DNA of 64,000 nucleotides from Microbulbifer variabilis (GTDB lineage: Bacteria; Pseudomonadota; Gammaproteobacteria; Pseudomonadales; Cellvibrionaceae). Positions 1 to 64,000 of the stretch are shown here, one piece after another. Positions within the stretch are counted from its first letter, which is position 1, and every line of letters begins with the position of its first letter. The stretch is from the NCBI RefSeq assembly GCF_023716485.1, contig NZ_CP092418.1, positions 3,331,001-3,395,000 on the forward strand, in the 5' to 3' direction. Below the pieces are notes generated by a model. That model did not search any database. It saw nothing but the letters and a program-made list of their open reading frames with translations, and was not told the DNA's origin. The translations under genes and the position numbers were made by a program.

Positions 1-485
1 TCGCCAACTAACTGAGACTCTTCACTGAAGTCCGCCAGCCAGTAGAGGCCAAATAAAGCCAGGCCAATACCGCCCCAAGTCCAGCGATTGGTTTTATGCC
101 CGAGGGACAAACCGATAACCGGCACCAACAAGAGGTAAAACCCGGTGATAAAACCAGCGCGGCCAGCAGTGGTGTAAAGCAGGCTGATCTGTTGCAGCGC
201 CGCACCTAGGAACAACCAAAAACCGAGTAGAGCACCGCCGGGTAAACAGGCTCTCCAGCGGTGGCTAACGGTATGTCCGTTCGCCTCGCCAGGTTGAGCA
301 TCTCTGCGCGAAGATAGCCAATAAACGATGGGCACTAAAATCAGGCCGCCGAGGATAAAGCGCCAGGCATTGAACGCCAACGGCTCAATATCTGCCATGG
401 CGATCTTTTGTGGCACAAAGGCGACGCCCCAGAAAAGAGCGGCTAATAACAGCAGGACTTCGGCCTGGACTTGTTTACGTTTCAC
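1..485 (-). CDS. EamA/DMT-family transporter, 3' end outside the window
   Basis: Only the N-terminal ~161 residues are inside the window; the gene continues past base 1. The start is a GTG at 485, giving VKRKQVQAEVLLLLAALFWG, which is why ATG-only searches miss it. Hydrophobic segments alternate with short loops, and the EamA-type stretch TTAGRAGFITGFYLLLVP is present at about residues 103-120. Members of the drug/metabolite transporter superfamily have about ten transmembrane helices and export amino acids, nucleotides or other small metabolites across the inner membrane. The substrate cannot be read from sequence. The gene points the same way as recJ and starts 78 bases beyond the recJ stop, so it could be read from the same transcript. 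Confidence 0.85.
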   Translation of the reverse strand, partial: MKRKQVQAEVLLLLAALFWGVAFVPQKIAMADIEPLAFNAWRFILGGLILVPIVYWLSSRRDAQPGEANGHTVSHRWRACLPGGALLGFWLFLGAALQQISLLYTTAGRAGFITGFYLLLVPVIGLSLGHKTNRWTWGGIGLALFGLYWLADFSEESQLVG

Positions 486-562
486 TACTTTTTACTTCCA
501 ACCACTTTTTATTACTGCTGTGAACAAGCTCCAAGCAATTCACAACTTTCCGAAAGGTGCTC

Positions 563-2290
563 CTATATAGCCTCCAGCAGGCTCACCATTAATTGCAGGG
601 ATTCGCGCCCACGAAATTCGTTGACGTCTAACTTGTAAGCCAGGCGCACTCGCTCGGTGGGCTGCGGCCACTGGTCTGTATCTATATTAAAAGCAATGGC
701 ATCAAGGGCCAGCTGTGGCGCCTGCGGCGGAGCGACCACCATTTTCAGGTGCCGCTCGCCGACAATGCGTTGCTGAAGCAATAGAAACTCGCCATCGAAG
801 ACCGGCTCGGGAAACGCCTGCCCCCAGGGGGCACAGGCACGCAACAGGGCCGCGGTTTGCAGGGTGTAGTCTGCAATATCCAATTCACCATCGGAATCGA
901 TCACGGCCTGCAATTGATTCTCATCCAGGCGCTTGCGCACCACTCGTTCAAACTCCGCCCGGAAAGCATCGAGGTTTTGTGCAGGCAGACTCAACCCTGC
1001 GGCCATGGCATGACCGCCGAATTTACTGATCAGCTCAGGATTGGCTGCGGCCACATCGCTCAGGGCATCGCGGATATGCAAGCCGGGTATGGAACGCGCC
1101 GAGCCTTTTACCAGGTCGTTATCCCCTTCGGCAAAGGCAATTACCGGGCGGTGGAATTTCTCCTTGATACGACTGGCAAGAATACCCACCACCCCTTGAT
1201 GCCAATTGGCATCGTAGAGACACAGGCTCCAGGGAATTTCCCCCTCCAGCTGCAGTTCTTCCAACGCCGCTAGAGCTTCCCGCTGCATACCCTGCTCTAT
1301 GGCCTTGCGGTCTCGGTTGAGCATATCCAGCTCCCCCGCCAACTCACGGGCTTCACTGGGATCGCGGGTCAGGAGGCAGCGGATGCCTGTGCCAATATCA
1401 TCCAGGCGCCCGGCCGCATTGATACGTGGCCCCAGGATAAAACCAATATCGGTGGTGGAAAGCCTGCGTTGGTCTCGCCCGGCCACCTCTAATAAAGCGG
1501 AAATACCGGGTCGGCAGCGCCCGGAACGAATACGGGCGATACCCTGGTGCACCAGAATGCGGTTGTTGTGATCCAGCGGCACCAGGTCAGCGACAGTGCC
1601 GAGCGCCACCAAATCGAGATATTCGGCCATATTCGGCGGAGCGATACCGCTCTGCGCAAACCAACCGCATTCCTGCAGGGCACTGCGTAGACGACTCAAC
1701 AGGTAAAAGATAACTCCCACACCGGCGAGATTCTTACTGGGGAAATCACAGTTCGGCTGGTTCGGGTTCACAATGGCATCGGCATCCGGCAGCTCACTGC
1801 CGGGCAGGTGGTGATCGGTTACGATCACTGTCATGCCTGCGGCCTTGGCCGCCACCACCCCATCGATACTGCTGATGCCGTTATCCACGGTGATCAGCAT
1901 ATCCGGGGCGTAATCCTTGGCCACTTCTACGATTTCCGGGGTGAGGCCGTAACCAAAATCGAAGCGGTTCGGCACCAGGAAGTCCACGCCCGGCGCACCC
2001 ATGGCCCCCAGTGCCAACACGGCGAGCGTGCTGCTGGTGGCACCATCGGCATCGAAGTCACCGACGATCAAGATTTTTTGCTGCGCCCGCACGGCTTCCA
2101 CCAGCAGTGTCACCGCTGTATCCAGCCCCCGCATCGACTGGGGTTGCTGCAGCTTGGCGAGACTGTGGTCCAGGGCCTCCTCGCTGACGATACCGCGACC
2201 TAGCAGTACCCTCTGCAAAATTTTGGGGGTTTCAGAAGCAAAACGGCCAGTGGAAAAATCCACTGGCCGCCGCTGAATTGTTGTATTCAT
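563..2290 (-). CDS. recJ: Single-stranded-DNA-specific 5'-3' exonuclease RecJ
   Basis: RecJ degrades single-stranded DNA 5' to 3' in RecF-pathway recombination, mismatch repair and base excision repair. The 575-residue product matches the usual length (about 577 in E. coli). DHH-phosphoesterase metal-binding motifs are visible in order: DFDADG at residues 78-83, VDNG near 135-138 and TDHH at 158-161, followed by the DHHA1 region with GGHAMAAG. The OB-fold-containing C-terminal part is complete. It lies 49 bases behind thrC on the same strand, so hom, thrC and recJ probably share a transcript, an arrangement also known in Pseudomonas. No clear terminator follows it before the EamA gene. Confidence 0.97.
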   Translation of the reverse strand: MNTTIQRRPVDFSTGRFASETPKILQRVLLGRGIVSEEALDHSLAKLQQPQSMRGLDTAVTLLVEAVRAQQKILIVGDFDADGATSSTLAVLALGAMGAPGVDFLVPNRFDFGYGLTPEIVEVAKDYAPDMLITVDNGISSIDGVVAAKAAGMTVIVTDHHLPGSELPDADAIVNPNQPNCDFPSKNLAGVGVIFYLLSRLRSALQECGWFAQSGIAPPNMAEYLDLVALGTVADLVPLDHNNRILVHQGIARIRSGRCRPGISALLEVAGRDQRRLSTTDIGFILGPRINAAGRLDDIGTGIRCLLTRDPSEARELAGELDMLNRDRKAIEQGMQREALAALEELQLEGEIPWSLCLYDANWHQGVVGILASRIKEKFHRPVIAFAEGDNDLVKGSARSIPGLHIRDALSDVAAANPELISKFGGHAMAAGLSLPAQNLDAFRAEFERVVRKRLDENQLQAVIDSDGELDIADYTLQTAALLRACAPWGQAFPEPVFDGEFLLLQQRIVGERHLKMVVAPPQAPQLALDAIAFNIDTDQWPQPTERVRLAYKLDVNEFRGRESLQLMVSLLEAI

Positions 2291-2339
2291 TCTCTCTCAG
2301 CTATTTTTAATCCGGCCGCCAAGTCCCTCGCTGCGCCAG

Positions 2340-3752
2340 CTAGTGCCCTTCGGACAGCATGGTCGCCATATAGTCGTGCACCTGGGGCAAGTCGTTGGGC
2401 AGCACCTTGAATCGCTCTTCGCGTTGCCAGAGGTCCTGCATATGGGCCGGCAGGGGAATTTCGGTTTGTGGCAGTGCCTGCGCCACAGCATCGGGGAATT
2501 TTGCCGGGTGTGCGGTGGATAAGCAAACCATTGGCTGCTCGGCGGAGCGGCGCACCCTTCTTGCGGCCTCGACACCAATAGCGGTATGGGGATCGAGCAA
2601 ATAGCCGGTCGCCAGGTACTGCTCACGAATCACCTCAATAGTACGCGCATCGTCGACCCTATAGCTGGAAAATGTCTTTTGGGCCTGCGCCAGGGCCGAT
2701 TCGCTCAAGTGCATAGGTACACTGCGATCTGCCAGCAACTCCGCCACTGCGGCACCATCGCGGCCGTAGAGATCAAACAGCAGGCGCTCAAAATTGCTCG
2801 ACACCATGATATCCATGCTGGGCGACAGGCTGTGTATCAGCGGTTTGGGCGTGTGATCGTTATCGCTGATGCAGCGGTGCAGGATATCGTTGGCATTGGT
2901 AGCGATCACCAACTGGTCGATTGGCAAACCCATCTGCTTCGCCAGGTAACCGGCAAAAATATCGCCGAAGTTGCCGGTGGGCACGGAGAAATTTACTGTC
3001 TTATCTGGTGCGCCCAGGCGCAAGGCGGCATAAAAGTAGTAGACAATCTGCGCCATAATGCGCGCCCAATTAATGGAGTTCACCGCCACTAAACGGCGCC
3101 CATCGGGTAAAAAAGACTGGTTGGCGAAGCTGGCCTTCACCATATTCTGGCAATCGTCGAAATTACCTTCCATGGCAATATTAAACACATTGTCCGACAA
3201 CACTGTAGTCATCTGCCGGCGCTGTACTTCTGAGACCCGATTGTGGGGATGCAAAATAAAAATATCGATATTGTCGCAGTGGCGGCAGCCTTCAATCGCC
3301 GCCGAACCGGTATCCCCCGAAGTAGCCCCCATCACCACCACGCGCTCACCACGCTTTTTCAGCAGGTGGTCGAACAACTGACCGAGAAACTGCAGAGCAA
3401 AATCTTTAAAGGCCAGAGTCGGGCCGTGGAAAAGCTCAAGAATCCACTCGTTGGTATCGGTCTGTACCAAAGGCGCTACCGCCCTGTGACGAAACTGACC
3501 CTGCCCCAAACCATAGGAGCGCTCGATAATATTGCGCAGCTCCCGCTCACTGAGATCCTCTCCCACAAACGGCCGGATAATTTCAAAAGCCAACCGCTGG
3601 TAATCCATACCTGCCATAGCCGCAATATCCTTGCTGGAAAAGTGCGGCAGTGACTCGGGCACATAGAGACCGCCATCGCTGGCGAGCCCGGTGAGGACAG
3701 TATCGGCAAAAGAGAGAGACGGCGCGCGGCCGCGGGTGCTGACAAATTTCAC
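2340..3752 (-). CDS. thrC: Threonine synthase
   Basis: Threonine synthase is a pyridoxal-phosphate enzyme that converts O-phospho-L-homoserine to L-threonine, the last step of threonine synthesis, in the cytoplasm. The 470-residue protein has the N-terminal family start MKFVSTRGRAPSLSFADTVL. The PLP-lysine region reads GPTLAFKDFALQFLGQLF (about residues 109-126, with the lysine in FKDF). The phosphate-binding loop ATSGDTGSAAIEG follows. These are typical of the longer gammaproteobacterial form. It is separated from hom by 91 bases that hold a hairpin, and is followed at 49 bases by recJ. Confidence 0.97.
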   Translation of the reverse strand: MKFVSTRGRAPSLSFADTVLTGLASDGGLYVPESLPHFSSKDIAAMAGMDYQRLAFEIIRPFVGEDLSERELRNIIERSYGLGQGQFRHRAVAPLVQTDTNEWILELFHGPTLAFKDFALQFLGQLFDHLLKKRGERVVVMGATSGDTGSAAIEGCRHCDNIDIFILHPHNRVSEVQRRQMTTVLSDNVFNIAMEGNFDDCQNMVKASFANQSFLPDGRRLVAVNSINWARIMAQIVYYFYAALRLGAPDKTVNFSVPTGNFGDIFAGYLAKQMGLPIDQLVIATNANDILHRCISDNDHTPKPLIHSLSPSMDIMVSSNFERLLFDLYGRDGAAVAELLADRSVPMHLSESALAQAQKTFSSYRVDDARTIEVIREQYLATGYLLDPHTAIGVEAARRVRRSAEQPMVCLSTAHPAKFPDAVAQALPQTEIPLPAHMQDLWQREERFKVLPNDLPQVHDYMATMLSEGH

Positions 3753-3794
3753 GGTGTTGTTTCGCTCTTGGATCTCGTAGGCAATAAAGAAAAC

Positions 3795-3822
3795 TGGCGC
3801 CTATTCATAGAGAAAGGCGCCA
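3795..3822 (-). terminator. Hairpin between hom and thrC (possible attenuator)
   Basis: Arms TGGCGCC (3795-3801) and GGCGCCA (3816-3822) are perfectly complementary over 7 bp with a 14-base loop. Read on the minus strand the hairpin is followed by a T-rich run (GTTTTCTTTATT). That makes it look like a weak intrinsic terminator inside the hom-thrC-recJ operon, which could set thrC expression below hom. This role is inferred. Confidence 0.5.
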
Positions 3823-3843
3823 TCTAGCAATAGGGGAGAGGGC

Positions 3844-5208
3844 TTAACCGAGGCTCTCCACGCGAATACGCACCACTTTCCCTTCAATCGTATCCAGGGC
3901 CTCAATTTGTGCAACCGCTTCGCGCAGGCAGGCCTCCCTGGCACGGCTGGTGAGAATCACCACTGGGACCAATTCTTCCCCATCGACCGGCTCGTGCTGA
4001 ATCAGGGCCTCAATGCTGATGCCCTGATCGCTACAAATAGTTGCCACCTTGGACATAACACCCGGCTTATCATGAGCGGAAATACGCAGGTAATAGCTGG
4101 TGACCACCTCTTCCTCCGGCAACACCAGGGTATCGCCCTGCTCTGCCAAGGCCACCCCGGCAGCCGGAACCCGCTGATCCGGCTTGGCATCCAGGGTGCG
4201 CGCTACATCGACAATATCGGCAATCACTGCCGAGGCTGTAGCTTCGGCACCGGCGCCTGCGCCGTAATACAGCGTTGGGCCCACCGCATCGCCGTTGACC
4301 AACACCGCATTCATCACACCATTTACGTTGGCGATCAGGCGACGCTGTGGAATCAGGGTTGGATGTACCCTCAATTCCACCCCCTGCTCTGTGCGGCGCG
4401 CGATGCCCAGATGTTTAATGCGATAGCCGAGTTCATCGGCATAGCGGATATCCTCCGGACAAATGCGGCTGATACCCTCGGTATATACCTTGTCGAAGGC
4501 AAGCGGGATAGTGAAAGCCAGGGAAGCCATAATTACCAGCTTGTGCGCAGCATCAATGCCTTCTACATCGAAGGTCGGGTCTGCTTCTGCATATCCCAAA
4601 GCCTGCGCCTGAACCAGAGCCTCATCAAAGCTGCGACCCTTCTCGCGCATTTCAGTGAGGATATAATTTCCTGTGCCATTAATAATACCGGCGAGCCATT
4701 CGATGCGGTTGCCCACCAGGCCTTCGCGCAGGGATTTAATAATAGGGATGCCACCGGCCACGGCCGCTTCATAGGCAATGGTGACCCCCTTTTGTGCGGC
4801 CAGTTCAAACAGCTCATTACCGTGCTCGGCGATCAGTGCCTTGTTCGCGGTCACCACATGCTTGCCGTTTTCAATTGCCACCAGGACCAGCTCACGCGCT
4901 ACCGTGGTGCCGCCAATCAGCTCCACCAAAATGTCGACATTGGGGTTGTTGGCGACATCGAAGATATCGCGGGTAACATCCAGCTCACTGGTATCGCAAT
5001 CGGGGTTATCGCGGCGGGCCCCGACCTGCTCAATCACTACCGAACGACCACAACGCGCAGCCACTTCGTTTCCATTGCGCGCCAGGACATTGATTGTTCC
5101 GCTGCCCACCGTGCCCAAACCGCAAACACCAATACGCACTGGACGCTGCGGCTCTACCGCAGGCATCTGATCCGCCGCCTCTGCGACGTCTTCAATTGTT
5201 GCGCTCAC
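3844..5208 (-). CDS. hom: Homoserine dehydrogenase
   Basis: This monofunctional homoserine dehydrogenase reduces aspartate semialdehyde to homoserine with NAD(P)H, the branch point to threonine and methionine. The N-terminal Rossmann motif is GVCGLGTVGSG. The catalytic region contains NGTGNYILTEM and the acidic stretch YAEADPTFDVEG. A C-terminal ACT domain (from about residue 375, YYLRISAHDKPGVMSKV) is the usual site of threonine feedback control. An upstream ATG would add ten residues, but a GTG at 5208 has a good ribosome site, GGAGGG, six bases before it, so the start is placed there (454 residues). There is no fused aspartokinase domain, unlike E. coli ThrA. Confidence 0.96.
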   Translation of the reverse strand: MSATIEDVAEAADQMPAVEPQRPVRIGVCGLGTVGSGTINVLARNGNEVAARCGRSVVIEQVGARRDNPDCDTSELDVTRDIFDVANNPNVDILVELIGGTTVARELVLVAIENGKHVVTANKALIAEHGNELFELAAQKGVTIAYEAAVAGGIPIIKSLREGLVGNRIEWLAGIINGTGNYILTEMREKGRSFDEALVQAQALGYAEADPTFDVEGIDAAHKLVIMASLAFTIPLAFDKVYTEGISRICPEDIRYADELGYRIKHLGIARRTEQGVELRVHPTLIPQRRLIANVNGVMNAVLVNGDAVGPTLYYGAGAGAEATASAVIADIVDVARTLDAKPDQRVPAAGVALAEQGDTLVLPEEEVVTSYYLRISAHDKPGVMSKVATICSDQGISIEALIQHEPVDGEELVPVVILTSRAREACLREAVAQIEALDTIEGKVVRIRVESLG

Positions 5209-5310
5209 AAATTCCCTCCGCGCGTAGGCCCCCGGCAATGCACCCCAACCTAAAATGCCACACCAGGAGAAGACGCAATAAAAACAAATAAAACTAACAA
5301 AATATCGACA

Positions 5311-5340
5311 ACCTTACCGAGCTGAAAGCAAAAAAGTCAA
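5311..5340 (-). promoter_or_regulatory. Candidate promoter for hom-thrC-recJ
   Basis: On the minus strand TTGACT (5340-5335) is followed after 18 bases by TAAGGT (5316-5311). The -35 is good and the -10 is poor. It lies about 100 bases before the hom start. No threonine- or isoleucine-rich leader peptide typical of thr attenuation was seen downstream of it. Confidence 0.35.
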
Positions 5341-5431
5341 TAAAGTTGCGCCAGCCAGACTCCACCCTCAACGATGGGGTAAACGAAACTTTTGTCACCC
5401 AAAAGAACTCCTTGAAATAGGAGCCATCCTC

Positions 5432-5456
5432 AGTAGATGCTATAAGTGCATCTACT
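5432..5456. repeat. Perfect 9-bp inverted repeat upstream of ansA
   Basis: AGTAGATGC (5432-5440) and GCATCTACT (5448-5456) are exact inverted copies with a 7-base spacer. No T-run follows, so it is not a typical terminator. It sits 92 bases before the ansA start in the 309-base hom/ansA divergent region, and could be a regulator-binding palindrome or a leader-RNA hairpin. Apart from this and the candidate hom promoter nothing else is recognised in 5239-5547. Confidence 0.6.
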
Positions 5457-5547
5457 AGCATCAGGTACCAGCAACCTGCGAAATTGCATCCACCGCGCCT
5501 TTTCCAAAAAATGGGCGCACTGAAAAACGGACTCAGATAGCGGTCGA

Positions 5548-6558
5548 GTGATGAAAAAAACCCTTATCCTTTATACTGGCGGAACCCTGGGAATGCGCCG
5601 CAGTGAATCCGGCTATGTGCCGGACGCCGATCTTGAAGGTGCCCTGCAGCGCCTGCTACAGGATGTGATCGGCCAACTGCCGAGCTATGACTTCCAGGCC
5701 CTCGACCCGCTCCTCGACAGCGCCAATATGCAACCCCAGGACTGGTACCGCATCGCCGCCTTGATACGCGACAACTATAGCCACTACACAGGCTTTGTTG
5801 TGCTGCACGGCACCGATACTATGGCTTATACCGCCTCTGCGCTGTCCTTCGCCCTGCAGGGACTGGCCAAACCGGTAGTGGTAACCGGCTCTCAGATCCC
5901 CTTGCGGGAAATGCGCAGCGACGCCTATAACAATTTAATCGCCGCCTTGCTGTTGAGCGGTTCAGATAGTATCGGTGAGGTCTGCCTCTACTTTAACGGC
6001 AAGCTGTTGCGCGGCAACCGTGCGGTAAAAGTTAGCTCCGGCTCACTGGATGCCTTCTCCAGCCCCAATTATCCGAGCCTCGGCGAAGTGGGCATCCAGG
6101 TGCATATCGATCCTAATGCTTTATTGATGCACGGAGACACACCGCAGTTTGAAATCCCCGATAACGCCGATGGCAGCGTTGTATTGGTGAAACTATTCCC
6201 CGGAATTACTCCGCTGTTTCTCAGTAAAGTTATTGAAGCACGCCCACGCGGTATAGTGATTGAAACCTACGGTACCGGCAATGCCCCCACCGACAATCAG
6301 GCATTTACCGAGCAGCTTACCAGAGCTACAGAGCTGGGAATTATTTGTGTGGCGGTATCACAATGCCTGGAAAACCATGTGGATCTCGGCAAGTACGCTG
6401 CCGGCTCCGCACTACTGCGCGCCGGTGTGATCGGTGGCCTGGATATGACCAGCGAAGCCTGCTATGCCAAATTGAATCACCTGTTAGCCATGAACTACAC
6501 AAACAGTGAAGTTAAAGACTTAATGGAAACCCCGCTATGCGGGGAATGCACCCCCTAA
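5548..6558 (+). CDS. ansA: Type I (cytoplasmic) L-asparaginase
   Basis: L-asparaginase hydrolyses L-asparagine to L-aspartate and ammonia. The protein (336 residues) has no signal peptide, starts KKTLILYTGGTLGM with the first catalytic threonine in TGGT, and carries the second active-site block LHGTDTMAYTASALSFAL near residues 89-106. Both identify the AnsA family, with a C-terminal allosteric domain as usual. The start is either the GTG at 5548 or the ATG right after it at 5551; no strong ribosome site distinguishes them. It is followed on the same strand by an XRE regulator and then aspA, whose enzyme uses the aspartate made here. Confidence 0.94.
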   Translation: MMKKTLILYTGGTLGMRRSESGYVPDADLEGALQRLLQDVIGQLPSYDFQALDPLLDSANMQPQDWYRIAALIRDNYSHYTGFVVLHGTDTMAYTASALSFALQGLAKPVVVTGSQIPLREMRSDAYNNLIAALLLSGSDSIGEVCLYFNGKLLRGNRAVKVSSGSLDAFSSPNYPSLGEVGIQVHIDPNALLMHGDTPQFEIPDNADGSVVLVKLFPGITPLFLSKVIEARPRGIVIETYGTGNAPTDNQAFTEQLTRATELGIICVAVSQCLENHVDLGKYAAGSALLRAGVIGGLDMTSEACYAKLNHLLAMNYTNSEVKDLMETPLCGECTP

Positions 6559-6568
6559 CAAAATCAAA

Positions 6569-6648
6569 CGGGATTTATTGAGCAATGCGCAGAAAAAATT
6601 CTGCCAGCTTATCGTTGCAGATATAAATCCCGACGGCTTTTTATCGGG
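6569..6648 (+). promoter_or_regulatory. Nested and competing hairpins between ansA and the XRE regulator
   Basis: CGGGATTTAT (6569-6578) pairs perfectly with ATAAATCCCG (6623-6632). Inside lies a second perfect hairpin, GCAGAA-AAAA-TTCTGC (6589-6604). The CCCGA at 6629-6633 can instead pair with TCGGG at 6644-6648 across a T-rich loop. The two foldings exclude each other, as in attenuators. A role in controlling read-through from ansA into the regulator is inferred only. Confidence 0.45.
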
Positions 6649-6719
6649 CGACCAAATGTGACCAGGTATTGGTTTAGAGGAAAATACTGGGCATTTAGAC
6701 CAGAAGCAGATACTCCTTG

Positions 6720-7532
6720 ATGAGCAATAATTTTTCACAAAACTTACGCCTGCTGTGCAGTTTCTATCGCTCCATCGCCGAAGTGTGTCGGCGCATGGGT
6801 GTGAACCGAGCACAATTTAACAAATACCTCAGCGGCAATACTCAGCCCTCACAGTACACTCTCAGTAAAATCTGCCACTTCTTTGGTGTTGAACCCCATG
6901 AAATTTTGATGCCCGCCGAACAGTTTGAGCAAATTGTTCGGGTACGCCGCACCGCTACGACTGTCGAATCCTCCCGCCCCTACTCTATGGATATTGACTT
7001 GCTAATGCGGGAGTCACAGGGGCGCGCAGATAAATACCTGGGCTTTTACTTTGAATATCACTACTCGATGACTTTTCCCGATCATATTATTCGCAGCCTG
7101 CTGCATATCGAGTCCGATGGGGAAGGATATTACTTCCAGCGCTTCGAGCGCATGCGCTATCCAGATAGGGAGGAGTGGTACAAGTCCCGCTACAAAGGCA
7201 TGCTGCTTTTTCTCTCGGAGCGTATATTTTTGATTGGCTACGAAGCGCTGACACGCAACGAAATCGCCCAGACAATCCTCTATCCCACCTATAAAAGCCG
7301 AGTGAGTTATTTATCCGGCCTCAAGCTGGGCGCCTCTGCCAGTGACCGGCGCGAACCCGTATGTACAAAAGTATTGCTGGAATCTCTTGGACGTAATATC
7401 AGCATCAAAAACGCATTAAAACTGTGCGGGGTATTTGGCCCGGATTCCGATGAGATCAATCGCAGTATTCGCGAAAATATCCGAGCCTCAAACACTGAAG
7501 GTCCACAGAGTTTTTTTGCCACTCCACTTTAA
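6720..7532 (+). CDS. XRE-family helix-turn-helix regulator
   Basis: The protein has about 270 residues. Residues ~10-60 form an XRE/Cro-type helix-turn-helix (EVCRRMGVNRAQFNKYLSG, then TLSKICHFFGVEPHEIL). The remaining ~200 residues contain no domain I can name; they are rich in aromatic residues and look like a folded sensor or ligand-binding region rather than a membrane segment. A TTG at 6717 directly precedes the ATG at 6720, which is taken as the start. It sits between ansA and aspA on the same strand, so control of asparagine/aspartate catabolism is the natural guess, but neither ligand nor operator is visible. Bacillus ansR is a much shorter XRE protein and should not be taken as an orthologue. 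Confidence 0.85.
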   Translation: MSNNFSQNLRLLCSFYRSIAEVCRRMGVNRAQFNKYLSGNTQPSQYTLSKICHFFGVEPHEILMPAEQFEQIVRVRRTATTVESSRPYSMDIDLLMRESQGRADKYLGFYFEYHYSMTFPDHIIRSLLHIESDGEGYYFQRFERMRYPDREEWYKSRYKGMLLFLSERIFLIGYEALTRNEIAQTILYPTYKSRVSYLSGLKLGASASDRREPVCTKVLLESLGRNISIKNALKLCGVFGPDSDEINRSIRENIRASNTEGPQSFFATPL

Positions 7533-7647
7533 GCATGAATTTCTATTAAGGCCCAAATGATAACAACCACGGGCACCCCGTAACCCAGGTTAATCCTGGT
7601 TATTGGTGCACTTGCCCCTATGCAGATGAAGAGAAAGCAGAAGTACC

Positions 7648-9114
7648 ATGACAAACGATTTCCACACCCTAAAACCCATGCCGGTATTCACTACCAGTAG
7701 TGAATACCGCATCGAAAAAGATTTGCTCGGAGAGCGCGAAGTACCGGCCGATGTCTATTTTGGCATTCAAACCCTGCGCGCCCTGGAAAACTTCCAAATT
7801 ACTGGTATCACCCTCAACCACTTCCCTAACTTGGTCAAAGCGCTGGCCATGGTGAAGAAGGCTGCGGCTCATGCCAACTGCGAACTCGGCTACTTAGAAA
7901 AGAACCTGGAAGCGGCAATTGCCAAAGCCTGCGATGAAATTATTGAAGGCAAGCTGCACGATCAATTCCTGGTGGACATGATTCAAGGCGGTGCCGGCAC
8001 CTCCACCAATATGAACGCCAATGAAGTAATTGCCAATCGCGCGCTGGAATTGCTCGGCCACAATAAGGGTGAATACAAAAACGCTCACCCCAACAACCAT
8101 GTAAACCTATCGCAATCCACCAACGATGTTTACCCCTCCTCCATCAACCTAGCAGTCCTGCTCAGCTACAACGACCTGGTGCAGTCTATGGAGGAGCTGT
8201 GTATCGAATTTGATGGCAAAGCCAAGGAATTTGCACAGGTTATTAAAATGGGCCGCACCCAGCTACAGGATGCAGTACCCATGACCCTGGGGCAGGAGTT
8301 TGCCGCTTTTGCTGCAACCATTCGTGAAGATGTCGCTCGGGTTAAAGAGCTAGTAGCCCTGTTTAAAGAAATCAATATGGGCGGCACCGCAATCGGCACA
8401 GGTATTAATACCGACCCGCAATATCGTCAACTGGTTGTATCGGCACTGTCTGAAATTTCCAGCATCGATTTTGTCTGTGCGGAAAATCTGGTAGAGGCCA
8501 CCTCTGATATGGGTGCCTTCGTCATGTTTTCCGGGGTAATGAAACGTATCGCAGTAAAAATTTCAAAGATCTGCAGCGATCTACGCCTTCTCTCCAGCGG
8601 CCCTCGCGCAGGCCTCAACGAAATCAATCTGCCACCGATGCAGCCTGGCTCCTCCATTATGCCTGGCAAGGTAAATCCAGTAATTCCCGAGGTGGTCAAC
8701 CAGGTAGCCTACCAAGTAATCGGTAACGACCTGACAATCACCTTGGCAGCGGAATCGGGCCAGCTGCAGTTAAATGTCATGGAACCAGTTATCGCCTTCA
8801 ACTTGCTACAGTCTATGCGCCTAATGACCCAAGCTATGCATACCTTGGCTCAACGCTGTGTCAATGGCATCAGCGCGAATGAAGAGCATTGCCGGCAGTT
8901 GGTAGAAAACAGTATCGGCCTGATCACCGCGGTAAATCCGTTTATCGGCTACGAAAATGCCACTCGTATTGCCCAGCAAGCATTGATGACGGGCGCGAGC
9001 GTCAAGCAGTTGATTTTGGATGAGGGGTTACTAAGTGAGGAGGAGTTAAATGATATTCTCGCTCCAGAGAATATGACTCAGCCACGTAAAGTAGCATTGA
9101 AGAGCCCAACTTAG
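7648..9114 (+). CDS. aspA: Aspartate ammonia-lyase
   Basis: Aspartase deaminates L-aspartate to fumarate and ammonia in the cytoplasm. The 488-residue product shows the fumarase/aspartase superfamily signature GSSIMPGKVNP near residue 333, and the substrate-binding stretches STNDVYPSS and GRTQLQDAVPMTLGQE. The aspartase-type beginning RIEKDLLGEREVPADVYFGIQTLRALENF separates it from class II fumarase, although confusion with a fumarase-like paralogue cannot be fully excluded by eye. The N-terminus is about 20 residues longer than in E. coli AspA. Together with ansA it would turn asparagine into a TCA intermediate plus two ammonia molecules. A bidirectional terminator follows five bases after the stop. 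Confidence 0.94.
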   Translation: MTNDFHTLKPMPVFTTSSEYRIEKDLLGEREVPADVYFGIQTLRALENFQITGITLNHFPNLVKALAMVKKAAAHANCELGYLEKNLEAAIAKACDEIIEGKLHDQFLVDMIQGGAGTSTNMNANEVIANRALELLGHNKGEYKNAHPNNHVNLSQSTNDVYPSSINLAVLLSYNDLVQSMEELCIEFDGKAKEFAQVIKMGRTQLQDAVPMTLGQEFAAFAATIREDVARVKELVALFKEINMGGTAIGTGINTDPQYRQLVVSALSEISSIDFVCAENLVEATSDMGAFVMFSGVMKRIAVKISKICSDLRLLSSGPRAGLNEINLPPMQPGSSIMPGKVNPVIPEVVNQVAYQVIGNDLTITLAAESGQLQLNVMEPVIAFNLLQSMRLMTQAMHTLAQRCVNGISANEEHCRQLVENSIGLITAVNPFIGYENATRIAQQALMTGASVKQLILDEGLLSEEELNDILAPENMTQPRKVALKSPT

Positions 9115-9118
9115 ATAA

Positions 9119-9149
9119 AAAAGCGGCCGCTTTAGAGAGGCCGCTTTCT
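9119..9149. terminator. Bidirectional terminator between aspA and dsbC
   Basis: AAGCGGCC (9121-9128) and GGCCGCTT (9139-9146) form a GC-rich stem flanked by A-runs on the left and T-runs on the right, so it can end transcription from both convergent genes. Confidence 0.85.
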
Positions 9150-9159
9150 TCCGCTGATC

Positions 9160-9912
9160 TTAAATACCCAGCTCTTTAATTAGAGTGGCTGGAGGCAGAT
9201 AACCGGGCACAACCCTGCCATCCTCCATCACAATAGTGGGCGTGCCGCGTACATCGATCACCTCGTTACCCAATTTATATTGGGCGGCAACCGGGTTGTT
9301 ATTGCAGACCTGCAAAGGCACGTTTTCGCGGTTCTTCAATGCGGTGAGCGTTTTATTGGTGTCATCGGCACACCAGGCAGTAGCGAGCTTGCGATAACCC
9401 AGAGATTGCAGGCCGCCGCGCGGGAATGCCAAATATCTTACTTCGATCCCGCGCTTGTTCAGCTCAGGAACATCCTGGTGCAACTTGCGGCAATAGCCAC
9501 AGTCGACATCGGTGAAAACATAGATACGCGCTTTGGTCTCGCCTTTGGGCGAGAAGACGATCATATCGTCGATGCTTTGGGTTTCCATCACCTTGGCCCG
9601 GCGAGTTGCCCGGCGCCCCTCAGAGAGGTTCGCAAAACCTCCGCCAGTCTTAGCCTGGAACAGGTCCCCCAGAATAAAATGGTTGCCATCGGCTGAGACA
9701 AACAGAGTACTGCTACCACCGTCAAGCTCTACTTCGTAGAGCCCCTCGATCGGGGTCTCACGTACTTCACCATAAGTAGGCTTGGGGTTACTTGCCTCAA
9801 GGCGGGCTTTGATTGTCTTCGCAACGTTTGCGTCGACCTCTGCAAGGGCCGCTGGGCCAAGCAGACCGAGCAGCACTCCAGCGAGCGCCAGCGGCTTCTT
9901 GATAAGCATCAT
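9160..9912 (-). CDS. dsbC: Periplasmic disulfide isomerase DsbC
   Basis: DsbC reshuffles wrong disulfide bonds in periplasmic proteins and is kept reduced by DsbD. The 250-residue precursor begins with a cleavable signal peptide (MMLIKKPLALAGVLLGLLGP, cleavage after about ALA at 24). An N-terminal dimerisation region follows, and then the thioredoxin-fold active site FTDVDCGYCRK with cysteines 138 and 141. The two further structural cysteines (AWCADD and QVCNNN) and the cis-proline segment RGTPTIV are present. The gene is convergent with aspA and shares its terminator. Upstream is a gene-poor stretch, not xerD as in many relatives. Confidence 0.96.
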   Translation of the reverse strand: MMLIKKPLALAGVLLGLLGPAALAEVDANVAKTIKARLEASNPKPTYGEVRETPIEGLYEVELDGGSSTLFVSADGNHFILGDLFQAKTGGGFANLSEGRRATRRAKVMETQSIDDMIVFSPKGETKARIYVFTDVDCGYCRKLHQDVPELNKRGIEVRYLAFPRGGLQSLGYRKLATAWCADDTNKTLTALKNRENVPLQVCNNNPVAAQYKLGNEVIDVRGTPTIVMEDGRVVPGYLPPATLIKELGI

Positions 9913-10210
9913 TACCGATTGCTCCTTAAATTCTCAATGAGGTTCGACTCAAACGTCGGCCTTCAGTTCCAGCCAGTATGGCAGCTATATGCCATTTCAG
10001 ATCCACATGGCGCGTTTTAACATATTCAGGCACTGTACACTACGTACAAACTCCCAAGTTGTGCGCTGATCTAAAGGATACAGGGGTAGATAGCGTAACT
10101 GTCGGGGACAAGGGGAGAAACGTGAGGCCAGAAGTTCAAATGCACTTCCATGAGCGATTCAGCCTTTCGGGCTTGGCACATGACTGGCCATAAAGGGAAG
10201 ACTACGGATA
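9913..10210. other. Gene-poor stretch upstream of dsbC
   Basis: About 300 bases between dsbC and the rplS terminator. It must hold the dsbC promoter, but I see no convincing -35/-10 pair. A 71-codon plus-strand frame (9978-10193) lacks a ribosome site and any recognisable protein features, so it is not called. Confidence 0.5.
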
Positions 10211-10211
10211 C

Positions 10212-10240
10212 AAAAAAGCCGGAGAATAACCCCGGCTTTT
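10212..10240 (-). terminator. Terminator of the rpsP-rimM-trmD-rplS operon
   Basis: CCGGCTTTT (10232-10240) and AAAAGCCGG (10214-10222) form a strong stem. On the minus strand it is followed by a run of T (10217-10212), 23 bases after the rplS stop. Confidence 0.9.
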
Positions 10241-10262
10241 CTGCGAGCTGTATGAGAGGTGC

Positions 10263-10613
10263 TTAGTTAAGCTTCTCTTTAATACGTGCGGCTTTACCAG
10301 TCAGGCTGCGCAGGTAGTAGAGTTTAGCCTGGCGTACGTCACCACGACGCTTAACCTTGATGCTGTCAACCAGCGGGCTGTGAGTCTGGAAAGTACGCTC
10401 AACACCAACACCGTGGGAGATTTTACGCACGGTAAAGGAGGAGTTCAGGCCGCGGTTGCGCTTGCCGATTACCACACCTTCGAACGCCTGCAGACGCTCG
10501 CGGTTACCTTCTTTTACTTTCACTTGAACGATTACAGTGTCGCCCGGCGCGAAGGGAGGTACTTCGCTCTTCAGCTGTTCCTGCTCCAGCTGCTGGATAA
10601 TTTTGTTAGTCAT
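10263..10613 (-). CDS. rplS: 50S ribosomal protein L19
   Basis: L19 sits at the interface between the 30S and 50S subunits. The 116-residue protein is full length (E. coli 115) and shows the family stretch [20 protein letters not shown] followed by GVGVERTF, ending with the basic tail [20 protein letters not shown]. It is the last gene of the conserved rpsP-rimM-trmD-rplS operon; 80 bases separate it from trmD, and a strong terminator follows. Confidence 0.99.
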
Positions 10614-10693
10614 TTGGATTTGCTCCCAAATAGAGTTTATGTAGCTTCTCAGCTAGTTCACCGAACTACTCCCGCCTCCCGGCGAATCCGGCA

Positions 10694-11458
10694 TCAAGTT
10701 TTATCGGATTTCCGCTCCTGTTGAATTTCTTCCAACAGTTGCTTCTGCTCCTTGTTCAGCTCCAGCCCATCCAAAAGGTCGGGTCGACGCTGCTGTGTGC
10801 GCGCCAGTGCCTGCTTCAGGCGCCAGCGGCGTATTCTTTCGTGATTGCCCGAGAGCAACACTTCCGGTACCGCCACACCCCGGTACTGTTCAGGCCGGGT
10901 ATAGTGGGGACAGTCGAGCAGACCCGAGGAGAATGAATCCTCAACCGCCGACTGGTCGTGCCCTAGCGCGCCGGGAATCAGGCGTGTAATGGTGTCCACC
11001 AACACCATAGCGGCCAGTTCACCGCCACTTAGGACATAGTCACCAATGGACCACTCTTCGTCGATCATTGATTCGACGATACGCTCATCTACCCCTTCGT
11101 AACGCCCGGCCAGCAAAACCAGATTGCCAGCGCCAGAGAGGTTTTCGACCCCGCGCTGATCCAGTTGCTGTCCCTGCGGAGACAGGTAGATAGTGCGCAC
11201 AGCTTCGCCCTCTTCCCCAGCCCAGGCGCGCGCGGCCTGCAGGGACTGATAAAGGGGTTCAGCCATCATCACCATTCCGGGACCACCGCCATAAGGGCGA
11301 TCATCCACAGTGCGATGCTTGTCACTGGTGAAATCCCGAGGGTTCCAGCAGCGTACTTCCAACAGGCCATCTTTGACGGCCCGACCGCTGACACCATACT
11401 CGGTCAATGCAGCAAACATCTCCGGAAAAATGCTTACCAGAGCGATTTTTTTAGTCAT
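10694..11458 (-). CDS. trmD: tRNA (guanine37-N1)-methyltransferase TrmD
   Basis: TrmD methylates G37 next to the anticodon using S-adenosylmethionine, which prevents +1 frameshifting. At 254 residues it is of normal length. The SPOUT knot region is visible: [11 protein letters not shown] around residues 55-65, [15 protein letters not shown] around 113-127, and [15 protein letters not shown]. The gene lies 11 bases after rimM, consistent with co-transcription and possible translational coupling in the ribosomal-protein/tRNA-modification operon. Confidence 0.98.
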
Positions 11459-11469
11459 CGCTCAGCGCC

Positions 11470-12030
11470 TTAAAAAGCTGGGTCCCAGTCGACGGTTATT
11501 ACACCGGCTTCCAGGTCAATATTGGTTATAAACTGATCCGGCAGATAGGGAATCAAGCGCTCGCGCTTATCCGCTCCACCGCGCACCACCATTACATCGT
11601 TGGCGCCAGTTTCCATCATGCGAGCGACGACACCAAAGTCGTGATCTTCGCCATCGAAATGGCTGACAACCTTTAATCCCTCGAGCTGGTGCCAGTAATA
11701 CTCACCTCGCTCAAGCTCAGGCATCAGTTCACGAGCTACAGCTATATCGCGCTGGCAAAGTCGAGCCGCCAAATCGCGGTCATCAATGCCTTTCACATGT
11801 ACTATTAAGCCCTTACCGTGACGCTTACCAGCGTCAATTTCGAGAGCTTCCCAACCTTTCGGCCCCTGCAAGCGCCAATTAGGGAACTGCAGGATGTTGT
11901 CCATCGGCTCGGTATAGGAGTGAACCTTGACCCAGCCGCGCACACCATAAACGGTAGTAACGCGCCCAACCGTGACCAACTCTTCGGAAGGTTTTCCGTT
12001 ATCTGTCACAGGAGCACCACTTACGCGCAA
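11470..12030 (-). CDS. rimM: 16S rRNA processing protein RimM
   Basis: RimM binds ribosomal protein S19 and assists maturation of the 30S head. The N-terminal RimM domain reads VTVGRVTTVYGVRGWVKV and the C-terminal PRC-barrel includes YYWHQLEGLKV and the terminal LIPYLPDQFITNIDLE. The longest reading starts with a TTG at 12030, overlapping the rpsP stop region (186 residues); an internal GTG at 12009 would give a 179-residue product closer to other RimM proteins. I cannot decide between them from the weak ribosome sites. Confidence 0.96.
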   Translation of the reverse strand: MRVSGAPVTDNGKPSEELVTVGRVTTVYGVRGWVKVHSYTEPMDNILQFPNWRLQGPKGWEALEIDAGKRHGKGLIVHVKGIDDRDLAARLCQRDIAVARELMPELERGEYYWHQLEGLKVVSHFDGEDHDFGVVARMMETGANDVMVVRGGADKRERLIPYLPDQFITNIDLEAGVITVDWDPAF

Positions 12031-12031
12031 A

Positions 12032-12271
12032 TTAAGCAGATTCTTTCAGCAGCTTGCTGACGCGATCAGAAACCTGAGCGCCGTGACCCAGCCAGTAGTC
12101 AACACGCTCACGATCAATGCGCAGACGCTCTTCCTGGCCACGGGCAACCGGGTTGAAGAAGCCAACACGCTCAATGAATCGACCGTCGCGAGACTTGCGG
12201 CTGTCGGTTACGGTCAGGTGATAGAACGGGCGTTTTTTAGCACCGCCACGAGCCAAACGAATGGTTACCAT
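12032..12271 (-). CDS. rpsP: 30S ribosomal protein S16
   Basis: S16 is an early-binding protein of the 30S body. The 79-residue product starts [19 protein letters not shown], the standard S16 N-terminus, and includes the conserved [12 protein letters not shown]. It is the first gene of the rpsP-rimM-trmD-rplS operon and lies almost end to end with rimM. A leader hairpin and a good promoter are found upstream. Confidence 0.99.
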
Positions 12272-12298
12272 GTAACTTTCCTGTATTTTTTAACACTT

Positions 12299-12321
12299 GG
12301 CGACAGCAATAAGCTGTCACC
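12299..12321 (-). promoter_or_regulatory. rpsP leader hairpin
   Basis: GGCGACAGC (12299-12307) and GCTGTCACC (12313-12321) form a 9-bp stem with one G-U pair and a 5-base loop. Read on the minus strand it is followed after a few bases by AAAAAA rather than T. It is therefore a leader structure more than a terminator, about 28 bases before rpsP. Confidence 0.5.
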
Positions 12322-12363
12322 CAAACATCTCTGCCGGCAGCTCACCCGGCTGAAAGGCGGCGT

Positions 12364-12392
12364 ATTCTAATGTACCGCCAGAGATTTGTATA
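12364..12392 (-). promoter_or_regulatory. Promoter of the rpsP operon
   Basis: On the minus strand TATACA (12392-12387) is followed after exactly 17 bases by TAGAAT (12369-12364). The bases after the -10 are ACGCCGCC, a GC-rich discriminator of the kind seen at stringently controlled ribosomal promoters. It lies about 95 bases before rpsP. Confidence 0.6.
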
Positions 12393-12426
12393 GCGATTCC
12401 TAGGGCCGCCAGAGCCCCGTAAACCC

Positions 12427-13845
12427 TTACTTTTTCTTGAATCCGGGAGGCAGGCCACCGGGCATACCGCCCATTCCGCCGAGACCTCCGGGCAGACCAC
12501 CACCCCCGGTCATTCCACCGAGGCCGCGCATCATCTTGCCCATGCCGCCGCCTTTGAGCTTCTTCATCATCTTGCCCATCTGCTTGTGCTGCTTGAGCAG
12601 GCGATTCAAGTCTTGTAGCTGGGTGCCGGAACCGGCGACGATACGGCGTTTGCGCGAACCGTTAAGAAGGTCAGGATTGCGGCGTTCGGCCGGCGTCATG
12701 GAGGAGATTAATGCGTCCATACGCTTAAATTCTTTACCCATGTCGGCCTGTTGTGCGGCCTGCGCCACACCACCCATGCCGGGCATTTTCTCCAACAGGG
12801 AGCCAAAGCCACCCATGTTTTGCATTTGCTGCAACTGGTCGCGCAAGTCTTCCAGGTCAAAGCCTTTACCTTTCTGGACCTTCTTAACCAGCTTTTCGGC
12901 TTTCTCTTTATCGATCTTCTGCTCTGCTTCTTCAATCAGAGACAGAATGTCGCCCATACCCAGGATACGGGAGGCGATACGGTCCGGGTGGAAGGTTTCC
13001 AGGGCGTCGGTCTTTTCACCAACACCGATAAACTTGATCGGCTTGCCAGTAACATGGCGTACAGAGAGTGCCGCACCACCGCGTGCATCACCATCTGCCT
13101 TAGTCAGAATAACCCCAGTCAGTGGCAGGGCCTCATTGAAGGCGCTGGCGGTATTTACCGCATCCTGACCAATCATTGCGTCGATAACAAACAGGGTTTC
13201 TGCGGGATCCAACTCACTGTGCAGCTCGCGGATTTCATCCATCAGCTGACTGTCAATATGCAGGCGACCCGCGGTATCGACAATCAGTACATCGGCAAAT
13301 TGCTTGCGAGCCGCATCCACTGCACCCTTGGCAATATCCAGGGGCTTCTGATCAGGAGTTGAAGCATGGAACAGCGCGCCCACTTCACCTGCCAGAGTTT
13401 CCAGCTGCTTGATGGCTGCGGGGCGATACACGTCCGCACTCACCACCATAACTTTCTTCTTTTCCCGCTCCTGCAGGTATTTAGCTAGCTTGGCAACACT
13501 AGTGGTTTTACCGGCCCCCTGAAGGCCCGCCATCAAAATCACAGCGGGGGGCTGAACTGCAAGGTTGAGCGGCTCTGCAGCAGCACCCATCACCTTAACC
13601 AGCTCATCCTGAACAATCTTGACGAACTGCTGCCCCGGGTTCAGGGCCTTGCTAACCTTCTGCCCAACAGCGGCCGTGCGCACTTGCTGCACAAAGGCCT
13701 TCACGACTGGCAGAGCGACATCCGCCTCAAGCAGCGCTTTGCGTACTTCACGCAGGGTATCGCGGATATTGTCATCGGTCAGACGGGCCTTGCCGGTGAC
13801 TTTTTTTAGGGCCGCCGATAAGCGGTCACTCAGGTTATCGAACAT
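12427..13845 (-). CDS. ffh: Signal recognition particle GTPase Ffh
   Basis: Ffh (SRP54) with 4.5S RNA recognises hydrophobic signals on nascent chains and targets them to FtsY and the Sec translocon. The start is placed at the ATG at 13845 giving MFDNLSDRLSAALKKVTG; the frame is open for 40 codons further upstream but that part does not resemble Ffh. Domains in order are the N helical bundle, the G domain (P-loop GLQGAGKTTS near residue 105, DTAGR, TKADGDARGG), and the methionine-rich M domain from about residue 320. The C-terminal tail is glycine/methionine-rich. At 472 residues it is slightly longer than E. coli Ffh (453). It is divergent from ypjD, as in E. coli. Confidence 0.98.
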   Translation of the reverse strand: MFDNLSDRLSAALKKVTGKARLTDDNIRDTLREVRKALLEADVALPVVKAFVQQVRTAAVGQKVSKALNPGQQFVKIVQDELVKVMGAAAEPLNLAVQPPAVILMAGLQGAGKTTSVAKLAKYLQEREKKKVMVVSADVYRPAAIKQLETLAGEVGALFHASTPDQKPLDIAKGAVDAARKQFADVLIVDTAGRLHIDSQLMDEIRELHSELDPAETLFVIDAMIGQDAVNTASAFNEALPLTGVILTKADGDARGGAALSVRHVTGKPIKFIGVGEKTDALETFHPDRIASRILGMGDILSLIEEAEQKIDKEKAEKLVKKVQKGKGFDLEDLRDQLQQMQNMGGFGSLLEKMPGMGGVAQAAQQADMGKEFKRMDALISSMTPAERRNPDLLNGSRKRRIVAGSGTQLQDLNRLLKQHKQMGKMMKKLKGGGMGKMMRGLGGMTGGGGLPGGLGGMGGMPGGLPPGFKKK

Positions 13846-14049
13846 AAATTCGTCTCGATTTCTCCGATTGCGGACAGGACCCCGGTGCGGAGGGCCGCGA
13901 AATTTTTTGGGGAGTATCTCCAACTCCCACTCTGAGGCGCGGCAGTATAGCTCAGGTCCCGTCACAGCCGAAATATCACCAGATCTTCCCTGTTAAAGCG
14001 TGCTGTGACACACTCCTCCTCCACTGCTTAGAAGATACGGATCTAACCA

Positions 14050-14850
14050 ATGGCGGCATTCGCCCACTGGACGGCCATCGCGCTATATATAGCTACCACC
14101 ATTGTCGCGGCCAGGGCCCTTGCCCGCGCCCAACAGCCCGATCGTAAACTGCTCCTGGGCCTGCTCGCCGGAGCCCTGGCCACCCACGCAATATCCCTTG
14201 CGCAGACACTGTTTTCCTCAGCGGGCTATCGCTTTGATCTGTTAGCAATGCTGTCATTAATCACCTGGGTGGTGAACTTATTGCTGCTTATCCTAGCGGT
14301 GAATCGACCACTAACCCTGTTAATACTGATTTTTGCCCCGTTAGGAGCACTCACCGAACTGACCGCGTCCCACACCTGGGGAGGCGTTACACCACACCAA
14401 CAGTTATCTTCTGGGATTGCCATACACGCGCTGCTATCAATCTCCGCCTACTCCCTACTTACTCTTGCAACCCTACAGGCCATCTACCTTTATTATCTGA
14501 ACCAGCAGCTACACAACCATCGGCCAGTGGGTGCCATGCGCCTGCTCCCCCCCCTACAAAGCATGGAGTCATTACTCTTTGGGTTAATCGCTTTCGGCCA
14601 ATTACTGTTAACTGCCTCCCTGATTACCGGATTTATCTTTGTGGGCAACCTTTTTGAGCAGGGCCCCCTACACAAGACAGTGCTCTCTCTGCTCGCCTGG
14701 GTGCTTTACAGCATTCTTCTTTGGGGGCATTGGCAGTGGGGTTGGCGCGGTAACACAGCCGTGCGCTGGACTCTGTGTGCCTTTGCTGCACTAATGCTGG
14801 CCTACTTTGGTAGTAAGTTGGTTATTGAGGTTATCCTTCAGCGCGGCTAA
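14050..14850 (+). CDS. ypjD: CcsA/YpjD-type inner-membrane protein
   Basis: This 266-residue integral membrane protein has about eight hydrophobic segments. It contains the cytochrome c assembly (CcsA/HemX-like) region with a conserved histidine (GIAIHALLSISAYSLLTLA, around residues 121-139). E. coli YpjD, encoded between ffh and yfjD/corB in the same order and orientation, is the positional match. A role in haem or metal handling is suggested by the family but not demonstrated by the sequence. The ATG at 14050 gives a short hydrophilic start before the first helix. Confidence 0.88.
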   Translation: MAAFAHWTAIALYIATTIVAARALARAQQPDRKLLLGLLAGALATHAISLAQTLFSSAGYRFDLLAMLSLITWVVNLLLLILAVNRPLTLLILIFAPLGALTELTASHTWGGVTPHQQLSSGIAIHALLSISAYSLLTLATLQAIYLYYLNQQLHNHRPVGAMRLLPPLQSMESLLFGLIAFGQLLLTASLITGFIFVGNLFEQGPLHKTVLSLLAWVLYSILLWGHWQWGWRGNTAVRWTLCAFAALMLAYFGSKLVIEVILQRG

Positions 14851-15069
14851 AAATACTAAAGAGGAGCCGTTTAAAGGCGATTATAAGCAAACGGCACTGA
14901 CATTCGCTCGCAGGTGCCATTTTCAGGCAGGAGACCGAACACCCCTTGATCTCCTCAACCGCCCCTATAGCCTTTACCGGGTTTATTTTGGGTTATAAGT
15001 GACCGGATAACTTGCGGAGGTGGCCGTTCTGTTTCAATATCTCCGCTCAGAAATAAAAAGAGTTCTCCC

Positions 15070-16344
15070 TTGAACGAGATGCCCCCGGGCCTGCTGTTTA
15101 GCCTGCTTGCCCTGCTGATTGTGATATCGGCTTTCTTTTCCAGCTCCGAAACCAGCATGATGGCGCTGAACCGCTACCGCCTGCGCCACCAGGCCAAGAG
15201 CGGCCACCGCGGCGCCAAGCGGGCCATGGAACTGCTTGCCCGGCCGGACAAGCTGATCGGCGTTATCCTGATTGGCAATAATCTGGTCAATATCCTGGCC
15301 TCAGTGATTGCCGGTGCTGTCTTTACTCAACTGTACGGCGATGCCGGCCTCTTCTACGCCACCGGCGCTCTCACTATCGTTATTCTTATTTTTGCGGAAG
15401 TCACCCCAAAAACCATTGCCGCTCTTCACCCGGAGAGAGTGGCATTTCCTGCATCGCTAGTTTTACGCCCACTACAATGGCTTCTGACACCGTTTGTATT
15501 ACTCGTCGGCAGCATATCCAATGGACTTGCGCGCCTGGTAGGCGTTGAAGCAACTGCTGGCAACGAGGCAGAACACCTAGCACCCGAGGAACTTAGAACA
15601 GTGGTGTTCGAATCTGGCGCCCTGCTTCCCAGCAAGCACAAAGGCATGCTTCTCAATGTGCTGGACCTGGACCAGGCCACAGTGGAAGACATTATGATCC
15701 CACGCAACGAGGTCATGGGAATCGACCTGGAAAACAGCGCCGATCAGATTCTCCAACAACTGGCAGAGAGTACTTACACCCGCCTGCCGGTATACCGGGG
15801 AGATATCAATCAGGTAGTGGGTATTTTGCACCTGCGTCGCGCCGCACAAATACTGCGAGACGGCCCAGACAAGCTCACAGCTGAACGCCTCAAGTCCTTT
15901 ACCGGTGAACCTTACTTTGTTCCCGAGGCCACCCCACTACCCACCCTGCTAATGAACTTCCAGAAAACCAAGCGCCGCATGGGCTTGGTTGTGGATGAAT
16001 ACGGGGAGGTGATGGGGATCGTAACTTTAGAAGATCTACTGGAGGAAATTGTCGGCGACTTCACCGCGAGCCCAGTTCCCAGCGACGATGAGGAAATTGT
16101 CGCCATGGAAGGCGGCTGGTATATGATCGAGGGTGGAACCTCTATCCGGGATATCAACCGCACGCTAAATTGGGACCTAACCACCGACGGACCAAAGACC
16201 TTCAACGGTCTCCTTATGGAGCATCTTGAAAGCATCCCAGATGGCAATATCAGCTTATTCATCCTCAATAATTACCAAGTGGAAATTGAAGAGGTGTCCG
16301 ACAAAATGATTATCAGAGCCAGGATCAAAAAAATTGAGCGCTAG
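15070..16344 (+). CDS. corB: CNNM/CorB (HlyC/CorC) family inner-membrane transporter-like protein
   Basis: The order of domains is an N-terminal DUF21/CNNM membrane domain with about three helices (LLALLIVISAFFSSSETSMM and IGVILIGNNLVNILASVIAG), then a CBS-domain pair (ATVEDIMIPRNEV to VDEYGEVMGIVTLEDLLEEI), then a CorC/HlyC C-terminal domain. E. coli YfjD/CorB, next to ypjD, is the match, and the family is linked to magnesium and cobalt transport. At 424 residues it is normal. The start is a TTG at 15070 with AGAG seven bases before it; an ATG nine bases further on is an alternative. The 219 bases upstream show only a weak GGAGA/TCTCC inverted pair. Confidence 0.93.
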   Translation: MNEMPPGLLFSLLALLIVISAFFSSSETSMMALNRYRLRHQAKSGHRGAKRAMELLARPDKLIGVILIGNNLVNILASVIAGAVFTQLYGDAGLFYATGALTIVILIFAEVTPKTIAALHPERVAFPASLVLRPLQWLLTPFVLLVGSISNGLARLVGVEATAGNEAEHLAPEELRTVVFESGALLPSKHKGMLLNVLDLDQATVEDIMIPRNEVMGIDLENSADQILQQLAESTYTRLPVYRGDINQVVGILHLRRAAQILRDGPDKLTAERLKSFTGEPYFVPEATPLPTLLMNFQKTKRRMGLVVDEYGEVMGIVTLEDLLEEIVGDFTASPVPSDDEEIVAMEGGWYMIEGGTSIRDINRTLNWDLTTDGPKTFNGLLMEHLESIPDGNISLFILNNYQVEIEEVSDKMIIRARIKKIER

Positions 16345-16373
16345 TCAAGCGCTCTACAACCTTAAGCTTAAGC

Positions 16374-16991
16374 TTAAGCAATATCCTCTAAGAGTTTCCT
16401 TACCGGGGCAAAACTCACCCGGTGCAGTGGGCTGGGACCCAATTCTTCCAGGGCCTGCACATGAGCTTTAGTGGGATAACCTTTGTGGCCGGCCAGCCCA
16501 TAACCTGGATAGCGTGCATCCAACTCCAGCATCTCTCGATCACGGGTCACTTTGGCCAAAATTGAGGCCGCAGCAATGGCGGCAACGCGACCATCCCCCT
16601 TAATCACAGTATCGCAGGGATAAGACCAGTCCGGTCTTTTATTACCATCTACTAACACAAACTCAGGCTGTAGTGGCAACTGCTCCACTGCACGGCGCAT
16701 TGCCAATAAACTCGCCTGCAGAATATTGATCTGATCAATTTCTTCGACGGTTGCACGGGCAATAGAAAAACTCAGTGCACGCTCACAAATTTCCTCAAAG
16801 AGCGACTCTCGTTTTTTCTCACTAAGTTTTTTGGAGTCAGCCAGCCCCAAAATGGGCTCTGCTGGATCGAGAATTACTGCAGCCGCCACTACATCTCCAG
16901 CCAATGGGCCGCGGCCAACCTCATCGACTCCAGCGAGAAGATCGCCTTTATAAGGACAGATGTACGGAGGTAATTCTTTTTTAACACTCAT
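16374..16991 (-). CDS. rnhB: Ribonuclease HII
   Basis: RNase HII cuts the RNA strand of RNA/DNA hybrids and starts removal of single ribonucleotides from DNA. The 205-residue protein shows the metal-binding start [20 protein letters not shown] (the D-E pair at about residues 18-19), the [11 protein letters not shown] block, VDGNKRP, and the catalytic [21 protein letters not shown]. It is the last gene of the envelope operon and follows lpxB by 17 bases. In many relatives dnaE comes next; here the convergent corB follows instead. Confidence 0.98.
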
Positions 16992-17007
16992 GGTTTATAA
17001 AACCCGA

Positions 17008-18156
17008 TTACTTCAAAAGAGCACAGATAGCATCGGCTGCCCGCTCAGAGGCATTTCGGCGCAATTGCTGGTGAAGATCGTCAAATTCGCGCTGCAACTG
17101 ATCACCCAGTAGTGGATCTTCAAAATAGCGCATCAACGCCGCTCCGAGATTCTCCGGGGTCGCATCACTCTGCAGGATTTCCGGCACCAGCTCCCTTTGT
17201 GCCAACAAGTTGGGCAGAGAAACCCAGGGAGTGTGCAGCATACGAGAGACGATAGCGTAAGTAATTTTGCCCAGTTTATAGGCAACCACCATAGGCTTTT
17301 TCAGTAGCATAGTTTCTAACGTTGCCGTTCCTGAAGCAATTAACACAGCATCCGACACACTGAGCGCCTTGTGTGAATCCCCCTCTAATATCGTGACAGG
17401 CAGTTCCGGAAAATCCTTTAGCTGCTCCCGCAATTCGGCTAAACGCTGCTCATTCGCTGCCGGCAATACAAATTTGAGATCGGGATGGCGCTGGTAACAC
17501 CAGCGAGCCGTCTGCAAAAATAACGGCCCAAGCAAACGCACTTCCCCACCTCGGCTACCCGGTAACAGCGCAATAACACGGTCATCAACTGTGAGACCCA
17601 GCTCTTTGCGCTCTGCAACATTGCTAACCTGCAGAGGAATATCATCCGCTAACGGATGCCCCACAAAAGTCACCGGCACGTGGTTTTCACGATAAAAAGC
17701 AGCCTCAAAAGGCAGCAAGGTGAGCATATGATCAATAGCACGAGCAATCTTTTTTATTCGCCCCTGTCGCCACGCCCACACTGAAGGGCTGACATAGTGC
17801 ACAGTGCGAACCCCTTCGGCCTTGAGGGACTCCTCCAGAGACAAGTTAAAATCTGGTGAGTCGATTCCGATAAAAAGATCCGGCGGATTTTCAGTGAAGT
17901 GCTCGCGTAGAGTGCGGCGAATTTTTAATAATTCTGGCAGTCGTTTTAGCGGCTCAACCAATCCCATCACCGAGAGACGCTCCATTGGAAAAAGGGATTT
18001 CGCCCCCAAAGCCTGCATACGCGGACCGGCAATCCCTTCAAACTGAATTCCCGGGAGGCGCTTTTGCAGGGAGTCAATAAGACCTGCACCGAGGATATCT
18101 CCAGAGGCCTCACCGACAACAATACCAATACGAACCGGCTTATTATTTTCTGACAC
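17008..18156 (-). CDS. lpxB: Lipid A disaccharide synthase
   Basis: LpxB joins UDP-2,3-diacylglucosamine and lipid X to form the lipid A disaccharide at the inner membrane. The N-terminus VRIGIVVGEASGDILGAGLI is the family hallmark. The central SPSVWAWRQGRIKKI, the LLPGSRGGEV segment and the nucleotide-binding ASGTATLETMLLKKPMVVAYK block follow (about residues 270-290). A TTG-start reading extends three residues to 18165, but the GTG at 18156, preceded by a GGGGGA stretch, is preferred (382 residues; E. coli 382). It lies downstream of lpxA with a 114-base gap that holds a hairpin. Confidence 0.97.
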   Translation of the reverse strand: MSENNKPVRIGIVVGEASGDILGAGLIDSLQKRLPGIQFEGIAGPRMQALGAKSLFPMERLSVMGLVEPLKRLPELLKIRRTLREHFTENPPDLFIGIDSPDFNLSLEESLKAEGVRTVHYVSPSVWAWRQGRIKKIARAIDHMLTLLPFEAAFYRENHVPVTFVGHPLADDIPLQVSNVAERKELGLTVDDRVIALLPGSRGGEVRLLGPLFLQTARWCYQRHPDLKFVLPAANEQRLAELREQLKDFPELPVTILEGDSHKALSVSDAVLIASGTATLETMLLKKPMVVAYKLGKITYAIVSRMLHTPWVSLPNLLAQRELVPEILQSDATPENLGAALMRYFEDPLLGDQLQREFDDLHQQLRRNASERAADAICALLK

Positions 18157-18230
18157 GCCTAACAATTCCCCCAGAGTGGAAATGGCTCAATTTTCATAGA
18201 TACCGATTAAGATATGAAAAGACTAAATCA

Positions 18231-18255
18231 GGAAGTGCACAATAACAGCACTTCC
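18231..18255 (-). repeat. Intra-operon hairpin between lpxA and lpxB
   Basis: GGAAGTGC (18231-18238) and GCACTTCC (18248-18255) are perfect 8-bp inverted arms with a 9-base loop, 16 bases beyond the lpxA stop. No T-run follows, so an mRNA-end or processing role is more likely than termination. Confidence 0.55.
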
Positions 18256-18270
18256 CGCAAATGGTTGTGC

Positions 18271-19050
18271 TTAGCGGACAATTCCGCGAGAGGAGGTCTG
18301 CAGGGAATCAATCCAAGGCTGAATTACAGGGGACTGCTCACGCAGTTCCGTAAGGGCCTGGACAGCCTCTTGCAGAGTGAGGCCGCGCCGGTAGACCGTT
18401 TTGTATGCCTTGTTGATTAGAGAGATATCCTCGCGGGAAAAACCTCTACGACGCAACCCCTCCGCATTAATAGTCTTGGCCTCTGCCGGATTCCCAGCCA
18501 CCATGACATAAGCCGGCACATCTTTGCCGATCGCTGCGCCCATCCCTAGGAAAGCGTGCTCACCAATGGTGCAATGCTGATGTACAAGACTGTACCCGCT
18601 GAGGATTGCCCAATCTTTTACTATTACGTGGCCGGCGAGCCCCACATTATTAACAAGAATGGTGTGATTACCGACAACACTGTCATGACCAATGTGGGCA
18701 TAGGCCATAATCAGGTTATCACTGCCGATAGTGGTTTCCCCACGATCCTGCACAGTGCCCCGGTGGATGGTAACGCCCTCACGAATAACATTGTTATGGC
18801 CGATTACCAGGGTGGTCTGCTCGCCTTGATATTTTTTGTCCGGCGTATCTTGACCTATCGAGGCAAACTGGTAAATACGGTTATTTTTTCCGAGCTTAGT
18901 GGGCCCACTCAATACAACATGTGAAGCAATTTCACAGCCATCACCGAGTTCCACATCGGCGCCAACTATGGAATAGGCTCCGATACTCACCCCGGAACCG
19001 ATAACCGCCGTCGGATCGATAATAGCTGTGGGGTGGATATTTGTCTGCAT
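18271..19050 (-). CDS. lpxA: UDP-N-acetylglucosamine O-acyltransferase LpxA
   Basis: LpxA transfers a 3-hydroxyacyl chain from acyl-ACP to UDP-GlcNAc, the first step of lipid A synthesis. The 259-residue protein starts with hexapeptide repeats forming a left-handed beta-helix (IHPTAIIDPTAVIGSGVSIG). The catalytic histidine lies in AYAHIGHDSVVGNHTILVNN at about residues 117-136. The C-terminal helical part (RRRGFSREDISLINKAYKTV) is complete. It stands between fabZ and lpxB in the standard lpxD-fabZ-lpxA-lpxB order. Confidence 0.98.
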   Translation of the reverse strand: MQTNIHPTAIIDPTAVIGSGVSIGAYSIVGADVELGDGCEIASHVVLSGPTKLGKNNRIYQFASIGQDTPDKKYQGEQTTLVIGHNNVIREGVTIHRGTVQDRGETTIGSDNLIMAYAHIGHDSVVGNHTILVNNVGLAGHVIVKDWAILSGYSLVHQHCTIGEHAFLGMGAAIGKDVPAYVMVAGNPAEAKTINAEGLRRRGFSREDISLINKAYKTVYRRGLTLQEAVQALTELREQSPVIQPWIDSLQTSSRGIVR

Positions 19051-19165
19051 TCTGGAATCTACTCCTCAGGTAGCGACACTTCGGACACTACAACTTCAAA
19101 TAAACAACAACTGGAAGAGTTATCAAAAGCACCTTAGCAGCCACGTCAAGTGACGAATAAGCGCT

Positions 19166-19603
19166 TTAAACCTGCTTCACCGCACACAGAAGATCTGCAG
19201 AGGCCGCAAGCTCACCATCGACACTGGCTTTACAGGAAAACTTCCAGATATTACGGCGCACTGAAACTGCTTCGGACATCAGGTCCAGCCTGTCCCCAGG
19301 GACCACCTGACGCTTAAAGCGCGCCTTGTCCACACCGCCAAACAGGTACAGGTAGCCATCCTCAGGCTTCTTGCCAAATGTTTTGAAGCCAAGAATTCCT
19401 GAAACCTGGGCCAGAGCCTCAACGATCATAACACCGGGGAAAATCGGCATCTGTGGAAAGTGACCGTTAAACAGCTCCTCATTAATAGAGATATTTTTAT
19501 ACCCCTTAATAAACTTCCCTTCCTCGAGTTCAACGACACGATCGACCAATAAAAACGGATAGCGATGTGGCAGGTACTCGCGAATCTCAGTTACATCCAT
19601 CAT
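19166..19603 (-). CDS. fabZ: 3-hydroxyacyl-ACP dehydratase FabZ
   Basis: FabZ dehydrates 3-hydroxyacyl-ACP during fatty-acid elongation. It competes with LpxA and LpxD for the same substrate, which is why it sits among the lpx genes. The 145-residue protein has the hot-dog-fold active site [20 protein letters not shown] with the catalytic histidine at about 48 and glutamate at about 62, followed by the AQVSGIL helix. It is of normal length. A hairpin separates it from lpxD. Confidence 0.98.
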
Positions 19604-19625
19604 TCCAAATGCCCCCAGAAACCAC

Positions 19626-19648
19626 TTCGGGGCGTTAAACGCCCCGAA
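19626..19648 (-). repeat. Intra-operon hairpin between lpxD and fabZ
   Basis: TTCGGGGCG (19626-19634) and CGCCCCGAA (19640-19648) form a perfect 9-bp stem with a 5-base loop, about 23 bases before fabZ. On the minus strand no T-run follows, so it is probably an RNA structure inside the operon rather than an efficient terminator. Confidence 0.6.
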
Positions 19649-19688
19649 AACATCAAATCAAAATTGTTTTTCTTAAAGCAGCTGTGAG

Positions 19689-20744
19689 CTATTTATCCCG
19701 ATCGAGGGACAGGGCTTTAAGTTGCTTCTCCAAATCTTTCACCCTTCGTGCCACCTTATCCAACTGCCCGAAACGCACCGCGTTGCGACGCCAGGACTGG
19801 CTATCGGCAAAGGGTAAAGCGCCGGAGTAAATTCCCGGCTTGTCGATGGATTTGGTCACAAAAGTATTAGCGGTAACTTGGCAGCCATCGGCAATGGTTA
19901 CATGCCCGGCAATACGGGAGCTGCCACCCAAAGCACAGTGCTTACCGATTACTGCGCTGCCCGCAATTCCTGTGCATGCAGCAATGGCTGAGTAGTCACC
20001 AATCTGCACATTGTGCGCGATTTGGACCAAATTGTCGATCTTGACACCACGACCAATCACAGTGTCACCAAGTGCCCCACGATCCACACAAGTATTGGCG
20101 CCTATTTCAACCTCATCGCCAACCTGCACGCCACCCAGCTGGTAAATCTTAATCCATTCACGCTGATGCAGCGCAAAACCAAAGCCGTCTGTACCAATAA
20201 CCGCGTGACTGTGGATGATAACATCGCGCCCGACCTGACAACCGTGATGCAGTATTGCACCCGCATAAAGGCAGCTCCCTTCTCCAAGGGTGCTGCCCTC
20301 TCCCACAAAGCAGTTGGCGCCAACCGATGCCCGAGGTCCAATTTTCGCAAACGCCTCTATCACCGCACCAGCTGCAATAGAGGCACTAGAGGCCACTTCT
20401 GCGTCCGGATGAACTACAGCGCTCGGGTGAATACCTGCCTCAATCGTTGGAGCCGTATTGAACAAAGCACTCGCCCTGGCAAAAGCCAAGTAAGGGTTAT
20501 CCACACAAAGTGCGCTAACAGGTGTCTCCTCAACAAACTCGGCAGTCACCAATACAGCGCCCGCTGACGTGGTCTTGAGGAAGCGGCGATAATTAGGGTT
20601 TGCCAGAAAGGTCAACTGCTCGGGCCCAGCATCTTGCAAAGTGCTAAGACCAGAAATTACATAGTCTGCGTCTACCCCGGGGGCCAGACGCAGCTCAGCA
20701 CCCAGAGCATTTGCAAGCTGGGTTAACGACAAATTGTCACTCAT
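19689..20744 (-). CDS. lpxD: UDP-3-O-(3-hydroxyacyl)glucosamine N-acyltransferase LpxD
   Basis: LpxD adds the second (N-linked) 3-hydroxyacyl chain in lipid A synthesis. The 351-residue protein has an N-terminal uridine-binding domain (to about residue 100), then hexapeptide repeats (IHPSAVVHPDAEVASSASIA) with the catalytic histidine in NLVQIAHNVQIGDYSAI. A C-terminal helix (FGQLDKVARRVKDLEKQLKA) follows. Length and order match E. coli LpxD (341). It directly follows skp with 12 bases between. Confidence 0.98.
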   Translation of the reverse strand: MSDNLSLTQLANALGAELRLAPGVDADYVISGLSTLQDAGPEQLTFLANPNYRRFLKTTSAGAVLVTAEFVEETPVSALCVDNPYLAFARASALFNTAPTIEAGIHPSAVVHPDAEVASSASIAAGAVIEAFAKIGPRASVGANCFVGEGSTLGEGSCLYAGAILHHGCQVGRDVIIHSHAVIGTDGFGFALHQREWIKIYQLGGVQVGDEVEIGANTCVDRGALGDTVIGRGVKIDNLVQIAHNVQIGDYSAIAACTGIAGSAVIGKHCALGGSSRIAGHVTIADGCQVTANTFVTKSIDKPGIYSGALPFADSQSWRRNAVRFGQLDKVARRVKDLEKQLKALSLDRDK

Positions 20745-20756
20745 ACAGGCTATCGA

Positions 20757-21272
20757 TTACTTATCAGCATTCATACGCTTTACGACAGCCTCAGTCAAAT
20801 TGACCGAAGGATTTGCAAAGTAAGCGGTAGAGGCATCCAACACTAAGTCCAGGTTTTGCTCTTTAATGATCGCTTCCAGCGCTGTTTTAGCCTTGGGCCC
20901 CAGAGAAGTTTGAATTTCCTGACCTACCTGGGCCTCCATTGCGCGCAGTTTTTTAACAGTAGTTTCAAAGTCTGAACGCTTGAAGTTCATCTTACGCTGA
21001 TATTCTGTTTTCTGCTCATCGGACCAGGTAACGCTGTTTTTCTGCGCATCTTCTGCCATTTTTTGCAATTCTGAACGAATAGACTCGGCACTACTTTGCA
21101 GCTTGGAGTACTCGGAACTGGTCTTCAATGAATTGACCTTGGTCTTGGCCACATCGGTGCTCATAATCGCAGCCTGCAGGTTAAATACCGCAACCTTGGT
21201 CTGCGCCATGGCGGCGCCAGACAGGGTTATACCAGCCAGCAGGATTGCGAAAATCTTTACATTCTTAAGCAC
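20757..21272 (-). CDS. skp: Periplasmic chaperone Skp/OmpH
   Basis: Skp is a trimeric periplasmic holdase that carries unfolded outer-membrane proteins from the Sec machinery to the BAM complex. The 171-residue precursor has a signal peptide (MLKNVKIFAILLAGITLSG, cleavage after about AMA at 23). A long charged helical region follows (residues ~45-130), as in the tentacle-like arms of Skp, and then the beta-forming end LDLVLDASTAYFANPSVNLT. It lies directly between bamA and lpxD, the normal place for the gene. Confidence 0.95.
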   Translation of the reverse strand: MLKNVKIFAILLAGITLSGAAMAQTKVAVFNLQAAIMSTDVAKTKVNSLKTSSEYSKLQSSAESIRSELQKMAEDAQKNSVTWSDEQKTEYQRKMNFKRSDFETTVKKLRAMEAQVGQEIQTSLGPKAKTALEAIIKEQNLDLVLDASTAYFANPSVNLTEAVVKRMNADK

Positions 21273-21342
21273 TTTAGTCTCTCCAATTGGTTTTATTTTT
21301 TATGCGCAGTAGCTGCACTCAATCCATTTATATTCGATAAAG

Positions 21343-23895
21343 TTAAAAGCTATTACCCAGGGTAAACTGGAACACTTCCGTCTCATCATCCTCGTTTTCC
21401 TTCAAGGCTTTAGCCAAACTGAAAGTCAATGGTCCAAAACCGGTAACCCATGTCAAACCAATGCCCGCGGAAACATTCATTTTACCGAAGTCCACATCGT
21501 AACAGTTGATCTGGGTTTCATCACAACTGGTATCAAAGACGTTACCCGCATCAACAAAGAAGGCAGACTGCAGAGAGCGCTGATCTTTGATAAACGGCAG
21601 CGGGAAAATAACCTCGGCACTACCTTCTACTAAGATATTGCCACCAAAGGGGTCGGCATCACCGTTCTGACGGATATCCAGGTTCCCATTCTCATCTATC
21701 TGATAGCAGTTTTTTGTAATGCTTTCACCATCGGTTGCACAAGGAAGTTGAGTATAAAACTCTGCAGGAGTGGAACGGGGGCCCAGTGTATTACGCTTGA
21801 AACCGCGCACAGAGCCAAAACCACCGGCATAGAAATTTTCAAAGAAAGGCAGTTGATCGAGATCACCGTAGCCATCCCCGTAACCCAGGCGCGTACGCAG
21901 ACGTAGCGTCAAACTCTTCGTTAGGGGGCGGAAATACTGACCAGTATAAATAAATTTGTAGTATTCAAGATCACTGCCGGGCACGGTAAATTCTGCGGAG
22001 AAATTCTGGGATGCCCCGCGAGTCGCCAATATACCGCGGTTCAAAGTGGAGCGGGCATAAGAAGCTGTCAAAGCCAAGTTATTAAACGCATCACCGTAAC
22101 GATCGATAAAACCATCTGCCGAAGTATTAAACTGGTTCTGATCAATCATCATTGCAAGATCATTGGCCACATCATTATTGAGATCTGCAACAATCGTCTC
22201 GGCATCAATGAGTGTCACCCCCTCACGAGCGGTGTCATCCAAAAGAGATGGGCTGGATTGGATTTCCTGTACAGAACCACTCGAGGCCGAGAGCTCCAAA
22301 TGACTGAAATTAACATTCAGTCCCACACGGGAAATTTCTGAAACCGGGTAGCCAAAGCTAACACCACCACCATAACTAGTCGTGTTGTAGTCCGACAGGT
22401 TGACCTCAGAGTAGTCATTTTCCCTATAAAAAACGTTAAACCCGCGGCTCACACCGTCAGGTGTAAAGTAAGGGTCAAGATAGGAAAAGTTCAGTGCGGT
22501 CTGGTAGGTAGAGACGTTTAAACCTATACCTACCTGCTTGCCGGTACCCAGCCAGTTATTTTCCTGGATATTACCGCCGAGTACCAAGCCGCTACTCTGT
22601 GCCCAGCCGATAGTGCCACCAATAGAGCCTGAAGGTTGCTCCTCTACGGTATATTCCACATCGATCTGGTCGGAAGTACCAGGCACCTCTGCAGTTTCTA
22701 CTTCCACCTCTTTAAAGTAACCGAGGCGTTCCAGGCGCACCTTGGATTGCTCAATTCTTGCGGAGGAGGCCGAGGCAGATTCCATCTGACGCATTTCACG
22801 GCGCAACACCTCATCGGCAGTACGGGTGTTACCACGGAAATTGATTCGGCGCACATAGGCGCGCTTACCCGGGTTGATAAAGAAGGTAATTTTTACCGTA
22901 TTCTCTTCTTTATTGGGTTCGGGAATGCCATTCACCTCGGCAAAGGTATAACCTTCATTGCCCAGACGCTTGGTAATATAGTCAGACGTGGTGGTCATCC
23001 GAATCTGGGAGAAAGTCTGCCCTTCACGCACCAACAGTAAGCGCTTGATTTCCTCTTCCGAAACCACCGGGTCGCCGGCGAGATCCACCTCACTGACGGT
23101 GTAAACATTCCCCTCTCTCACATTGACTGTGATAAAAACACTCTGCTTGTCTGGGCTCAGGGAAACCTGAGTGGATTCTATTTGAAAATCCAGATAGCCG
23201 CGGTCGAGATAGTAAGACTCTAGGCGCTCCAGGTCACCAGTGAGTTTCTCACGGGAATATTTGTCATCGCTGCGCAGCCAGGACAACCAACCTGTGGTCT
23301 GCAGCTCGAAAATTTCTGCCAATTCTTCGTCGGAAAATGCCTCGTTACCCACAACATTGATGTGCTTGATAGCCGCAACAGAGCCCTCGTCGACGATAAC
23401 CCGCAGCTCGACCTGGTTGCGTGGCAATTCTTTCACTTCGGTCTTAACACTTGCACCATAGCGCCCCTGTGCCACATATTGCCGCTCAAGCTCCTGGGCG
23501 AGCCCCTCCAGGGTTGCACGCTTAAAGATCTGCCCCTCGGATAAACCGTTATCCTTCATGCCCTTGAGCAAATCTTCGGTGGCGATGGCCTTATTACCGC
23601 TGATCTCAATCTTGGAAATTGCTGGACGCTCGCGAACAGTGACCACCAGAACACCATTTTCACGGCCGATTTGGATATCTTCAAAGTAGCCGGTGCGGAA
23701 CAGTGCCCGGGTAGCGCTCTGGATTTCCACGGATTCAATTTCATCACCCACTCGCACGGGAAGGGCAGAGAAGACTGTACCGGCAGAGACGCGTTGCAAT
23801 CCTTCCACGCGAATATCATTGACCACGAACGACTGCGCTATTGCACTTAAAGGCAACATCAGGCCGAGGGAGGCCGCTTTGAGGAAATCTTTCAT
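21343..23895 (-). CDS. bamA: Outer-membrane protein assembly factor BamA
   Basis: BamA is the central channel of the BAM complex that inserts beta-barrel proteins in the outer membrane. It has a signal peptide (cleavage near SAIAQ at ~20) and five POTRA domains up to about residue 425. A 16-stranded barrel follows, ending in FQFTLGNSF with the terminal phenylalanine expected of outer-membrane barrels. The barrel lid motif region VRGF is present (GGFGSVRGFKRNTLGP). At 850 residues it is longer than E. coli BamA (810). Part of the excess lies in an acidic insertion around residues 545-600 (LNNDVANDLAMMIDQN), probably an extracellular loop. A closely related barrel-less gene lies directly upstream. 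Confidence 0.98.
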   Translation of the reverse strand: MKDFLKAASLGLMLPLSAIAQSFVVNDIRVEGLQRVSAGTVFSALPVRVGDEIESVEIQSATRALFRTGYFEDIQIGRENGVLVVTVRERPAISKIEISGNKAIATEDLLKGMKDNGLSEGQIFKRATLEGLAQELERQYVAQGRYGASVKTEVKELPRNQVELRVIVDEGSVAAIKHINVVGNEAFSDEELAEIFELQTTGWLSWLRSDDKYSREKLTGDLERLESYYLDRGYLDFQIESTQVSLSPDKQSVFITVNVREGNVYTVSEVDLAGDPVVSEEEIKRLLLVREGQTFSQIRMTTTSDYITKRLGNEGYTFAEVNGIPEPNKEENTVKITFFINPGKRAYVRRINFRGNTRTADEVLRREMRQMESASASSARIEQSKVRLERLGYFKEVEVETAEVPGTSDQIDVEYTVEEQPSGSIGGTIGWAQSSGLVLGGNIQENNWLGTGKQVGIGLNVSTYQTALNFSYLDPYFTPDGVSRGFNVFYRENDYSEVNLSDYNTTSYGGGVSFGYPVSEISRVGLNVNFSHLELSASSGSVQEIQSSPSLLDDTAREGVTLIDAETIVADLNNDVANDLAMMIDQNQFNTSADGFIDRYGDAFNNLALTASYARSTLNRGILATRGASQNFSAEFTVPGSDLEYYKFIYTGQYFRPLTKSLTLRLRTRLGYGDGYGDLDQLPFFENFYAGGFGSVRGFKRNTLGPRSTPAEFYTQLPCATDGESITKNCYQIDENGNLDIRQNGDADPFGGNILVEGSAEVIFPLPFIKDQRSLQSAFFVDAGNVFDTSCDETQINCYDVDFGKMNVSAGIGLTWVTGFGPLTFSLAKALKENEDDETEVFQFTLGNSF

Positions 23896-23946
23896 CTACT
23901 AATTCCGAGTGTTTTTATTCGCAATCCAGGAGTTACAGCGCTTTAT

Positions 23947-25236
23947 TCAGCGCCCAGCTCCCCCGGAACCTGAGGGTTGCCCCTCTACCTTGTAATCGAC
24001 ATCAACCCGTTCTGAGTTCCCGGGTACCTTGACCGTTTCAACTTTCACCACCTTCAAGTAACCAAGTCGCTCAAGGCGAACTTTAGATTGCTCAATAAGA
24101 GCCGAAGAAGCTAAAGCGGACTCCATTTGGCGCAACTCTCGCCGCAAAACTTCATCTGCCGTGCGAGTGTTTCCACGAAAAGTAATACGCCTAACGTAGG
24201 TGCGCTTGCCAGGGTCAATAAAGAAAGTGATTTTTACCGTGTTCTCTTCTTTATTGGCTTCTGGAATACCGTTTACTTCGGCAAAAGCGTAACCCTTATT
24301 GCCCAAACGCTTGGAAATATAGTCTGAAGTCGTTGTCATCCTGACCTGGGAGAACGTCTGCCCTTCACGCACTAGCAGCAAGCGCTTAATTTCTTCCTCT
24401 GGAACGACTGGGTCTCCAGCAAGTTCTACTTCACTAACAGTGTAAACATCACCCTCAATCACGTTAACAGTGATGAAAACACTCTTCTTGTCCGGCCCAA
24501 GAGATACTTGGGTAGAGTCGATCTGGAAGTCGAGATATCCGCGATCGAGATAATAAGATTCAAGACGCTCCAGGTCACCAGTGAGCTTCTCACGGGAGTA
24601 CTTATCATCACTGCGCAACCAAGAGAGCCAGCCAGTGGTTTTAAGCTCAAAAATTTCTCCGAGCTCTTGATCTGAAAAGACGCGATTCCCTACGATGTTG
24701 ATATGTTTAATCGCAGCAACGGTCCCTTCCTCGACAATAACCTTCAATTCAACCTGATTGCGTGGTAACTCTTTAACTTCTGCTTGGACGCTAGCGCCAT
24801 AGCGCCCCTGTGCCACATACTGGCGCTCAAACTCCCGGGTCAACCCTTTGAGGGTCGAGCGCTTTAAAATCTGTCCCTCGGCCAGACCGTAATCCTTCAG
24901 CGCCTTTAGCAGATCTTCCGAGGCAATCGCCTTGTTTCCTGATATATCTATCTTAGATATGGCTGGCCGCTCTCTCACGTTAACAACTAAAACGCTACTT
25001 TCACGACCGATCTGAATATCCTCAAAATAACCGGTTTGAAACAGTTCTCGGGTCGCCCCCTGAATATCCGCAAGCTCAATTTCATCGCCAACCCGCACCG
25101 GAAGAGCTGAAAAAACGGTGCCTGCAGAAACACGCTGCAAACCTTCTACACGAATATCGCTGAGAACGAATGACTGAGCTAAAGCGCTGAGAGGCAGCAC
25201 CAAGCCCAGGGATATCGCTAACAGCCAATACTTCAT
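23947..25236 (-). CDS. Secreted BamA paralogue with POTRA domains only (no barrel)
   Basis: The 429-residue protein aligns without gaps to the N-terminal half of the neighbouring BamA; by eye about 70 residues differ over 423, roughly 83% identity. It has its own signal peptide (MKYWLLAISLGLVLPLSALA) and all five POTRA domains. It then ends just inside the first barrel strand with QPSGSGGAGR, where BamA continues QPSGSIGGTIGW. So it should be a soluble periplasmic protein. The block around residues 195-260 is nearly identical in protein but differs at many third codon positions, so the gene is not a fresh copy and not decaying. The 11 bases TCGGAATTAGT precede both start codons, showing that the duplication included the ribosome-site region. 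Function unknown; binding of BAM lipoproteins or client proteins is inference. Confidence 0.9.
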   Translation of the reverse strand: MKYWLLAISLGLVLPLSALAQSFVLSDIRVEGLQRVSAGTVFSALPVRVGDEIELADIQGATRELFQTGYFEDIQIGRESSVLVVNVRERPAISKIDISGNKAIASEDLLKALKDYGLAEGQILKRSTLKGLTREFERQYVAQGRYGASVQAEVKELPRNQVELKVIVEEGTVAAIKHINIVGNRVFSDQELGEIFELKTTGWLSWLRSDDKYSREKLTGDLERLESYYLDRGYLDFQIDSTQVSLGPDKKSVFITVNVIEGDVYTVSEVELAGDPVVPEEEIKRLLLVREGQTFSQVRMTTTSDYISKRLGNKGYAFAEVNGIPEANKEENTVKITFFIDPGKRTYVRRITFRGNTRTADEVLRRELRQMESALASSALIEQSKVRLERLGYLKVVKVETVKVPGNSERVDVDYKVEGQPSGSGGAGR

Positions 25237-25348
25237 ACTAATTCCGAACCGCTTCTGATAAGAGCAGAGGTTCCCAAGGTAACCGGCACCGCGCTCACTC
25301 TTAAAATCTACTCACTCCAAACGCCATAGGAAAATGCACTCCAGGAGG

Positions 25349-26704
25349 CTACAAACGTAAAATATCGTTATAAAGCGCCAACCCCATAATACAAAGCACT
25401 AAGGCCATACCTACTTGTAAACCGATCACCTGCACTCTCTCAGACACAGGAGAACCCTTGACCGCCTCAATACCGTAGTAGAGAAGGTGACCACCATCGA
25501 GTACCGGAATGGGTAACAGATTGAGTACACCGAGACTGATACTAAGCAGAGCTAAAAGCGACAGGAAAGACTGCCACCCCCTCTCTGCGGAAGTACCCGC
25601 CACTTTAGCAATGGTGATGGGGCCACTCAAGTTTTTGGTCGAAAGTTGACCAAAAATCAATTTCTTCAAGCTGTTCAGAGTGAACAGTGTTTTGTCCCAA
25701 GTCTCTTGCACCCCCTGAGAAAGAGCGCCAGCTACACCGTAGTGGAAAACTCGTACGCGATCCTCGGGCCAGCGCTCGGTGACGGGCTGTACGCCGATCT
25801 GGCCGACACGCTCACCACTGTCGAGCGTCACCTGCGCCGGCGTAACCGGCAGGGTCAACCGTTGCCCCTGGCGTTCAACTTCCACCTGAAGGGGCTCGCC
25901 TGCACGAGCGCGCACATACTGACTCCACTCTTCCCAACCGGAAAAAATTCGCCCGTCGGTAGCCACAATCTTATCGCCCGCACGCAGCCCCGCTGCACTA
26001 GCAGCGCTACCCTCCACAACCTTATGCAACGTCATACTAATGGGCGGCGTCCAGAGACCGAGGCCAATCTCCCCCAATGGGTCAGGGACTTCCTGCCCTG
26101 CGAGCCAACGGTCGATATCAGCCGCCATATGATATTCGAGGTTAGAGTCCGGGTAGCGCACTGAGAATTCTATAGAGCCACTGTCCCCCAAACGGTTAGC
26201 CAAGCGCCAGTTGAGGGCTTGCCAAGTGGGTGTAGCTTCGCCATCCACCGCGATAATTTCCTGCCCGGACTCCAATCCCGCAGCTTCAGCAATACTTCCA
26301 GGCTTGACGGAATCTACGACAGGCACCGGACCCGCCGTGCCCCCCATAAAGACAATCCAAAACAGTACAATTGCCAACAGGAAGTTAGCTGCGGGACCCG
26401 CTGCAGCAATCGCTATACGCGCCCAAACACTCTTTCGGTTAAATGCCTGATTCAGCTCATGAGCGGCGACAGGTCCCTCCCGCTCATCTAGCATTTTGAC
26501 ATAGCCACCAAGGGGAATTGCTGAGATAGCAAACTCAGTGCCGTGCCGGTCATAGCGAGAGAAAAGGCGGCGGCCAAAGCCGACAGAAAAACGCAGCACC
26601 TTGACCCCACAGAGCCGTGCTACGAGAAAGTGTCCAAACTCGTGGAAGGAAACCAGTATACCGAGGGCTACCAAGGCCCAGATTACCGTCTGAATCAGAT
26701 CCAT
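25349..26704 (-). CDS. rseP: Site-2 intramembrane protease RseP
   Basis: RseP is the zinc metalloprotease that makes the second cut of the anti-sigma factor RseA in the envelope stress response, and also clears signal-peptide remnants. The HEFGH zinc motif lies at residues 21-25 in the first membrane segment. Two PDZ domains follow (about residues 115-200 and 205-290), and the LDGGH motif (PIPVLDGGHLLYYGIEA) supplies the third ligand near the C-terminus. At 451 residues it matches E. coli (450). It precedes the barrel-less bamA paralogue with a 112-base gap. Confidence 0.97.
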   Translation of the reverse strand: MDLIQTVIWALVALGILVSFHEFGHFLVARLCGVKVLRFSVGFGRRLFSRYDRHGTEFAISAIPLGGYVKMLDEREGPVAAHELNQAFNRKSVWARIAIAAAGPAANFLLAIVLFWIVFMGGTAGPVPVVDSVKPGSIAEAAGLESGQEIIAVDGEATPTWQALNWRLANRLGDSGSIEFSVRYPDSNLEYHMAADIDRWLAGQEVPDPLGEIGLGLWTPPISMTLHKVVEGSAASAAGLRAGDKIVATDGRIFSGWEEWSQYVRARAGEPLQVEVERQGQRLTLPVTPAQVTLDSGERVGQIGVQPVTERWPEDRVRVFHYGVAGALSQGVQETWDKTLFTLNSLKKLIFGQLSTKNLSGPITIAKVAGTSAERGWQSFLSLLALLSISLGVLNLLPIPVLDGGHLLYYGIEAVKGSPVSERVQVIGLQVGMALVLCIMGLALYNDILRL

Positions 26705-26762
26705 ACTCAGTTACAGTCTCTTTTCATGCGCAAACACCGGCATTATATGCCCAGCAGCAAAA

Positions 26763-27947
26763 TTAAAGGGCCCCAACAGCTTGTTGGGCCAGCTCCCGCG
26801 CATTGAGATCAATGGCTTCGACTACGTCCAGCCCTGTCAGTTCAACGGTGGGAGTGCTATTCATTACTTTTTCTATAGCCGCAGCAATACTAGTAAATGC
26901 CAACCGTCCTTGTAAAAACGCCTCTACAGCCACCTCATTGGCCGCATTCAATACCGTGGGAGCACTGCCGCCGGCATTCATAGCTTCGCGTGCCAGACGC
27001 AGGCAGGGGAATCGCTGATAATTTGGCGCTTCAAAATCCAGGCGGCCCTGCGCTATCAGGTCGAGTGCAGGAACCCCAGCATCTATGCGGGTGGGAAAGG
27101 CCAGTGCGTGAGCGATGGGGGTGCGCATATCTGGATTACCCATCTGTGCCAACAGGGAGCCATCCCGATATTGCACCATGGAATGCACAATACTCTGTGG
27201 GTGCACGACCACTTCTATTTGCTCTGGGCTGGCGCTGAACAAATAACAGGCCTCAATAAACTCCAACCCCTTATTCATCATGGTGGCCGAATCTACTGAA
27301 ATTTTCCGTCCCATCGACCAATTGGGGTGTGCGCAAGCTTCCTCGGGGGTCACTCGATGTAAATCACCGGCTAGGCGTGTGCGGAAAGGGCCGCCGGAAC
27401 CGGTTAGCAAGATTTTTTCCACTCCCGCCCCCTCCAAGCTGCCAAACGGCTGGGGCAGGCACTGGAAAATGGCATTGTGCTCGCTGTCAATTGGCAGCAA
27501 TTGGGCACCTCCTGCACGCAAAGCTTGCAGGAAAACTGGGCCGGCCATCACCAGAGCCTCTTTATTCGCAAGCAACACTTTCTTCCCAGCTTCAACTGCT
27601 GCTAGAGTTGGACGCAGCCCAGCTGCACCGACAATTGCTGCCATAACCACATCCACTTCATTCGCAGAGGCAACCTGGCATAGCCCTTCCAAACCCCAAA
27701 GGACTTCAGTAGAAACTCCCTCCCCCAGCATACTGCGCAATTGATCGGCCCCCTCTTCACCAGCCACCACCGCAAAGCGAGGGTTATATTGACGACACTG
27801 CTGGGCCAGCTCAGCGATACGCTCGCGGGCTGTCAGAGCATAGATGGTATAGCGCTGGGGGTGGCGGGCAAGCACATCGAGAGTGCTTACCCCAATAGAG
27901 CCCGTAGAACCTAGGACAGTGACGACTTGTGGAGATTGCCTTTGCAT
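26763..27947 (-). CDS. dxr: 1-deoxy-D-xylulose-5-phosphate reductoisomerase
   Basis: Dxr (IspC) converts DXP to 2-C-methylerythritol 4-phosphate with NADPH in isoprenoid synthesis, feeding the undecaprenyl carrier made by UppS two genes upstream. The NADPH-binding motif [16 protein letters not shown] is at the N-terminus. The catalytic blocks [10 protein letters not shown] and [15 protein letters not shown] follow, along with the substrate-binding [12 protein letters not shown]. The 394-residue length is normal. The short gap to rseP (58 bases) suggests co-transcription. Confidence 0.98.
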
Positions 27948-28055
27948 AAGTGCTCGACTTACCTACGAAACTTCTTGTACCTCGACCAAAGCACCGACAG
28001 ACAATGGCGGCGCTGGTCACAAGCACTGGATATAAATTGAAGTGTGGCGTACCCG

Positions 28056-28901
28056 TTATAAGTACTTAGGCAGCTCACTAGCGAGGGCCGCCATGGTGAA
28101 AACCGGTAAAGCCGCAGTGAGACTATCCAGCCGATCCATAACACCGCCATGCCCTGGCAGAATATGACTACTGTCTTTGATACCCCGGTGCCGCTTGAAC
28201 ATACTCTCCAGCAGGTCGCCAATGACTGAGGCAAGCGCAGTTACCAGTACACCGAAAGAGAACAGCACAGTATTTTTCAGAGGAAGATCAAACAGGTAGG
28301 AAGTAACCAGTGCGAGTATCAAGCAGGCTCCCAAACCGCCAAAAAAACCCTCCCAGGATTTGCCGGGACTCACTTCGCGGGCCAACTTGCGCTTTCCGAA
28401 CTTGCGCCCGACAAAATAAGCGCCCACATCGGCAGCGACAACAATAGCGACGACATACAATACCAGCCAGGCCCCGTGATCGAGCCCACGCAAAACCACC
28501 AGCGACAACCAGCTGGGCACCAGAACCACTAGCCCAATCAGTCCACGTACCCAACGATTGCCCCACAGCGAGGCACTGGCGGGGTAGCTCTGGACCCAGT
28601 GAAAAGCAAGCGCCCACCAACCGCAGGCTACTGCCAGGATTTGACGGGCCCGATCAATATCCGGGGATCCGAAATCCATGGAAAAAACATATTCCGCGGT
28701 GAATACCAGGGTTCCGCCCAGTGCGGCGAGAAAGACAAAACGCAGTGCGCGATTGAGGTTGGAAAGATTGGCCCACTCCCAACCACCGAGCAAAATCACG
28801 GCTACGAAAATCAGTGTGTACCATTGAATTGGTAGCAGGAACAAAACTCCAGCGAAAAGTACCAGCAATACCAGCGCAGTAATTATTCTTTGTTTAAGCA
28901 C
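28056..28901 (-). CDS. cdsA: Phosphatidate cytidylyltransferase CdsA
   Basis: CdsA makes CDP-diacylglycerol from phosphatidic acid and CTP, the precursor of all bacterial phospholipids. The 281-residue integral membrane protein has about seven to eight hydrophobic helices. The C-terminal CDS signature runs from KRHRGIKDSSHILPGHGG to VMDRLDS, with the catalytic aspartates. It is encoded between uppS and dxr, as expected for this operon. The first residues MLKQRIITALVLLVLFAGVL form the first membrane helix. Confidence 0.97.
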   Translation of the reverse strand: MLKQRIITALVLLVLFAGVLFLLPIQWYTLIFVAVILLGGWEWANLSNLNRALRFVFLAALGGTLVFTAEYVFSMDFGSPDIDRARQILAVACGWWALAFHWVQSYPASASLWGNRWVRGLIGLVVLVPSWLSLVVLRGLDHGAWLVLYVVAIVVAADVGAYFVGRKFGKRKLAREVSPGKSWEGFFGGLGACLILALVTSYLFDLPLKNTVLFSFGVLVTALASVIGDLLESMFKRHRGIKDSSHILPGHGGVMDRLDSLTAALPVFTMAALASELPKYL

Positions 28902-29028
28902 CGAAAACCCCTTTCATCTGGACCTACACTCAGCCTACTATCGCACAGCAAGCCTGAACGCCCCGGTGTAATATTCCTAAAAATTATTCGCGGACAAAAA
29001 AATGGCCGCGCATTTGGCCCGATCCCTG

Positions 29029-29784
29029 TCAGGCCTGCACAGCCGTGCCATCACCTTCAGCGCGCCCACCGAATCGCCGGTCGCGCTGTTGGAATGCTTT
29101 TATCGCCTCATCAAGGGCGCTTTCATCAAAATCCGGCCAGAGCGTATCGGTAAAAAATAACTCGCTATAGGCGGCCTGCCAGAGAATAAAGTTACTTATA
29201 CGCTGCTCGCCACTGGATCTTATCAATAGATCCACCGATGGCAAATCCGCGAGCTGTATATGGCTTTCAACCGCATCCTCATCAATGGAGTCGAGGGACC
29301 GCTGGCCATTGACCACCTCTTCGGCAAGCTGCTTTGCCGCCTGGGCAATATCCCAGCGACCGCCATAGTCCGCAGCAATAACCAGGTCGCCCTGAGTACA
29401 GCCCCGGGTAATCTCCTCCGCTTCCACAATGGCGCGCTGCAAGCGAGGCGAAAAACGATCCCTGCGCCCTACCACTCTCAGGCGCACGCCTTCATCACGC
29501 ATACGCCTAGCTTCTTTGCGCAGATAGGAGTGAAACAGCGTCATTAGCAGCTCCACTTCCTTAGGAGGGCGCTGCCAATTTTCGCTAGAAAAAGCGAACA
29601 ATGTCAGCACCTCTACACCGCGACTCCTACACGCAGACAGGAGATCGCGTATGCGCTCAACTCCAGCCTTGTGCCCAGCCGAGGGCGAGAGCCCTCTGCG
29701 GGCGGCCCAGCGCCCATTACCATCCATAATAATGGCGATATGTCGGGGGACTGGGGAGCTCAAGCTGGTACCACTATTACCCAT
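29029..29784 (-). CDS. uppS: Undecaprenyl diphosphate synthase
   Basis: UppS (IspU) condenses eight isopentenyl diphosphates onto farnesyl diphosphate to form the C55 carrier for peptidoglycan and O-antigen. The catalytic aspartate lies in HIAIIMDGNGRWAARRGL (about residues 15-32). The family blocks TLFAFSSENWQRP and ADYGGRWDI, and the pyrophosphate-binding RSSGEQRISNFILWQ, are present. The start codon overlaps the frr stop (TAATG), so the two are probably translationally coupled. Confidence 0.98.
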   Translation of the reverse strand: MGNSGTSLSSPVPRHIAIIMDGNGRWAARRGLSPSAGHKAGVERIRDLLSACRSRGVEVLTLFAFSSENWQRPPKEVELLMTLFHSYLRKEARRMRDEGVRLRVVGRRDRFSPRLQRAIVEAEEITRGCTQGDLVIAADYGGRWDIAQAAKQLAEEVVNGQRSLDSIDEDAVESHIQLADLPSVDLLIRSSGEQRISNFILWQAAYSELFFTDTLWPDFDESALDEAIKAFQQRDRRFGGRAEGDGTAVQA

Positions 29785-30341
29785 TAAATTTCCATCAGAT
29801 CTTTTTCTTTAGCTGCGAGCGCCTTATCGACATCCGCTACAAACTGATCTGTAATTTTCTGAACATCATCACCTGCACGACGCTCATCGTCCTCGGAGAT
29901 TTCCTTGTCCTTGACCAAAGATTTCACCTCAGCCAGCGCATCGCGACGAATATTTCGGATAGACACACGCGCAGTCTCAGCCTCACCGCGAGCCTGACGA
30001 ATAAAGTTCTTGCGAGTCTCTTCGGTCAGCATAGGCATCGGTATACGAATAACCGCACCCGCTGTGCTTGGGTTGAGGCCCAGATCCGATTTCATAATCG
30101 CCTTTTCGATGTCTGGAACCAGGTTTTTCTCCCAAGGAGTCACCGATAAGGTGCGCGCATCCTCAACTGTGACATTGGCAACCTGAGATAGTGGAGTATC
30201 TGAACCGTAATAGGAAACATGAATACCGTCGAGAATACTCGGATGCGCACGGCCGGTGCGAATTTTATTGAAATTATTGGCCAGTGCGTCGAGCGCCTTG
30301 CTCATGCGAGTCTTAGCGTCTTTTTTGATATCTTCAATCAC
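29784..30341 (-). CDS. frr: Ribosome recycling factor
   Basis: RRF with EF-G splits the post-termination ribosome. The 185-residue protein is full length and begins [20 protein letters not shown]. It contains the [13 protein letters not shown] segment, [17 protein letters not shown] and the helical end EKDLMEI. It overlaps pyrH by four bases (ATGA) and touches uppS, so the block pyrH-frr-uppS is tightly coupled. Confidence 0.99.
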
Positions 30342-31075
30342 GATTTCACTTCCTCTTCGATTAGCGTGCCTTCCTCGCCGCCCACGACAATATTGAGCAG
30401 CGCACCGGTTTTATCCATACGGAACACCCGAACGGGCATATTGTGCTCGCGGCAGAGACAGATCGCAGTCAAATCCATCACGCCAAGTTTTTTATCGAGC
30501 ACTTCGTCATAAGTCAGCTGGTCATAGCGGGTTGCGGTAGGGTCCAGTACCGGATCAGCCGAATAAACACCGTCTACCTTGGTGGCTTTTAGCACCAACT
30601 CAGCCTCAATTTCAATACCGCGCAGGCAGGCTGCAGAATCTGTGGTAAAAAATGGGTTGCCGGTACCCGCGGCAAAAATCAGTACCTCACCGCGCTCCAA
30701 GTAGCGAATGGCCGCGCGGCGGTCATAGTGGTCCACAATTCCGCTCATCTGAATAGAGGACATTACCCGCGAGGAGATATTGGACCTTTCCAGTGCATCT
30801 CGCAGGGCCAAGGCATTCATTACCGTAGCCAGCATTCCCATATGATCACCGGTCACGCGATCGAGTCCGGCTGCACTCAGGGCCGCGCCGCGAAACAAGT
30901 TGCCGCCGCCCACAACTAATCCAACCTGAACGCCGATACCTACCAGCTGGCCAATCTCCAGGGCCATTTTGTCCAGCACTTTAGGGCTGATACCAAAACC
31001 CTGATCACCCATCAGCTCTTCGCCGCTGAGTTTCAACAGAATTCTTTTATATTTGCGGTCTTTAATACCGGGCAT
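30338..31075 (-). CDS. pyrH: Uridylate kinase
   Basis: PyrH phosphorylates UMP to UDP and is feedback-regulated by UTP and GTP in proteobacteria. The 245-residue protein belongs to the amino-acid-kinase fold. Motifs include [20 protein letters not shown] at the N-terminus, [28 protein letters not shown] and the C-terminal [16 protein letters not shown]. It lies between tsf and frr in the classical rpsB-tsf-pyrH-frr order; the 162-base gap to tsf holds only a loose GGGGTGCC/GGCACCCC inverted pair. Confidence 0.98.
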
Positions 31076-31237
31076 TCTTCGGTCCTCTCAAATGTACCTG
31101 TTTAGTGGCCAAGTATTGCCGCCGAACATTACAACACTTTCAGTCATTTACACAGAGGGGTGCCCCGCTGTAAGCACATAGGCTCCAGCGAAGGCACCCC
31201 ACCGCGAGTGAGCGCACAGGGCACCCACTATTATCAA

Positions 31238-32101
31238 TTAAGAAGAGGACTTAACCTGTGCAGCTACTTCTGCAGCGAAGTCCACCTCTTCTTTCTCGAT
31301 ACCTTCGCCCACTTCAAAACGAACGAAAGAAGTTACGTCAGCGCCGGCTTCTTTAACCAGCTTGCCAATACTCACGTCAGGATTCTTAACGAAAGGCTGC
31401 TCTACCAAGCTGTTCTCCTTCAGGAACTTCTTGATACGGCCACCCATCATTTTCTCAACGATCTCAGCGGGTTTGCCTTCCATATCCGGCTGCGCCTTGA
31501 TGATGTCCTTCTCTTTTTCCAGAACATCAGCAGGCATATCTTCAGGCTTATTCACCTGGGGGTTTACCGCGGTTACGTGCATAGCAACGTCTTTCGCCAG
31601 CTCAACCTCACCAGCGCTCAGAGCTACCAGGGCGGCGATACGATTATTGGAGTGTACGTAGGCACCTACAACCGGAGCCTCAACCAGCTGGATTCGACGC
31701 ACACCGATGTTCTCACCGATTTTCTGAACCAGTGCTTCGCGAGCAGTTTCCAGATCACCTTCCATCAGGGCGGCTACGTCCTGCTGACGCTCAGCAAATG
31801 CCTTATCGACCACCTTGGCAACAAAAGCCTGGAAGTTTTCATCGCGGGCAACGAAGTCAGTCTCAGAGTTCACTTCAACCAACACACCGTAGCTGCCGTC
31901 CTCGGCTACTTTTGCAGCGACAACGCCGTCTGCAGCGGTACGGCCAGCTTTTTTAGCAGCCTTCAGGCCGGAGGCTTTGCGCAGGTCTTCGATCGCTTTC
32001 TCGATATCGCCATCCGCTGCGGTAAGTGCTTTCTTACACTCCATCATCGGCAGGCCAGTACGCTCGCGCAGTTCTTTTACCATTGACGCGGTAATCGCCA
32101 T
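31238..32101 (-). CDS. tsf: Elongation factor Ts
   Basis: EF-Ts is the nucleotide-exchange factor for EF-Tu. At 287 residues it is close to the E. coli length (283). The N-terminal UBA-like domain carries the first family signature ([20 protein letters not shown]). The core has the [14 protein letters not shown] stretch that contacts EF-Tu. The C-terminal module ends [18 protein letters not shown]. It is separated from rpsB by a strong hairpin with T-run that may lower its transcription relative to S2. Confidence 0.99.
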
Positions 32102-32137
32102 GATTTTTTCCTCGGGGTTCTGTCACTAAAAATTAGA

Positions 32138-32167
32138 AAAAAGGGGCCGTAATTCGGGCCCCTTTTT
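32138..32167 (-). terminator. Hairpin with T-run between rpsB and tsf
   Basis: GGGGCC (32143-32148) pairs with GGCCCC (32157-32162), and the flanking A5 and T5 runs extend the stem on both sides. On the minus strand it is followed by T6. It matches the partial terminator expected between rpsB and tsf, letting only some transcripts continue. Confidence 0.75.
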
Positions 32168-32214
32168 AAGTTCGCAATGTAACGCTACTCCGTTACACTA
32201 CTTAGCCCTGCAAA

Positions 32215-32961
32215 TTACTCTGCAGCAGCTTCGTCATCGCTAGCTTCGACGTACTCGTCTTTGTTCACCGCGCTGCCAGCTTCCGCTGCACCGGCGAGCA
32301 CCGCATCAGCTGCAACAGTGGTGTACAGCTTGATTGCACGGATAGCGTCGTCGTTACCGGGAATTACATAGTCAACACCAGCGGGATCGCTATTGGTATC
32401 GACAACACCGATTACCGGAATACCAAGCTTGTTAGCTTCCTGGATGGCGATGCGCTCGTGCTCAACGTCGATTACGAAAATCGCGTCGGGCAGACCGCCC
32501 ATGTCTTTGATACCACCGATGGAGCGGTCAAGCTTTTCCATCATACGGGTGCGCATCAGAGCTTCTTTTTTGGTCAGCTTTTCGAAAGTGCCATCTTGAG
32601 ACTGGGCTTCCAGCTCACGGAAACGCTTGATGGACGCGCGGATGGTTTTGTAGTTGGTGAGCATACCGCCCAGCCAGCGATTGCTGACGAAGGGCTGGCC
32701 ACAGCGCTCAGCCTGCTCTTTGATAGATTTCTGTGCAGCACGCTTGGTGCCAACGAACAGAATCTTTTTCTTTTGAGCAGCCATCCCCTTGATCACCTGC
32801 AGGGCTTCGTTGAAGGCCGGTACAGTGTGCTCCAGGTTGATGATGTGAATCTTGTTGCGGGCACCAAAGATGAATTGACCCATCTTCGGGTTCCAGTAGC
32901 GGGTCTGGTGGCCAAAGTGAACACCAGCCTGCAGCATATCGCGCATGCTTACTTGCGGCAT
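32215..32961 (-). CDS. rpsB: 30S ribosomal protein S2
   Basis: S2 is a late-assembling protein at the head-body junction of the 30S subunit. The 248-residue product begins [20 protein letters not shown] and includes [20 protein letters not shown] and the conserved [14 protein letters not shown]. The C-terminus ends in an acidic tail ([10 protein letters not shown]). It opens the rpsB-tsf-pyrH-frr block and is divergent from map. A strong promoter and a structured leader of about 120 bases lie upstream, consistent with the S2 autogenous control known in gammaproteobacteria. Confidence 0.99.
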
Positions 32962-33064
32962 AATAAACCTCTATATATACGGGTTAGTCCTCCACACATC
33001 CCATGCGTCAACCCCTATCGAGGCACCCAGACACATGTGTCGATGCGTGTGCGGCATTTTCACC

Positions 33065-33118
33065 CCGGAAGCATTCCGGAGCGGCGCGCTTTATACCACA
33101 ATCGCACAGCTGAGTGAA
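33065..33118 (-). promoter_or_regulatory. rpsB promoter and leader hairpin
   Basis: On the minus strand TTCACT (33118-33113) is followed by exactly 17 bases and then TATAAA (33095-33090), with TGG before the -10 giving an extended form. The following bases GCGCGCC are a GC-rich discriminator. The predicted start near 33083 puts the hairpin CCGGAA-TGC-TTCCGG (33079-33065) at the very 5' end of the mRNA. This is the best promoter in the window. Confidence 0.75.
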
Positions 33119-33248
33119 GGACGCGGACAAATATGGTGCGAATGAGTGCGCCGATTCGCTCGCTGAATAGTGTCAAGCCCTGACGCTATGCCCCACCACC
33201 GGCAATCCGCTACAATGCCCGCCTTCACAGATAGACTTAAGGACACGC

Positions 33249-34019
33249 ATGACCTCAGCCATAAAGACGCCGGAACAAATTGCCAAAATGCGCACCGCGG
33301 GCCGCCTCGCCGCAGAGGTCCTGGAAATGATTGGCGAATATGTGGTCCCTGGTGTCACAACGGAAGAACTGGACCGCCGCTGCCACGACCATATTGTCAA
33401 TGTGCAGAAAGCCATTCCCGCCTGCCTCGGCTATCGAGGCTTCCCAAAGTCCATTTGCACCTCGGTAAATGAAGTGGTCTGCCACGGAATACCCTCTGAA
33501 AGCAAAGTCCTCAAAAAGGGCGACATCATTAATATTGACGTCACCGTGATCAAGGATGGATGGTACGGCGACACCAGCAAGATGTTCTTTGTCGGCAAGC
33601 CCGCTGCACACGCCGAGCGACTGGTGCGCGTAACCCAAGAATGCATGTACAAGGCTATTGAGATAGTGCGCCCGGGTACCAGCCTCGGTGATATTGGCCA
33701 TGTGATCCAGCAGCATGCCGAAAAGAATTACTACTCCGTCGTACGCGACTTCTGCGGTCACGGTATCGGCGATGTCTTCCACGAAGAACCTCAGATATTG
33801 CACTACGGCCAGCCCGGAACTGGCGAAGTTTTGCAGGAGGGCATGACCTTCACTATTGAGCCGATGATCAATGCCGGCAAAGCCGCAACCCGCGTTCTCG
33901 GCGACGGCTGGACGGCAGTCACCAAGGACCGCCGCCTATCGGCGCAGTGGGAGCACACCATGGTGGTCACCAGCAACGGGGTTGAGGTACTGACCGCACG
34001 CGGTGAGGAAAAGTTTTAA
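33249..34019 (+). CDS. map: Methionine aminopeptidase, type I
   Basis: Map removes the N-terminal methionine from nascent proteins when the second residue is small. The 256-residue protein has the metal ligands in NIDVTVIKDGWYGDTSKMF (two aspartates), the histidine in DFCGHGIGDVFHEEP, and two glutamates in MTFTIEPMIN and SAQWEHTMVV. It is a plain type Ia enzyme with no zinc-finger extension. It is divergent from rpsB, as in E. coli, and is followed 79 bases later by glnD. Confidence 0.98.
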   Translation: MTSAIKTPEQIAKMRTAGRLAAEVLEMIGEYVVPGVTTEELDRRCHDHIVNVQKAIPACLGYRGFPKSICTSVNEVVCHGIPSESKVLKKGDIINIDVTVIKDGWYGDTSKMFFVGKPAAHAERLVRVTQECMYKAIEIVRPGTSLGDIGHVIQQHAEKNYYSVVRDFCGHGIGDVFHEEPQILHYGQPGTGEVLQEGMTFTIEPMINAGKAATRVLGDGWTAVTKDRRLSAQWEHTMVVTSNGVEVLTARGEEKF

Positions 34020-34098
34020 TCGCAAACTCTCCCCGCTCCAATTAAAGATGCACAGTCCCGCTGCCGCGCGGCGGGACACTGCCAAACGGACTTCAGTC

Positions 34099-36804
34099 AT
34101 GCAGCCGGCCAATATCCCTTACTTCGAGCGCCCCCTGTTCTTCTTCGATCAAACCCGCTTTCGCCGGGACTTGGCTTCCCGTGAAAAACCGCCCTTGCAA
34201 GTATTTAAAGATGCGATTGGCGCTGCCGAGCACCAGATGGCTGAACGTTTTCGCGAGGGGGAAGATGTGGCCACCCTCGTGCATGAGCGCGCCTTATTCA
34301 TCGACTGCCTGTTGCACTACGCCTGGCATCAGTACAGCTGGAGACCGGGCGCCAGCTTGCTGGCCGTCGGAGGCTATGGGCGCGGGGAGCTACACCCCCA
34401 TTCCGATATCGACCTGTTGATCCTCACCGAAGAACGGGCCAATGATGAAACAGTCGACAACATAGAGCGCCTCATTACTTTCCTCTGGGATTTGGGCTTG
34501 GAGATCGGTCACTCAGTGCGCAACGTAAAAGAGTGCCTGGCGCTGGCCGCCGAGGACATCACTGTCATCACCAATCTCACCGAGTCCCGTACTGTGGTGG
34601 GTGATAGCAAACCCGGCGAACGGCTTGCGGCCGGGATGGAGGGGAGCAAGCTTTGGTCCACCGAGGACTTCTTCAAAGCCAAGTTGGCGGAACAGGATGA
34701 GCGCCACAACCGCCAGCAGGCAGCGGAATATATTCTCGAGCCCAACATCAAAAACGCACCCGGCGGGCTGCGCGATATCCAGACTATCTCTTGGGTAGCG
34801 AAGTACTTTTTTCGCGTACGCACGCTCAGACAACTGCAGGGCAAGGCCTTTTTCACTGAGGAAGAATTCGCCATTCTGCAGTCCGGCGAAAGCTTCCTTT
34901 GGCGTGTGCGCTACGGCCTTCACCTGCTTGCCGGACGCGCCGAGGAGCGACTGCTGTTCGACTACCAGAGGGAGCTAGCCAAACAATTTGGCTATGAAGA
35001 CAGCGACACCCAACTGGCAGTTGAGCAATTTATGCACAGCTACTATCGCATCGTAATGGCCCTACGCGAGCTTAACGATGTACTGCTGCAGTATTTGGGC
35101 GAGGTGATCCAACAAGGGGGTGCGCAGGCTATCACCCCCATCAATGAGCGCTTCCAACTGCGCGGCGGTGCGATTGAAGCCGCCTATCCGCAGGTGTTTA
35201 ATCAGCACCCCTCTGCGCTATTGGAAATCTTTGTGTTGATGGCCAGGCACCCGCAGATTACCCGGGTACGTGCCTCAACTATCCGCCTGATCCGGGAACA
35301 CCGCCACTTGATCGATGAGCGCTTTCGCGCGGACTCCGCCAACAGCGAGCTGTTTATGGAACTGCTGCGTTCTGCACGCGGACTCTCCACACAGCTGTCG
35401 CGCATGACCCGCTACGGTATTCTCGGGCGCTACCTGCCAGAATTCGGCCGCGTTACCGGGCAAATGCAGCACGATCTCTTCCATATCTACACTGTGGACG
35501 CCCACACCCTGCAGGTGGTGCGCAATATGCGCAGTTTTCGCGGCCCCGAAGCACGCGAGAAATTCCCGATCGCCGCGGAGATCCTCGAGCGGTTGCGCCA
35601 GCCCGAGCTGCTGTATATTGCCGGCCTCTACCACGATATCGCCAAGGGTCGCGGCGGCGACCACTCGAAGTTGGGCGTGGTGGACGCCGCCGAATTCTGC
35701 CAGCGCCACCAACTGCCGGCACGCGACCGCCGCCTAGTGTGCTGGCTGGTGGAAAAGCATCTATTGATGAGCCAGGTATCTCAAAAACAGGACATCAGCG
35801 ACCCAGAGGTGGTGCATGCCTTCGCCCGCGAGGTGGGCGACCGCGAACACCTGGATTTCCTCTACGCCCTCACAGTAGCCGATATCAACGCCACCAACCC
35901 AGAGCTTTGGAACAGCTGGCGCGCCAGCCTGATGCGCCAGCTCTACCAGGCCACCCAACACGCCCTGCGCCGTGGTTTGGAGAATCCCGTCGACCGGGAG
36001 GAAATCATCGAGGAGACCCGCAGCCTGGCACTGGAAAAGCTGAGCGCCCTCGGTCTGCCAGAGGCCTCCATAGAAAATATCTGGGCGCAAATGGGCGAGG
36101 ACTACTTTGTGCGCGAGAGCGCCGACAACATCGTCTGGCACACCGCGGCCATCCATGAGCTGCACAGCAACAGCCCGCTGCTGCCGAGCGACACCCTGGT
36201 ACTAACGCGCAACTCGGGCCCCGGTGAGCACGATGGCGCCACCCAGGTTTTCGTCTATACCCCCGACCGCGCCAATGTGTTCGCCGCCGCAGTCACCGGA
36301 CTCGATATGCTCAACCTGAACGTGCACGACGCGCGCCTTTACAGTTCGGCCTCAGGTTACACCCTGGATACTTTTTATGTACTGGATGAATCTGGACAGC
36401 CCCTGCTCGACGAACCCCAGCGCCTGCAGCAAATTCGCGAAACCCTACAAGAGGAGCTGGAACTGGTGGAGGATTACTCCAAGGTGATCCAACGGCGCAC
36501 CCCGAGGCGCCTAAAGATGTTTTCGCTGGAGAGCCGCGCGCACCTATCCACAGAACCGGGAGATCAGTACAGCACGCTGGAAATCACCAGTGCTGATAGA
36601 CCGGGCCTGCTGGCCCTGATTGCACGCACCTTTGTCACACACGATCTGCGCCTGCACAATGCCAAGATCTCCACTCTCGGGGAGCGGGTGGAGGATATTT
36701 TCCATATCACCGATGCCGAGGGGCGCGCGCTCTGCAATACCGAGACCAACCACGCTCTGGAGCAGGCCATTTGCCGGGAGCTGGATGACCACACAGCGCC
36801 GTAA
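34099..36804 (+). CDS. glnD: PII uridylyltransferase/uridylyl-removing enzyme GlnD
   Basis: GlnD senses glutamine and adds or removes UMP on PII (GlnB/GlnK), thereby controlling nitrogen metabolism. The reading frame is open from 34003 inside map, but the ATG at 34099 (MQPANIPYFERPLFFFDQTR) gives the family start and 901 residues (E. coli 890). Domains in order are the nucleotidyltransferase with VGGYGRGELHPHSDIDLLIL (residues 90-109, metal aspartates 103 and 105), the HD hydrolase with LYHDIAKGRGGDH near residue 512, and two C-terminal ACT domains. The second ACT contains the glutamine-sensing-type stretch SADRPGLLALIARTF. It is followed by dapC 30 bases later. Confidence 0.97.
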   Translation: MQPANIPYFERPLFFFDQTRFRRDLASREKPPLQVFKDAIGAAEHQMAERFREGEDVATLVHERALFIDCLLHYAWHQYSWRPGASLLAVGGYGRGELHPHSDIDLLILTEERANDETVDNIERLITFLWDLGLEIGHSVRNVKECLALAAEDITVITNLTESRTVVGDSKPGERLAAGMEGSKLWSTEDFFKAKLAEQDERHNRQQAAEYILEPNIKNAPGGLRDIQTISWVAKYFFRVRTLRQLQGKAFFTEEEFAILQSGESFLWRVRYGLHLLAGRAEERLLFDYQRELAKQFGYEDSDTQLAVEQFMHSYYRIVMALRELNDVLLQYLGEVIQQGGAQAITPINERFQLRGGAIEAAYPQVFNQHPSALLEIFVLMARHPQITRVRASTIRLIREHRHLIDERFRADSANSELFMELLRSARGLSTQLSRMTRYGILGRYLPEFGRVTGQMQHDLFHIYTVDAHTLQVVRNMRSFRGPEAREKFPIAAEILERLRQPELLYIAGLYHDIAKGRGGDHSKLGVVDAAEFCQRHQLPARDRRLVCWLVEKHLLMSQVSQKQDISDPEVVHAFAREVGDREHLDFLYALTVADINATNPELWNSWRASLMRQLYQATQHALRRGLENPVDREEIIEETRSLALEKLSALGLPEASIENIWAQMGEDYFVRESADNIVWHTAAIHELHSNSPLLPSDTLVLTRNSGPGEHDGATQVFVYTPDRANVFAAAVTGLDMLNLNVHDARLYSSASGYTLDTFYVLDESGQPLLDEPQRLQQIRETLQEELELVEDYSKVIQRRTPRRLKMFSLESRAHLSTEPGDQYSTLEITSADRPGLLALIARTFVTHDLRLHNAKISTLGERVEDIFHITDAEGRALCNTETNHALEQAICRELDDHTAP

Positions 36805-36834
36805 TATCACCAATGACGAGCGGATAAGAACGCC

Positions 36835-38013
36835 ATGAATCCAAACCTGGACAAGCTGCAGCCCTACCCTTTTTCCAAGTTACAGGCACTGAAAGCGGGC
36901 CTGCAGCCGGCGAACAAACCCCATATCGCCCTCTCCATCGGCGAACCGAAACACGAGCCGCCCAAATTCGTACAGAGAGCGCTAGTCGCGCACCTGGATA
37001 AGATCTCTGCCTACCCGCTCACCATAGGCCTTGACCCCCTGCGCCAGGCAATTGCCGACTGGCTATGCGCCCGTTTCCAACTCAAACAGGTGAGTGCCGA
37101 TTCCCAGGTGCTGCCAGTAAACGGCACCCGCGAAGCGTTATTCGCCTTCGCACAGGCCACGGTCACGCCGGGCAGTAAAGTACTGATGCCCAACCCCTTC
37201 TACCAGATTTACGAGGGGGCGGCCCTGCTCGCCGGCGCCGAGCCGCACTTTATCAACTGTCTCGCCGACAATAGTTTTAAACCAGACTTCGGCTCGGTGT
37301 CCGAATCGGTGTGGCAGCAGTGTGAACTGCTCTACCTGTGTTCACCGGGCAATCCCACCGGTGCCCTGCTAGAGATTGACGATTTGCAATTACTCATCGA
37401 ACTTGCAGACCGCTACGACTTCACCATCGCCTCGGATGAGTGCTACTCGGAACTCTATTTCGATGAGAGCGCGCCGCCGGCCGGGCTGCTGCAAGCCTGC
37501 GAGCAAATGGGCCGCAGCAACTATCACCGCTGTGTGGTTTTTCACAGCCTGTCGAAGCGCTCCAATTTGGCTGGGCTGCGCTCCGGGTTTGTTGCCGGCG
37601 ACGCTCAGCTGCTGGAGAAATTCCTCCTCTATCGCACCTACCACGGCTGCGCAATGCCGCTACCCAACCAATACGCCTCTATTGCCGCCTGGCAGGATGA
37701 AGAGCACGTACGCGAAAATCGCGCACTCTACCGACAAAAGTTCGACGCGGTGCTCGATATTCTCGACGGCTGCTTAGAAGTACAAAAACCACAGGCCAGC
37801 TTTTACCTGTGGCCGCGAGTCGGCAACGGGGAGGAGTTCGCCAGAGAGCTATACCGCCAGCAAAACATCACGGTTTTGCCGGGCTCTTTCCTCGCCCGCA
37901 ATAGCGAGGGAGTAAATCCAGGCAGCGAGTATGTACGCATGGCCCTGGTGGCCACATTGGAAGAATGCATAGAGGCTGCAGAGCGCATCAAAGAATTTTG
38001 CCGGCAAACCTGA
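36835..38013 (+). CDS. dapC: Succinyldiaminopimelate transaminase
   Basis: DapC transfers an amino group from glutamate to N-succinyl-2-amino-6-ketopimelate on the way to diaminopimelate and lysine. The 392-residue class I/II PLP aminotransferase starts MNPNLDKLQPYPFSKLQALK, and has the LCSPGNPTGALLEI and SDECYSELYFDE motifs. The PLP lysine lies in VVFHSLSKRSNLAGLRSGFV near residue 240. The type and position next to glnD and upstream of dapD match the Pseudomonas dapC locus. Confidence 0.95.
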   Translation: MNPNLDKLQPYPFSKLQALKAGLQPANKPHIALSIGEPKHEPPKFVQRALVAHLDKISAYPLTIGLDPLRQAIADWLCARFQLKQVSADSQVLPVNGTREALFAFAQATVTPGSKVLMPNPFYQIYEGAALLAGAEPHFINCLADNSFKPDFGSVSESVWQQCELLYLCSPGNPTGALLEIDDLQLLIELADRYDFTIASDECYSELYFDESAPPAGLLQACEQMGRSNYHRCVVFHSLSKRSNLAGLRSGFVAGDAQLLEKFLLYRTYHGCAMPLPNQYASIAAWQDEEHVRENRALYRQKFDAVLDILDGCLEVQKPQASFYLWPRVGNGEEFARELYRQQNITVLPGSFLARNSEGVNPGSEYVRMALVATLEECIEAAERIKEFCRQT

Positions 38014-38072
38014 CAGGCGAACTAATCCAACAGACACCGTAACCCAGGAGCCCCACCCAGGCACAGACGAGA

Positions 38073-38741
38073 ATGGCAGTAAAAAATTTACTCAAGCAAG
38101 AGCGCGTGGATTTTATTCTACAGCGCCTGGAAGAACTCTATCCGCAGACCCCGATTCCGCTCGATCACAAAGACTCCTACACCTTGTTAGTCGCCGTACT
38201 ACTCTCGGCGCAGTGTACCGATGAGCGCGTAAACCAGATCACCCCCGCCCTCTGGCAGTTGGCCGACAACCCGGAGGATATGGCTCTAGTACCCGTGGAG
38301 GATATTCAAGCGGTTATCCGCCCCTGCGGTTTATCACCGCAAAAATCCAAAGCCATCAGCAAGCTGTCACAAATTCTCGTCAACGAATACCACAGTAAAG
38401 TGCCGGAAAATATGGCCGCCCTGGAAACCCTGCCCGGCGTCGGCCACAAGACAGCAAGTGTGGTAATGTCCCAGGCATTTGGCCACCCGGCCTTCCCTGT
38501 GGACACCCATATTCACCGCCTGGCGCAGCGCTGGGGACTCACCAGCGGTAAAAATGTCACCCAGACCGAGAAAGATCTAAAAAGGCTATTCCCCAGAGAA
38601 AAGTGGAATAAATTGCACCTGCAGATTATTTTTTATGGCCGCGAGTACTGCTCGGCACGCGGCTGCGACGGCACAGTCTGCGAAATCTGCACCACCTGCT
38701 ATCCCAACCGCAAAAACCCCAAGAAAACCAAAAAGGCGTAA
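38073..38741 (+). CDS. nth: Endonuclease III-type DNA glycosylase/AP lyase, unusual subfamily
   Basis: Endonuclease III removes oxidised pyrimidines and cuts at abasic sites. The 222-residue protein has the helix-hairpin-helix with catalytic lysine (LPGVGHKTASVVMSQAFG) and the catalytic aspartate in PVDTHIHRL. The Fe-S loop is not the enterobacterial C-x6-C-x2-C-x5-C. Cysteines after YGRE are spaced C-x4-C-x4-C-x2-C-x2-C (YC, GC, VC, IC, TC), so cluster binding cannot be assumed. Stretches such as IPLDHKDSYTLLVAVLLSAQ, CGLSPQKSKAI and WNKLHLQIIFYGREYCSARG resemble, from memory, Bacteroidetes-type Nth more than E. coli Nth. It stands between dapC and yffB, whose GTG start is two bases after its stop. 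Confidence 0.9.
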   Translation: MAVKNLLKQERVDFILQRLEELYPQTPIPLDHKDSYTLLVAVLLSAQCTDERVNQITPALWQLADNPEDMALVPVEDIQAVIRPCGLSPQKSKAISKLSQILVNEYHSKVPENMAALETLPGVGHKTASVVMSQAFGHPAFPVDTHIHRLAQRWGLTSGKNVTQTEKDLKRLFPREKWNKLHLQIIFYGREYCSARGCDGTVCEICTTCYPNRKNPKKTKKA

Positions 38742-38743
38742 CT

Positions 38744-39097
38744 GTGATTACTCTGTACGGCATTAAAAACTGCGACACCGTAAAGAAAGCCCGCAAATGG
38801 CTGGAAAAGAATGGGGTCGACTATCAGTTTCACGATTTCCGTGAAGACGGCATGGACAATGTGCCCCTAAAAGCCTGGCTGAATAAATTTGGCTGGCAGG
38901 AAGTGCTGAATCGCCGCTCCACCAGTTGGCGCGCCCTGAGCGAAGCACGGAAAAACACAATGGACAACGCCAGCGCTTTGACCCTGGCCATCGAGACCCC
39001 CACCCTGATCAAGCGTCCAGTGACCAGCTCAGGCGGCACTACCCACTTCGGTTTTAAAGAGCAAGAGTTCGCCGCACTTACCGGCCAAGCCAACTAG
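38744..39097 (+). CDS. yffB: ArsC/Spx-family thioredoxin-fold protein YffB
   Basis: The 117-residue protein belongs to the ArsC/Spx/YffB family of small thioredoxin-like proteins. It starts with a GTG and reads MITLYGIKNCDTVKKARKWL with a single active-site cysteine at position 10, followed by the LNRRSTSWRALSE region and the C-terminal TPTLIKRPV. E. coli yffB also lies beside dapE and its protein is a glutathione-dependent thiol reductase candidate. A true arsenate reductase function is unlikely because no ars genes are nearby. It is closely packed between nth and dapD (9 bases). Confidence 0.93.
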   Translation: MITLYGIKNCDTVKKARKWLEKNGVDYQFHDFREDGMDNVPLKAWLNKFGWQEVLNRRSTSWRALSEARKNTMDNASALTLAIETPTLIKRPVTSSGGTTHFGFKEQEFAALTGQAN

Positions 39098-39106
39098 GAG
39101 AAAAAA

Positions 39107-40138
39107 ATGAGCGATATCTACAGCATTGGATTCGGCGTTGGCACCTGTAATAGCAAGGGCGACTGGCTGGAAGTCTTCTATCCAAAACCGCTGTTCAAAC
39201 CCAGTGCAGAAATAGCCAAAGCGGTGACCGAGACCCTACATATCGAAAGCGGCAACCACAGCCTGCCTCTCGACGCGACCCTGCTCCACAGCCTCACTGA
39301 AAAACTGCACAGTGCCGGGGCGGGCGAACAGGCGGAGATCCTACAGCAGTTCGCCAACAGCCACCGACCTCTGGTAGTGGCCGTACTTTCCAGCGACGAG
39401 GCGCCACAGACAGTACCTGAAGCCTATTTAAAATTACATTTGCTTTCCCACCGGCTGGTGAAACCCCACGAAACGAATCTCGAAGGTATCTTCGGCAAAC
39501 TGGTCAATGTGGCCTGGACCAATCAGGGCGCGATCGACCTGGAAGAACTGCCACAGCGCCAACTGGAAGCGCGCCTGAACGGAGAGCACTTGGAAGTTGC
39601 CTGTGTCGACAAATTTCCCAAGATGACCAACTACGTGGTGCCCACGGGCGTGCGTATCGCCCACACCGCGCGTGTGCGTCTCGGCGCCTATCTCGGTGAG
39701 GGCACCACGATCATGCACGAGGGCTTCGTCAACTTTAACGCGGGCACCGAGGGACCGGGCATGATCGAAGGCCGCATCTCGGCCGGCGTTTTTGTCGGTG
39801 CTGGCTCCGATCTGGGTGGCAGCAGCTCCACCATGGGTACTCTCTCCGGCGGCGGAAACATAGTGATTTCCGTGGGTGACAACTGCCTGCTGGGTGCCAA
39901 CGCCGGTATCGGCATCCCCCTGGGGGATCGCTGCACCGTGGAAGCGGGTTTATATATCACCGCTGGGACCAAAGTGGCCCTACTGGACGACAGCGGCAAA
40001 CTGGTCGAATACATCAAAGCACGCGAATTGGCCGGAAAGTCCGACCTCCTGTTCCGCAGAAATTCCACCAATGGCGCCGTTGAATGTTTAACGAATAAGA
40101 GTGCCATTGAGTTGAATGCAGCTCTGCACAGCAATTAA
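39107..40138 (+). CDS. dapD: Tetrahydrodipicolinate N-succinyltransferase (long form)
   Basis: DapD transfers a succinyl group from succinyl-CoA to tetrahydrodipicolinate, the first step of the succinylase branch of lysine and diaminopimelate synthesis. The 343-residue protein is the longer Pseudomonas-type DapD. It has an N-terminal domain of about 180 residues, then a left-handed beta-helix with hexapeptide repeats (RLGAYLGEGTTIMHEGFVNF, GGSSSTMGTLSGGGNIVISV, LGANAGIGIPLGDRCTVEAG). An AGGAG-like ribosome site (taggagaa) lies seven bases before its ATG. It is followed by dapE. Confidence 0.97.
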   Translation: MSDIYSIGFGVGTCNSKGDWLEVFYPKPLFKPSAEIAKAVTETLHIESGNHSLPLDATLLHSLTEKLHSAGAGEQAEILQQFANSHRPLVVAVLSSDEAPQTVPEAYLKLHLLSHRLVKPHETNLEGIFGKLVNVAWTNQGAIDLEELPQRQLEARLNGEHLEVACVDKFPKMTNYVVPTGVRIAHTARVRLGAYLGEGTTIMHEGFVNFNAGTEGPGMIEGRISAGVFVGAGSDLGGSSSTMGTLSGGGNIVISVGDNCLLGANAGIGIPLGDRCTVEAGLYITAGTKVALLDDSGKLVEYIKARELAGKSDLLFRRNSTNGAVECLTNKSAIELNAALHSN

Positions 40139-40228
40139 AACCTGACCCTGCGGGGCCCCGGCCCCGCCCGCTCTCCATCTGCATAAATTCCGATAACAAC
40201 GCACCTGATCAACTAAAAGGATTATTCC

Positions 40229-41362
40229 GTGACCCCCACACTGCAACTGGCCTTTGACCTTATCCGCCGTCGCTCCGTAACCCCCGAGGACGCAGGCTGT
40301 ATGGATCAGATGATTGAGCGGCTGGAAAAAATTGGGTTCAAGGTGACAAAGTTGCGCCGTGGCGATACCGATAATTTTTGGGCGGTGCGCAACGGGCAAA
40401 GCATAGGCCCACTGCTCGCCTTCGCCGGACACACCGATGTCGTGCCGAGTGGGCCGGAGGAAAACTGGAGCAGCCCACCCTTCGAACCACAAATCCGCGA
40501 TAACTTTTTGTATGGTCGCGGTGCGGCCGATATGAAGGGCTCACTGGCAGCAATGGTGGTGGCCTGCGAGGAATTTATCCATCAGCACCCCGATCACAGC
40601 GGTCGCATCGCCTTTTTGATCACCAGCGACGAAGAGGGGCCGGCAATCAACGGCACAGTCAAAGTCGTTGAGTGGCTTGAGGAGCAGGGAGAAAAAATAG
40701 ACTGCTGTATTGTCGGTGAGCCCTCCAGCAGCGAGCGCGTCGGCGATATTATCAAGAATGGAAGACGCGGCTCCCTGGGCCTTGAATTAAAAGTCTTCGG
40801 TGTGCAGGGACATGTGGCCTATCCACATCTGGCGGAAAACCCAATTCACAATTTGGCCCCAGCTCTCGCTGAACTGGCCGCAGAAGAGTGGGATCAGGGC
40901 AACCAATTTTTCCCAGCCACCAGCTTCCAAGTTTCCAACATCAACGGAGGCACAGGAGCAACCAATGTGATTCCCGGTGAGGTGGATCTGCTCTGTAACT
41001 GGCGCTTTTCTACAGAATCCACCGCCGAAGAACTGGAGGCCCGTGCCCGAGCAATCCTGGATAAGTACAACTTAAAATATGAAGCGAACTTTAATTTGTC
41101 CGGGCACCCCTTCCTCACTGCCGAGGGTCCACTGGTCCACGCTGTAGAGCAAGCGATTCAAAAAATCACAGGAAAGGAAACAGAGTTATCGACGGCCGGG
41201 GGCACTTCGGATGGCCGTTTTATCGCTCCAACAGGAGCGCAGGTAGTGGAACTGGGGCCGGTCAATGCCACTATTCACAAAGTTGATGAGAGAGTCAAAG
41301 CCGACGATTTGGATATACTTAAGGAAATCTATCGGGAAGTACTTAGGGAGCTTCTAACCTGA
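40229..41362 (+). CDS. dapE: Succinyl-diaminopimelate desuccinylase
   Basis: DapE is a dinuclear zinc hydrolase releasing succinate from N-succinyl-LL-diaminopimelate. The GTG start at 40229 is preceded by AAAAGGA. The 377-residue protein shows the M20 metallopeptidase motifs: [11 protein letters not shown] (histidine and aspartate), [15 protein letters not shown], the catalytic glutamate pair in [12 protein letters not shown], and the C-terminal [11 protein letters not shown] with the last histidine ligand. dapC, dapD and dapE thus give three of the steps of the succinylase route in one cluster. Confidence 0.97.
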
Positions 41363-41497
41363 GCTTACTGCCCCAGACGATAATTATTTATTAATTGCAC
41401 GGACTATCCCACTAAATACACGGATCGGCTTATTCGCCTCCTAACCAACTGCCTCTGCGGTATGCTCCTTCCGATAACAAAATGGAGGAGCCCGCAG

Positions 41498-43561
41498 ATG
41501 CAGATAATGAACAGACTATTGAAAATAGCCGCGGCGATATTAATCGCCAGTCCTGCCCTCGCTGAAGAGCAACCCACTAACTTCAGCTATGAGGATGTAT
41601 TCAATCTCGAGTATGCCAGCGACCCTCAGTTCAGTAACGACGGAAAGAGTATTTACTACGTCCGCAACTCCATGAACAAAATGGCGGACAACAAGCGGGC
41701 AAACCTATGGCGCATCAGTGCCGACGGCAAGGACCACCGCCCACTGACCTCAGGGGATTACTCTGATTATTCACCACGCCTATCCCCGGACGGTAAAACA
41801 ATTGCCTTTATCAGTTCCCGCAGTGGCAGCCCCCAGATACACCTATTGTGGCTCGACAACGGCCAAAATCTGCAGATCTCCCACCTGCCAAAATCCCCTT
41901 CAAATATTCAGTGGTCACGAGACGGCAAACAAATTGCCTTCACCATGTTTGTGCCCGAGAGCAAACCGCTCCCGGTTGAACTACCCGGTGCCCCCGAGGG
42001 CGCAGAGTGGGCAAAACCACCTCAGTTTATCGACCGCAGTATTTATCGTGCGGACGGCATGGGTTATCTCAAGCAGGGGCACACCCAGGTATTTGTCATC
42101 CCCCGTGAGGGCGGCACGCCGCGTCAGCTTACCAGCGGTGAGTTCGATCACGGCAGTAGTCTCGCCTGGAGTAAAAACAACGACGCTATTTACTTTTCTG
42201 CAAACCGCCACCCCGATCACGAGATCGAATTGATGAACTCTGAAATTTATAGAGTAAATCTCAAGGATGGCAACATCGAGCAGATCACCGAAAGATTCGG
42301 GCCCGATCACCACCCGCAGATTTCCCCCGATGGTAAAAAGCTTGCCTACCTGGGATTCGAGGATCAACGGCTCGGGTACCAACAACACAGCCTGCGCATC
42401 ATCGATCTCGACAGCGGCAAGTCCCGCAAAGTTCAAACCGCTAAAGACCGCAGCATCTCCAGCTTCGACTGGCTCGGCGACAGCAAACGTATCGCTTACA
42501 GCTACGACGATCAGGGCTCCACAAAAATTGCCATTAAAAAAATTGGTGGCAGTGACACCGTAGTCGCCAGTGATGCTGGCGGTCTATCGCTGGGGCGGCC
42601 CTACTCGGGCACTCACTTTGCCACATCCAAACGCGGAGCTATTGCTTACACGCAAACTAATCCGCAACATCCGGCAGAGCTGGCTTTGGCCCACAATGGC
42701 AAAGTAAAAGCGCTGACCAGCCTAAATAACGATGTGATGCCGTTGCGCAATATGGCCCGCGTGGAGGAGATCAATTACAAGTCCAGTTTTGATGGCCGCG
42801 ATATACAAGGCTGGGTCGCCTACCCTCCCAATTTCGACCCGAAGAAAAAATATCCCCTGCTGTTGGAAATTCACGGCGGGCCCTTCTCTAACTATGGCCC
42901 CCGGTTTGCCGCCGAGGTGCAACTTTTTGCCGCCGCCGGCTATGTAATTCTCTACACAAACCCACGGGGCTCCACCAGCTACGGGCATGAATTTGCCAAC
43001 CTGATTCATCACAATTACCCGAGCCAGGATTACGACGATTTAATGGCCGGCGTCGATGCAGTCATCGACCAAGGTTATATCGATGAGGGGCAATTATTCG
43101 TTACCGGCGGCAGCGGCGGCGGCACCCTAACGGCCTGGATTATAGGCAAAACTGACCGATTCCGCGCAGCAGTAGTTGCCAAACCGGTAATCAACTGGGA
43201 GAGCTTCGTTTTAACTGCAGATTACTCCAGGTTCTTTACCAAATACTGGTTCTCAGGCATGCCCTGGGAAAAGCCGGAGGAATATCGTCGCCGCTCACCG
43301 CTGACTTATGTGGGCAATGTCACTACGCCAACCATGCTGCTTACCGGAGAGGAGGACTACCGCACACCGATGTCCGAAACAGAGCAGTTTTACCAGGCAC
43401 TGAAGTTGAACGATGTGGAAGCTGCAATGGTACGAATTCCAGGCGCCTCTCACAGTATTGCCGCAAGACCCAGCCAGATGATTGCGAAAGTGGCTTCTAT
43501 TTTGTACTGGTTTGATCAGCATAAGTCGGATAGAGAGGCTGAAGACTTAGTAAGTAAATAA
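41498..43561 (+). CDS. Secreted S9-family (prolyl oligopeptidase-type) serine peptidase, first of two
   Basis: The frame is open from 41462 but a clear ribosome site GGAGGAG (41484-41490) points to the ATG at 41498, giving a 687-residue precursor. Its signal peptide has cleavage near SPALA-EEQ, at about residue 23. Residues ~40-420 form a beta-propeller with TolB/WD40-like repeats (SPRLSPDGKTIAFISSRSGS, HPQISPDGKKLAYLG). The C-terminal alpha/beta-hydrolase carries the nucleophile in TGGSGGGTLT (serine ~539), aspartate in GEEDYRTP (~620) and histidine in GASHSIAAR (~651). S9 members cleave oligopeptides; the substrate is unknown. It is not part of the dap operon, with a 135-base gap. Confidence 0.92.
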   Translation: MQIMNRLLKIAAAILIASPALAEEQPTNFSYEDVFNLEYASDPQFSNDGKSIYYVRNSMNKMADNKRANLWRISADGKDHRPLTSGDYSDYSPRLSPDGKTIAFISSRSGSPQIHLLWLDNGQNLQISHLPKSPSNIQWSRDGKQIAFTMFVPESKPLPVELPGAPEGAEWAKPPQFIDRSIYRADGMGYLKQGHTQVFVIPREGGTPRQLTSGEFDHGSSLAWSKNNDAIYFSANRHPDHEIELMNSEIYRVNLKDGNIEQITERFGPDHHPQISPDGKKLAYLGFEDQRLGYQQHSLRIIDLDSGKSRKVQTAKDRSISSFDWLGDSKRIAYSYDDQGSTKIAIKKIGGSDTVVASDAGGLSLGRPYSGTHFATSKRGAIAYTQTNPQHPAELALAHNGKVKALTSLNNDVMPLRNMARVEEINYKSSFDGRDIQGWVAYPPNFDPKKKYPLLLEIHGGPFSNYGPRFAAEVQLFAAAGYVILYTNPRGSTSYGHEFANLIHHNYPSQDYDDLMAGVDAVIDQGYIDEGQLFVTGGSGGGTLTAWIIGKTDRFRAAVVAKPVINWESFVLTADYSRFFTKYWFSGMPWEKPEEYRRRSPLTYVGNVTTPTMLLTGEEDYRTPMSETEQFYQALKLNDVEAAMVRIPGASHSIAARPSQMIAKVASILYWFDQHKSDREAEDLVSK

Positions 43562-43588
43562 TTTATCTTTACTGACTTTTTAATTAAT

Positions 43589-43609
43589 GGGCGCCTCCAC
43601 TAGGCGTCC
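43589..43609 (+). terminator. Probable terminator after the first S9 peptidase
   Basis: GGGCGCCT (43589-43596) pairs with AGGCGTCC (43602-43609) with one G-U, a 5-base loop, and a following T-rich run (ACTATTTTATT). It would separate the two peptidase genes transcriptionally. Confidence 0.55.
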
Positions 43610-43672
43610 ACACTATTTTATTCATTTCCCTTGTCATTCATAATAGAAAAATCAATGACAAGGATTCTAGTG

Positions 43673-45628
43673 ATGCGCAAGCTGTTATTTCTTTTTTTCC
43701 TGTGGCCCTCTCTCGCACTTTCTGGGCAAGTTAGCTTGTCCGACTTGGTACGGCATACAGATATACAAGAAGTAAAAATTTCTCCAACTGGTACCCATTT
43801 AGCCATTAAAAAATTATATGAGGGAGAGAGAATACTGGTTTTTATGTCTATCAACCCTCTGAAGATCACTGGCCATCTGCGCTTTAGAAGCAAGGAAGAA
43901 GTCGGCGATTTCTACTGGGCTAACAATGAACGGATTGTTACTGAAGTCGTATCAAGGGAAGCGGCATTAGAGACACCAATATTTTATGGCTCACTATTTG
44001 CCATTAACTATGATGGCACTAGAGGCAAAAACATATTCGGACACTTGGCGGGAGAGCGCCAAGTCGGATCTCGCTTAAAAAAGGCCGAATCCACATATGC
44101 CCACCCAACAATCATTGATACCCTCCCTAAAGAAAAAAATAAAATATTGATCTCCACCTCCCCCTGGGCTAAGGACTGGGAAACAATAGGAGAAATCCTC
44201 GAAGTAAACATTTATAATGGCGTACAAAAAAGAATAACAGGACTTCCTCAGGTAGGACGCGCCCACACTGACAGAAACGGGAATTTAACCTTCGCTACCG
44301 GCAGCAACAGAAATGGTGAACGCGAACTTTACAAGAAATCTAAAATAGGATGGGAAAAACTAGAGAACTCTATTTTAAATCGTAGCTGGCCAAGGGGAGG
44401 CAATCTAGAAACAGGGGATTTCTATTTTGAAATAGACCGCCCTAACGATACGGAGCAACTAGTTAAATTTAACACTAAAACAAACAAATTAACTCAAATA
44501 TTTTCCCACGATATTTCCGACATTAGCGCAGTAATTTACCACCCCAAAAGTGATAAACCCATCGGGGTTTACCTGCACCCCGACTACCCTGAAGAGTACT
44601 TTTTTGATGAGGGCGATGGATTTGCAGCTTATTTCCGTGGTTTAAAAAAGGCTTTTGAGGGCTACAGAATCAACTTTACAAGCTTCACCAGTGATGGCTC
44701 TTTAGGAATATTAAAAGTTTATGGAGACCGACTTCCAGGGGATTATTTCTTAGCAAACTTGAAGACTAAGAAAGTAGATTTTCTATTGTCATCATCAGAA
44801 TGGCTTGCCCCTGAAACTCTAAACTCAATGCGAGCTGAGTCATTCGTCACCACAGATAACATGAGAATAGGCACCTATCTGACGTTTCCCAAAGGACAAA
44901 CTAAAAATCTGCCTATGGTAGTGGTACCGCATGGTGGGCCCCATGCCCGTGACTATTGGGGATACGAACAAGAAGCACAAATACTTTCCCAAAATGGCTA
45001 CCTGTTTCTCCAGGTTAATTTCCGTGGTTCCACAGGCTATGGAGACCATTTTTACACAGCCGGAGAGCGTGAGTGGGGAGGGAAAATCCAAAGTGATATC
45101 GCAGATGCAGTTAACTGGGCTGTAGACAAAGGATATGCTGATCCTCAGCGAATCTGTATTTACGGTGCAAGCTTCGGTGGCTACTCAGCCCTAATGAATC
45201 CCATCAGATTCCCAGACCTATACAAATGCGCTGCGGGTTATGTGGGCGTGTATGATTTGGAGATGATGTACAAGAAAGGAGATATCAAACGTCGTGATAG
45301 GGGGCTAGCATATCTTAAAAGAGAGCTGAGTAAAGATAAGAACTTTCTAAAGGAAAATTCCCCAATCCACAATACTGACAAACTCAACATTCCCTTGTTT
45401 ATTATTCACGGTGAGAAAGATGAGCGAGTGCCGGTTGAGCACGCAGAGGAGCTATTGGAAAAACTTGAGAAAGAAGGAAAGCCCGCAAAAAGCCTTATTG
45501 TCGCCAATGAAGGACATGGGTTTTATAATGAAAAAAACAATATGAAACTTTATACAGAACTACTAGCTTTTCTTGATAAGCATATTGGTGTTGGGTCAGT
45601 AGAAAAACAGCCAGCTGTAAACCAGTAA
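43673..45628 (+). CDS. Secreted S9-family serine peptidase, second of two
   Basis: The start is set at the ATG at 43673 because AAGGA lies eight bases before it and a signal peptide (MRKLLFLFFLWPSLALSG) begins exactly there; upstream ATG 43655 and TTG 43631 are alternatives. The 651-residue precursor has a degenerate propeller and an alpha/beta-hydrolase domain. The catalytic parts are YGASFGGYSALM (serine ~500), HGEKDERVPVEHAEELL (aspartate) and NEGHGFYN (histidine), as in acylaminoacyl/dipeptidyl peptidases. It is only distantly similar to the neighbouring S9 protein. Its DNA is visibly AT-richer than the rest of the window, suggesting later acquisition. Confidence 0.9.
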   Translation: MRKLLFLFFLWPSLALSGQVSLSDLVRHTDIQEVKISPTGTHLAIKKLYEGERILVFMSINPLKITGHLRFRSKEEVGDFYWANNERIVTEVVSREAALETPIFYGSLFAINYDGTRGKNIFGHLAGERQVGSRLKKAESTYAHPTIIDTLPKEKNKILISTSPWAKDWETIGEILEVNIYNGVQKRITGLPQVGRAHTDRNGNLTFATGSNRNGERELYKKSKIGWEKLENSILNRSWPRGGNLETGDFYFEIDRPNDTEQLVKFNTKTNKLTQIFSHDISDISAVIYHPKSDKPIGVYLHPDYPEEYFFDEGDGFAAYFRGLKKAFEGYRINFTSFTSDGSLGILKVYGDRLPGDYFLANLKTKKVDFLLSSSEWLAPETLNSMRAESFVTTDNMRIGTYLTFPKGQTKNLPMVVVPHGGPHARDYWGYEQEAQILSQNGYLFLQVNFRGSTGYGDHFYTAGEREWGGKIQSDIADAVNWAVDKGYADPQRICIYGASFGGYSALMNPIRFPDLYKCAAGYVGVYDLEMMYKKGDIKRRDRGLAYLKRELSKDKNFLKENSPIHNTDKLNIPLFIIHGEKDERVPVEHAEELLEKLEKEGKPAKSLIVANEGHGFYNEKNNMKLYTELLAFLDKHIGVGSVEKQPAVNQ

Positions 45629-45654
45629 TAAGCTAATACCACCCTAGACTTTCC

Positions 45655-45682
45655 AGCACCAGTTGAGCTATCAACTGGTGCT
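45655..45682. terminator. Long perfect hairpin between the S9 gene and the flavodoxin pair
   Basis: AGCACCAGTTGA (45655-45666) and TCAACTGGTGCT (45671-45682) form a perfect 12-bp stem with a 4-base loop, followed by TTTC on the plus strand. It lies between two convergent genes and fits a terminator. Confidence 0.7.
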
Positions 45683-45701
45683 TTCACAAAGAAACGACCT
45701 T

Positions 45702-46079
45702 TTAATGAAGCTGCCCTGGAGTTTCTGAGATTTCCTCGACTGAACTCACTGGCTCGTCTAAGCCATGTGACAGTACAAAATAATAAATGACCTGCATCTG
45801 CCCGTGGATTTCTGTCATCAGATCGAAGTTAAACTCGCCTCTCTCCCCTGGGCCCACTTGTACTGAAGCAATATGTGAGGGCTCGATAAAAAATTCCGCT
45901 ACCGGGCGTTTGCCGCGCATCACTTGTACAAGCAATGTGCGGGTATCCTCCTCTGCAAAGCGCCAGTAGTAGTCATCATCATCGTAAACGACGCTCTCCG
46001 GGGTGCCGGCCCGAAGTATGCAGTTGGGATGCTCGGCCAACCAGGACCAGAACTCTTTAAAGGGGATCGTCTGTGGCAT
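45702..46079 (-). CDS. Small acidic protein of unknown function, linked to flavodoxin
   Basis: I do not recognise this 125-residue protein. It is soluble, without signal peptide or membrane segment. It starts MPQTIPFKEFWSWLAEHPNC, has a run of five acidic/tyrosine residues (VYDDDDYYWRF) around residue 35, and ends with a loosely acidic tail. Only one cysteine (position 20) is visible, so it is not an iron-sulfur ferredoxin-like partner. The start lies 6 bases after the flavodoxin stop, so the two are almost certainly translated from one mRNA. A role tied to flavodoxin-dependent chemistry is inferred only from this position. Confidence 0.8.
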   Translation of the reverse strand: MPQTIPFKEFWSWLAEHPNCILRAGTPESVVYDDDDYYWRFAEEDTRTLLVQVMRGKRPVAEFFIEPSHIASVQVGPGERGEFNFDLMTEIHGQMQVIYYFVLSHGLDEPVSSVEEISETPGQLH

Positions 46080-46085
46080 GAAGAT

Positions 46086-46637
46086 TTAGTCATCCAGCTC
46101 AACGACACTGGCGGCACCACCTTCAAGATTAAACTCGTCGGCTATCTGTTTGCACCAGAGGTTGAGACGCTCAGCAGTCAATTCTTCCTGCTGGTCTTCA
46201 TCGATTGCGAGCCCCATAAATTTGCCTTCGCCCTCAATCTCTGCTTTGGAGGCCTCAAACTCATAGCCTTCGGTCGACCACAAACCGGCAATGGCCGCTC
46301 CCCGACCGACAATTACATCGTACAACATGCCCATAGCGTCTAAGAAATAATCGCCATAACCAAACTGGTCGCCCAGGCCAAACAGGGCCACCGTCTTGCC
46401 ACTGAAGTCGATTTCCTGCACATCCTCCCAGAACTCCTCCCAGTCGGATTGGATCTGGCCGAAATCCCAGGTGGGAATACCAAAAATCAGCTGCTCGTAG
46501 TTGGCAATGTCCAACTGTGTGACATCGGCTATATCAAACAGGTCCACCCGCTCCTCACCCAGGCGGGCGCGGATGCGCAGGGCTACAGATTCGGTATTGC
46601 CTTCGTCACTGCCATAAAACAAGCCGATTTTGCTCAC
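46086..46637 (-). CDS. fldB: Flavodoxin, FldB-like
   Basis: Flavodoxins are FMN-binding low-potential electron carriers. The phosphate-binding loop GLFYGSDEGNTESVALRIR is at the N-terminus. The flavin-flanking segments FGIPTWDFGQIQSDWEEFW and LFGLGDQFGYGDYFLDAMG resemble long-chain FldB more than FldA. The start is uncertain: GAGGA abuts an ATG at 46643 but is correctly spaced (6 bases) for the GTG at 46637, giving VSKIGLFYGS and 183 residues; the open frame extends to 46667. The C-terminus ends in an acidic tail (GGAASVVELDD). The 209-base region upstream contains the terminator of the spy-like gene. Confidence 0.93.
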   Translation of the reverse strand: MSKIGLFYGSDEGNTESVALRIRARLGEERVDLFDIADVTQLDIANYEQLIFGIPTWDFGQIQSDWEEFWEDVQEIDFSGKTVALFGLGDQFGYGDYFLDAMGMLYDVIVGRGAAIAGLWSTEGYEFEASKAEIEGEGKFMGLAIDEDQQEELTAERLNLWCKQIADEFNLEGGAASVVELDD

Positions 46638-46754
46638 AGTCATTCCTCTTCGCCCAATCCGGGCCACACTAGATACCTATTGGCGGGGCGGCGTATTCTC
46701 CCAGCAAAGGCGGGGCACGGCAAGCTGGCCAAGGCTGTACCTCGACACAAAAAA

Positions 46755-46774
46755 GCCCCCATAATTGTGGGGGC
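46755..46774 (-). terminator. Terminator of the Spy/CpxP-like gene
   Basis: GCCCCCA (46755-46761) and TGGGGGC (46768-46774) form a GC-rich stem; on the minus strand T6 follows (46754-46749). It lies about 80 bases after the stop of the periplasmic protein gene. Confidence 0.88.
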
Positions 46775-46852
46775 AAAGGGTTATGAACCGACCGGGCCTC
46801 TGGGGAAGGGTGCGCCCGGTGGATCGCACAAGGAGTCTGCGATTTAGGGATA

Positions 46853-47323
46853 TCAGCTTTCTGTAGCTCGGCGCTCAAGGCGCTCTTCACGCCACTTCAT
46901 GCGGCGCTCTTTGCGCTGCTCTTTCAACTCTTCAAATTTTGCTTTCTGCTCATCTGTGAGTATCGCCTCGAACTGCTGGCGCAGTTGGAAGTGGTTCTGC
47001 ATTTTTTGCACCTGCAGCTTGCCCAATTCGGCCCCGAGTTGGTCTAAGGTGGCTTGGTCTGCACCAGCCTCCAGGGCGGTATGGATTTGCTTGCGCAGCT
47101 CTTGTAACTGCTGGCGCTGGGCATTCCTGCTTTCGCTATTGCTATCTCTGTTAGCCTTCAACTGCGCTTTCTGGCCCTCAGTCAGTTCCAACTTGCGCGC
47201 CATATGTTCAAATCCGCGCTTGTGATGGCCGTCCTCAGCGCCAAACGCCATAGTAGCTACAGGGGCAGCCATTACTCCGGCCAGGGCCAGGCTACTCAGC
47301 ACCAGTTTCCAGTTTTTCATCAC
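46853..47323 (-). CDS. Spy/CpxP (LTXXQ) family periplasmic stress protein
   Basis: The 156-residue precursor has a signal peptide (MMKNWKLVLSSLALAGVMAA, cleavage near TMAFG). An almost wholly helical, highly charged mature protein follows, with two LTXXQ-type motifs: LTEGQ (~48) and LTDEQ (~126). This is the Spy/CpxP fold, which acts as an ATP-independent periplasmic chaperone and, as CpxP, inhibits the sensor CpxA. The C-terminus is very basic/acidic (KEQRKERRMKWREERLERRA). It is divergent from cpxRA, as cpxP is in E. coli, and CpxR-like half-sites lie between them. A cpxP-like feedback role is likely but not proven. Confidence 0.88.
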   Translation of the reverse strand: MMKNWKLVLSSLALAGVMAAPVATMAFGAEDGHHKRGFEHMARKLELTEGQKAQLKANRDSNSESRNAQRQQLQELRKQIHTALEAGADQATLDQLGAELGKLQVQKMQNHFQLRQQFEAILTDEQKAKFEELKEQRKERRMKWREERLERRATES

Positions 47324-47371
47324 TCCGTCCTCACGTTTGTATTCAGTGATTTCATAGTAAGTTGGGCCTGT

Positions 47372-47416
47372 GTAAACAGGGGCAAACCGCAGTAAACATT
47401 TGTTAAGAACGGTAAA
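47372..47416. promoter_or_regulatory. Array of five CpxR-like half-sites at 10-bp spacing
   Basis: Half-sites at 47372-47376 (GTAAA), 47382-47386 (GCAAA), 47392-47396 (GTAAA), 47402-47406 (GTTAA) and 47412-47416 (GTAAA) follow each other with exactly five bases between. The known CpxR box is GTAAA-N5-GTAAA. Three of five are perfect and the other two have one mismatch each. All face the same side of the helix between the spy-like gene and cpxR. Confidence 0.75.
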
Positions 47417-47456
47417 AAGCCTGCAGAGCTGTGATAACTAGCGCCAACGCTTTGCA

Positions 47457-47462
47457 TATAAT
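47457..47462 (+). promoter_or_regulatory. -10 element of the cpxRA promoter
   Basis: A perfect TATAAT lies 26 bases before cpxR. No good -35 is present at 16-18 bases upstream, as expected for a promoter that needs an activator; the last CpxR half-site would be centred about 55 bases before the predicted start near 47469. Confidence 0.6.
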
Positions 47463-47488
47463 GGCCCCACAGCAATTGAGAGAACATC

Positions 47489-48193
47489 ATGAGCCGCATC
47501 CTTCTAATCGACGACGACACAGAATTAACCGATCTGCTGCGGGAGTACCTCACCGGAGAGGGCTTTGATGTAACTGCCGCCAACGACGGTGGCCGCGGAT
47601 TGGAGTTGGCCCAGAGCCAGCCCTTTGATGCCCTGGTGTTAGATGTGATGCTACCGGTGCACAATGGCTTTGATGTACTGCGCAAGCTGCGCGAGGAGGC
47701 TTCTCCCACCAGTCGCTCCCTGCCGGTCATTATGTTGACCGCCAAAGGGGACACCGTAGACCGAATCGTGGGCCTGGAAATGGGTGCCGACGACTACTTA
47801 CCCAAACCCTGTAATCCCCGCGAGTTGGCGGCGCGTCTGCGCGCAATCTTGCGTCGCGGTCGGGTTGAGGTAGAAAATAACGACGACAGCCTTAGCAGCG
47901 GCCCGTTACGCCTGCTACCAACCGAGCATCAGGCCTATTGGAGTGACCAGGCCCTATCTCTGACAGGGGCCGAATTTTCTGTGCTCAAGGTGTTAGTACA
48001 AAGCGCTGGGGATGTAGTGGGCAAAGAGGTACTCACCGAGAATGCCCTGGGGCGCAAACTGATGCCCTACGACCGCTCCATCGATGTACATGTCAGCAAC
48101 ATTCGCAAGAAACTCGCGGACAAAGGCGCCAGCCGCGACCTGATTATCAATATCCGCGGCGCCGGTTATATGCTCACCCAGGCCAAGCAGTAG
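47489..48193 (+). CDS. cpxR: OmpR-family response regulator CpxR
   Basis: CpxR is the transcription factor of the Cpx envelope-stress system. The 234-residue protein has a receiver domain with the acidic pocket LLIDDD (D8-D10), the phospho-acceptor in LVLDVMLP (D52) and the conserved lysine in MLTAKGD. A winged-helix DNA-binding domain follows, with the C-terminal SIDVHVSNIRKKL and IRGAGYML. It is followed 11 bases later by the kinase gene. The CpxR-like sites just upstream suggest it activates its own operon. Confidence 0.95.
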   Translation: MSRILLIDDDTELTDLLREYLTGEGFDVTAANDGGRGLELAQSQPFDALVLDVMLPVHNGFDVLRKLREEASPTSRSLPVIMLTAKGDTVDRIVGLEMGADDYLPKPCNPRELAARLRAILRRGRVEVENNDDSLSSGPLRLLPTEHQAYWSDQALSLTGAEFSVLKVLVQSAGDVVGKEVLTENALGRKLMPYDRSIDVHVSNIRKKLADKGASRDLIINIRGAGYMLTQAKQ

Positions 48194-48204
48194 GTAGTAT
48201 CAAA

Positions 48205-49581
48205 ATGCGCAGCCTCTTCTGGAAAATGTTTTTTGGCGCATGGATCACCGCCATGGTGATGGTGGTTGCCGCCATTTACATTACCCATTTTGGCGAATTT
48301 GGTGACCCCCGCCAGGAGGAGCGCTGGGAGGGGCCCGCACTGTTTCGAGAAGTCATGCGCAATATGCGTATCGCCCGCCGCCATGGGCCCGAGCAGTTTC
48401 AGCACTGGCTGGAGCGCGCACCCAAAAAGGTCAAGCGGCGGGTGTACGCAATAGATAGCGAAGGCAACGACCTGCTGGGGAGACCACTGCCACAGAACAT
48501 GGCACCGCTGATCAATAGCCTCGACTACCGCAATCGCGAGGCCCATATGCTAGTGGATAACAAACCTACCGTTGGCTTCTTCCTGCCACTGCGCACAGGA
48601 GACCCTCTGCGTATTGCCCTGGTTGCCGGAGATAGTAAAGAGGGGCTGCTACTACGATTCCTTTGGCGCAACTTCTGGCCCATGCTGCTGCTCTCTATGA
48701 TTGCCTCGGGCGTCGCCTGTTACTGGCTGGCCAGCTACCTGAGCCGACCTTTAGAACAACTGCGCGCCGCCACCAAGCGTGTCGCCGCCGGAGGATTGGA
48801 TTACCGGGTCGCCCCCAGCCTGCGCACCCGCAACGATGAATTGACCGACTTGGCACTGGACTTCGACTCCATGACCGCCCAGCTTCAGGAGTCCATGTCC
48901 GAACAGCGCCGCCTGATTAAAGATGTGTCCCACGAATTGCGCTCGCCCCTGGCGCGACTGCAGGTAGCCCTCGCGATCGCCCGCCAGAAGCAAGTTGTAG
49001 GGCTCGATACTGAACTGGATAAAATCGGCAAAGCGGCGGACTATCTCGAAGATATTATCGCCGACGTTCTCTCCTTGCCGGTCAGCAACCAGGAGCAGCG
49101 CCCACTGGATGACGTAGTCGAGCTCAACAGTTTACTCTCGGCCCTGATCGACGACCTGCAGATCGAAGCGACGGATAAACATCTCGGCTTTGATATGAGC
49201 GCCAGTGGTGAAGAGCTGCTTGTTGCTACTCGCGGCAGCTCCCTGACCGCAGCGCTGGAGAATATCTTGCGCAATGCGATCAAATACAGCCCCAGCCACG
49301 GACTGGTGCGGGTACTGGTGCAGGAGTCCACAGACAGCTGCAGTATCTCTGTAATCGACTCTGGCTCCGGTGTGGAAGAATCCGACCTGGAAGCCATATT
49401 CCGCCCCTTCTACCGCACGGACAGCGCCCGCACTCGCGAGAGTGGTGGTTTTGGCCTGGGACTGGCTATCGCCCAGCGCACGATATTGCATCACGGTGGA
49501 AGCATTACCGCGCGCAATCACCCCGGTGCCGGCCTCTGTGTCGAGACCAAGCTGCCACTTATCCATCTCAGCGACGATTAA
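48205..49581 (+). CDS. cpxA: Sensor histidine kinase CpxA
   Basis: CpxA senses misfolded envelope proteins and phosphorylates or dephosphorylates CpxR. The 458-residue protein has a first membrane helix (residues ~5-28), a periplasmic domain of about 125 residues and a second helix (FWPMLLLSMIASGVACYWLA, ~157-176). A HAMP linker, the H-box KDVSHELRSPLARLQ (histidine ~243) and a HATPase domain follow, with the N-box ILRNAIKYSP and G-boxes VIDSGSGVEESDLEAIF and GGFGLGLAIAQR. The periplasmic part is shorter than a typical CpxA sensor and its sequence is not obviously conserved, so the name rests on context. Confidence 0.93.
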   Translation: MRSLFWKMFFGAWITAMVMVVAAIYITHFGEFGDPRQEERWEGPALFREVMRNMRIARRHGPEQFQHWLERAPKKVKRRVYAIDSEGNDLLGRPLPQNMAPLINSLDYRNREAHMLVDNKPTVGFFLPLRTGDPLRIALVAGDSKEGLLLRFLWRNFWPMLLLSMIASGVACYWLASYLSRPLEQLRAATKRVAAGGLDYRVAPSLRTRNDELTDLALDFDSMTAQLQESMSEQRRLIKDVSHELRSPLARLQVALAIARQKQVVGLDTELDKIGKAADYLEDIIADVLSLPVSNQEQRPLDDVVELNSLLSALIDDLQIEATDKHLGFDMSASGEELLVATRGSSLTAALENILRNAIKYSPSHGLVRVLVQESTDSCSISVIDSGSGVEESDLEAIFRPFYRTDSARTRESGGFGLGLAIAQRTILHHGGSITARNHPGAGLCVETKLPLIHLSDD

Positions 49582-49671
49582 ACCGCAGAGGAACTGCTAT
49601 AACCTTGACTAGTGCCGGCTATTCGCCGGCAATCGGGGTCAGCGATCCCGAAAATAGCAAAGGGCCCCGCT

Positions 49672-50379
49672 ATGCGCTGGATACTCTATATCTTCGTATT
49701 TCTGATACTACTGCTCCTAGCCGGTTATCTGTTTCCCCGTGAAGTCTCCTTGGAGCGCAGTATCTACATCGACAAACCACCCCAAACCATATTCCCCTAC
49801 GTCAACGACTATCGAAAATTCAACAGCTGGTCCCCCTGGCGGCATATAGATCCCGCCATGGAATATAAATACAGCGGTCCAGAAACGGGGGTGGGGGCAA
49901 CCATGAGTTGGCATGGCGAAAACTCCAATGAGGGCAGCGGAACCCAGACCATCATCGCCAGCACGCCGGACTCAACAGTACTCAACAAGCTTAATTTTGG
50001 TGACGGCAGTGAAGCCTCCGCGGAATTCAGGTTAATGCCCCAAAACGGCGGCACCCAGGTTGTCTGGAGCTTTAATACCGATACCGGTGGCGGCCCAAGG
50101 GAGCGCTGGATGGGGCTGGCCATCAAAAAAATGGTGGGGGAGTCCTACGAACAAGGACTGGCAAAGCTCAAGCAACTGATGGAGTCCAGTACCAAAACCG
50201 AGGGAGCCAATAAGGAGGAGACTAATGACACCAGTAATTCGGTGTCCGATATTCCCTCCGATGTCGACGACGCCATGGGTGGTGGCCCGCAGGGCGTACA
50301 GTCTGAGATGCAGAATCAACAGCAAGAAGAGGCTGGAGAAACTCCTGAAAATGAAGAGCAAAAGGAGAACCAGCCATAG
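49672..50379 (+). CDS. Membrane-anchored SRPBCC (START-like) protein
   Basis: The frame is open from 49612, but the ATG at 49672 begins the single N-terminal membrane anchor (MRWILYIFVFLILLLLAGYL), so it is taken as start (235 residues). Residues ~25-165 read like a polyketide-cyclase/START domain (SLERSIYIDKPPQTIFPYVN, FNSWSPWRHID). The last ~65 residues are a low-complexity acidic and glutamine-rich tail (MQNQQQEEAGETPENEEQKE). SRPBCC domains bind hydrophobic ligands, and no ligand is indicated here. It follows cpxA with a 90-base gap and ends at a strong terminator, so it may be part of the cpx transcript. Confidence 0.85.
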   Translation: MRWILYIFVFLILLLLAGYLFPREVSLERSIYIDKPPQTIFPYVNDYRKFNSWSPWRHIDPAMEYKYSGPETGVGATMSWHGENSNEGSGTQTIIASTPDSTVLNKLNFGDGSEASAEFRLMPQNGGTQVVWSFNTDTGGGPRERWMGLAIKKMVGESYEQGLAKLKQLMESSTKTEGANKEETNDTSNSVSDIPSDVDDAMGGGPQGVQSEMQNQQQEEAGETPENEEQKENQP

Positions 50380-50402
50380 GCTAAAGCTAGCACCCAAGCA
50401 CG

Positions 50403-50429
50403 AAAAAGCCCGCAGGATGCGGGCTTTTT
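50403..50429. terminator. Bidirectional terminator between the SRPBCC gene and rluB
   Basis: AAAAAGCCCGCA (50403-50414) and TGCGGGCTTTTT (50418-50429) form a perfect 12-bp stem with a 3-base loop, with A and T runs at both ends. It serves both convergent genes. Confidence 0.92.
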
Positions 50430-50450
50430 CGTAAAAAAAACGTAACCGTA

Positions 50451-51308
50451 TCAGGACTTATTACGACGCTGCGCCGGTACCGGTGACTTACGCAGTTTGC
50501 GCCTCTGGCGTTCCAAGTTCTGTTTTTCCCCCTGGGTTAGCGGTCGCTGGCCCAGCTTGGGCAGACCGGCGGTGATACAGAGGTCGTCAATTTCCCTGGG
50601 CTCCATCTCAATCCACTGGCCCACGCGCACGTGGGATGGAATAAATACACTGCCATAGCGCACCCGCTTCAGGCGGCTCACGCGCACCCCCTGGGACTCC
50701 CACAAACGGCGCACCTCGCGATTGCGTCCCTCCATCACCACGCAGTAAAACCAGCGGTTTCTACCCTCGCCGCCGCTTTCGACAATATCGGTAAAGCGCG
50801 CTGAGCCGTCATCCAATAGCACCCCTTTAAGCAGGCGTCGCTTCATCTCCTCATCCACATCTCCCTGGATGCGCACAAGGTATTCGCGATCGATCACCGA
50901 TGAGGGGTGCATCAACTTATTGGCCAGCTCGCCACTATTGGTAAACAGCAGCAGACCACTGGTGTTGAAATCCAGGCGGCCAACGGATATCCAGCGGCCG
51001 GTTTTCAGCCGGGGCAGGCGGTCGTAAACCGTGGGGCGCCCTTCCGGATCGTGGCGCGAGCAGATTTCGCCGACAGGTTTGTTGTATAGGATTACCCGGC
51101 AGCGGTTTTCCCCGCTGGAGGGCAAGCCCTGGCCATCAAATTCAATATGATCCGCACCGGTCACCCGTTCGCCGAGTTCCGCTACTTTTCCGTTAACGGT
51201 CACGCGACCCGCATCGATCGCGCGCTCCATCTCACGCCGCGACCCCAGGCCGCTGCGCGCTAATACTTTTTGCAATTTTTCGCCTGCTGGCGAGGTGCCA
51301 TCACTCAT
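50451..51308 (-). CDS. rluB: 23S rRNA pseudouridine2605 synthase RluB
   Basis: RluB isomerises uridine 2605 (E. coli numbering) of 23S rRNA to pseudouridine. The 285-residue protein starts with an S4 RNA-binding domain ([20 protein letters not shown], residues ~12-31). The RsuA-type catalytic block [20 protein letters not shown] with the catalytic aspartate lies near residue 118, and [17 protein letters not shown] further on. The basic C-terminal tail is typical of RluB. It overlaps scpB by 4 bases, as rluB and scpB are often adjacent. Confidence 0.95.
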
Positions 51309-52483
51309 GGGGTGGTGTTTTCCGCTTGCACTACTTCTTGGGAATCTTCATCGACATCGCTACTTCCCGGCTCCTCTTGATCGATTGCAGCCTCAGTGTC
51401 GATATCACCAAACAGGCTGCTTTTGGGCAGTGTTGCCGCGATAGGGGCTTGTGGCTCCCTAACGTCGTCGTCCTGTTCAATTTCGCTTTCATGTTCTTTT
51501 TCCGGAGTTGACTCCTCCTCGGCGTCAACACTCAAAGGCTCAGAAGCCTCTGGGCTTTCAGACTGCGTCTGCGCCAACTCCCATTCATCTTCCGGCGCCG
51601 CACCCCCGATCTCTTCTTGCGCCTCTGTGGACAACTCAGCTACTGCCACATCATCACTTTCGGCAGCTTCGGTCTCTATCTCGGGCTGCTCGGCATCGGT
51701 CTCTAGCTGTATATTGGCCTCCGCAGCGATTTCCTCAAGCGCTGCAGCGACCCGGGCGTCCTCCTCAGCATCGGTATCCGTTTCCGCATCTTCAGATTCC
51801 TCCTGCTCCTCACTTTCCAGTGCGCCGGCCTCCTCTTCCGTTTCCACACTCGCCTGCTCGCCCTCTGAAAGCTCCTCTCCCTCAGCGGCGAGTGCAGCCG
51901 CGATTTCCTCGGGGGGGAGCCCCTCTGATTCGAGAATCTTATTCAAGCTCTCGATATCACGGATTTCAGCCAAAGTGGGCAAGTCATCCAGGGAGGACAG
52001 ATTGAAATAATCTAGGAAATCCCTGGTAGTCGCGTAGAGGGAGGGCTTGCCGGGCACATCGCGGTGACCAACCACCTTGATCCAACCTCTATCCAACAGG
52101 GTTCTCACTATCTGAGAGCTGACCGCAACCCCGCGGATCTCCTCAATATCCCCACGGGTGACCGGCTGACGGTAGGCAATAATCGCCAATGTTTCCAGAG
52201 TTGCGCGGGAATACCTTTGCGCTTTTTCCTCCCATAGGCGGTTCACCCAGGGGGCCAGATCTTCCGGCACCTGGAAGCGCCAACCACTGGCAACTTTTTT
52301 CAGCTCAAAACCGCGCCCAGCACAACTCTCGGCAATCTCACCGAGCACATCCCGTAGGGTTGTGGCGGAGGGGCGCTCCTCCTCGTCCAACAAGGACAAC
52401 AATTTTTCCTCACTGAGGGGCTGAGCCGAAGCTAACAAGGCACCCTCCAGGATTCTGCGCAGTAATTCCGGAGCGATTGTCAT
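51305..52483 (-). CDS. scpB: Segregation and condensation protein B, with a long acidic tail
   Basis: ScpB joins ScpA and SMC in the bacterial condensin that organises the chromosome. The ATG at 52483 ([20 protein letters not shown]) lies just after the scpA stop and defines 392 residues. The conserved two winged-helix core runs to about residue 185 ([40 protein letters not shown]). The last ~200 residues are low-complexity and strongly acidic (E, D, A, S, Q), roughly doubling the usual ScpB size (~190-200). The frame is open further upstream to 52546 inside scpA, but that part is not ScpB-like. scpA, scpB and rluB are tightly packed. Confidence 0.95.
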
Positions 52484-52484
52484 C

Positions 52485-53561
52485 TTATTGTTCCAACTCT
52501 TCTTCTCTGGGCTCCACCTGCCCTTCAGAATGTGACTCCTGATCACTCAAGTCTTGACTCAAGGTACTCTCGGCATCGGAAAACTGGGGTGTTTCCCCCG
52601 GCTCTTCTGCGTAGGAGTCATCTGTACTTTCGTCAAGTTCATCATCACCGGCTTCATTGCCCTGGCTAGCTGCGCGCACATGAATGGGCCCAAAAGCTTC
52701 ATTTTGTACCAGCTCGACCAGAGACTCTTTGACCAACTCCATCACCGCCAGGAAAGTCACCACCACGCCAAGGCGCCCCTCTTCTGCGGTGAACAGACTC
52801 ACGAATGGCACAAACTGGCCGTGGCGGATCTGATCCAGCACCTGAGTCATACGCTCGCGGGTAGAGAGCTTTTCGCGTTCCACTTGGTGGCTCTCAAACA
52901 TATCGGCGCGGCGCAACACATCCGCCAGCGCAACCAATACCTCCTTGAGATCCACCTCTGGGTCGGGCCGGGTAATATTACGGTCCGGTCCTTCGGCACT
53001 GGCCTGATGGATATCGCGGCCCATGCGCGGTATTTCATCGAGATCCTCGGCGGCAGTTTTGAAGCGCTCGTATTCCTGCAGGCGGCGAATCAGTGCAGCG
53101 CGAGGGTCCTCACCCTCTTCTTCTTCCGCTGCTGGCGGGCGCGGCAACAGCATGCGCGACTTGATCTCGGCGAGCATTGCCGCCATCACCAAGTATTCCG
53201 CCGCCAACTCAAAGCGCATCGACGTCATCATCTCCACATAAGCCATATACTGGCGGGTGATGTCCGAGACGTTAATTTCCAAAATATCCAGGTTCTGGCG
53301 GCGGATTAAGTAAAGCAGCAGATCCAGTGGGCCTTCGAAGGCTTCCAGGATAACTTCCAGAGCATCTGGTGGAATAAAGAGATCTGGGGGCAGGTCGGTA
53401 AATGCCTCCCCCAACACGAGTGCGAGAGGGCCTTCGCCCTCTTCGCTCTCCTCGGAGAGCGGGTTTTCCGTGGGCGAATCAGCAGGGGCGGCAGATTCGG
53501 TAGCTGCAACATCGGCGAGCACCTGTTCCTCCACCTCGGCTATTAGTTCTTCACTGGACAC
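52485..53561 (-). CDS. scpA: Segregation and condensation protein A, with acidic extensions
   Basis: ScpA is the kleisin subunit of the SMC-ScpAB condensin. The core begins near residue 70 ([20 protein letters not shown], the SMC-head-binding start) and reaches about residue 290 with the C-terminal winged helix ([20 protein letters not shown]). The N-terminal ~65 residues and the C-terminal ~65 residues are acidic low-complexity extensions not found in the usual ~250-residue family members. A -10-like TATAAT lies about 30 bases upstream, so scpA-scpB-rluB is probably one transcript. Confidence 0.94.
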
Positions 53562-53592
53562 CCTGCCCCACCCTCAAAATCGCAAACGGCCG

Positions 53593-53598
53593 ATTATA
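53593..53598 (-). promoter_or_regulatory. Candidate -10 for scpA-scpB-rluB
   Basis: Read on the minus strand this is a perfect TATAAT, followed by the GC-rich CGGCCG, 31 bases before scpA. The -35 region is poor at every spacing from 16 to 18 bases. Confidence 0.45.
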
Positions 53599-53615
53599 CA
53601 CCAGTGAGGCACTAA

Positions 53616-54239
53616 TCAGCCCAGTATTTCATCTGTGGCGCCACAGCCCTGGCGAATTAGCTCGGGCTCATCGCCTGTCAGGTCAATTACCGTAGTCGCT
53701 TCCATTCCACAAAAGCCACCATCAATCACCAGCTCCACCTGGTGCTCGAGGGTGTCGCGAATATCATAGGGGTCGGTCAGCGGCTGCGTATCGCCAGGCA
53801 TAATCAGGCTGCAGCTCATCAACGGCTCACCCACCGCCTCAATCAACTCCAAAGCAATGGGGTTGTCGGGCACGCGAATACCAATGGTTTTGCGCTTGGG
53901 GTGGATTAGACGGCGAGGCACCTCTGCGGTGGCCGGCATAATGAAGGTATAGGAGCCTGGGGTGTGGTTCTTTAGCAGGCGGAACATCTGGTTATCCACC
54001 TTGGCGTAAGTGGCTAACTCGGAAAGATCGCGACACATCAGGGTAAAGTTGTGATTTTTATCCAGCTGACGCAGGGCGCGAATCCGCTCAACCGCTAGCT
54101 TCTCCCCTAATCGGCAGCCTATCGCGTAGGCAGAATCAGTGGGATAAACAATCACCCCCCCACTAGTCACTATATCTGCGGCCTGACTGATCAGCCGCCC
54201 TTGAGGATTGTCCGGATGAATTTGAAAGAACTGCGCCAC
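53616..54239 (-). CDS. yciO: YrdC/Sua5-domain protein YciO
   Basis: The 207-residue protein belongs to the YrdC/Sua5 superfamily, whose best-known members make L-threonylcarbamoyl-AMP for the t6A modification of tRNA. Visible family parts are IVYPTDSAYAIGCRL, NFTLMCRDL, KNHTPGSYTFIMPATAEVPR and TIGIRVPDNPIALELIEAVG. It is closer to YciO than to TsaC/YrdC because of length and its place next to rnm and scpA, the E. coli yciO neighbourhood. YciO proteins have weaker or different activity from TsaC, so the exact reaction is unsettled. Confidence 0.92.
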   Translation of the reverse strand: MAQFFQIHPDNPQGRLISQAADIVTSGGVIVYPTDSAYAIGCRLGEKLAVERIRALRQLDKNHNFTLMCRDLSELATYAKVDNQMFRLLKNHTPGSYTFIMPATAEVPRRLIHPKRKTIGIRVPDNPIALELIEAVGEPLMSCSLIMPGDTQPLTDPYDIRDTLEHQVELVIDGGFCGMEATTVIDLTGDEPELIRQGCGATDEILG

Positions 54240-54275
54240 AAAGCCCCCAAGCTTTAATCAATTGAAACCTCTTGC

Positions 54276-54295
54276 GGCGGGCTCTGATACCCGCC
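54276..54295 (-). repeat. Hairpin between rnm and yciO
   Basis: GGCGGG (54276-54281) and CCCGCC (54290-54295) form a GC-rich 6-bp stem with an 8-base loop in the 116-base gap. No T-run follows on the minus strand, so efficient termination is unlikely. Confidence 0.4.
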
Positions 54296-54355
54296 GGGGA
54301 TTAGGGTTCGACCAATGCCGACTCCCCCTCTGTTGTGATATGAAAATTCACACCG

Positions 54356-55270
54356 TCAGGCAGATACTGCTTCCCCTGGTCGATCCCGGTGCAGAGTGTG
54401 CCACAGATTCCACACCGGCTCGACGTCTTCGGGTAAACGCACACAGCCCAGTTCCCTCCAGGGCTGCTCCGGCTGGTGGAAATCACTTCCCAAAGAGCTC
54501 AACAATGGAGCTTTGCAGGAATCGCCAACGGCCAACGCCATGAGGGTGCGCAGTTCTCTGGTCTGCGTGGGGTTCTGCCGACCGCAGAGCAGCTCTATAG
54601 CATTCCCGCCACTGCGGTAGAACTCTGTCAGCAGACGCAGTAATTGGGTTCGAGTGAGACTGTACTTGAGAGGGTGTGCCAACACTGCCGCACCACCAGC
54701 AGACTGTATAGTTTCAACAGTCTCTTGCAATTGTGGCCATTCCACGCGCACATCACCGATCTTGCCGGCGCCCAGATAGCGCTTGAATGCCCGCGCTGTG
54801 TCCTCAACGTGCCCGGCTTGCACCAGCCAACGGGCGAAGTGCGGCCGCCCCAGTACGGAATCACCGGCAATCTCACGCCCCCCCTGCAAAGCGCCCTGAA
54901 AACCGCGCTTCTCTAGACGTTCGGCAATCCGCTCGGCGCGCTCTTGGCGCAATCGCTCGCGCAGGTCAATTGCCTGCCGCAAGCACTCAGCTGCCGGGTC
55001 AACATTCAATCCAACTACATGGACGGAGCGCCGCCCCCAAAGGCTGGAGAATTCGATCCCCGTCATCACGGTGATGCCTAATTGGTCACCAACCGCCTGT
55101 GCCTCAGCCACACCATCCACCGTATCGTGGTCAGTGAGTGCCATCAGTGTCACACCTTGAGATTTCGCCCTCGACACCAGCTCAGTAGGACTTAAAATAC
55201 CGTCGGAAGCGGTACTGTGGCAGTGAAGGTCTACAAGGTCTGTATTCAGATCTTCTGGCAGGAAACTCAA
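54356..55270 (-). CDS. rnm: PHP-domain 5'-3' exoribonuclease Rnm (RNase AM)
   Basis: Rnm (YciV) is a PHP-domain enzyme that trims 5' ends of rRNA and degrades short oligonucleotides (including 3',5'-pNp type substrates in related studies). The metal-binding PHP motifs are clear: DLHCHSTASDG (residues 18-28), ALTDHDTVDG (~44-53), and LAHPLKY and GSDFHQPEQ near the C-terminus. The 304 residues are close to the E. coli length (293). It is the first gene of a minus-strand group rnm-yciO in the E. coli order, and is divergent from the VC0807-type gene. Confidence 0.93.
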   Translation of the reverse strand: MSFLPEDLNTDLVDLHCHSTASDGILSPTELVSRAKSQGVTLMALTDHDTVDGVAEAQAVGDQLGITVMTGIEFSSLWGRRSVHVVGLNVDPAAECLRQAIDLRERLRQERAERIAERLEKRGFQGALQGGREIAGDSVLGRPHFARWLVQAGHVEDTARAFKRYLGAGKIGDVRVEWPQLQETVETIQSAGGAAVLAHPLKYSLTRTQLLRLLTEFYRSGGNAIELLCGRQNPTQTRELRTLMALAVGDSCKAPLLSSLGSDFHQPEQPWRELGCVRLPEDVEPVWNLWHTLHRDRPGEAVSA

Positions 55271-55520
55271 CAGCAGGCTCTCACTCTCTCTAGGGGTTAA
55301 AAGTCGCAGTATCTATTATTTGGAACAATCATCCGGTGGCGCTGTCCTACTCGCAACCGGTGTTTTCAAGGATAGGGCCCGGACCATAGGTCTCCCTTGG
55401 CGGCCACGAGGAACCGGAGTCTGACAGCAGTATTGTCAGTGGGGAAGCGATTTTCCTTGAGGGCCATTGCAATATGACCTCTCAACCAGCTTCCCGCGGG
55501 CATTATCACCGGAATTGAGT
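55271..55520. other. Divergent intergenic region upstream of rnm and the VC0807-type gene
   Basis: A small inverted repeat CTGACA (55421-55426)/TGTCAG (55434-55439) is the only clear structure. I see no convincing -10/-35 pair, leader peptide or tRNA. In E. coli the trp leader lies at this side of rnm, but no Trp-codon leader is visible here. Confidence 0.4.
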
Positions 55521-56246
55521 ATGACCGAAACGAATTCGACCACCCCAGTAGCCCAACAGAAGCCCAAGAAGAAAGAGGGCCTGCTCGGCAACCTGCTTCT
55601 CAACATCGTTATCCCCACCCTGGTCCTGACCAAACTCTCCGGGGACGACTGGCTTGGCACCAAATGGGCCCTAGTGGTCGCACTGGCGTTCCCTCTCGGC
55701 TACGGACTGCGCGACCTCATTCGCTCTGGCAAGGTCAACTTCTTCTCCGCCCTGGGAACTATCAGCATCCTGCTCACCGGTGGTATCAGCCTGCTGGAGT
55801 TGGATCCGCAGTATATCGCCATTAAAGAAGCCGCCATTCCAGGACTGCTGGGTATCGCCACCGTTGCCTCCCTCTACACTCGCTGGCCACTGGTAAAGAC
55901 ACTTTTGTACAACGACCAGATACTGGATACCGCCAAGATCGCCCAGAGTCTCGCCAACAAAGGCAACCAGGGTGCCTTTGAGCGCACCTTACAACAGGCG
56001 TCCTGGATGATCGCCGCCTCTTTTTTCCTCTCCTCAGTACTCAACTACGTACTGGCGAAAGTTATTTTACAGAGCCCTCCGGGTACGGAAGCCTTCAATG
56101 AGGAGCTGGGTAAAATGACCGCACTCAGCTATCCGGTGATCGCCCTACCGGCCACCATTATTTTAATGCTGGTGCTCTTTTTCCTCTTTTCCCGTATCGG
56201 CAAGCTTACCGGTCTGAAGCTGGAAGAAGTCATGGTTGCCCAATAA
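55521..56246 (+). CDS. VC0807-type multi-pass inner-membrane protein
   Basis: The 241-residue protein has a lysine-rich N-terminal stretch (QQKPKKKEG) and about six hydrophobic segments (for example [51 protein letters not shown], and the last [15 protein letters not shown]). It resembles proteins annotated as the VC0807 family in marine gammaproteobacteria, for which no function is known. The start is placed at ATG 55521 rather than the upstream 55467 because the extra 18 residues do not look like protein of the family. It is followed by yciI 38 bases later. Confidence 0.8.
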
Positions 56247-56284
56247 CAAAATTTCCTGATCAACTAACAAGAGCAAAATTCACA

Positions 56285-56584
56285 ATGTGGTACGCAATCA
56301 TCAGTGAAGATGTTAGCGATAGTCTCCCTTTGCGCAAAAAAGCGCGTCCAGACCATTTAGCCCGACTCAACCGTCTTAAAGACGAGGGGCGCCTGCTAGT
56401 TGCAGGCCCGCACCCCGCCATTGATAGCGAAGAACCCGGTGAGGCTGGCTTTAGCGGCAGCCTAGTGGTTGCCGAATTTCCCTCGCTTGAGGAAGCTCAG
56501 GCCTGGGCCGACAGCGATCCCTATGTGGCTGCTGGCGTCTACGCTTCAACTTCTGTCAAGCCATTCAAATTAGTACTGCCCTAA
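56285..56584 (+). CDS. yciI: YciI-family protein
   Basis: The 99-residue protein has the YciI fold start [20 protein letters not shown], the histidine-aspartate-type pair in [11 protein letters not shown], and GPHPAIDS. YciI proteins are small ferredoxin-like-fold proteins, some of which act as dehalogenases or as parts of larger enzymes; the substrate is usually unknown. Position next to the rnm/yciO group agrees with the E. coli yci neighbourhood. Confidence 0.92.
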
Positions 56585-56610
56585 TAACAACAAGCACAAG
56601 CTGTATCGCA

Positions 56611-57291
56611 ATGAAGAAATTATTGTGCGGCCTGATCGCCGCCACACTGCTCAACGCAGTCCCGGCAACTGCCGCCGCCGAAACTCGCTATATCACCGAC
56701 CAGCTACATGTGCCCATGCGCGCCGGTAAAGGCAATGGATTTCGTATCCTGCACCGCGGCTTGCCCAGCGGCACCCAGCTCAGTGTTCTCGAAGATGCCC
56801 CGCAAGAGGGTTGGACCCGCGTGCGCACCCAGGGTGGCACAGAGGGGTGGGTGAGGCGCCAATACCTGGTCTCCGACCCAGTGGCCAAACTCAAGCTGGA
56901 ACAAGCGGAAGCGAACCTGGCACGCTTTGAGAAAATGGAAGGCAACCTCGGTGGGGAAGTCCGCCGCCTGGAGGAAGAAAATAGCAAGCTGAGTAGCTCC
57001 CTGGAGTCCGCCCAGCAACAGAGCCAGACTCTCGCAGCCGAGCTGAAAACCCTAAAGGCGTTATCGGCAGATGCCCTGGCACTCAATGAGCGCCACCAGA
57101 AGCTCCTGCACCAGCACGAACTACTCAAGCAGGAGAAGACCATGGCAGAAGCGGAAATTCAGCGATTATCCGGCAGTGAAAGCCACAAGTGGTATATGTA
57201 TGGCGCTCTGTCTGTACTACTGGGCGCCCTCCTTGCAATGATTGCCCCGCACCTACGCCCGCGCAAGCGCCACTCAGAGTGGGCGAACTGA
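56611..57291 (+). CDS. SH3-domain/coiled-coil membrane protein (TIGR04211 type)
   Basis: This 226-residue protein has a signal peptide (MKKLLCGLIAATLLNAVPAT). An SH3b-like domain (residues ~27-90, LHVPMRAGKGNGFRILHRGL, WVRRQYL) is followed by a coiled coil (~95-190, rich in E, L, Q, K, A). A single membrane helix near the C-terminus (YMYGALSVLLGALLAMIAP) ends in a short basic cytoplasmic tail. E. coli YgiM has the same order. Such proteins are placed in the envelope, and the SH3b domain may bind cell-wall peptides; function is unproven. Confidence 0.88.
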   Translation: MKKLLCGLIAATLLNAVPATAAAETRYITDQLHVPMRAGKGNGFRILHRGLPSGTQLSVLEDAPQEGWTRVRTQGGTEGWVRRQYLVSDPVAKLKLEQAEANLARFEKMEGNLGGEVRRLEEENSKLSSSLESAQQQSQTLAAELKTLKALSADALALNERHQKLLHQHELLKQEKTMAEAEIQRLSGSESHKWYMYGALSVLLGALLAMIAPHLRPRKRHSEWAN

Positions 57292-57416
57292 TTTCGCCCA
57301 CTCTCGTCGAAATCGCATACTATTGAGCCCCAGGGGAAGTGATATCCCCCCAGGCCCTACATCCAACTCAAAAGCGGCTGTGCCGAAACACTGCCGTAAA
57401 ACCTAAAGGACTTAGG

Positions 57417-58010
57417 ATGATGCGTAAACTATTTGCAATGCTACTCTGTGCAACCCTTGCCCTTCCCGCATTGGCCAAAAACCCGCGCGTGGAACTTAAA
57501 ACCGACTTGGGCATTATTCAGATCGAACTCTTCGCCAAAGAAGCTCCGGTCACCGTACAGAACTTCCTTACTTATACCAATAACGGCTTTTACAATGGGA
57601 TCATCTTCCACCGGATAGTACCGGGCTTCGTTGTTCAGGGTGGCGGATTTACTTTCGATTTCCAGAGAAAGGAAACCCAAGACCCCATCGTCAACGAATC
57701 CGCCAACGGCCTGCAAAACCTGCGCGGCACCCTCTCCATGGCAAGAACCAACGACCCAGACAGCGCTACCTCTCAGTTTTTTATCAATCTGGTCGATAAC
57801 ACCAGGCTCGACGCCCAAGAAGGCAAGCCCGGCTACGCCGTTTTTGGCCGAGTGATTGCCGGCATGGATATTGTGGAAAAGATGGTAGAACAGCCAAGGG
57901 GCCTTTATCGACAGCACCCAAGTGCCCCCAACACGCCCATCCGCATCCTTGAGGCCAAACGTATAGACACCGGTGACAACGCCGTCGCCACCAACAGCAA
58001 GGGAGAATAA
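57417..58010 (+). CDS. ppiA: Periplasmic peptidyl-prolyl cis-trans isomerase (cyclophilin)
   Basis: Cyclophilins speed up proline cis-trans isomerisation during folding. AAAGGA lies six bases before the ATG at 57417 (a second ATG follows directly), giving a 197-residue precursor with a signal peptide (MMRKLFAMLLCATLALPALA), hence periplasmic like E. coli PpiA. The catalytic segments FHRIVPGFVVQGG, LSMARTNDPDSATSQFFINL and AVFGRVIAGMDIVEKM are intact. The pdxJ start codon (GTG) lies three bases after its stop. Confidence 0.93.
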   Translation: MMRKLFAMLLCATLALPALAKNPRVELKTDLGIIQIELFAKEAPVTVQNFLTYTNNGFYNGIIFHRIVPGFVVQGGGFTFDFQRKETQDPIVNESANGLQNLRGTLSMARTNDPDSATSQFFINLVDNTRLDAQEGKPGYAVFGRVIAGMDIVEKMVEQPRGLYRQHPSAPNTPIRILEAKRIDTGDNAVATNSKGE

Positions 58011-58013
58011 GCT

Positions 58014-58772
58014 GTGATCGCTCTCAGTGTTAATCTCAACAAGATCGCCCTGATCCGCAATTCCCGCGAGGGTAACTTCCCCGATGTCACTGCCCACGGT
58101 CGGATATGCCTAGACGCTGGTGCGCAGGGTATTACCGTACACCCACGCCCAGATCAGCGCCATATCCGCCCCAATGACGTACGCGAATTGGCTGCACTGT
58201 GCCGCGATCGCCAGGGTATTGAGTTCAATATTGAGGGCAATCCCTTTGCCCTGCACCAGGGGGACTATCCCGGCCTGATGCCGTTAGTACTGGAAACCCA
58301 ACCAAATCAGTGCACCCTGGTCCCCGACAGCAACGACCAGCTAACCTCCGATCACGGCTTCAACCTCAAGCTCGATGGCCCGCGCCTGGTCCCCCTGATC
58401 GCCAGACTCAAGGACACCGGTGTCCGAGTTAGCTTGTTTATGGATCCGGATCTAGAGCAGATCAGCCTGGCCAAAGATGTGGGCGCTGATCGCATTGAGC
58501 TGTATACAGGCCCCTATGCAGAAGCAGCCGCAAAACAGAGTGCGGAGCTGGAAGAAATCTTCAGCGCTCACTGCGCCGCCGCCGAGCATGCACGCCAACT
58601 GGGACTGGGGGTAAATGCGGGCCACGACCTGAACCTGGTCAACCTGCCCCGCTACCGCACCCTGCCGGGATTACAGGAAGTCTCAATCGGCCACGCCCTC
58701 ACCGTAGACGCCATCGGTATGGGGCTGGAGAATGCTGTTAAAGCTTACCTGGACTGCCTCGCCGGCAACTGA
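58014..58772 (+). CDS. pdxJ: Pyridoxine 5'-phosphate synthase PdxJ, unusual type
   Basis: PdxJ condenses 1-deoxyxylulose 5-phosphate with 3-amino-2-oxopropyl phosphate to pyridoxine 5'-phosphate. The 252-residue TIM-barrel protein starts with a GTG. It shows LSVNLNKIALIRNSREGNFP at the N-terminus, GITVHPRPDQRHIRPNDV, IEFNIEGNP, TLVPDSNDQLTS, GADRIELYTGPYA and the C-terminal NAGHDLNLVNL and EVSIGHAL. This differs from the E. coli form (VNIDHIATLRNARG, VHLREDRRHI) and, from memory, resembles the Bacteroidetes type. It is not in the usual era-recO-pdxJ locus; a second, ordinary pdxJ may exist elsewhere. It overlaps the next gene by one base. Confidence 0.9.
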   Translation: MIALSVNLNKIALIRNSREGNFPDVTAHGRICLDAGAQGITVHPRPDQRHIRPNDVRELAALCRDRQGIEFNIEGNPFALHQGDYPGLMPLVLETQPNQCTLVPDSNDQLTSDHGFNLKLDGPRLVPLIARLKDTGVRVSLFMDPDLEQISLAKDVGADRIELYTGPYAEAAAKQSAELEEIFSAHCAAAEHARQLGLGVNAGHDLNLVNLPRYRTLPGLQEVSIGHALTVDAIGMGLENAVKAYLDCLAGN

Positions 58773-59641
58773 TGAAGACACTCAACATTATTGGTGCCGG
58801 GCGCCTGGGAAAAACTCTCGGGCGTTTGTGGCAACAGGCCGGTTTTTTTCAAGTTCAAGCGATTTTTAACCGCAGTCTGGATAGCGCACAGGCTGCCGCC
58901 GAGTTTATCGGCGCCGGGCGCGCAGTAGCCGCGCTGGAATTGATGAAGCCCGCAGACTTCTGGCTAATCGCTTGCAGCGATAGCGAGATTGCCGCAACAG
59001 CTGAACGCCTCGCCAACCACCTTGGCGAACGCGAAAACATAGCTGCCTTCCACTGCAGTGGCGCCCTGAGCTCACAAGTGCTCGAAGTGCTACGCCCTGC
59101 CGCTATCGCCAGCGCCCACCCGGTGCACAGCTTTGCCGATCCGCTGCGCTCCCTCGACAATTTCACCGGCTGTAGCGTCGCCCTAGAGGGCGAAAGCTCT
59201 GCAACAAAGGCTTTAGCAGAAGCTTTCACTACCATAGGCTGTGAAATACTCAACATCGAAGCCCAGCACAAGTCTCTATACCATGCCGGTTCGGTGATCG
59301 CGTGCAACTATCTCACCGTACTCATAGATCTCAGCCTGAGCAGTTTCGCTGCGGCAGGTATCGACCGCGATAGTGCCCTCAAGTTACTGGAGCCAATTGT
59401 TCTGCAGACCGCACAGAATAATATGGCTCTTGGACCGGAGAATTCTCTCACCGGCCCGATCGCCCGGGGCGACCTGGAAACAGTAGCCAACCAGCTGAAA
59501 GACTTAACCTCGACAGCCCCGGAACTCGCGCACCACTATCGCCAACTGGGCCTCGCCTGTGTAGAGTTGGCGCGGCGGGGCCAGCTATCCGATGAGAGCG
59601 CGGCCAAATTGATCGAACTACTGAGCGAGCCAATGCGGTGA
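58772..59641 (+). CDS. Rossmann-fold protein with DUF2520 domain
   Basis: The 289-residue protein begins with the dinucleotide-binding motif LNIIGAGRLGKTLGRLW. It has a Rossmann domain to about residue 125 (WLIACSDSEIAATAERLANH, FHCSGALSS) and then an all-helical C-terminal domain of the 6-phosphogluconate-dehydrogenase-like DUF2520 type (HKSLYHAGSVIACNYLTVLI, SLTGPIARGDLETV). It is probably an NAD(P)-dependent oxidoreductase, substrate unknown. Its ATG overlaps the pdxJ stop (TGATG), so the two are translationally coupled, and it overlaps the next gene by four bases. Confidence 0.9.
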   Translation: MKTLNIIGAGRLGKTLGRLWQQAGFFQVQAIFNRSLDSAQAAAEFIGAGRAVAALELMKPADFWLIACSDSEIAATAERLANHLGERENIAAFHCSGALSSQVLEVLRPAAIASAHPVHSFADPLRSLDNFTGCSVALEGESSATKALAEAFTTIGCEILNIEAQHKSLYHAGSVIACNYLTVLIDLSLSSFAAAGIDRDSALKLLEPIVLQTAQNNMALGPENSLTGPIARGDLETVANQLKDLTSTAPELAHHYRQLGLACVELARRGQLSDESAAKLIELLSEPMR

Positions 59642-60408
59642 AAGACTCCTCTGAATACCTAAAAAAAAGGGCCTTTTTCGACAGCCTACTAACTATTTAT
59701 GGGCGCAAGCCGGTGCTCGAAGCACTGGAAGACCCAGAACTTCCGGTACACAAGCTGCACCTGGCTAGCAGCAACCGACGCGACCAGCTAATCAGTCGAA
59801 TGGAGTCCCTGGCCGAGGAGCGCCAGATAGAAATCTCCTACTTGGACCGGAAAGAACTCTCCCGCATCTCGAAAAATTCTCGCCAGGATCAGGGTGTAGC
59901 TCTGGATCTGGCCCTACCCAACTACGGCAACTACAAAGCCTTCCTGCTCAAGAATGAGGCTAAGACATACGAACTTTTAGCGCTGGACGGTATTACCAAT
60001 CCACAAAATCTCGGCATGATTATCCGATCAGCCTGTGCCGGCGGTGTGGATGGTATTCTCCTGCCGAGAAAGGGCTGCGCACAGATTGACCCACTGGTGA
60101 TCAAAGCCAGCACCGGCACTCTATTTAAAACCCAGATACTACGGTGCGACATCCTGGCCGATGCACTAAGCGATTTTCGCGATTCCGGCGCACGTATCTG
60201 TGGCCTGTCCTCCCATGCCTCAATGACCCTTGCAGAGGTTCCCGGTAACAAACCAACTATTTTTGTTCTGGGCAATGAAACCCGCGGGGTTAGCGATGCG
60301 GTCACCAAGCAGTGTAACGAGCTAGTGCGTATCCCCATGCAAAATGGTGTGGAGAGCCTCAACGTAGCGGTTACTGCGGCACTGATCAGCTTCCGGCGCC
60401 AACTTTAA
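59638..60408 (+). CDS. TrmH/SpoU-family RNA 2'-O-methyltransferase
   Basis: The 256-residue protein has an N-terminal substrate-binding region (IYGRKPVLEALEDPELPVHK, an L30e-like fold). The SPOUT catalytic domain shows DGITNPQNLGMIIRSACAGG, FVLGNETRGVSDAV and MQNGVESLNVAVTAAL, the three SpoU motifs. Length and domain order match RlmB/TrmH-type enzymes, but which rRNA or tRNA nucleotide is methylated cannot be told. It starts with a GTG overlapping the DUF2520 stop. A terminator follows. Confidence 0.9.
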   Translation: MKDSSEYLKKRAFFDSLLTIYGRKPVLEALEDPELPVHKLHLASSNRRDQLISRMESLAEERQIEISYLDRKELSRISKNSRQDQGVALDLALPNYGNYKAFLLKNEAKTYELLALDGITNPQNLGMIIRSACAGGVDGILLPRKGCAQIDPLVIKASTGTLFKTQILRCDILADALSDFRDSGARICGLSSHASMTLAEVPGNKPTIFVLGNETRGVSDAVTKQCNELVRIPMQNGVESLNVAVTAALISFRRQL

Positions 60409-60416
60409 TCCGCCCA

Positions 60417-60454
60417 GGGCATCTCTGTGCAAAAGGTGCCCCTTCTTTCACTTT
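60417..60454 (+). terminator. Terminator of the pdxJ-DUF2520-trmH group
   Basis: GGGCATCT (60417-60424) pairs with AGGTGCCC (60434-60441) with one G-U pair, followed by a T-rich stretch (CTTCTTTCACTTTT), nine bases after the stop. Confidence 0.65.
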
Positions 60455-60456
60455 TA

Positions 60457-60730
60457 GCTCCCTAATTACCAACTACACCCCTCTCGAAGAGTGGCTACCC
60501 ACAGATTCTGTGGATATCTCTGAGGATAACTATTCTTTCCCTGTCTCAAAGGCCCATGGTTGCGCCAATGTGACAATCTGAAGAAAAAATGACCAGCTTT
60601 TGAAACGCCCAAAAAATCAACGAGTTACAGTGAATTACAAGATAAAAGCGAGAGACGTGCGCACCAGTTAAGCGCCATTTGAAGTAAAGAGCTCAGCTGT
60701 GGAAAGTGGCACGCTTGGCGGGGGAAATAG
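60457..60730. other. Gene-free stretch between the TrmH gene and guaA
   Basis: About 270 bases between two convergent genes, each with its own terminator. It is AT-richer than its surroundings. I see no protein with features, no tRNA and no clear repeat; a small RNA cannot be excluded. Confidence 0.4.
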
Positions 60731-60733
60731 AGA

Positions 60734-60756
60734 AATGGGGCGCCAAGCGCCCCATT
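60734..60756 (-). terminator. Terminator of guaA
   Basis: AATGGGGCGC (60734-60743) and GCGCCCCATT (60747-60756) form a perfect 10-bp stem with a 3-base loop, about 20 bases after the guaA stop; T-rich sequence (TTTCTCTATTTCC) follows on the minus strand. Confidence 0.85.
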
Positions 60757-60776
60757 AAAGAAGTGAGATTAAGCGC

Positions 60777-62354
60777 TTACTCCCACTCGATGGTAGCCGG
60801 TGGCTTGCTCGATACATCGTAAGCCACGCGGGAGATATGCTCTATCTCATTAATAATGCGGTTGGAGACTTTCTCAATCAACTCGTAGGGCAAATGCGCC
60901 CAACGCGCCGTCATAAAGTCCACGGTTTCCACGGCTCGAAGCGCCACTACATATTCATAGCGGCGGCCATCGCCCACCACACCAACCGATTTCACCGGCA
61001 GGAATACCACAAATGCCTGACTGGTTTTGCGGTACCAATCAGCCTTGTGCAACTCCTCGATAAAGATGGCGTCTGCCTCGCGTAAGATATCGGCGTACTC
61101 TCTCTTTACCTCGCCGAGAATGCGAACGCCCAGGCCCGGTCCCGGGAAGGGGTGGCGGTAAACCATATCGTAAGGCAGGCCCAACTCCAGGCCGATTTTG
61201 CGCACTTCATCTTTAAACAGCTCACGCAGTGGTTCCACCAGTTCAAACTGCATATCTTCCGGTAAGCCGCCCACGTTGTGGTGAGACTTGATTACATGGG
61301 CTTTGCCCGTTTTGGCGGCGGCAGATTCGATCACATCTGGATAAATAGTACCCTGAGCCAGGAACCTCACATCCTGCAATTTGGACGCTTCTCGATCGAA
61401 AATCTCGATAAAGGTATTGCCGATAATTTTGCGCTTGGCTTCAGGCTCATCCACACCTGCCAGACGTGAGAGGAAATCCTCTTCCGCATCGGCGCGAACA
61501 ACCCGCACGCCCATATTGTCGGCAAACATTTGCATCACCTGATCGCCCTCATTTTTGCGCAACAGGCCGTTGTCCACAAAAACACAGGTCAGCTGATCGC
61601 CAATAGCCTTGTGCAGCAGTGCCGCCACCACAGAGCTGTCGACACCACCGGAGAGACCCAGCAATACCTTGCCATCACCCACCTGTTCGCGCACTTTGGC
61701 AATGGAGTCCTCGATAATATTGGCCGGGGTCCAGAGCTTTTCACAACCGCAGATATCAATGACAAAGTGTTCATAGATGCGCATACCCTGCAGGGTATGT
61801 GTCACTTCCGGGTGGAACTGTACCCCAAAGAAGTTCTTGTCGGCGGAGTACATACCAGCAATGGGGCAGGAATCGGTGGAGGCCATCAGCGCAAAGCCTT
61901 CCGGCATTTGCACGACTTTGTCGCCGTGGCTCATCCATACATCCAGCAGCGCCTCACCTTCATCGTTGAGGTGATCTTTGATATCGCGCAGCAGATTGGA
62001 AGTGCCCTCTACTTTTACCTGGGCGTAGCCAAACTCGCGGACGTTACTTCCCTGTACGGCACCACCTAGCTGGTGTGCCATGGTCTGCATGCCATAGCAA
62101 ATCCCCAGAACAGGCACGCCCAAGCTGTAAACCACTTCTGGCGCGCGGGGAGAGCCCTCTTCCGGTACAGATTCGGGCCCACCGGCCAGGATAATACCTT
62201 TCGGGTTATATTCACGGATCTCTTCTTCGCTCATGTCGAAGGCGCGAATTTCGGAAAAAACACCCAGCTCGCGCACTCGGCGGGCGATCAATTGGGTGTA
62301 CTGGGACCCAAAGTCGAGGATCAGAATTCGACTGGAGTGGATATCTTGGCTCAT
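60777..62354 (-). CDS. guaA: GMP synthase (glutamine-hydrolysing)
   Basis: GuaA amidates XMP to GMP using glutamine and ATP. The 525-residue protein has an N-terminal class I glutaminase domain ([10 protein letters not shown], catalytic cysteine 86; FHPEVTHT supplies the histidine and glutamate). The ATP-pyrophosphatase domain has the P-loop [18 protein letters not shown] near residue 233 and the dimerisation part ends in [11 protein letters not shown]. It follows guaB with an 87-base gap that holds a strong hairpin, forming the guaBA operon. Confidence 0.99.
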
Positions 62355-62382
62355 GATTGACTCATTAACAGAATAAATAACG

Positions 62383-62409
62383 GCAAACGGACCTGAAAGG
62401 TCCGTTTGC
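62383..62409 (-). repeat. Strong hairpin between guaB and guaA
   Basis: GCAAACGGACC (62383-62393) and GGTCCGTTTGC (62399-62409) form a perfect 11-bp stem with a 5-base loop. The minus-strand sequence after it is moderately T-rich (CGTTATTTATT). It may act as a partial terminator or protect the guaB transcript end. Confidence 0.6.
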
Positions 62410-62441
62410 GGCTTGGTACTGAAAGTTGTTCACCGAGGGGC

Positions 62442-63929
62442 TTAGCGTCCGCCCACCGGGTAGTTGGGCGCCTCTTTGGTAATCTGCACATCGTGTACAT
62501 GGGACTCACCCATGCCGGCGGCAGTTACCCGCACAAATTCCGGACGGGTGCGCATGGTTTCAATATCCAAACTACCGGTATAACCCATAGCAGAGCGCAG
62601 GCCACCGAGCATCTGGTGCACAATGGCAGACAGAGGGCCTTTATAAGGGACGCGCCCTTCAATACCTTCCGGGACCAGTTTTTCAGCGCCCTTGCTGGCA
62701 TCCTGGAAGTAGCGATCGGAGGAGCCCTGAGTGCGCGCCATGGCACCGAGGGAGCCCATACCGCGATAGGACTTGTAAGTACGCCCTTGGTATAGCTCCA
62801 CCTCACCCGGCGCCTCTTCGGTACCGGCAAACATAGAGCCCATCATTACGGAAGAAGCACCCGCAACAATTGCCTTGGAAATATCACCGGAATAGCGGAT
62901 GCCACCATCGGCGATCATGGGTACCCCTGTTCCTTTAAGCGCAGTGGAAACCTCAGCAATTGCCGTTACCTGGGGCACACCGATACCCGTTACGATTCGG
63001 GTGGTGCAAATAGAGCCGGGGCCAATACCCACCTTCACAGCATCCGCACCAGCTTCAACCAATGCGCGCGCGGCGTCGCCAGTGGCAATATTGCCGCCAA
63101 TTACATCCACCTGAGGATGCATTTCCTTAATGCGACGCACGCGATCAATTACGTTGCGGGAATGGCCGTGGGCAGTATCCACAACCAACACATCCACACC
63201 GGCCTCTACCAGAGCCGCTACGCGATCATCGGTGTCAGGACTGGTGCCCACTGATGCGCCAACACGCAGGCGACCATCGGAATCTTTACAGGAGTTTGGG
63301 TACTGCTCTGCCTTATTAAAGTCTTTAACGGTAATCAGGCCACGCAACTCAAAATCATCGTTCACAACGAGTACTTTCTCGATGCGGTGCTTGTGCAGCA
63401 ATTCGCGCACATGATCAGAAGAGGCATCTTCGTGTGCAGTTACCAGGCGCTCCTTTGGCGTCATAACACTGGCAACACTCACATCCAGGTCGGTAAGGAA
63501 GCGAACATCGCGGCTGGTAACAATACCCACCAGATCTCCTTTATCCATTACCGGAACACCGGAAATATTGTGATGGGTTGTCAGGGCGATCAATTCACGC
63601 ACGGTGGCATCCGACTCGATCGTAATCGGGTCTTTTACCACACCGGCTTCAAATTTTTTCACCGCACGCACCGCAAGAGCCTGTTCTTCAATGGACATGC
63701 TCTTGTGAATAATGCCGATACCACCTTCCTGTGCCAGGGCAATTGCCAGGCGCGCTTCCGTTACTGTATCCATAGCAGCGGAGACAATGGGAATATTCAG
63801 GGTGATATTGCGGGACAGCTGGGTTTTAAGGCTGACATCCTTGGCGGTCACCTCGGAATAACCGGGCACAAGTAGGACGTCGTCGAAAGTGAGGGCTTCG
63901 CGCGCGATGCGCAGATTGGATTCAGACAT
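62442..63929 (-). CDS. guaB: Inosine-5'-monophosphate dehydrogenase
   Basis: GuaB oxidises IMP to XMP with NAD+, the committed step to guanine nucleotides. The ~495-residue TIM-barrel enzyme has [20 protein letters not shown] at the N-terminus, two inserted CBS domains (about residues 95-205) and the catalytic loop [15 protein letters not shown]. The C-terminal [19 protein letters not shown] flap carries the RY pair. The ATG at 63929 is used; a GTG at 63938 three codons earlier has a better-spaced GAGG and remains possible. The promoter's -10 lies just upstream, at the window edge. Confidence 0.98.
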
Positions 63930-63974
63930 TGTTGACACTCAAACCTCGAATAGGCGGGATTGGGTATCGGCGCG

Positions 63975-63980
63975 ATTATA
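63975..63980 (-). promoter_or_regulatory. -10 element of the guaBA promoter
   Basis: On the minus strand this is a perfect TATAAT followed by CGCGCC, a GC-rich discriminator typical of promoters under growth-rate/stringent control. The -35 element would lie at about 63998-64003, partly outside the window. Confidence 0.65.
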
Positions 63981-64000
63981 CCTCTCAGGAATAAAAGCGC

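Follow-up and report, generated by a model that had tools for sequence, protein, structure and literature searches.

The locus described here raises a simple question: why should a bacterium keep, directly upstream of its bamA gene, a second gene which resembles bamA over the part encoding the periplasmic POTRA domains but lacks the part for the outer-membrane barrel? Such a frame may be a broken copy, or it may be a gene in its own right, and then one has to ask how it arose and what its product could do. The gene is located in the window, that is, the whole stretch of 64,000 nucleotides from Microbulbifer variabilis that was analysed.

Structure of the locus and of the predicted protein

The features of the locus are compiled in Table 1. 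The paralogue is situated between rseP and bamA, 51 nt upstream of the latter, and by order comparison the arrangement agrees with rseP-bamA-skp of E. coli K-12.

Table 1. Features of the rseP-bamA region, numbered from the first nucleotide of the window
Feature	Position	Strand	Remarks
rseP, upstream neighbour	25349..26704	-	identified by sequence and position
rseP-paralogue spacer, 112 nt	25237..25348	-	diverged first leader copy beside the paralogue ATG
barrel-less bamA paralogue	23947..25236	-	429 aa, ATG start; putative signal peptide and five POTRA domains
second bamA leader copy	23896..23963	-	aligned with the single-copy bamA leader of G009 up to the ATG
full-length bamA, parent gene	21343..23895	-	850 aa

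The earlier note on this DNA had described a reading frame that aligns to the POTRA region of BamA without gaps and adjoins bamA. This was borne out, as the 429 aa of the paralogue align ungapped to residues 1–426 of its own BamA, with 83% identity. Within codons 1–422 the two genes differ at 272 codons, 202 of these differences being synonymous and 70 nonsynonymous, with dN 0.097 and dS 1.7 (YN00; in the NG86 calculation dS was saturated and gave no value). When the single contig of the window genome is searched with the paralogue, just two genes match, the paralogue itself and bamA. The N-terminus of the protein is hydrophobic and has retained the ...LSALA-QS ending (the signal peptide was judged by eye). 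The description of the other end had to be revised: the note let the protein run a little way into the first barrel strand, but homology to bamA ceases at about codon 424–426, and leader-derived codons follow, the last approximately five codons and the stop matching the duplicated bamA leader. A chance reading frame is excluded, because the paralogue is carried by seven of 48 genomes of the genus, including the single-contig genome of the window.

Domain searches agree with the idea of a barrel-less BamA paralogue with all POTRA domains. Five POTRA stretches were found (Pfam PF07244, 1.1e-68) and no Omp85 barrel (Pfam PF01103), whereas the adjoining bamA product has both the POTRA domains and PF01103 (297.9 bits). 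An AlphaFold2 model of the 429-aa form (45 sequences; pLDDT 81, pTM 0.56) displays the POTRA pattern five times, with a helix at residues 2–17 and a short, disordered tail (residues 421–429, pLDDT below 50), and a Foldseek search with this model returned E. coli BamA as the best PDB matches. In two carriers, G044 and G030, a TAG at codon 410 removes the last strand of POTRA5 and leaves this domain incomplete; three POTRA5 strands are called in the 429-aa model and none in that of the 409-aa form.

The protein is homologous to BamA yet is not a BamA, because the defining barrel is absent. The NCBIfam BamA model TIGR03303 nevertheless gives it 497 bits against a curated cut-off of 297.15, although just 403 of 741 model positions are covered; this cut-off is thus blind to the barrel. 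Annotation pipelines label members of this protein family (database clusters P0002–P0004) "outer membrane protein assembly factor BamA", since the cut-off is cleared without a barrel. Counts of BamA duplicates can be misled by such labels.

Distribution

All 48 genomes of the genus Microbulbifer gave a match. Seven of them (G000, G045, G031, G029, G035, G044 and G030, the last two with the TAG near the end) show a pair of neighbouring matches, first a short frame and then full-length bamA, and four of these carriers are single contigs (G000, G029, G030, G035). The other 41 genomes have one match each; among these, G034 is not judgeable, its match starting at a contig end. Two loci, L003 and L004, which correspond to the carriers G045 and G044, contain both genes together among 80 of 160 confirmed loci. 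The check proposed in the earlier note, to look for barrel-less BamA genes between rseP and bamA in relatives, has therefore turned them up in seven of 48 genomes. The note had also envisaged that the relatives might possess a full-length second bamA which is truncated in this strain alone. No full-length second bamA was seen at the site of the paralogue among the 48 genomes (the G034 match lying at a contig end), and the barrel-less form is shared by seven.

Two observations on BamA itself may be added. L003 and L004 are both titled Microbulbifer variabilis (SaN7-12 and ATCC 700307), but their bamA POTRA stretches are as far apart as dS ~1.0, so one of the labels may be wrong. Full-length BamA frames range from 849 to 878 aa across the genus (the contig-end match of G034 left out), a variation that sits in the barrel part, since the POTRA stretch aligns almost gap-free.

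At the family level, 143 of 144 genomes gave a match and at least ten gave two, these being the seven carriers plus G074, G076 and G124; no linked case beyond the seven carriers was found among the matches listed for the 144 genomes. From the order 390 genomes were drawn, with at least 12 having more than one match at E 1e-20; the matches listed, which are part of the total from a search scoring part of the candidates, belong to the carriers G000, G029 and G031 and nine other genomes. The paralogue arrangement was found in none of these 12 multi-match non-carriers (nine from the order plus G074, G076 and G124). Judged from the matches, eight of them are apparently genes that a contig end or a frameshift has interrupted, and the second match of G124 is weak (22% identity). 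Two full-length bamA copies on different contigs are present in G076, G346 and G498; G076 is listed with 6% contamination, a possible cause of its second copy.

In the protein database the family consists of five 90% clusters, P0001–P0005, with 1, 2, 6, 2 and 2 members and at least 80% identity, two of the five being 409 aa long. The next protein follows at 71% identity (best 120 of 1807 matches; 7996 candidates scored). Eight of ten other short matches continue into barrel strands. The remaining two, P0088 and P0110 (419 and 422 aa), stop where POTRA5 borders on the barrel, on contigs of 7,398 and 25,916 bases; these ends may reflect a contig edge or an independent barrel-less BamA. Among plasmids, 71 records match, all below 60% identity, and 16 of 20 among the matches listed are annotated as bamA.

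Origin by partial duplication

In single-copy relatives and in the seven carriers alike, bamA is preceded by the same conserved leader. The last codons of the paralogue consist of the upstream part of this leader (GGGGA.CTGGGCGCT), a match which is clear against G009, whose leader agrees at 14 of 15 bases, and less clear against G041. Of the second leader copy in the window, 17 nt at the upstream end supply the paralogue with its last codons and stop, and the remainder is the 51-nt spacer before bamA. The likeness of the first leader copy is clearest in G030 and G044; in the window genome it extends over the last ~10 nt only. A single tandem duplication explains why leader and POTRA-only gene are followed by leader and bamA. 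As judged from these alignments, it is a partial tandem duplication of the bamA leader plus ~424 codons, and the truncation arose together with the gene; the barrel need never have belonged to the duplicated copy. An ancestor belonging to a subclade of Microbulbifer would have undergone this event and so have acquired a second gene consisting of the POTRA region alone. Descent from a full-length second bamA was considered and rejected, as the leader follows directly after codon ~424 and no remnant of a barrel is present.

Selection on the coding sequence

In pairwise comparisons between carriers (YN00, 21 pairs, 408 codons) dN/dS is 0.065–0.157 for the paralogue versus 0.006–0.046 for the POTRA part of bamA (for two bamA pairs, NG86 gave no dS value). 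The paralogue is the less constrained of the two genes in 21 of 21 pairs, with comparable synonymous divergence. The first 409 codons are intact in all seven paralogues, without stop or gap relative to bamA, whereas neutral simulations at 0.1 changes per site gave 3.4 stops and left 2.9% of the runs stop-free, and at 0.3 changes per site 8.1 stops and 0.1%. The signs of a pseudogene (dN/dS near 1, stops, frameshifts) were not found, with the partial exception of the TAG at codon 410 in G044 and G030. Between these two genomes the tail behind the TAG has decayed, differing in frame and sequence, and the preceding 409 codons are constrained (dN/dS 0.152). Purifying selection maintains the paralogue as a coding gene.

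Sites which are invariant in 24 bamA genes and altered in at least one paralogue amount to 14 of 54 in POTRA1, 16 of 64 in POTRA2, 12 of 71 in POTRA3, 17 of 58 in POTRA4 and 13 of 55 in POTRA5. Each of the five domains is under strong, though relaxed, constraint. Altered sites seem to crowd in POTRA2 (6 of 19 lie at E. coli positions 111–137; P 0.0008 for this stretch), but the accumulation was not significant in a permutation allowing all stretches (0.055). Gene conversion by bamA as the cause of the intact frame is unlikely: the paralogues cluster together, exact runs shared by paralogue and bamA measure 16–31 nt, and the own bamA was the closest in 28 of 266 windows, in a test which sets it against the best of six others and so leans against "own".

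The gene is also dispensable, because it is absent from two genomes inside the clade, G009 and G021, where the rseP-bamA spacer measures just 115 and 118 nt.

Phylogeny and probable exchange between lineages

In a tree of 32 rows (seven paralogues, 24 bamA genes of the genus and one outgroup) the paralogues form one clade (support 100/97; 98% of 200 bootstrap trees). The carriers fall into lineages A (G000, G045, G031), B (G029, G035) and C (G044, G030). The paralogue tree unites A and B at 100/100 with C apart, whereas a tree of neighbouring genes (five segments, 17 genomes) unites A and C at 99/99 with B outside and requires three changes of paralogue presence.

Between A and B the paralogue shows, at four-fold sites, a distance of 0.45 (0.40–0.50), compared to 0.61 for the POTRA part and 0.60 for the barrel of bamA, 0.67 for dxr, 0.65 for lpxD, 0.565 for rseP and 0.56 for skp, and its interval overlaps that of skp only. 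Between A and C it lies at 0.57, inside the range of the neighbours (0.47–0.61), and between B and C at 0.53, slightly under all of them (0.54–0.63). A-B identity exceeds A-C identity in nine of nine windows of the paralogue, in two of eight of bamA and in six of ten starting in rseP, where the excess is mostly small except in the window containing the spacer. From tree, four-fold distances and windows taken together, the paralogue was probably transferred between lineages A and B, with the caveats that the tree is rooted by bamA only and that the sites are near saturation. Counting against a transfer, the paralogue distance within C is 0.36, below all six neighbours (0.46–0.56), which is not explained by an A-B exchange; it may reflect another exchange or a slower synonymous rate.

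Conservation of BAM contact residues

The residues aligned to the BamD contacts E373 and R366 of E. coli BamA are the same in seven of seven paralogues, as are those aligned to D241, V245 and L247, which we take to be the BamB side. At the position of D399, five paralogues have K, and at D401, two; at E123, Q is found in 24 of 24 bamA genes of the genus and Q, E, H or R in the paralogues. On the partner's side, BamD residues R94, R97, Y184, Y185 and R197 are kept in nine of nine genomes (the carriers plus G009 and G021). The residues of a BamD-binding POTRA array, i.e. the E373 and R366 equivalents together with R197 and Y184/Y185 of the genome's own BamD, are thus present.

The E373-R197 salt bridge has been described, E373K being lethal (PMC6529637), and the contact between BamA and BamD comprises two sites, with E123, also written as E127, given as one contact residue (PMC11592675). 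SurA touches POTRA1, 2 and 4 (PMC9177699), and POTRA1-3 have been proposed as support for a Sec-BAM bridge and for SurA docking (PMC12772190). From the kept residues and these published contacts we infer that the soluble array shares the periplasmic partners of BamA. That BamD binding should be the sole role is hard to reconcile with the 409-aa forms: a simple model of POTRA5 binding BamD is weakened in these two genomes, where the last POTRA5 strand is missing.

A separate barrel-only partner was not found by PF01103 in 11 genomes. Two matches were obtained in ten of these and one in G041; they are bamA and a frame of 604–673 aa, presumably TamA, which occurs also where the paralogue is absent. 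Nor was a second BamD detected, with one match above the cut-off per genome in 11 of 11. The Microbulbifer BamD frames (L132–L140) measure 319 aa from stop to stop compared to 245 aa for E. coli BamD, and a longer terminus is possible. Promoter and terminator scans gave nothing above shuffled sequences.

Weighing the explanations

Since selection preserves the gene, it is probably a working partner or regulator and not a broken copy. We consider it an evenly balanced proposition that the paralogue is a tandem-duplicated, soluble POTRA protein kept by selection and acting in trans in outer-membrane protein (OMP) assembly. Its secretion, folding in vivo, partners and direction of effect are what we infer. 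Once secreted, it would form a POTRA array free in the periplasm without any anchor, and could use the ordinary POTRA surfaces for contacts to BamD and BamB, for docking of SurA or Sec, and for beta-augmentation of nascent OMPs; it might then buffer nascent OMPs and chaperones, or tune the number of BamD/BamB units on BamA. A more specific version, in which a soluble five-POTRA protein exchanged between Microbulbifer lineages is a dedicated trans regulator or docking scaffold of BAM (BamD/BamB, SurA, Sec-BAM bridge), is put forward tentatively, as slightly short of balanced.

The same retained contact residues, despite loss of the barrel, would suit a decoy, serving regulation or protection, which either titrates BamD/BamB or SurA off BamA or soaks up some toxin or inhibitor that attacks POTRA domains in the periplasm; patchy presence and probable transfer also fit a gene that is useful only at times. 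Titration of an essential complex should, however, come at a cost, the domain that binds BamD is incomplete in the 409-aa forms, and neither an attacker nor a regulator was found, so that we regard a decoy as unlikely. Relaxed constraint, the absence from G009 and G021 and the shortening in G044 and G030 could be understood if the gene were a slowly decaying duplicate under residual constraint, or one whose misfolded product is toxic and whose bad changes are purged until deletion. Yet such harm would be ended immediately by an early stop or by the two copies recombining, distant lineages have nevertheless retained the frame, and dN/dS is still as low as 0.095 in recent pairs such as G045-G031; we give this explanation a rather small probability.

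An effect in cis, with the duplicated stretch (second leader, spacing) mattering for bamA transcription or translation and the protein being of little importance, would be in line with the position inside the operon and the leader copy carried there. Against this, dN/dS of 0.065–0.157 shows the amino acids to be under selection, and 41 of 48 genomes of the genus (including G034 with its match at a contig end) manage with a single match, which makes it improbable. Full-length bamA duplicates do exist elsewhere, in G346, G498 and perhaps G076 and, as described in PMC4104836, in Pseudomonas; even so, the recurrence in seven genomes, four of them single contigs, and the leader directly behind codon ~424 without barrel remnant render a remnant of such a copy, or an assembly artefact, extremely improbable.

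Relation to known systems and implications

The paralogue is homologous to the POTRA1-5 part of the Omp85 protein BamA over residues 1–426, with the same five domains in the same operon; what it lacks is the beta-barrel, and with it the outer-membrane anchor and the insertase. BamK of Klebsiella (PMC13059784) and the BamA duplicates of Pseudomonas (PMC4104836) likewise are paralogues that arose by duplication, each in one species group. In the passages dealing with them they are treated as BamA proteins, BamK being able to replace BamA, whereas the Microbulbifer protein is the periplasmic part only; it does not belong with BamK, as there is no complete second copy. The soluble BamA/YaeT POTRA constructs in crystal structures (3efc, 2qcz) are similar as detached arrays folding without a barrel, but these were made in the laboratory and the Microbulbifer paralogue is a natural, conserved gene. 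The "noNterm" Omp85 proteins, as far as PMC4104836 describes them, are also cut to one half and are its mirror image, a barrel without POTRA domains. A barrel-less, POTRA-only or soluble natural BamA was not found described, in Microbulbifer or elsewhere, in the open-licence literature, in agreement with the earlier note, which knew of none; nor is any such protein mentioned in the passages available from an Omp85 survey (PMC4104836) and from a review of BAM dated 2026 (PMC13067283).

Removal of POTRA1-3 caused a modest loss of catalysis in vitro, and deletion of POTRA3 was lethal in cells (PMC12772190). The role of POTRA1-3 apart from the barrel is disputed, and a natural, conserved gene for the detached array offers a ready test. 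One partial tandem duplication can, as it appears here, spin a lasting soluble partner off an essential assembly factor. If the proposed function in trans is true, BamA itself would have given rise to a periplasmic factor of OMP assembly of a new kind, and the job of the POTRA domains would be separable from that of the barrel. In some marine Microbulbifer, the barrel-less paralogue probably encodes a functional soluble protein that assists or regulates the assembly of the outer membrane.
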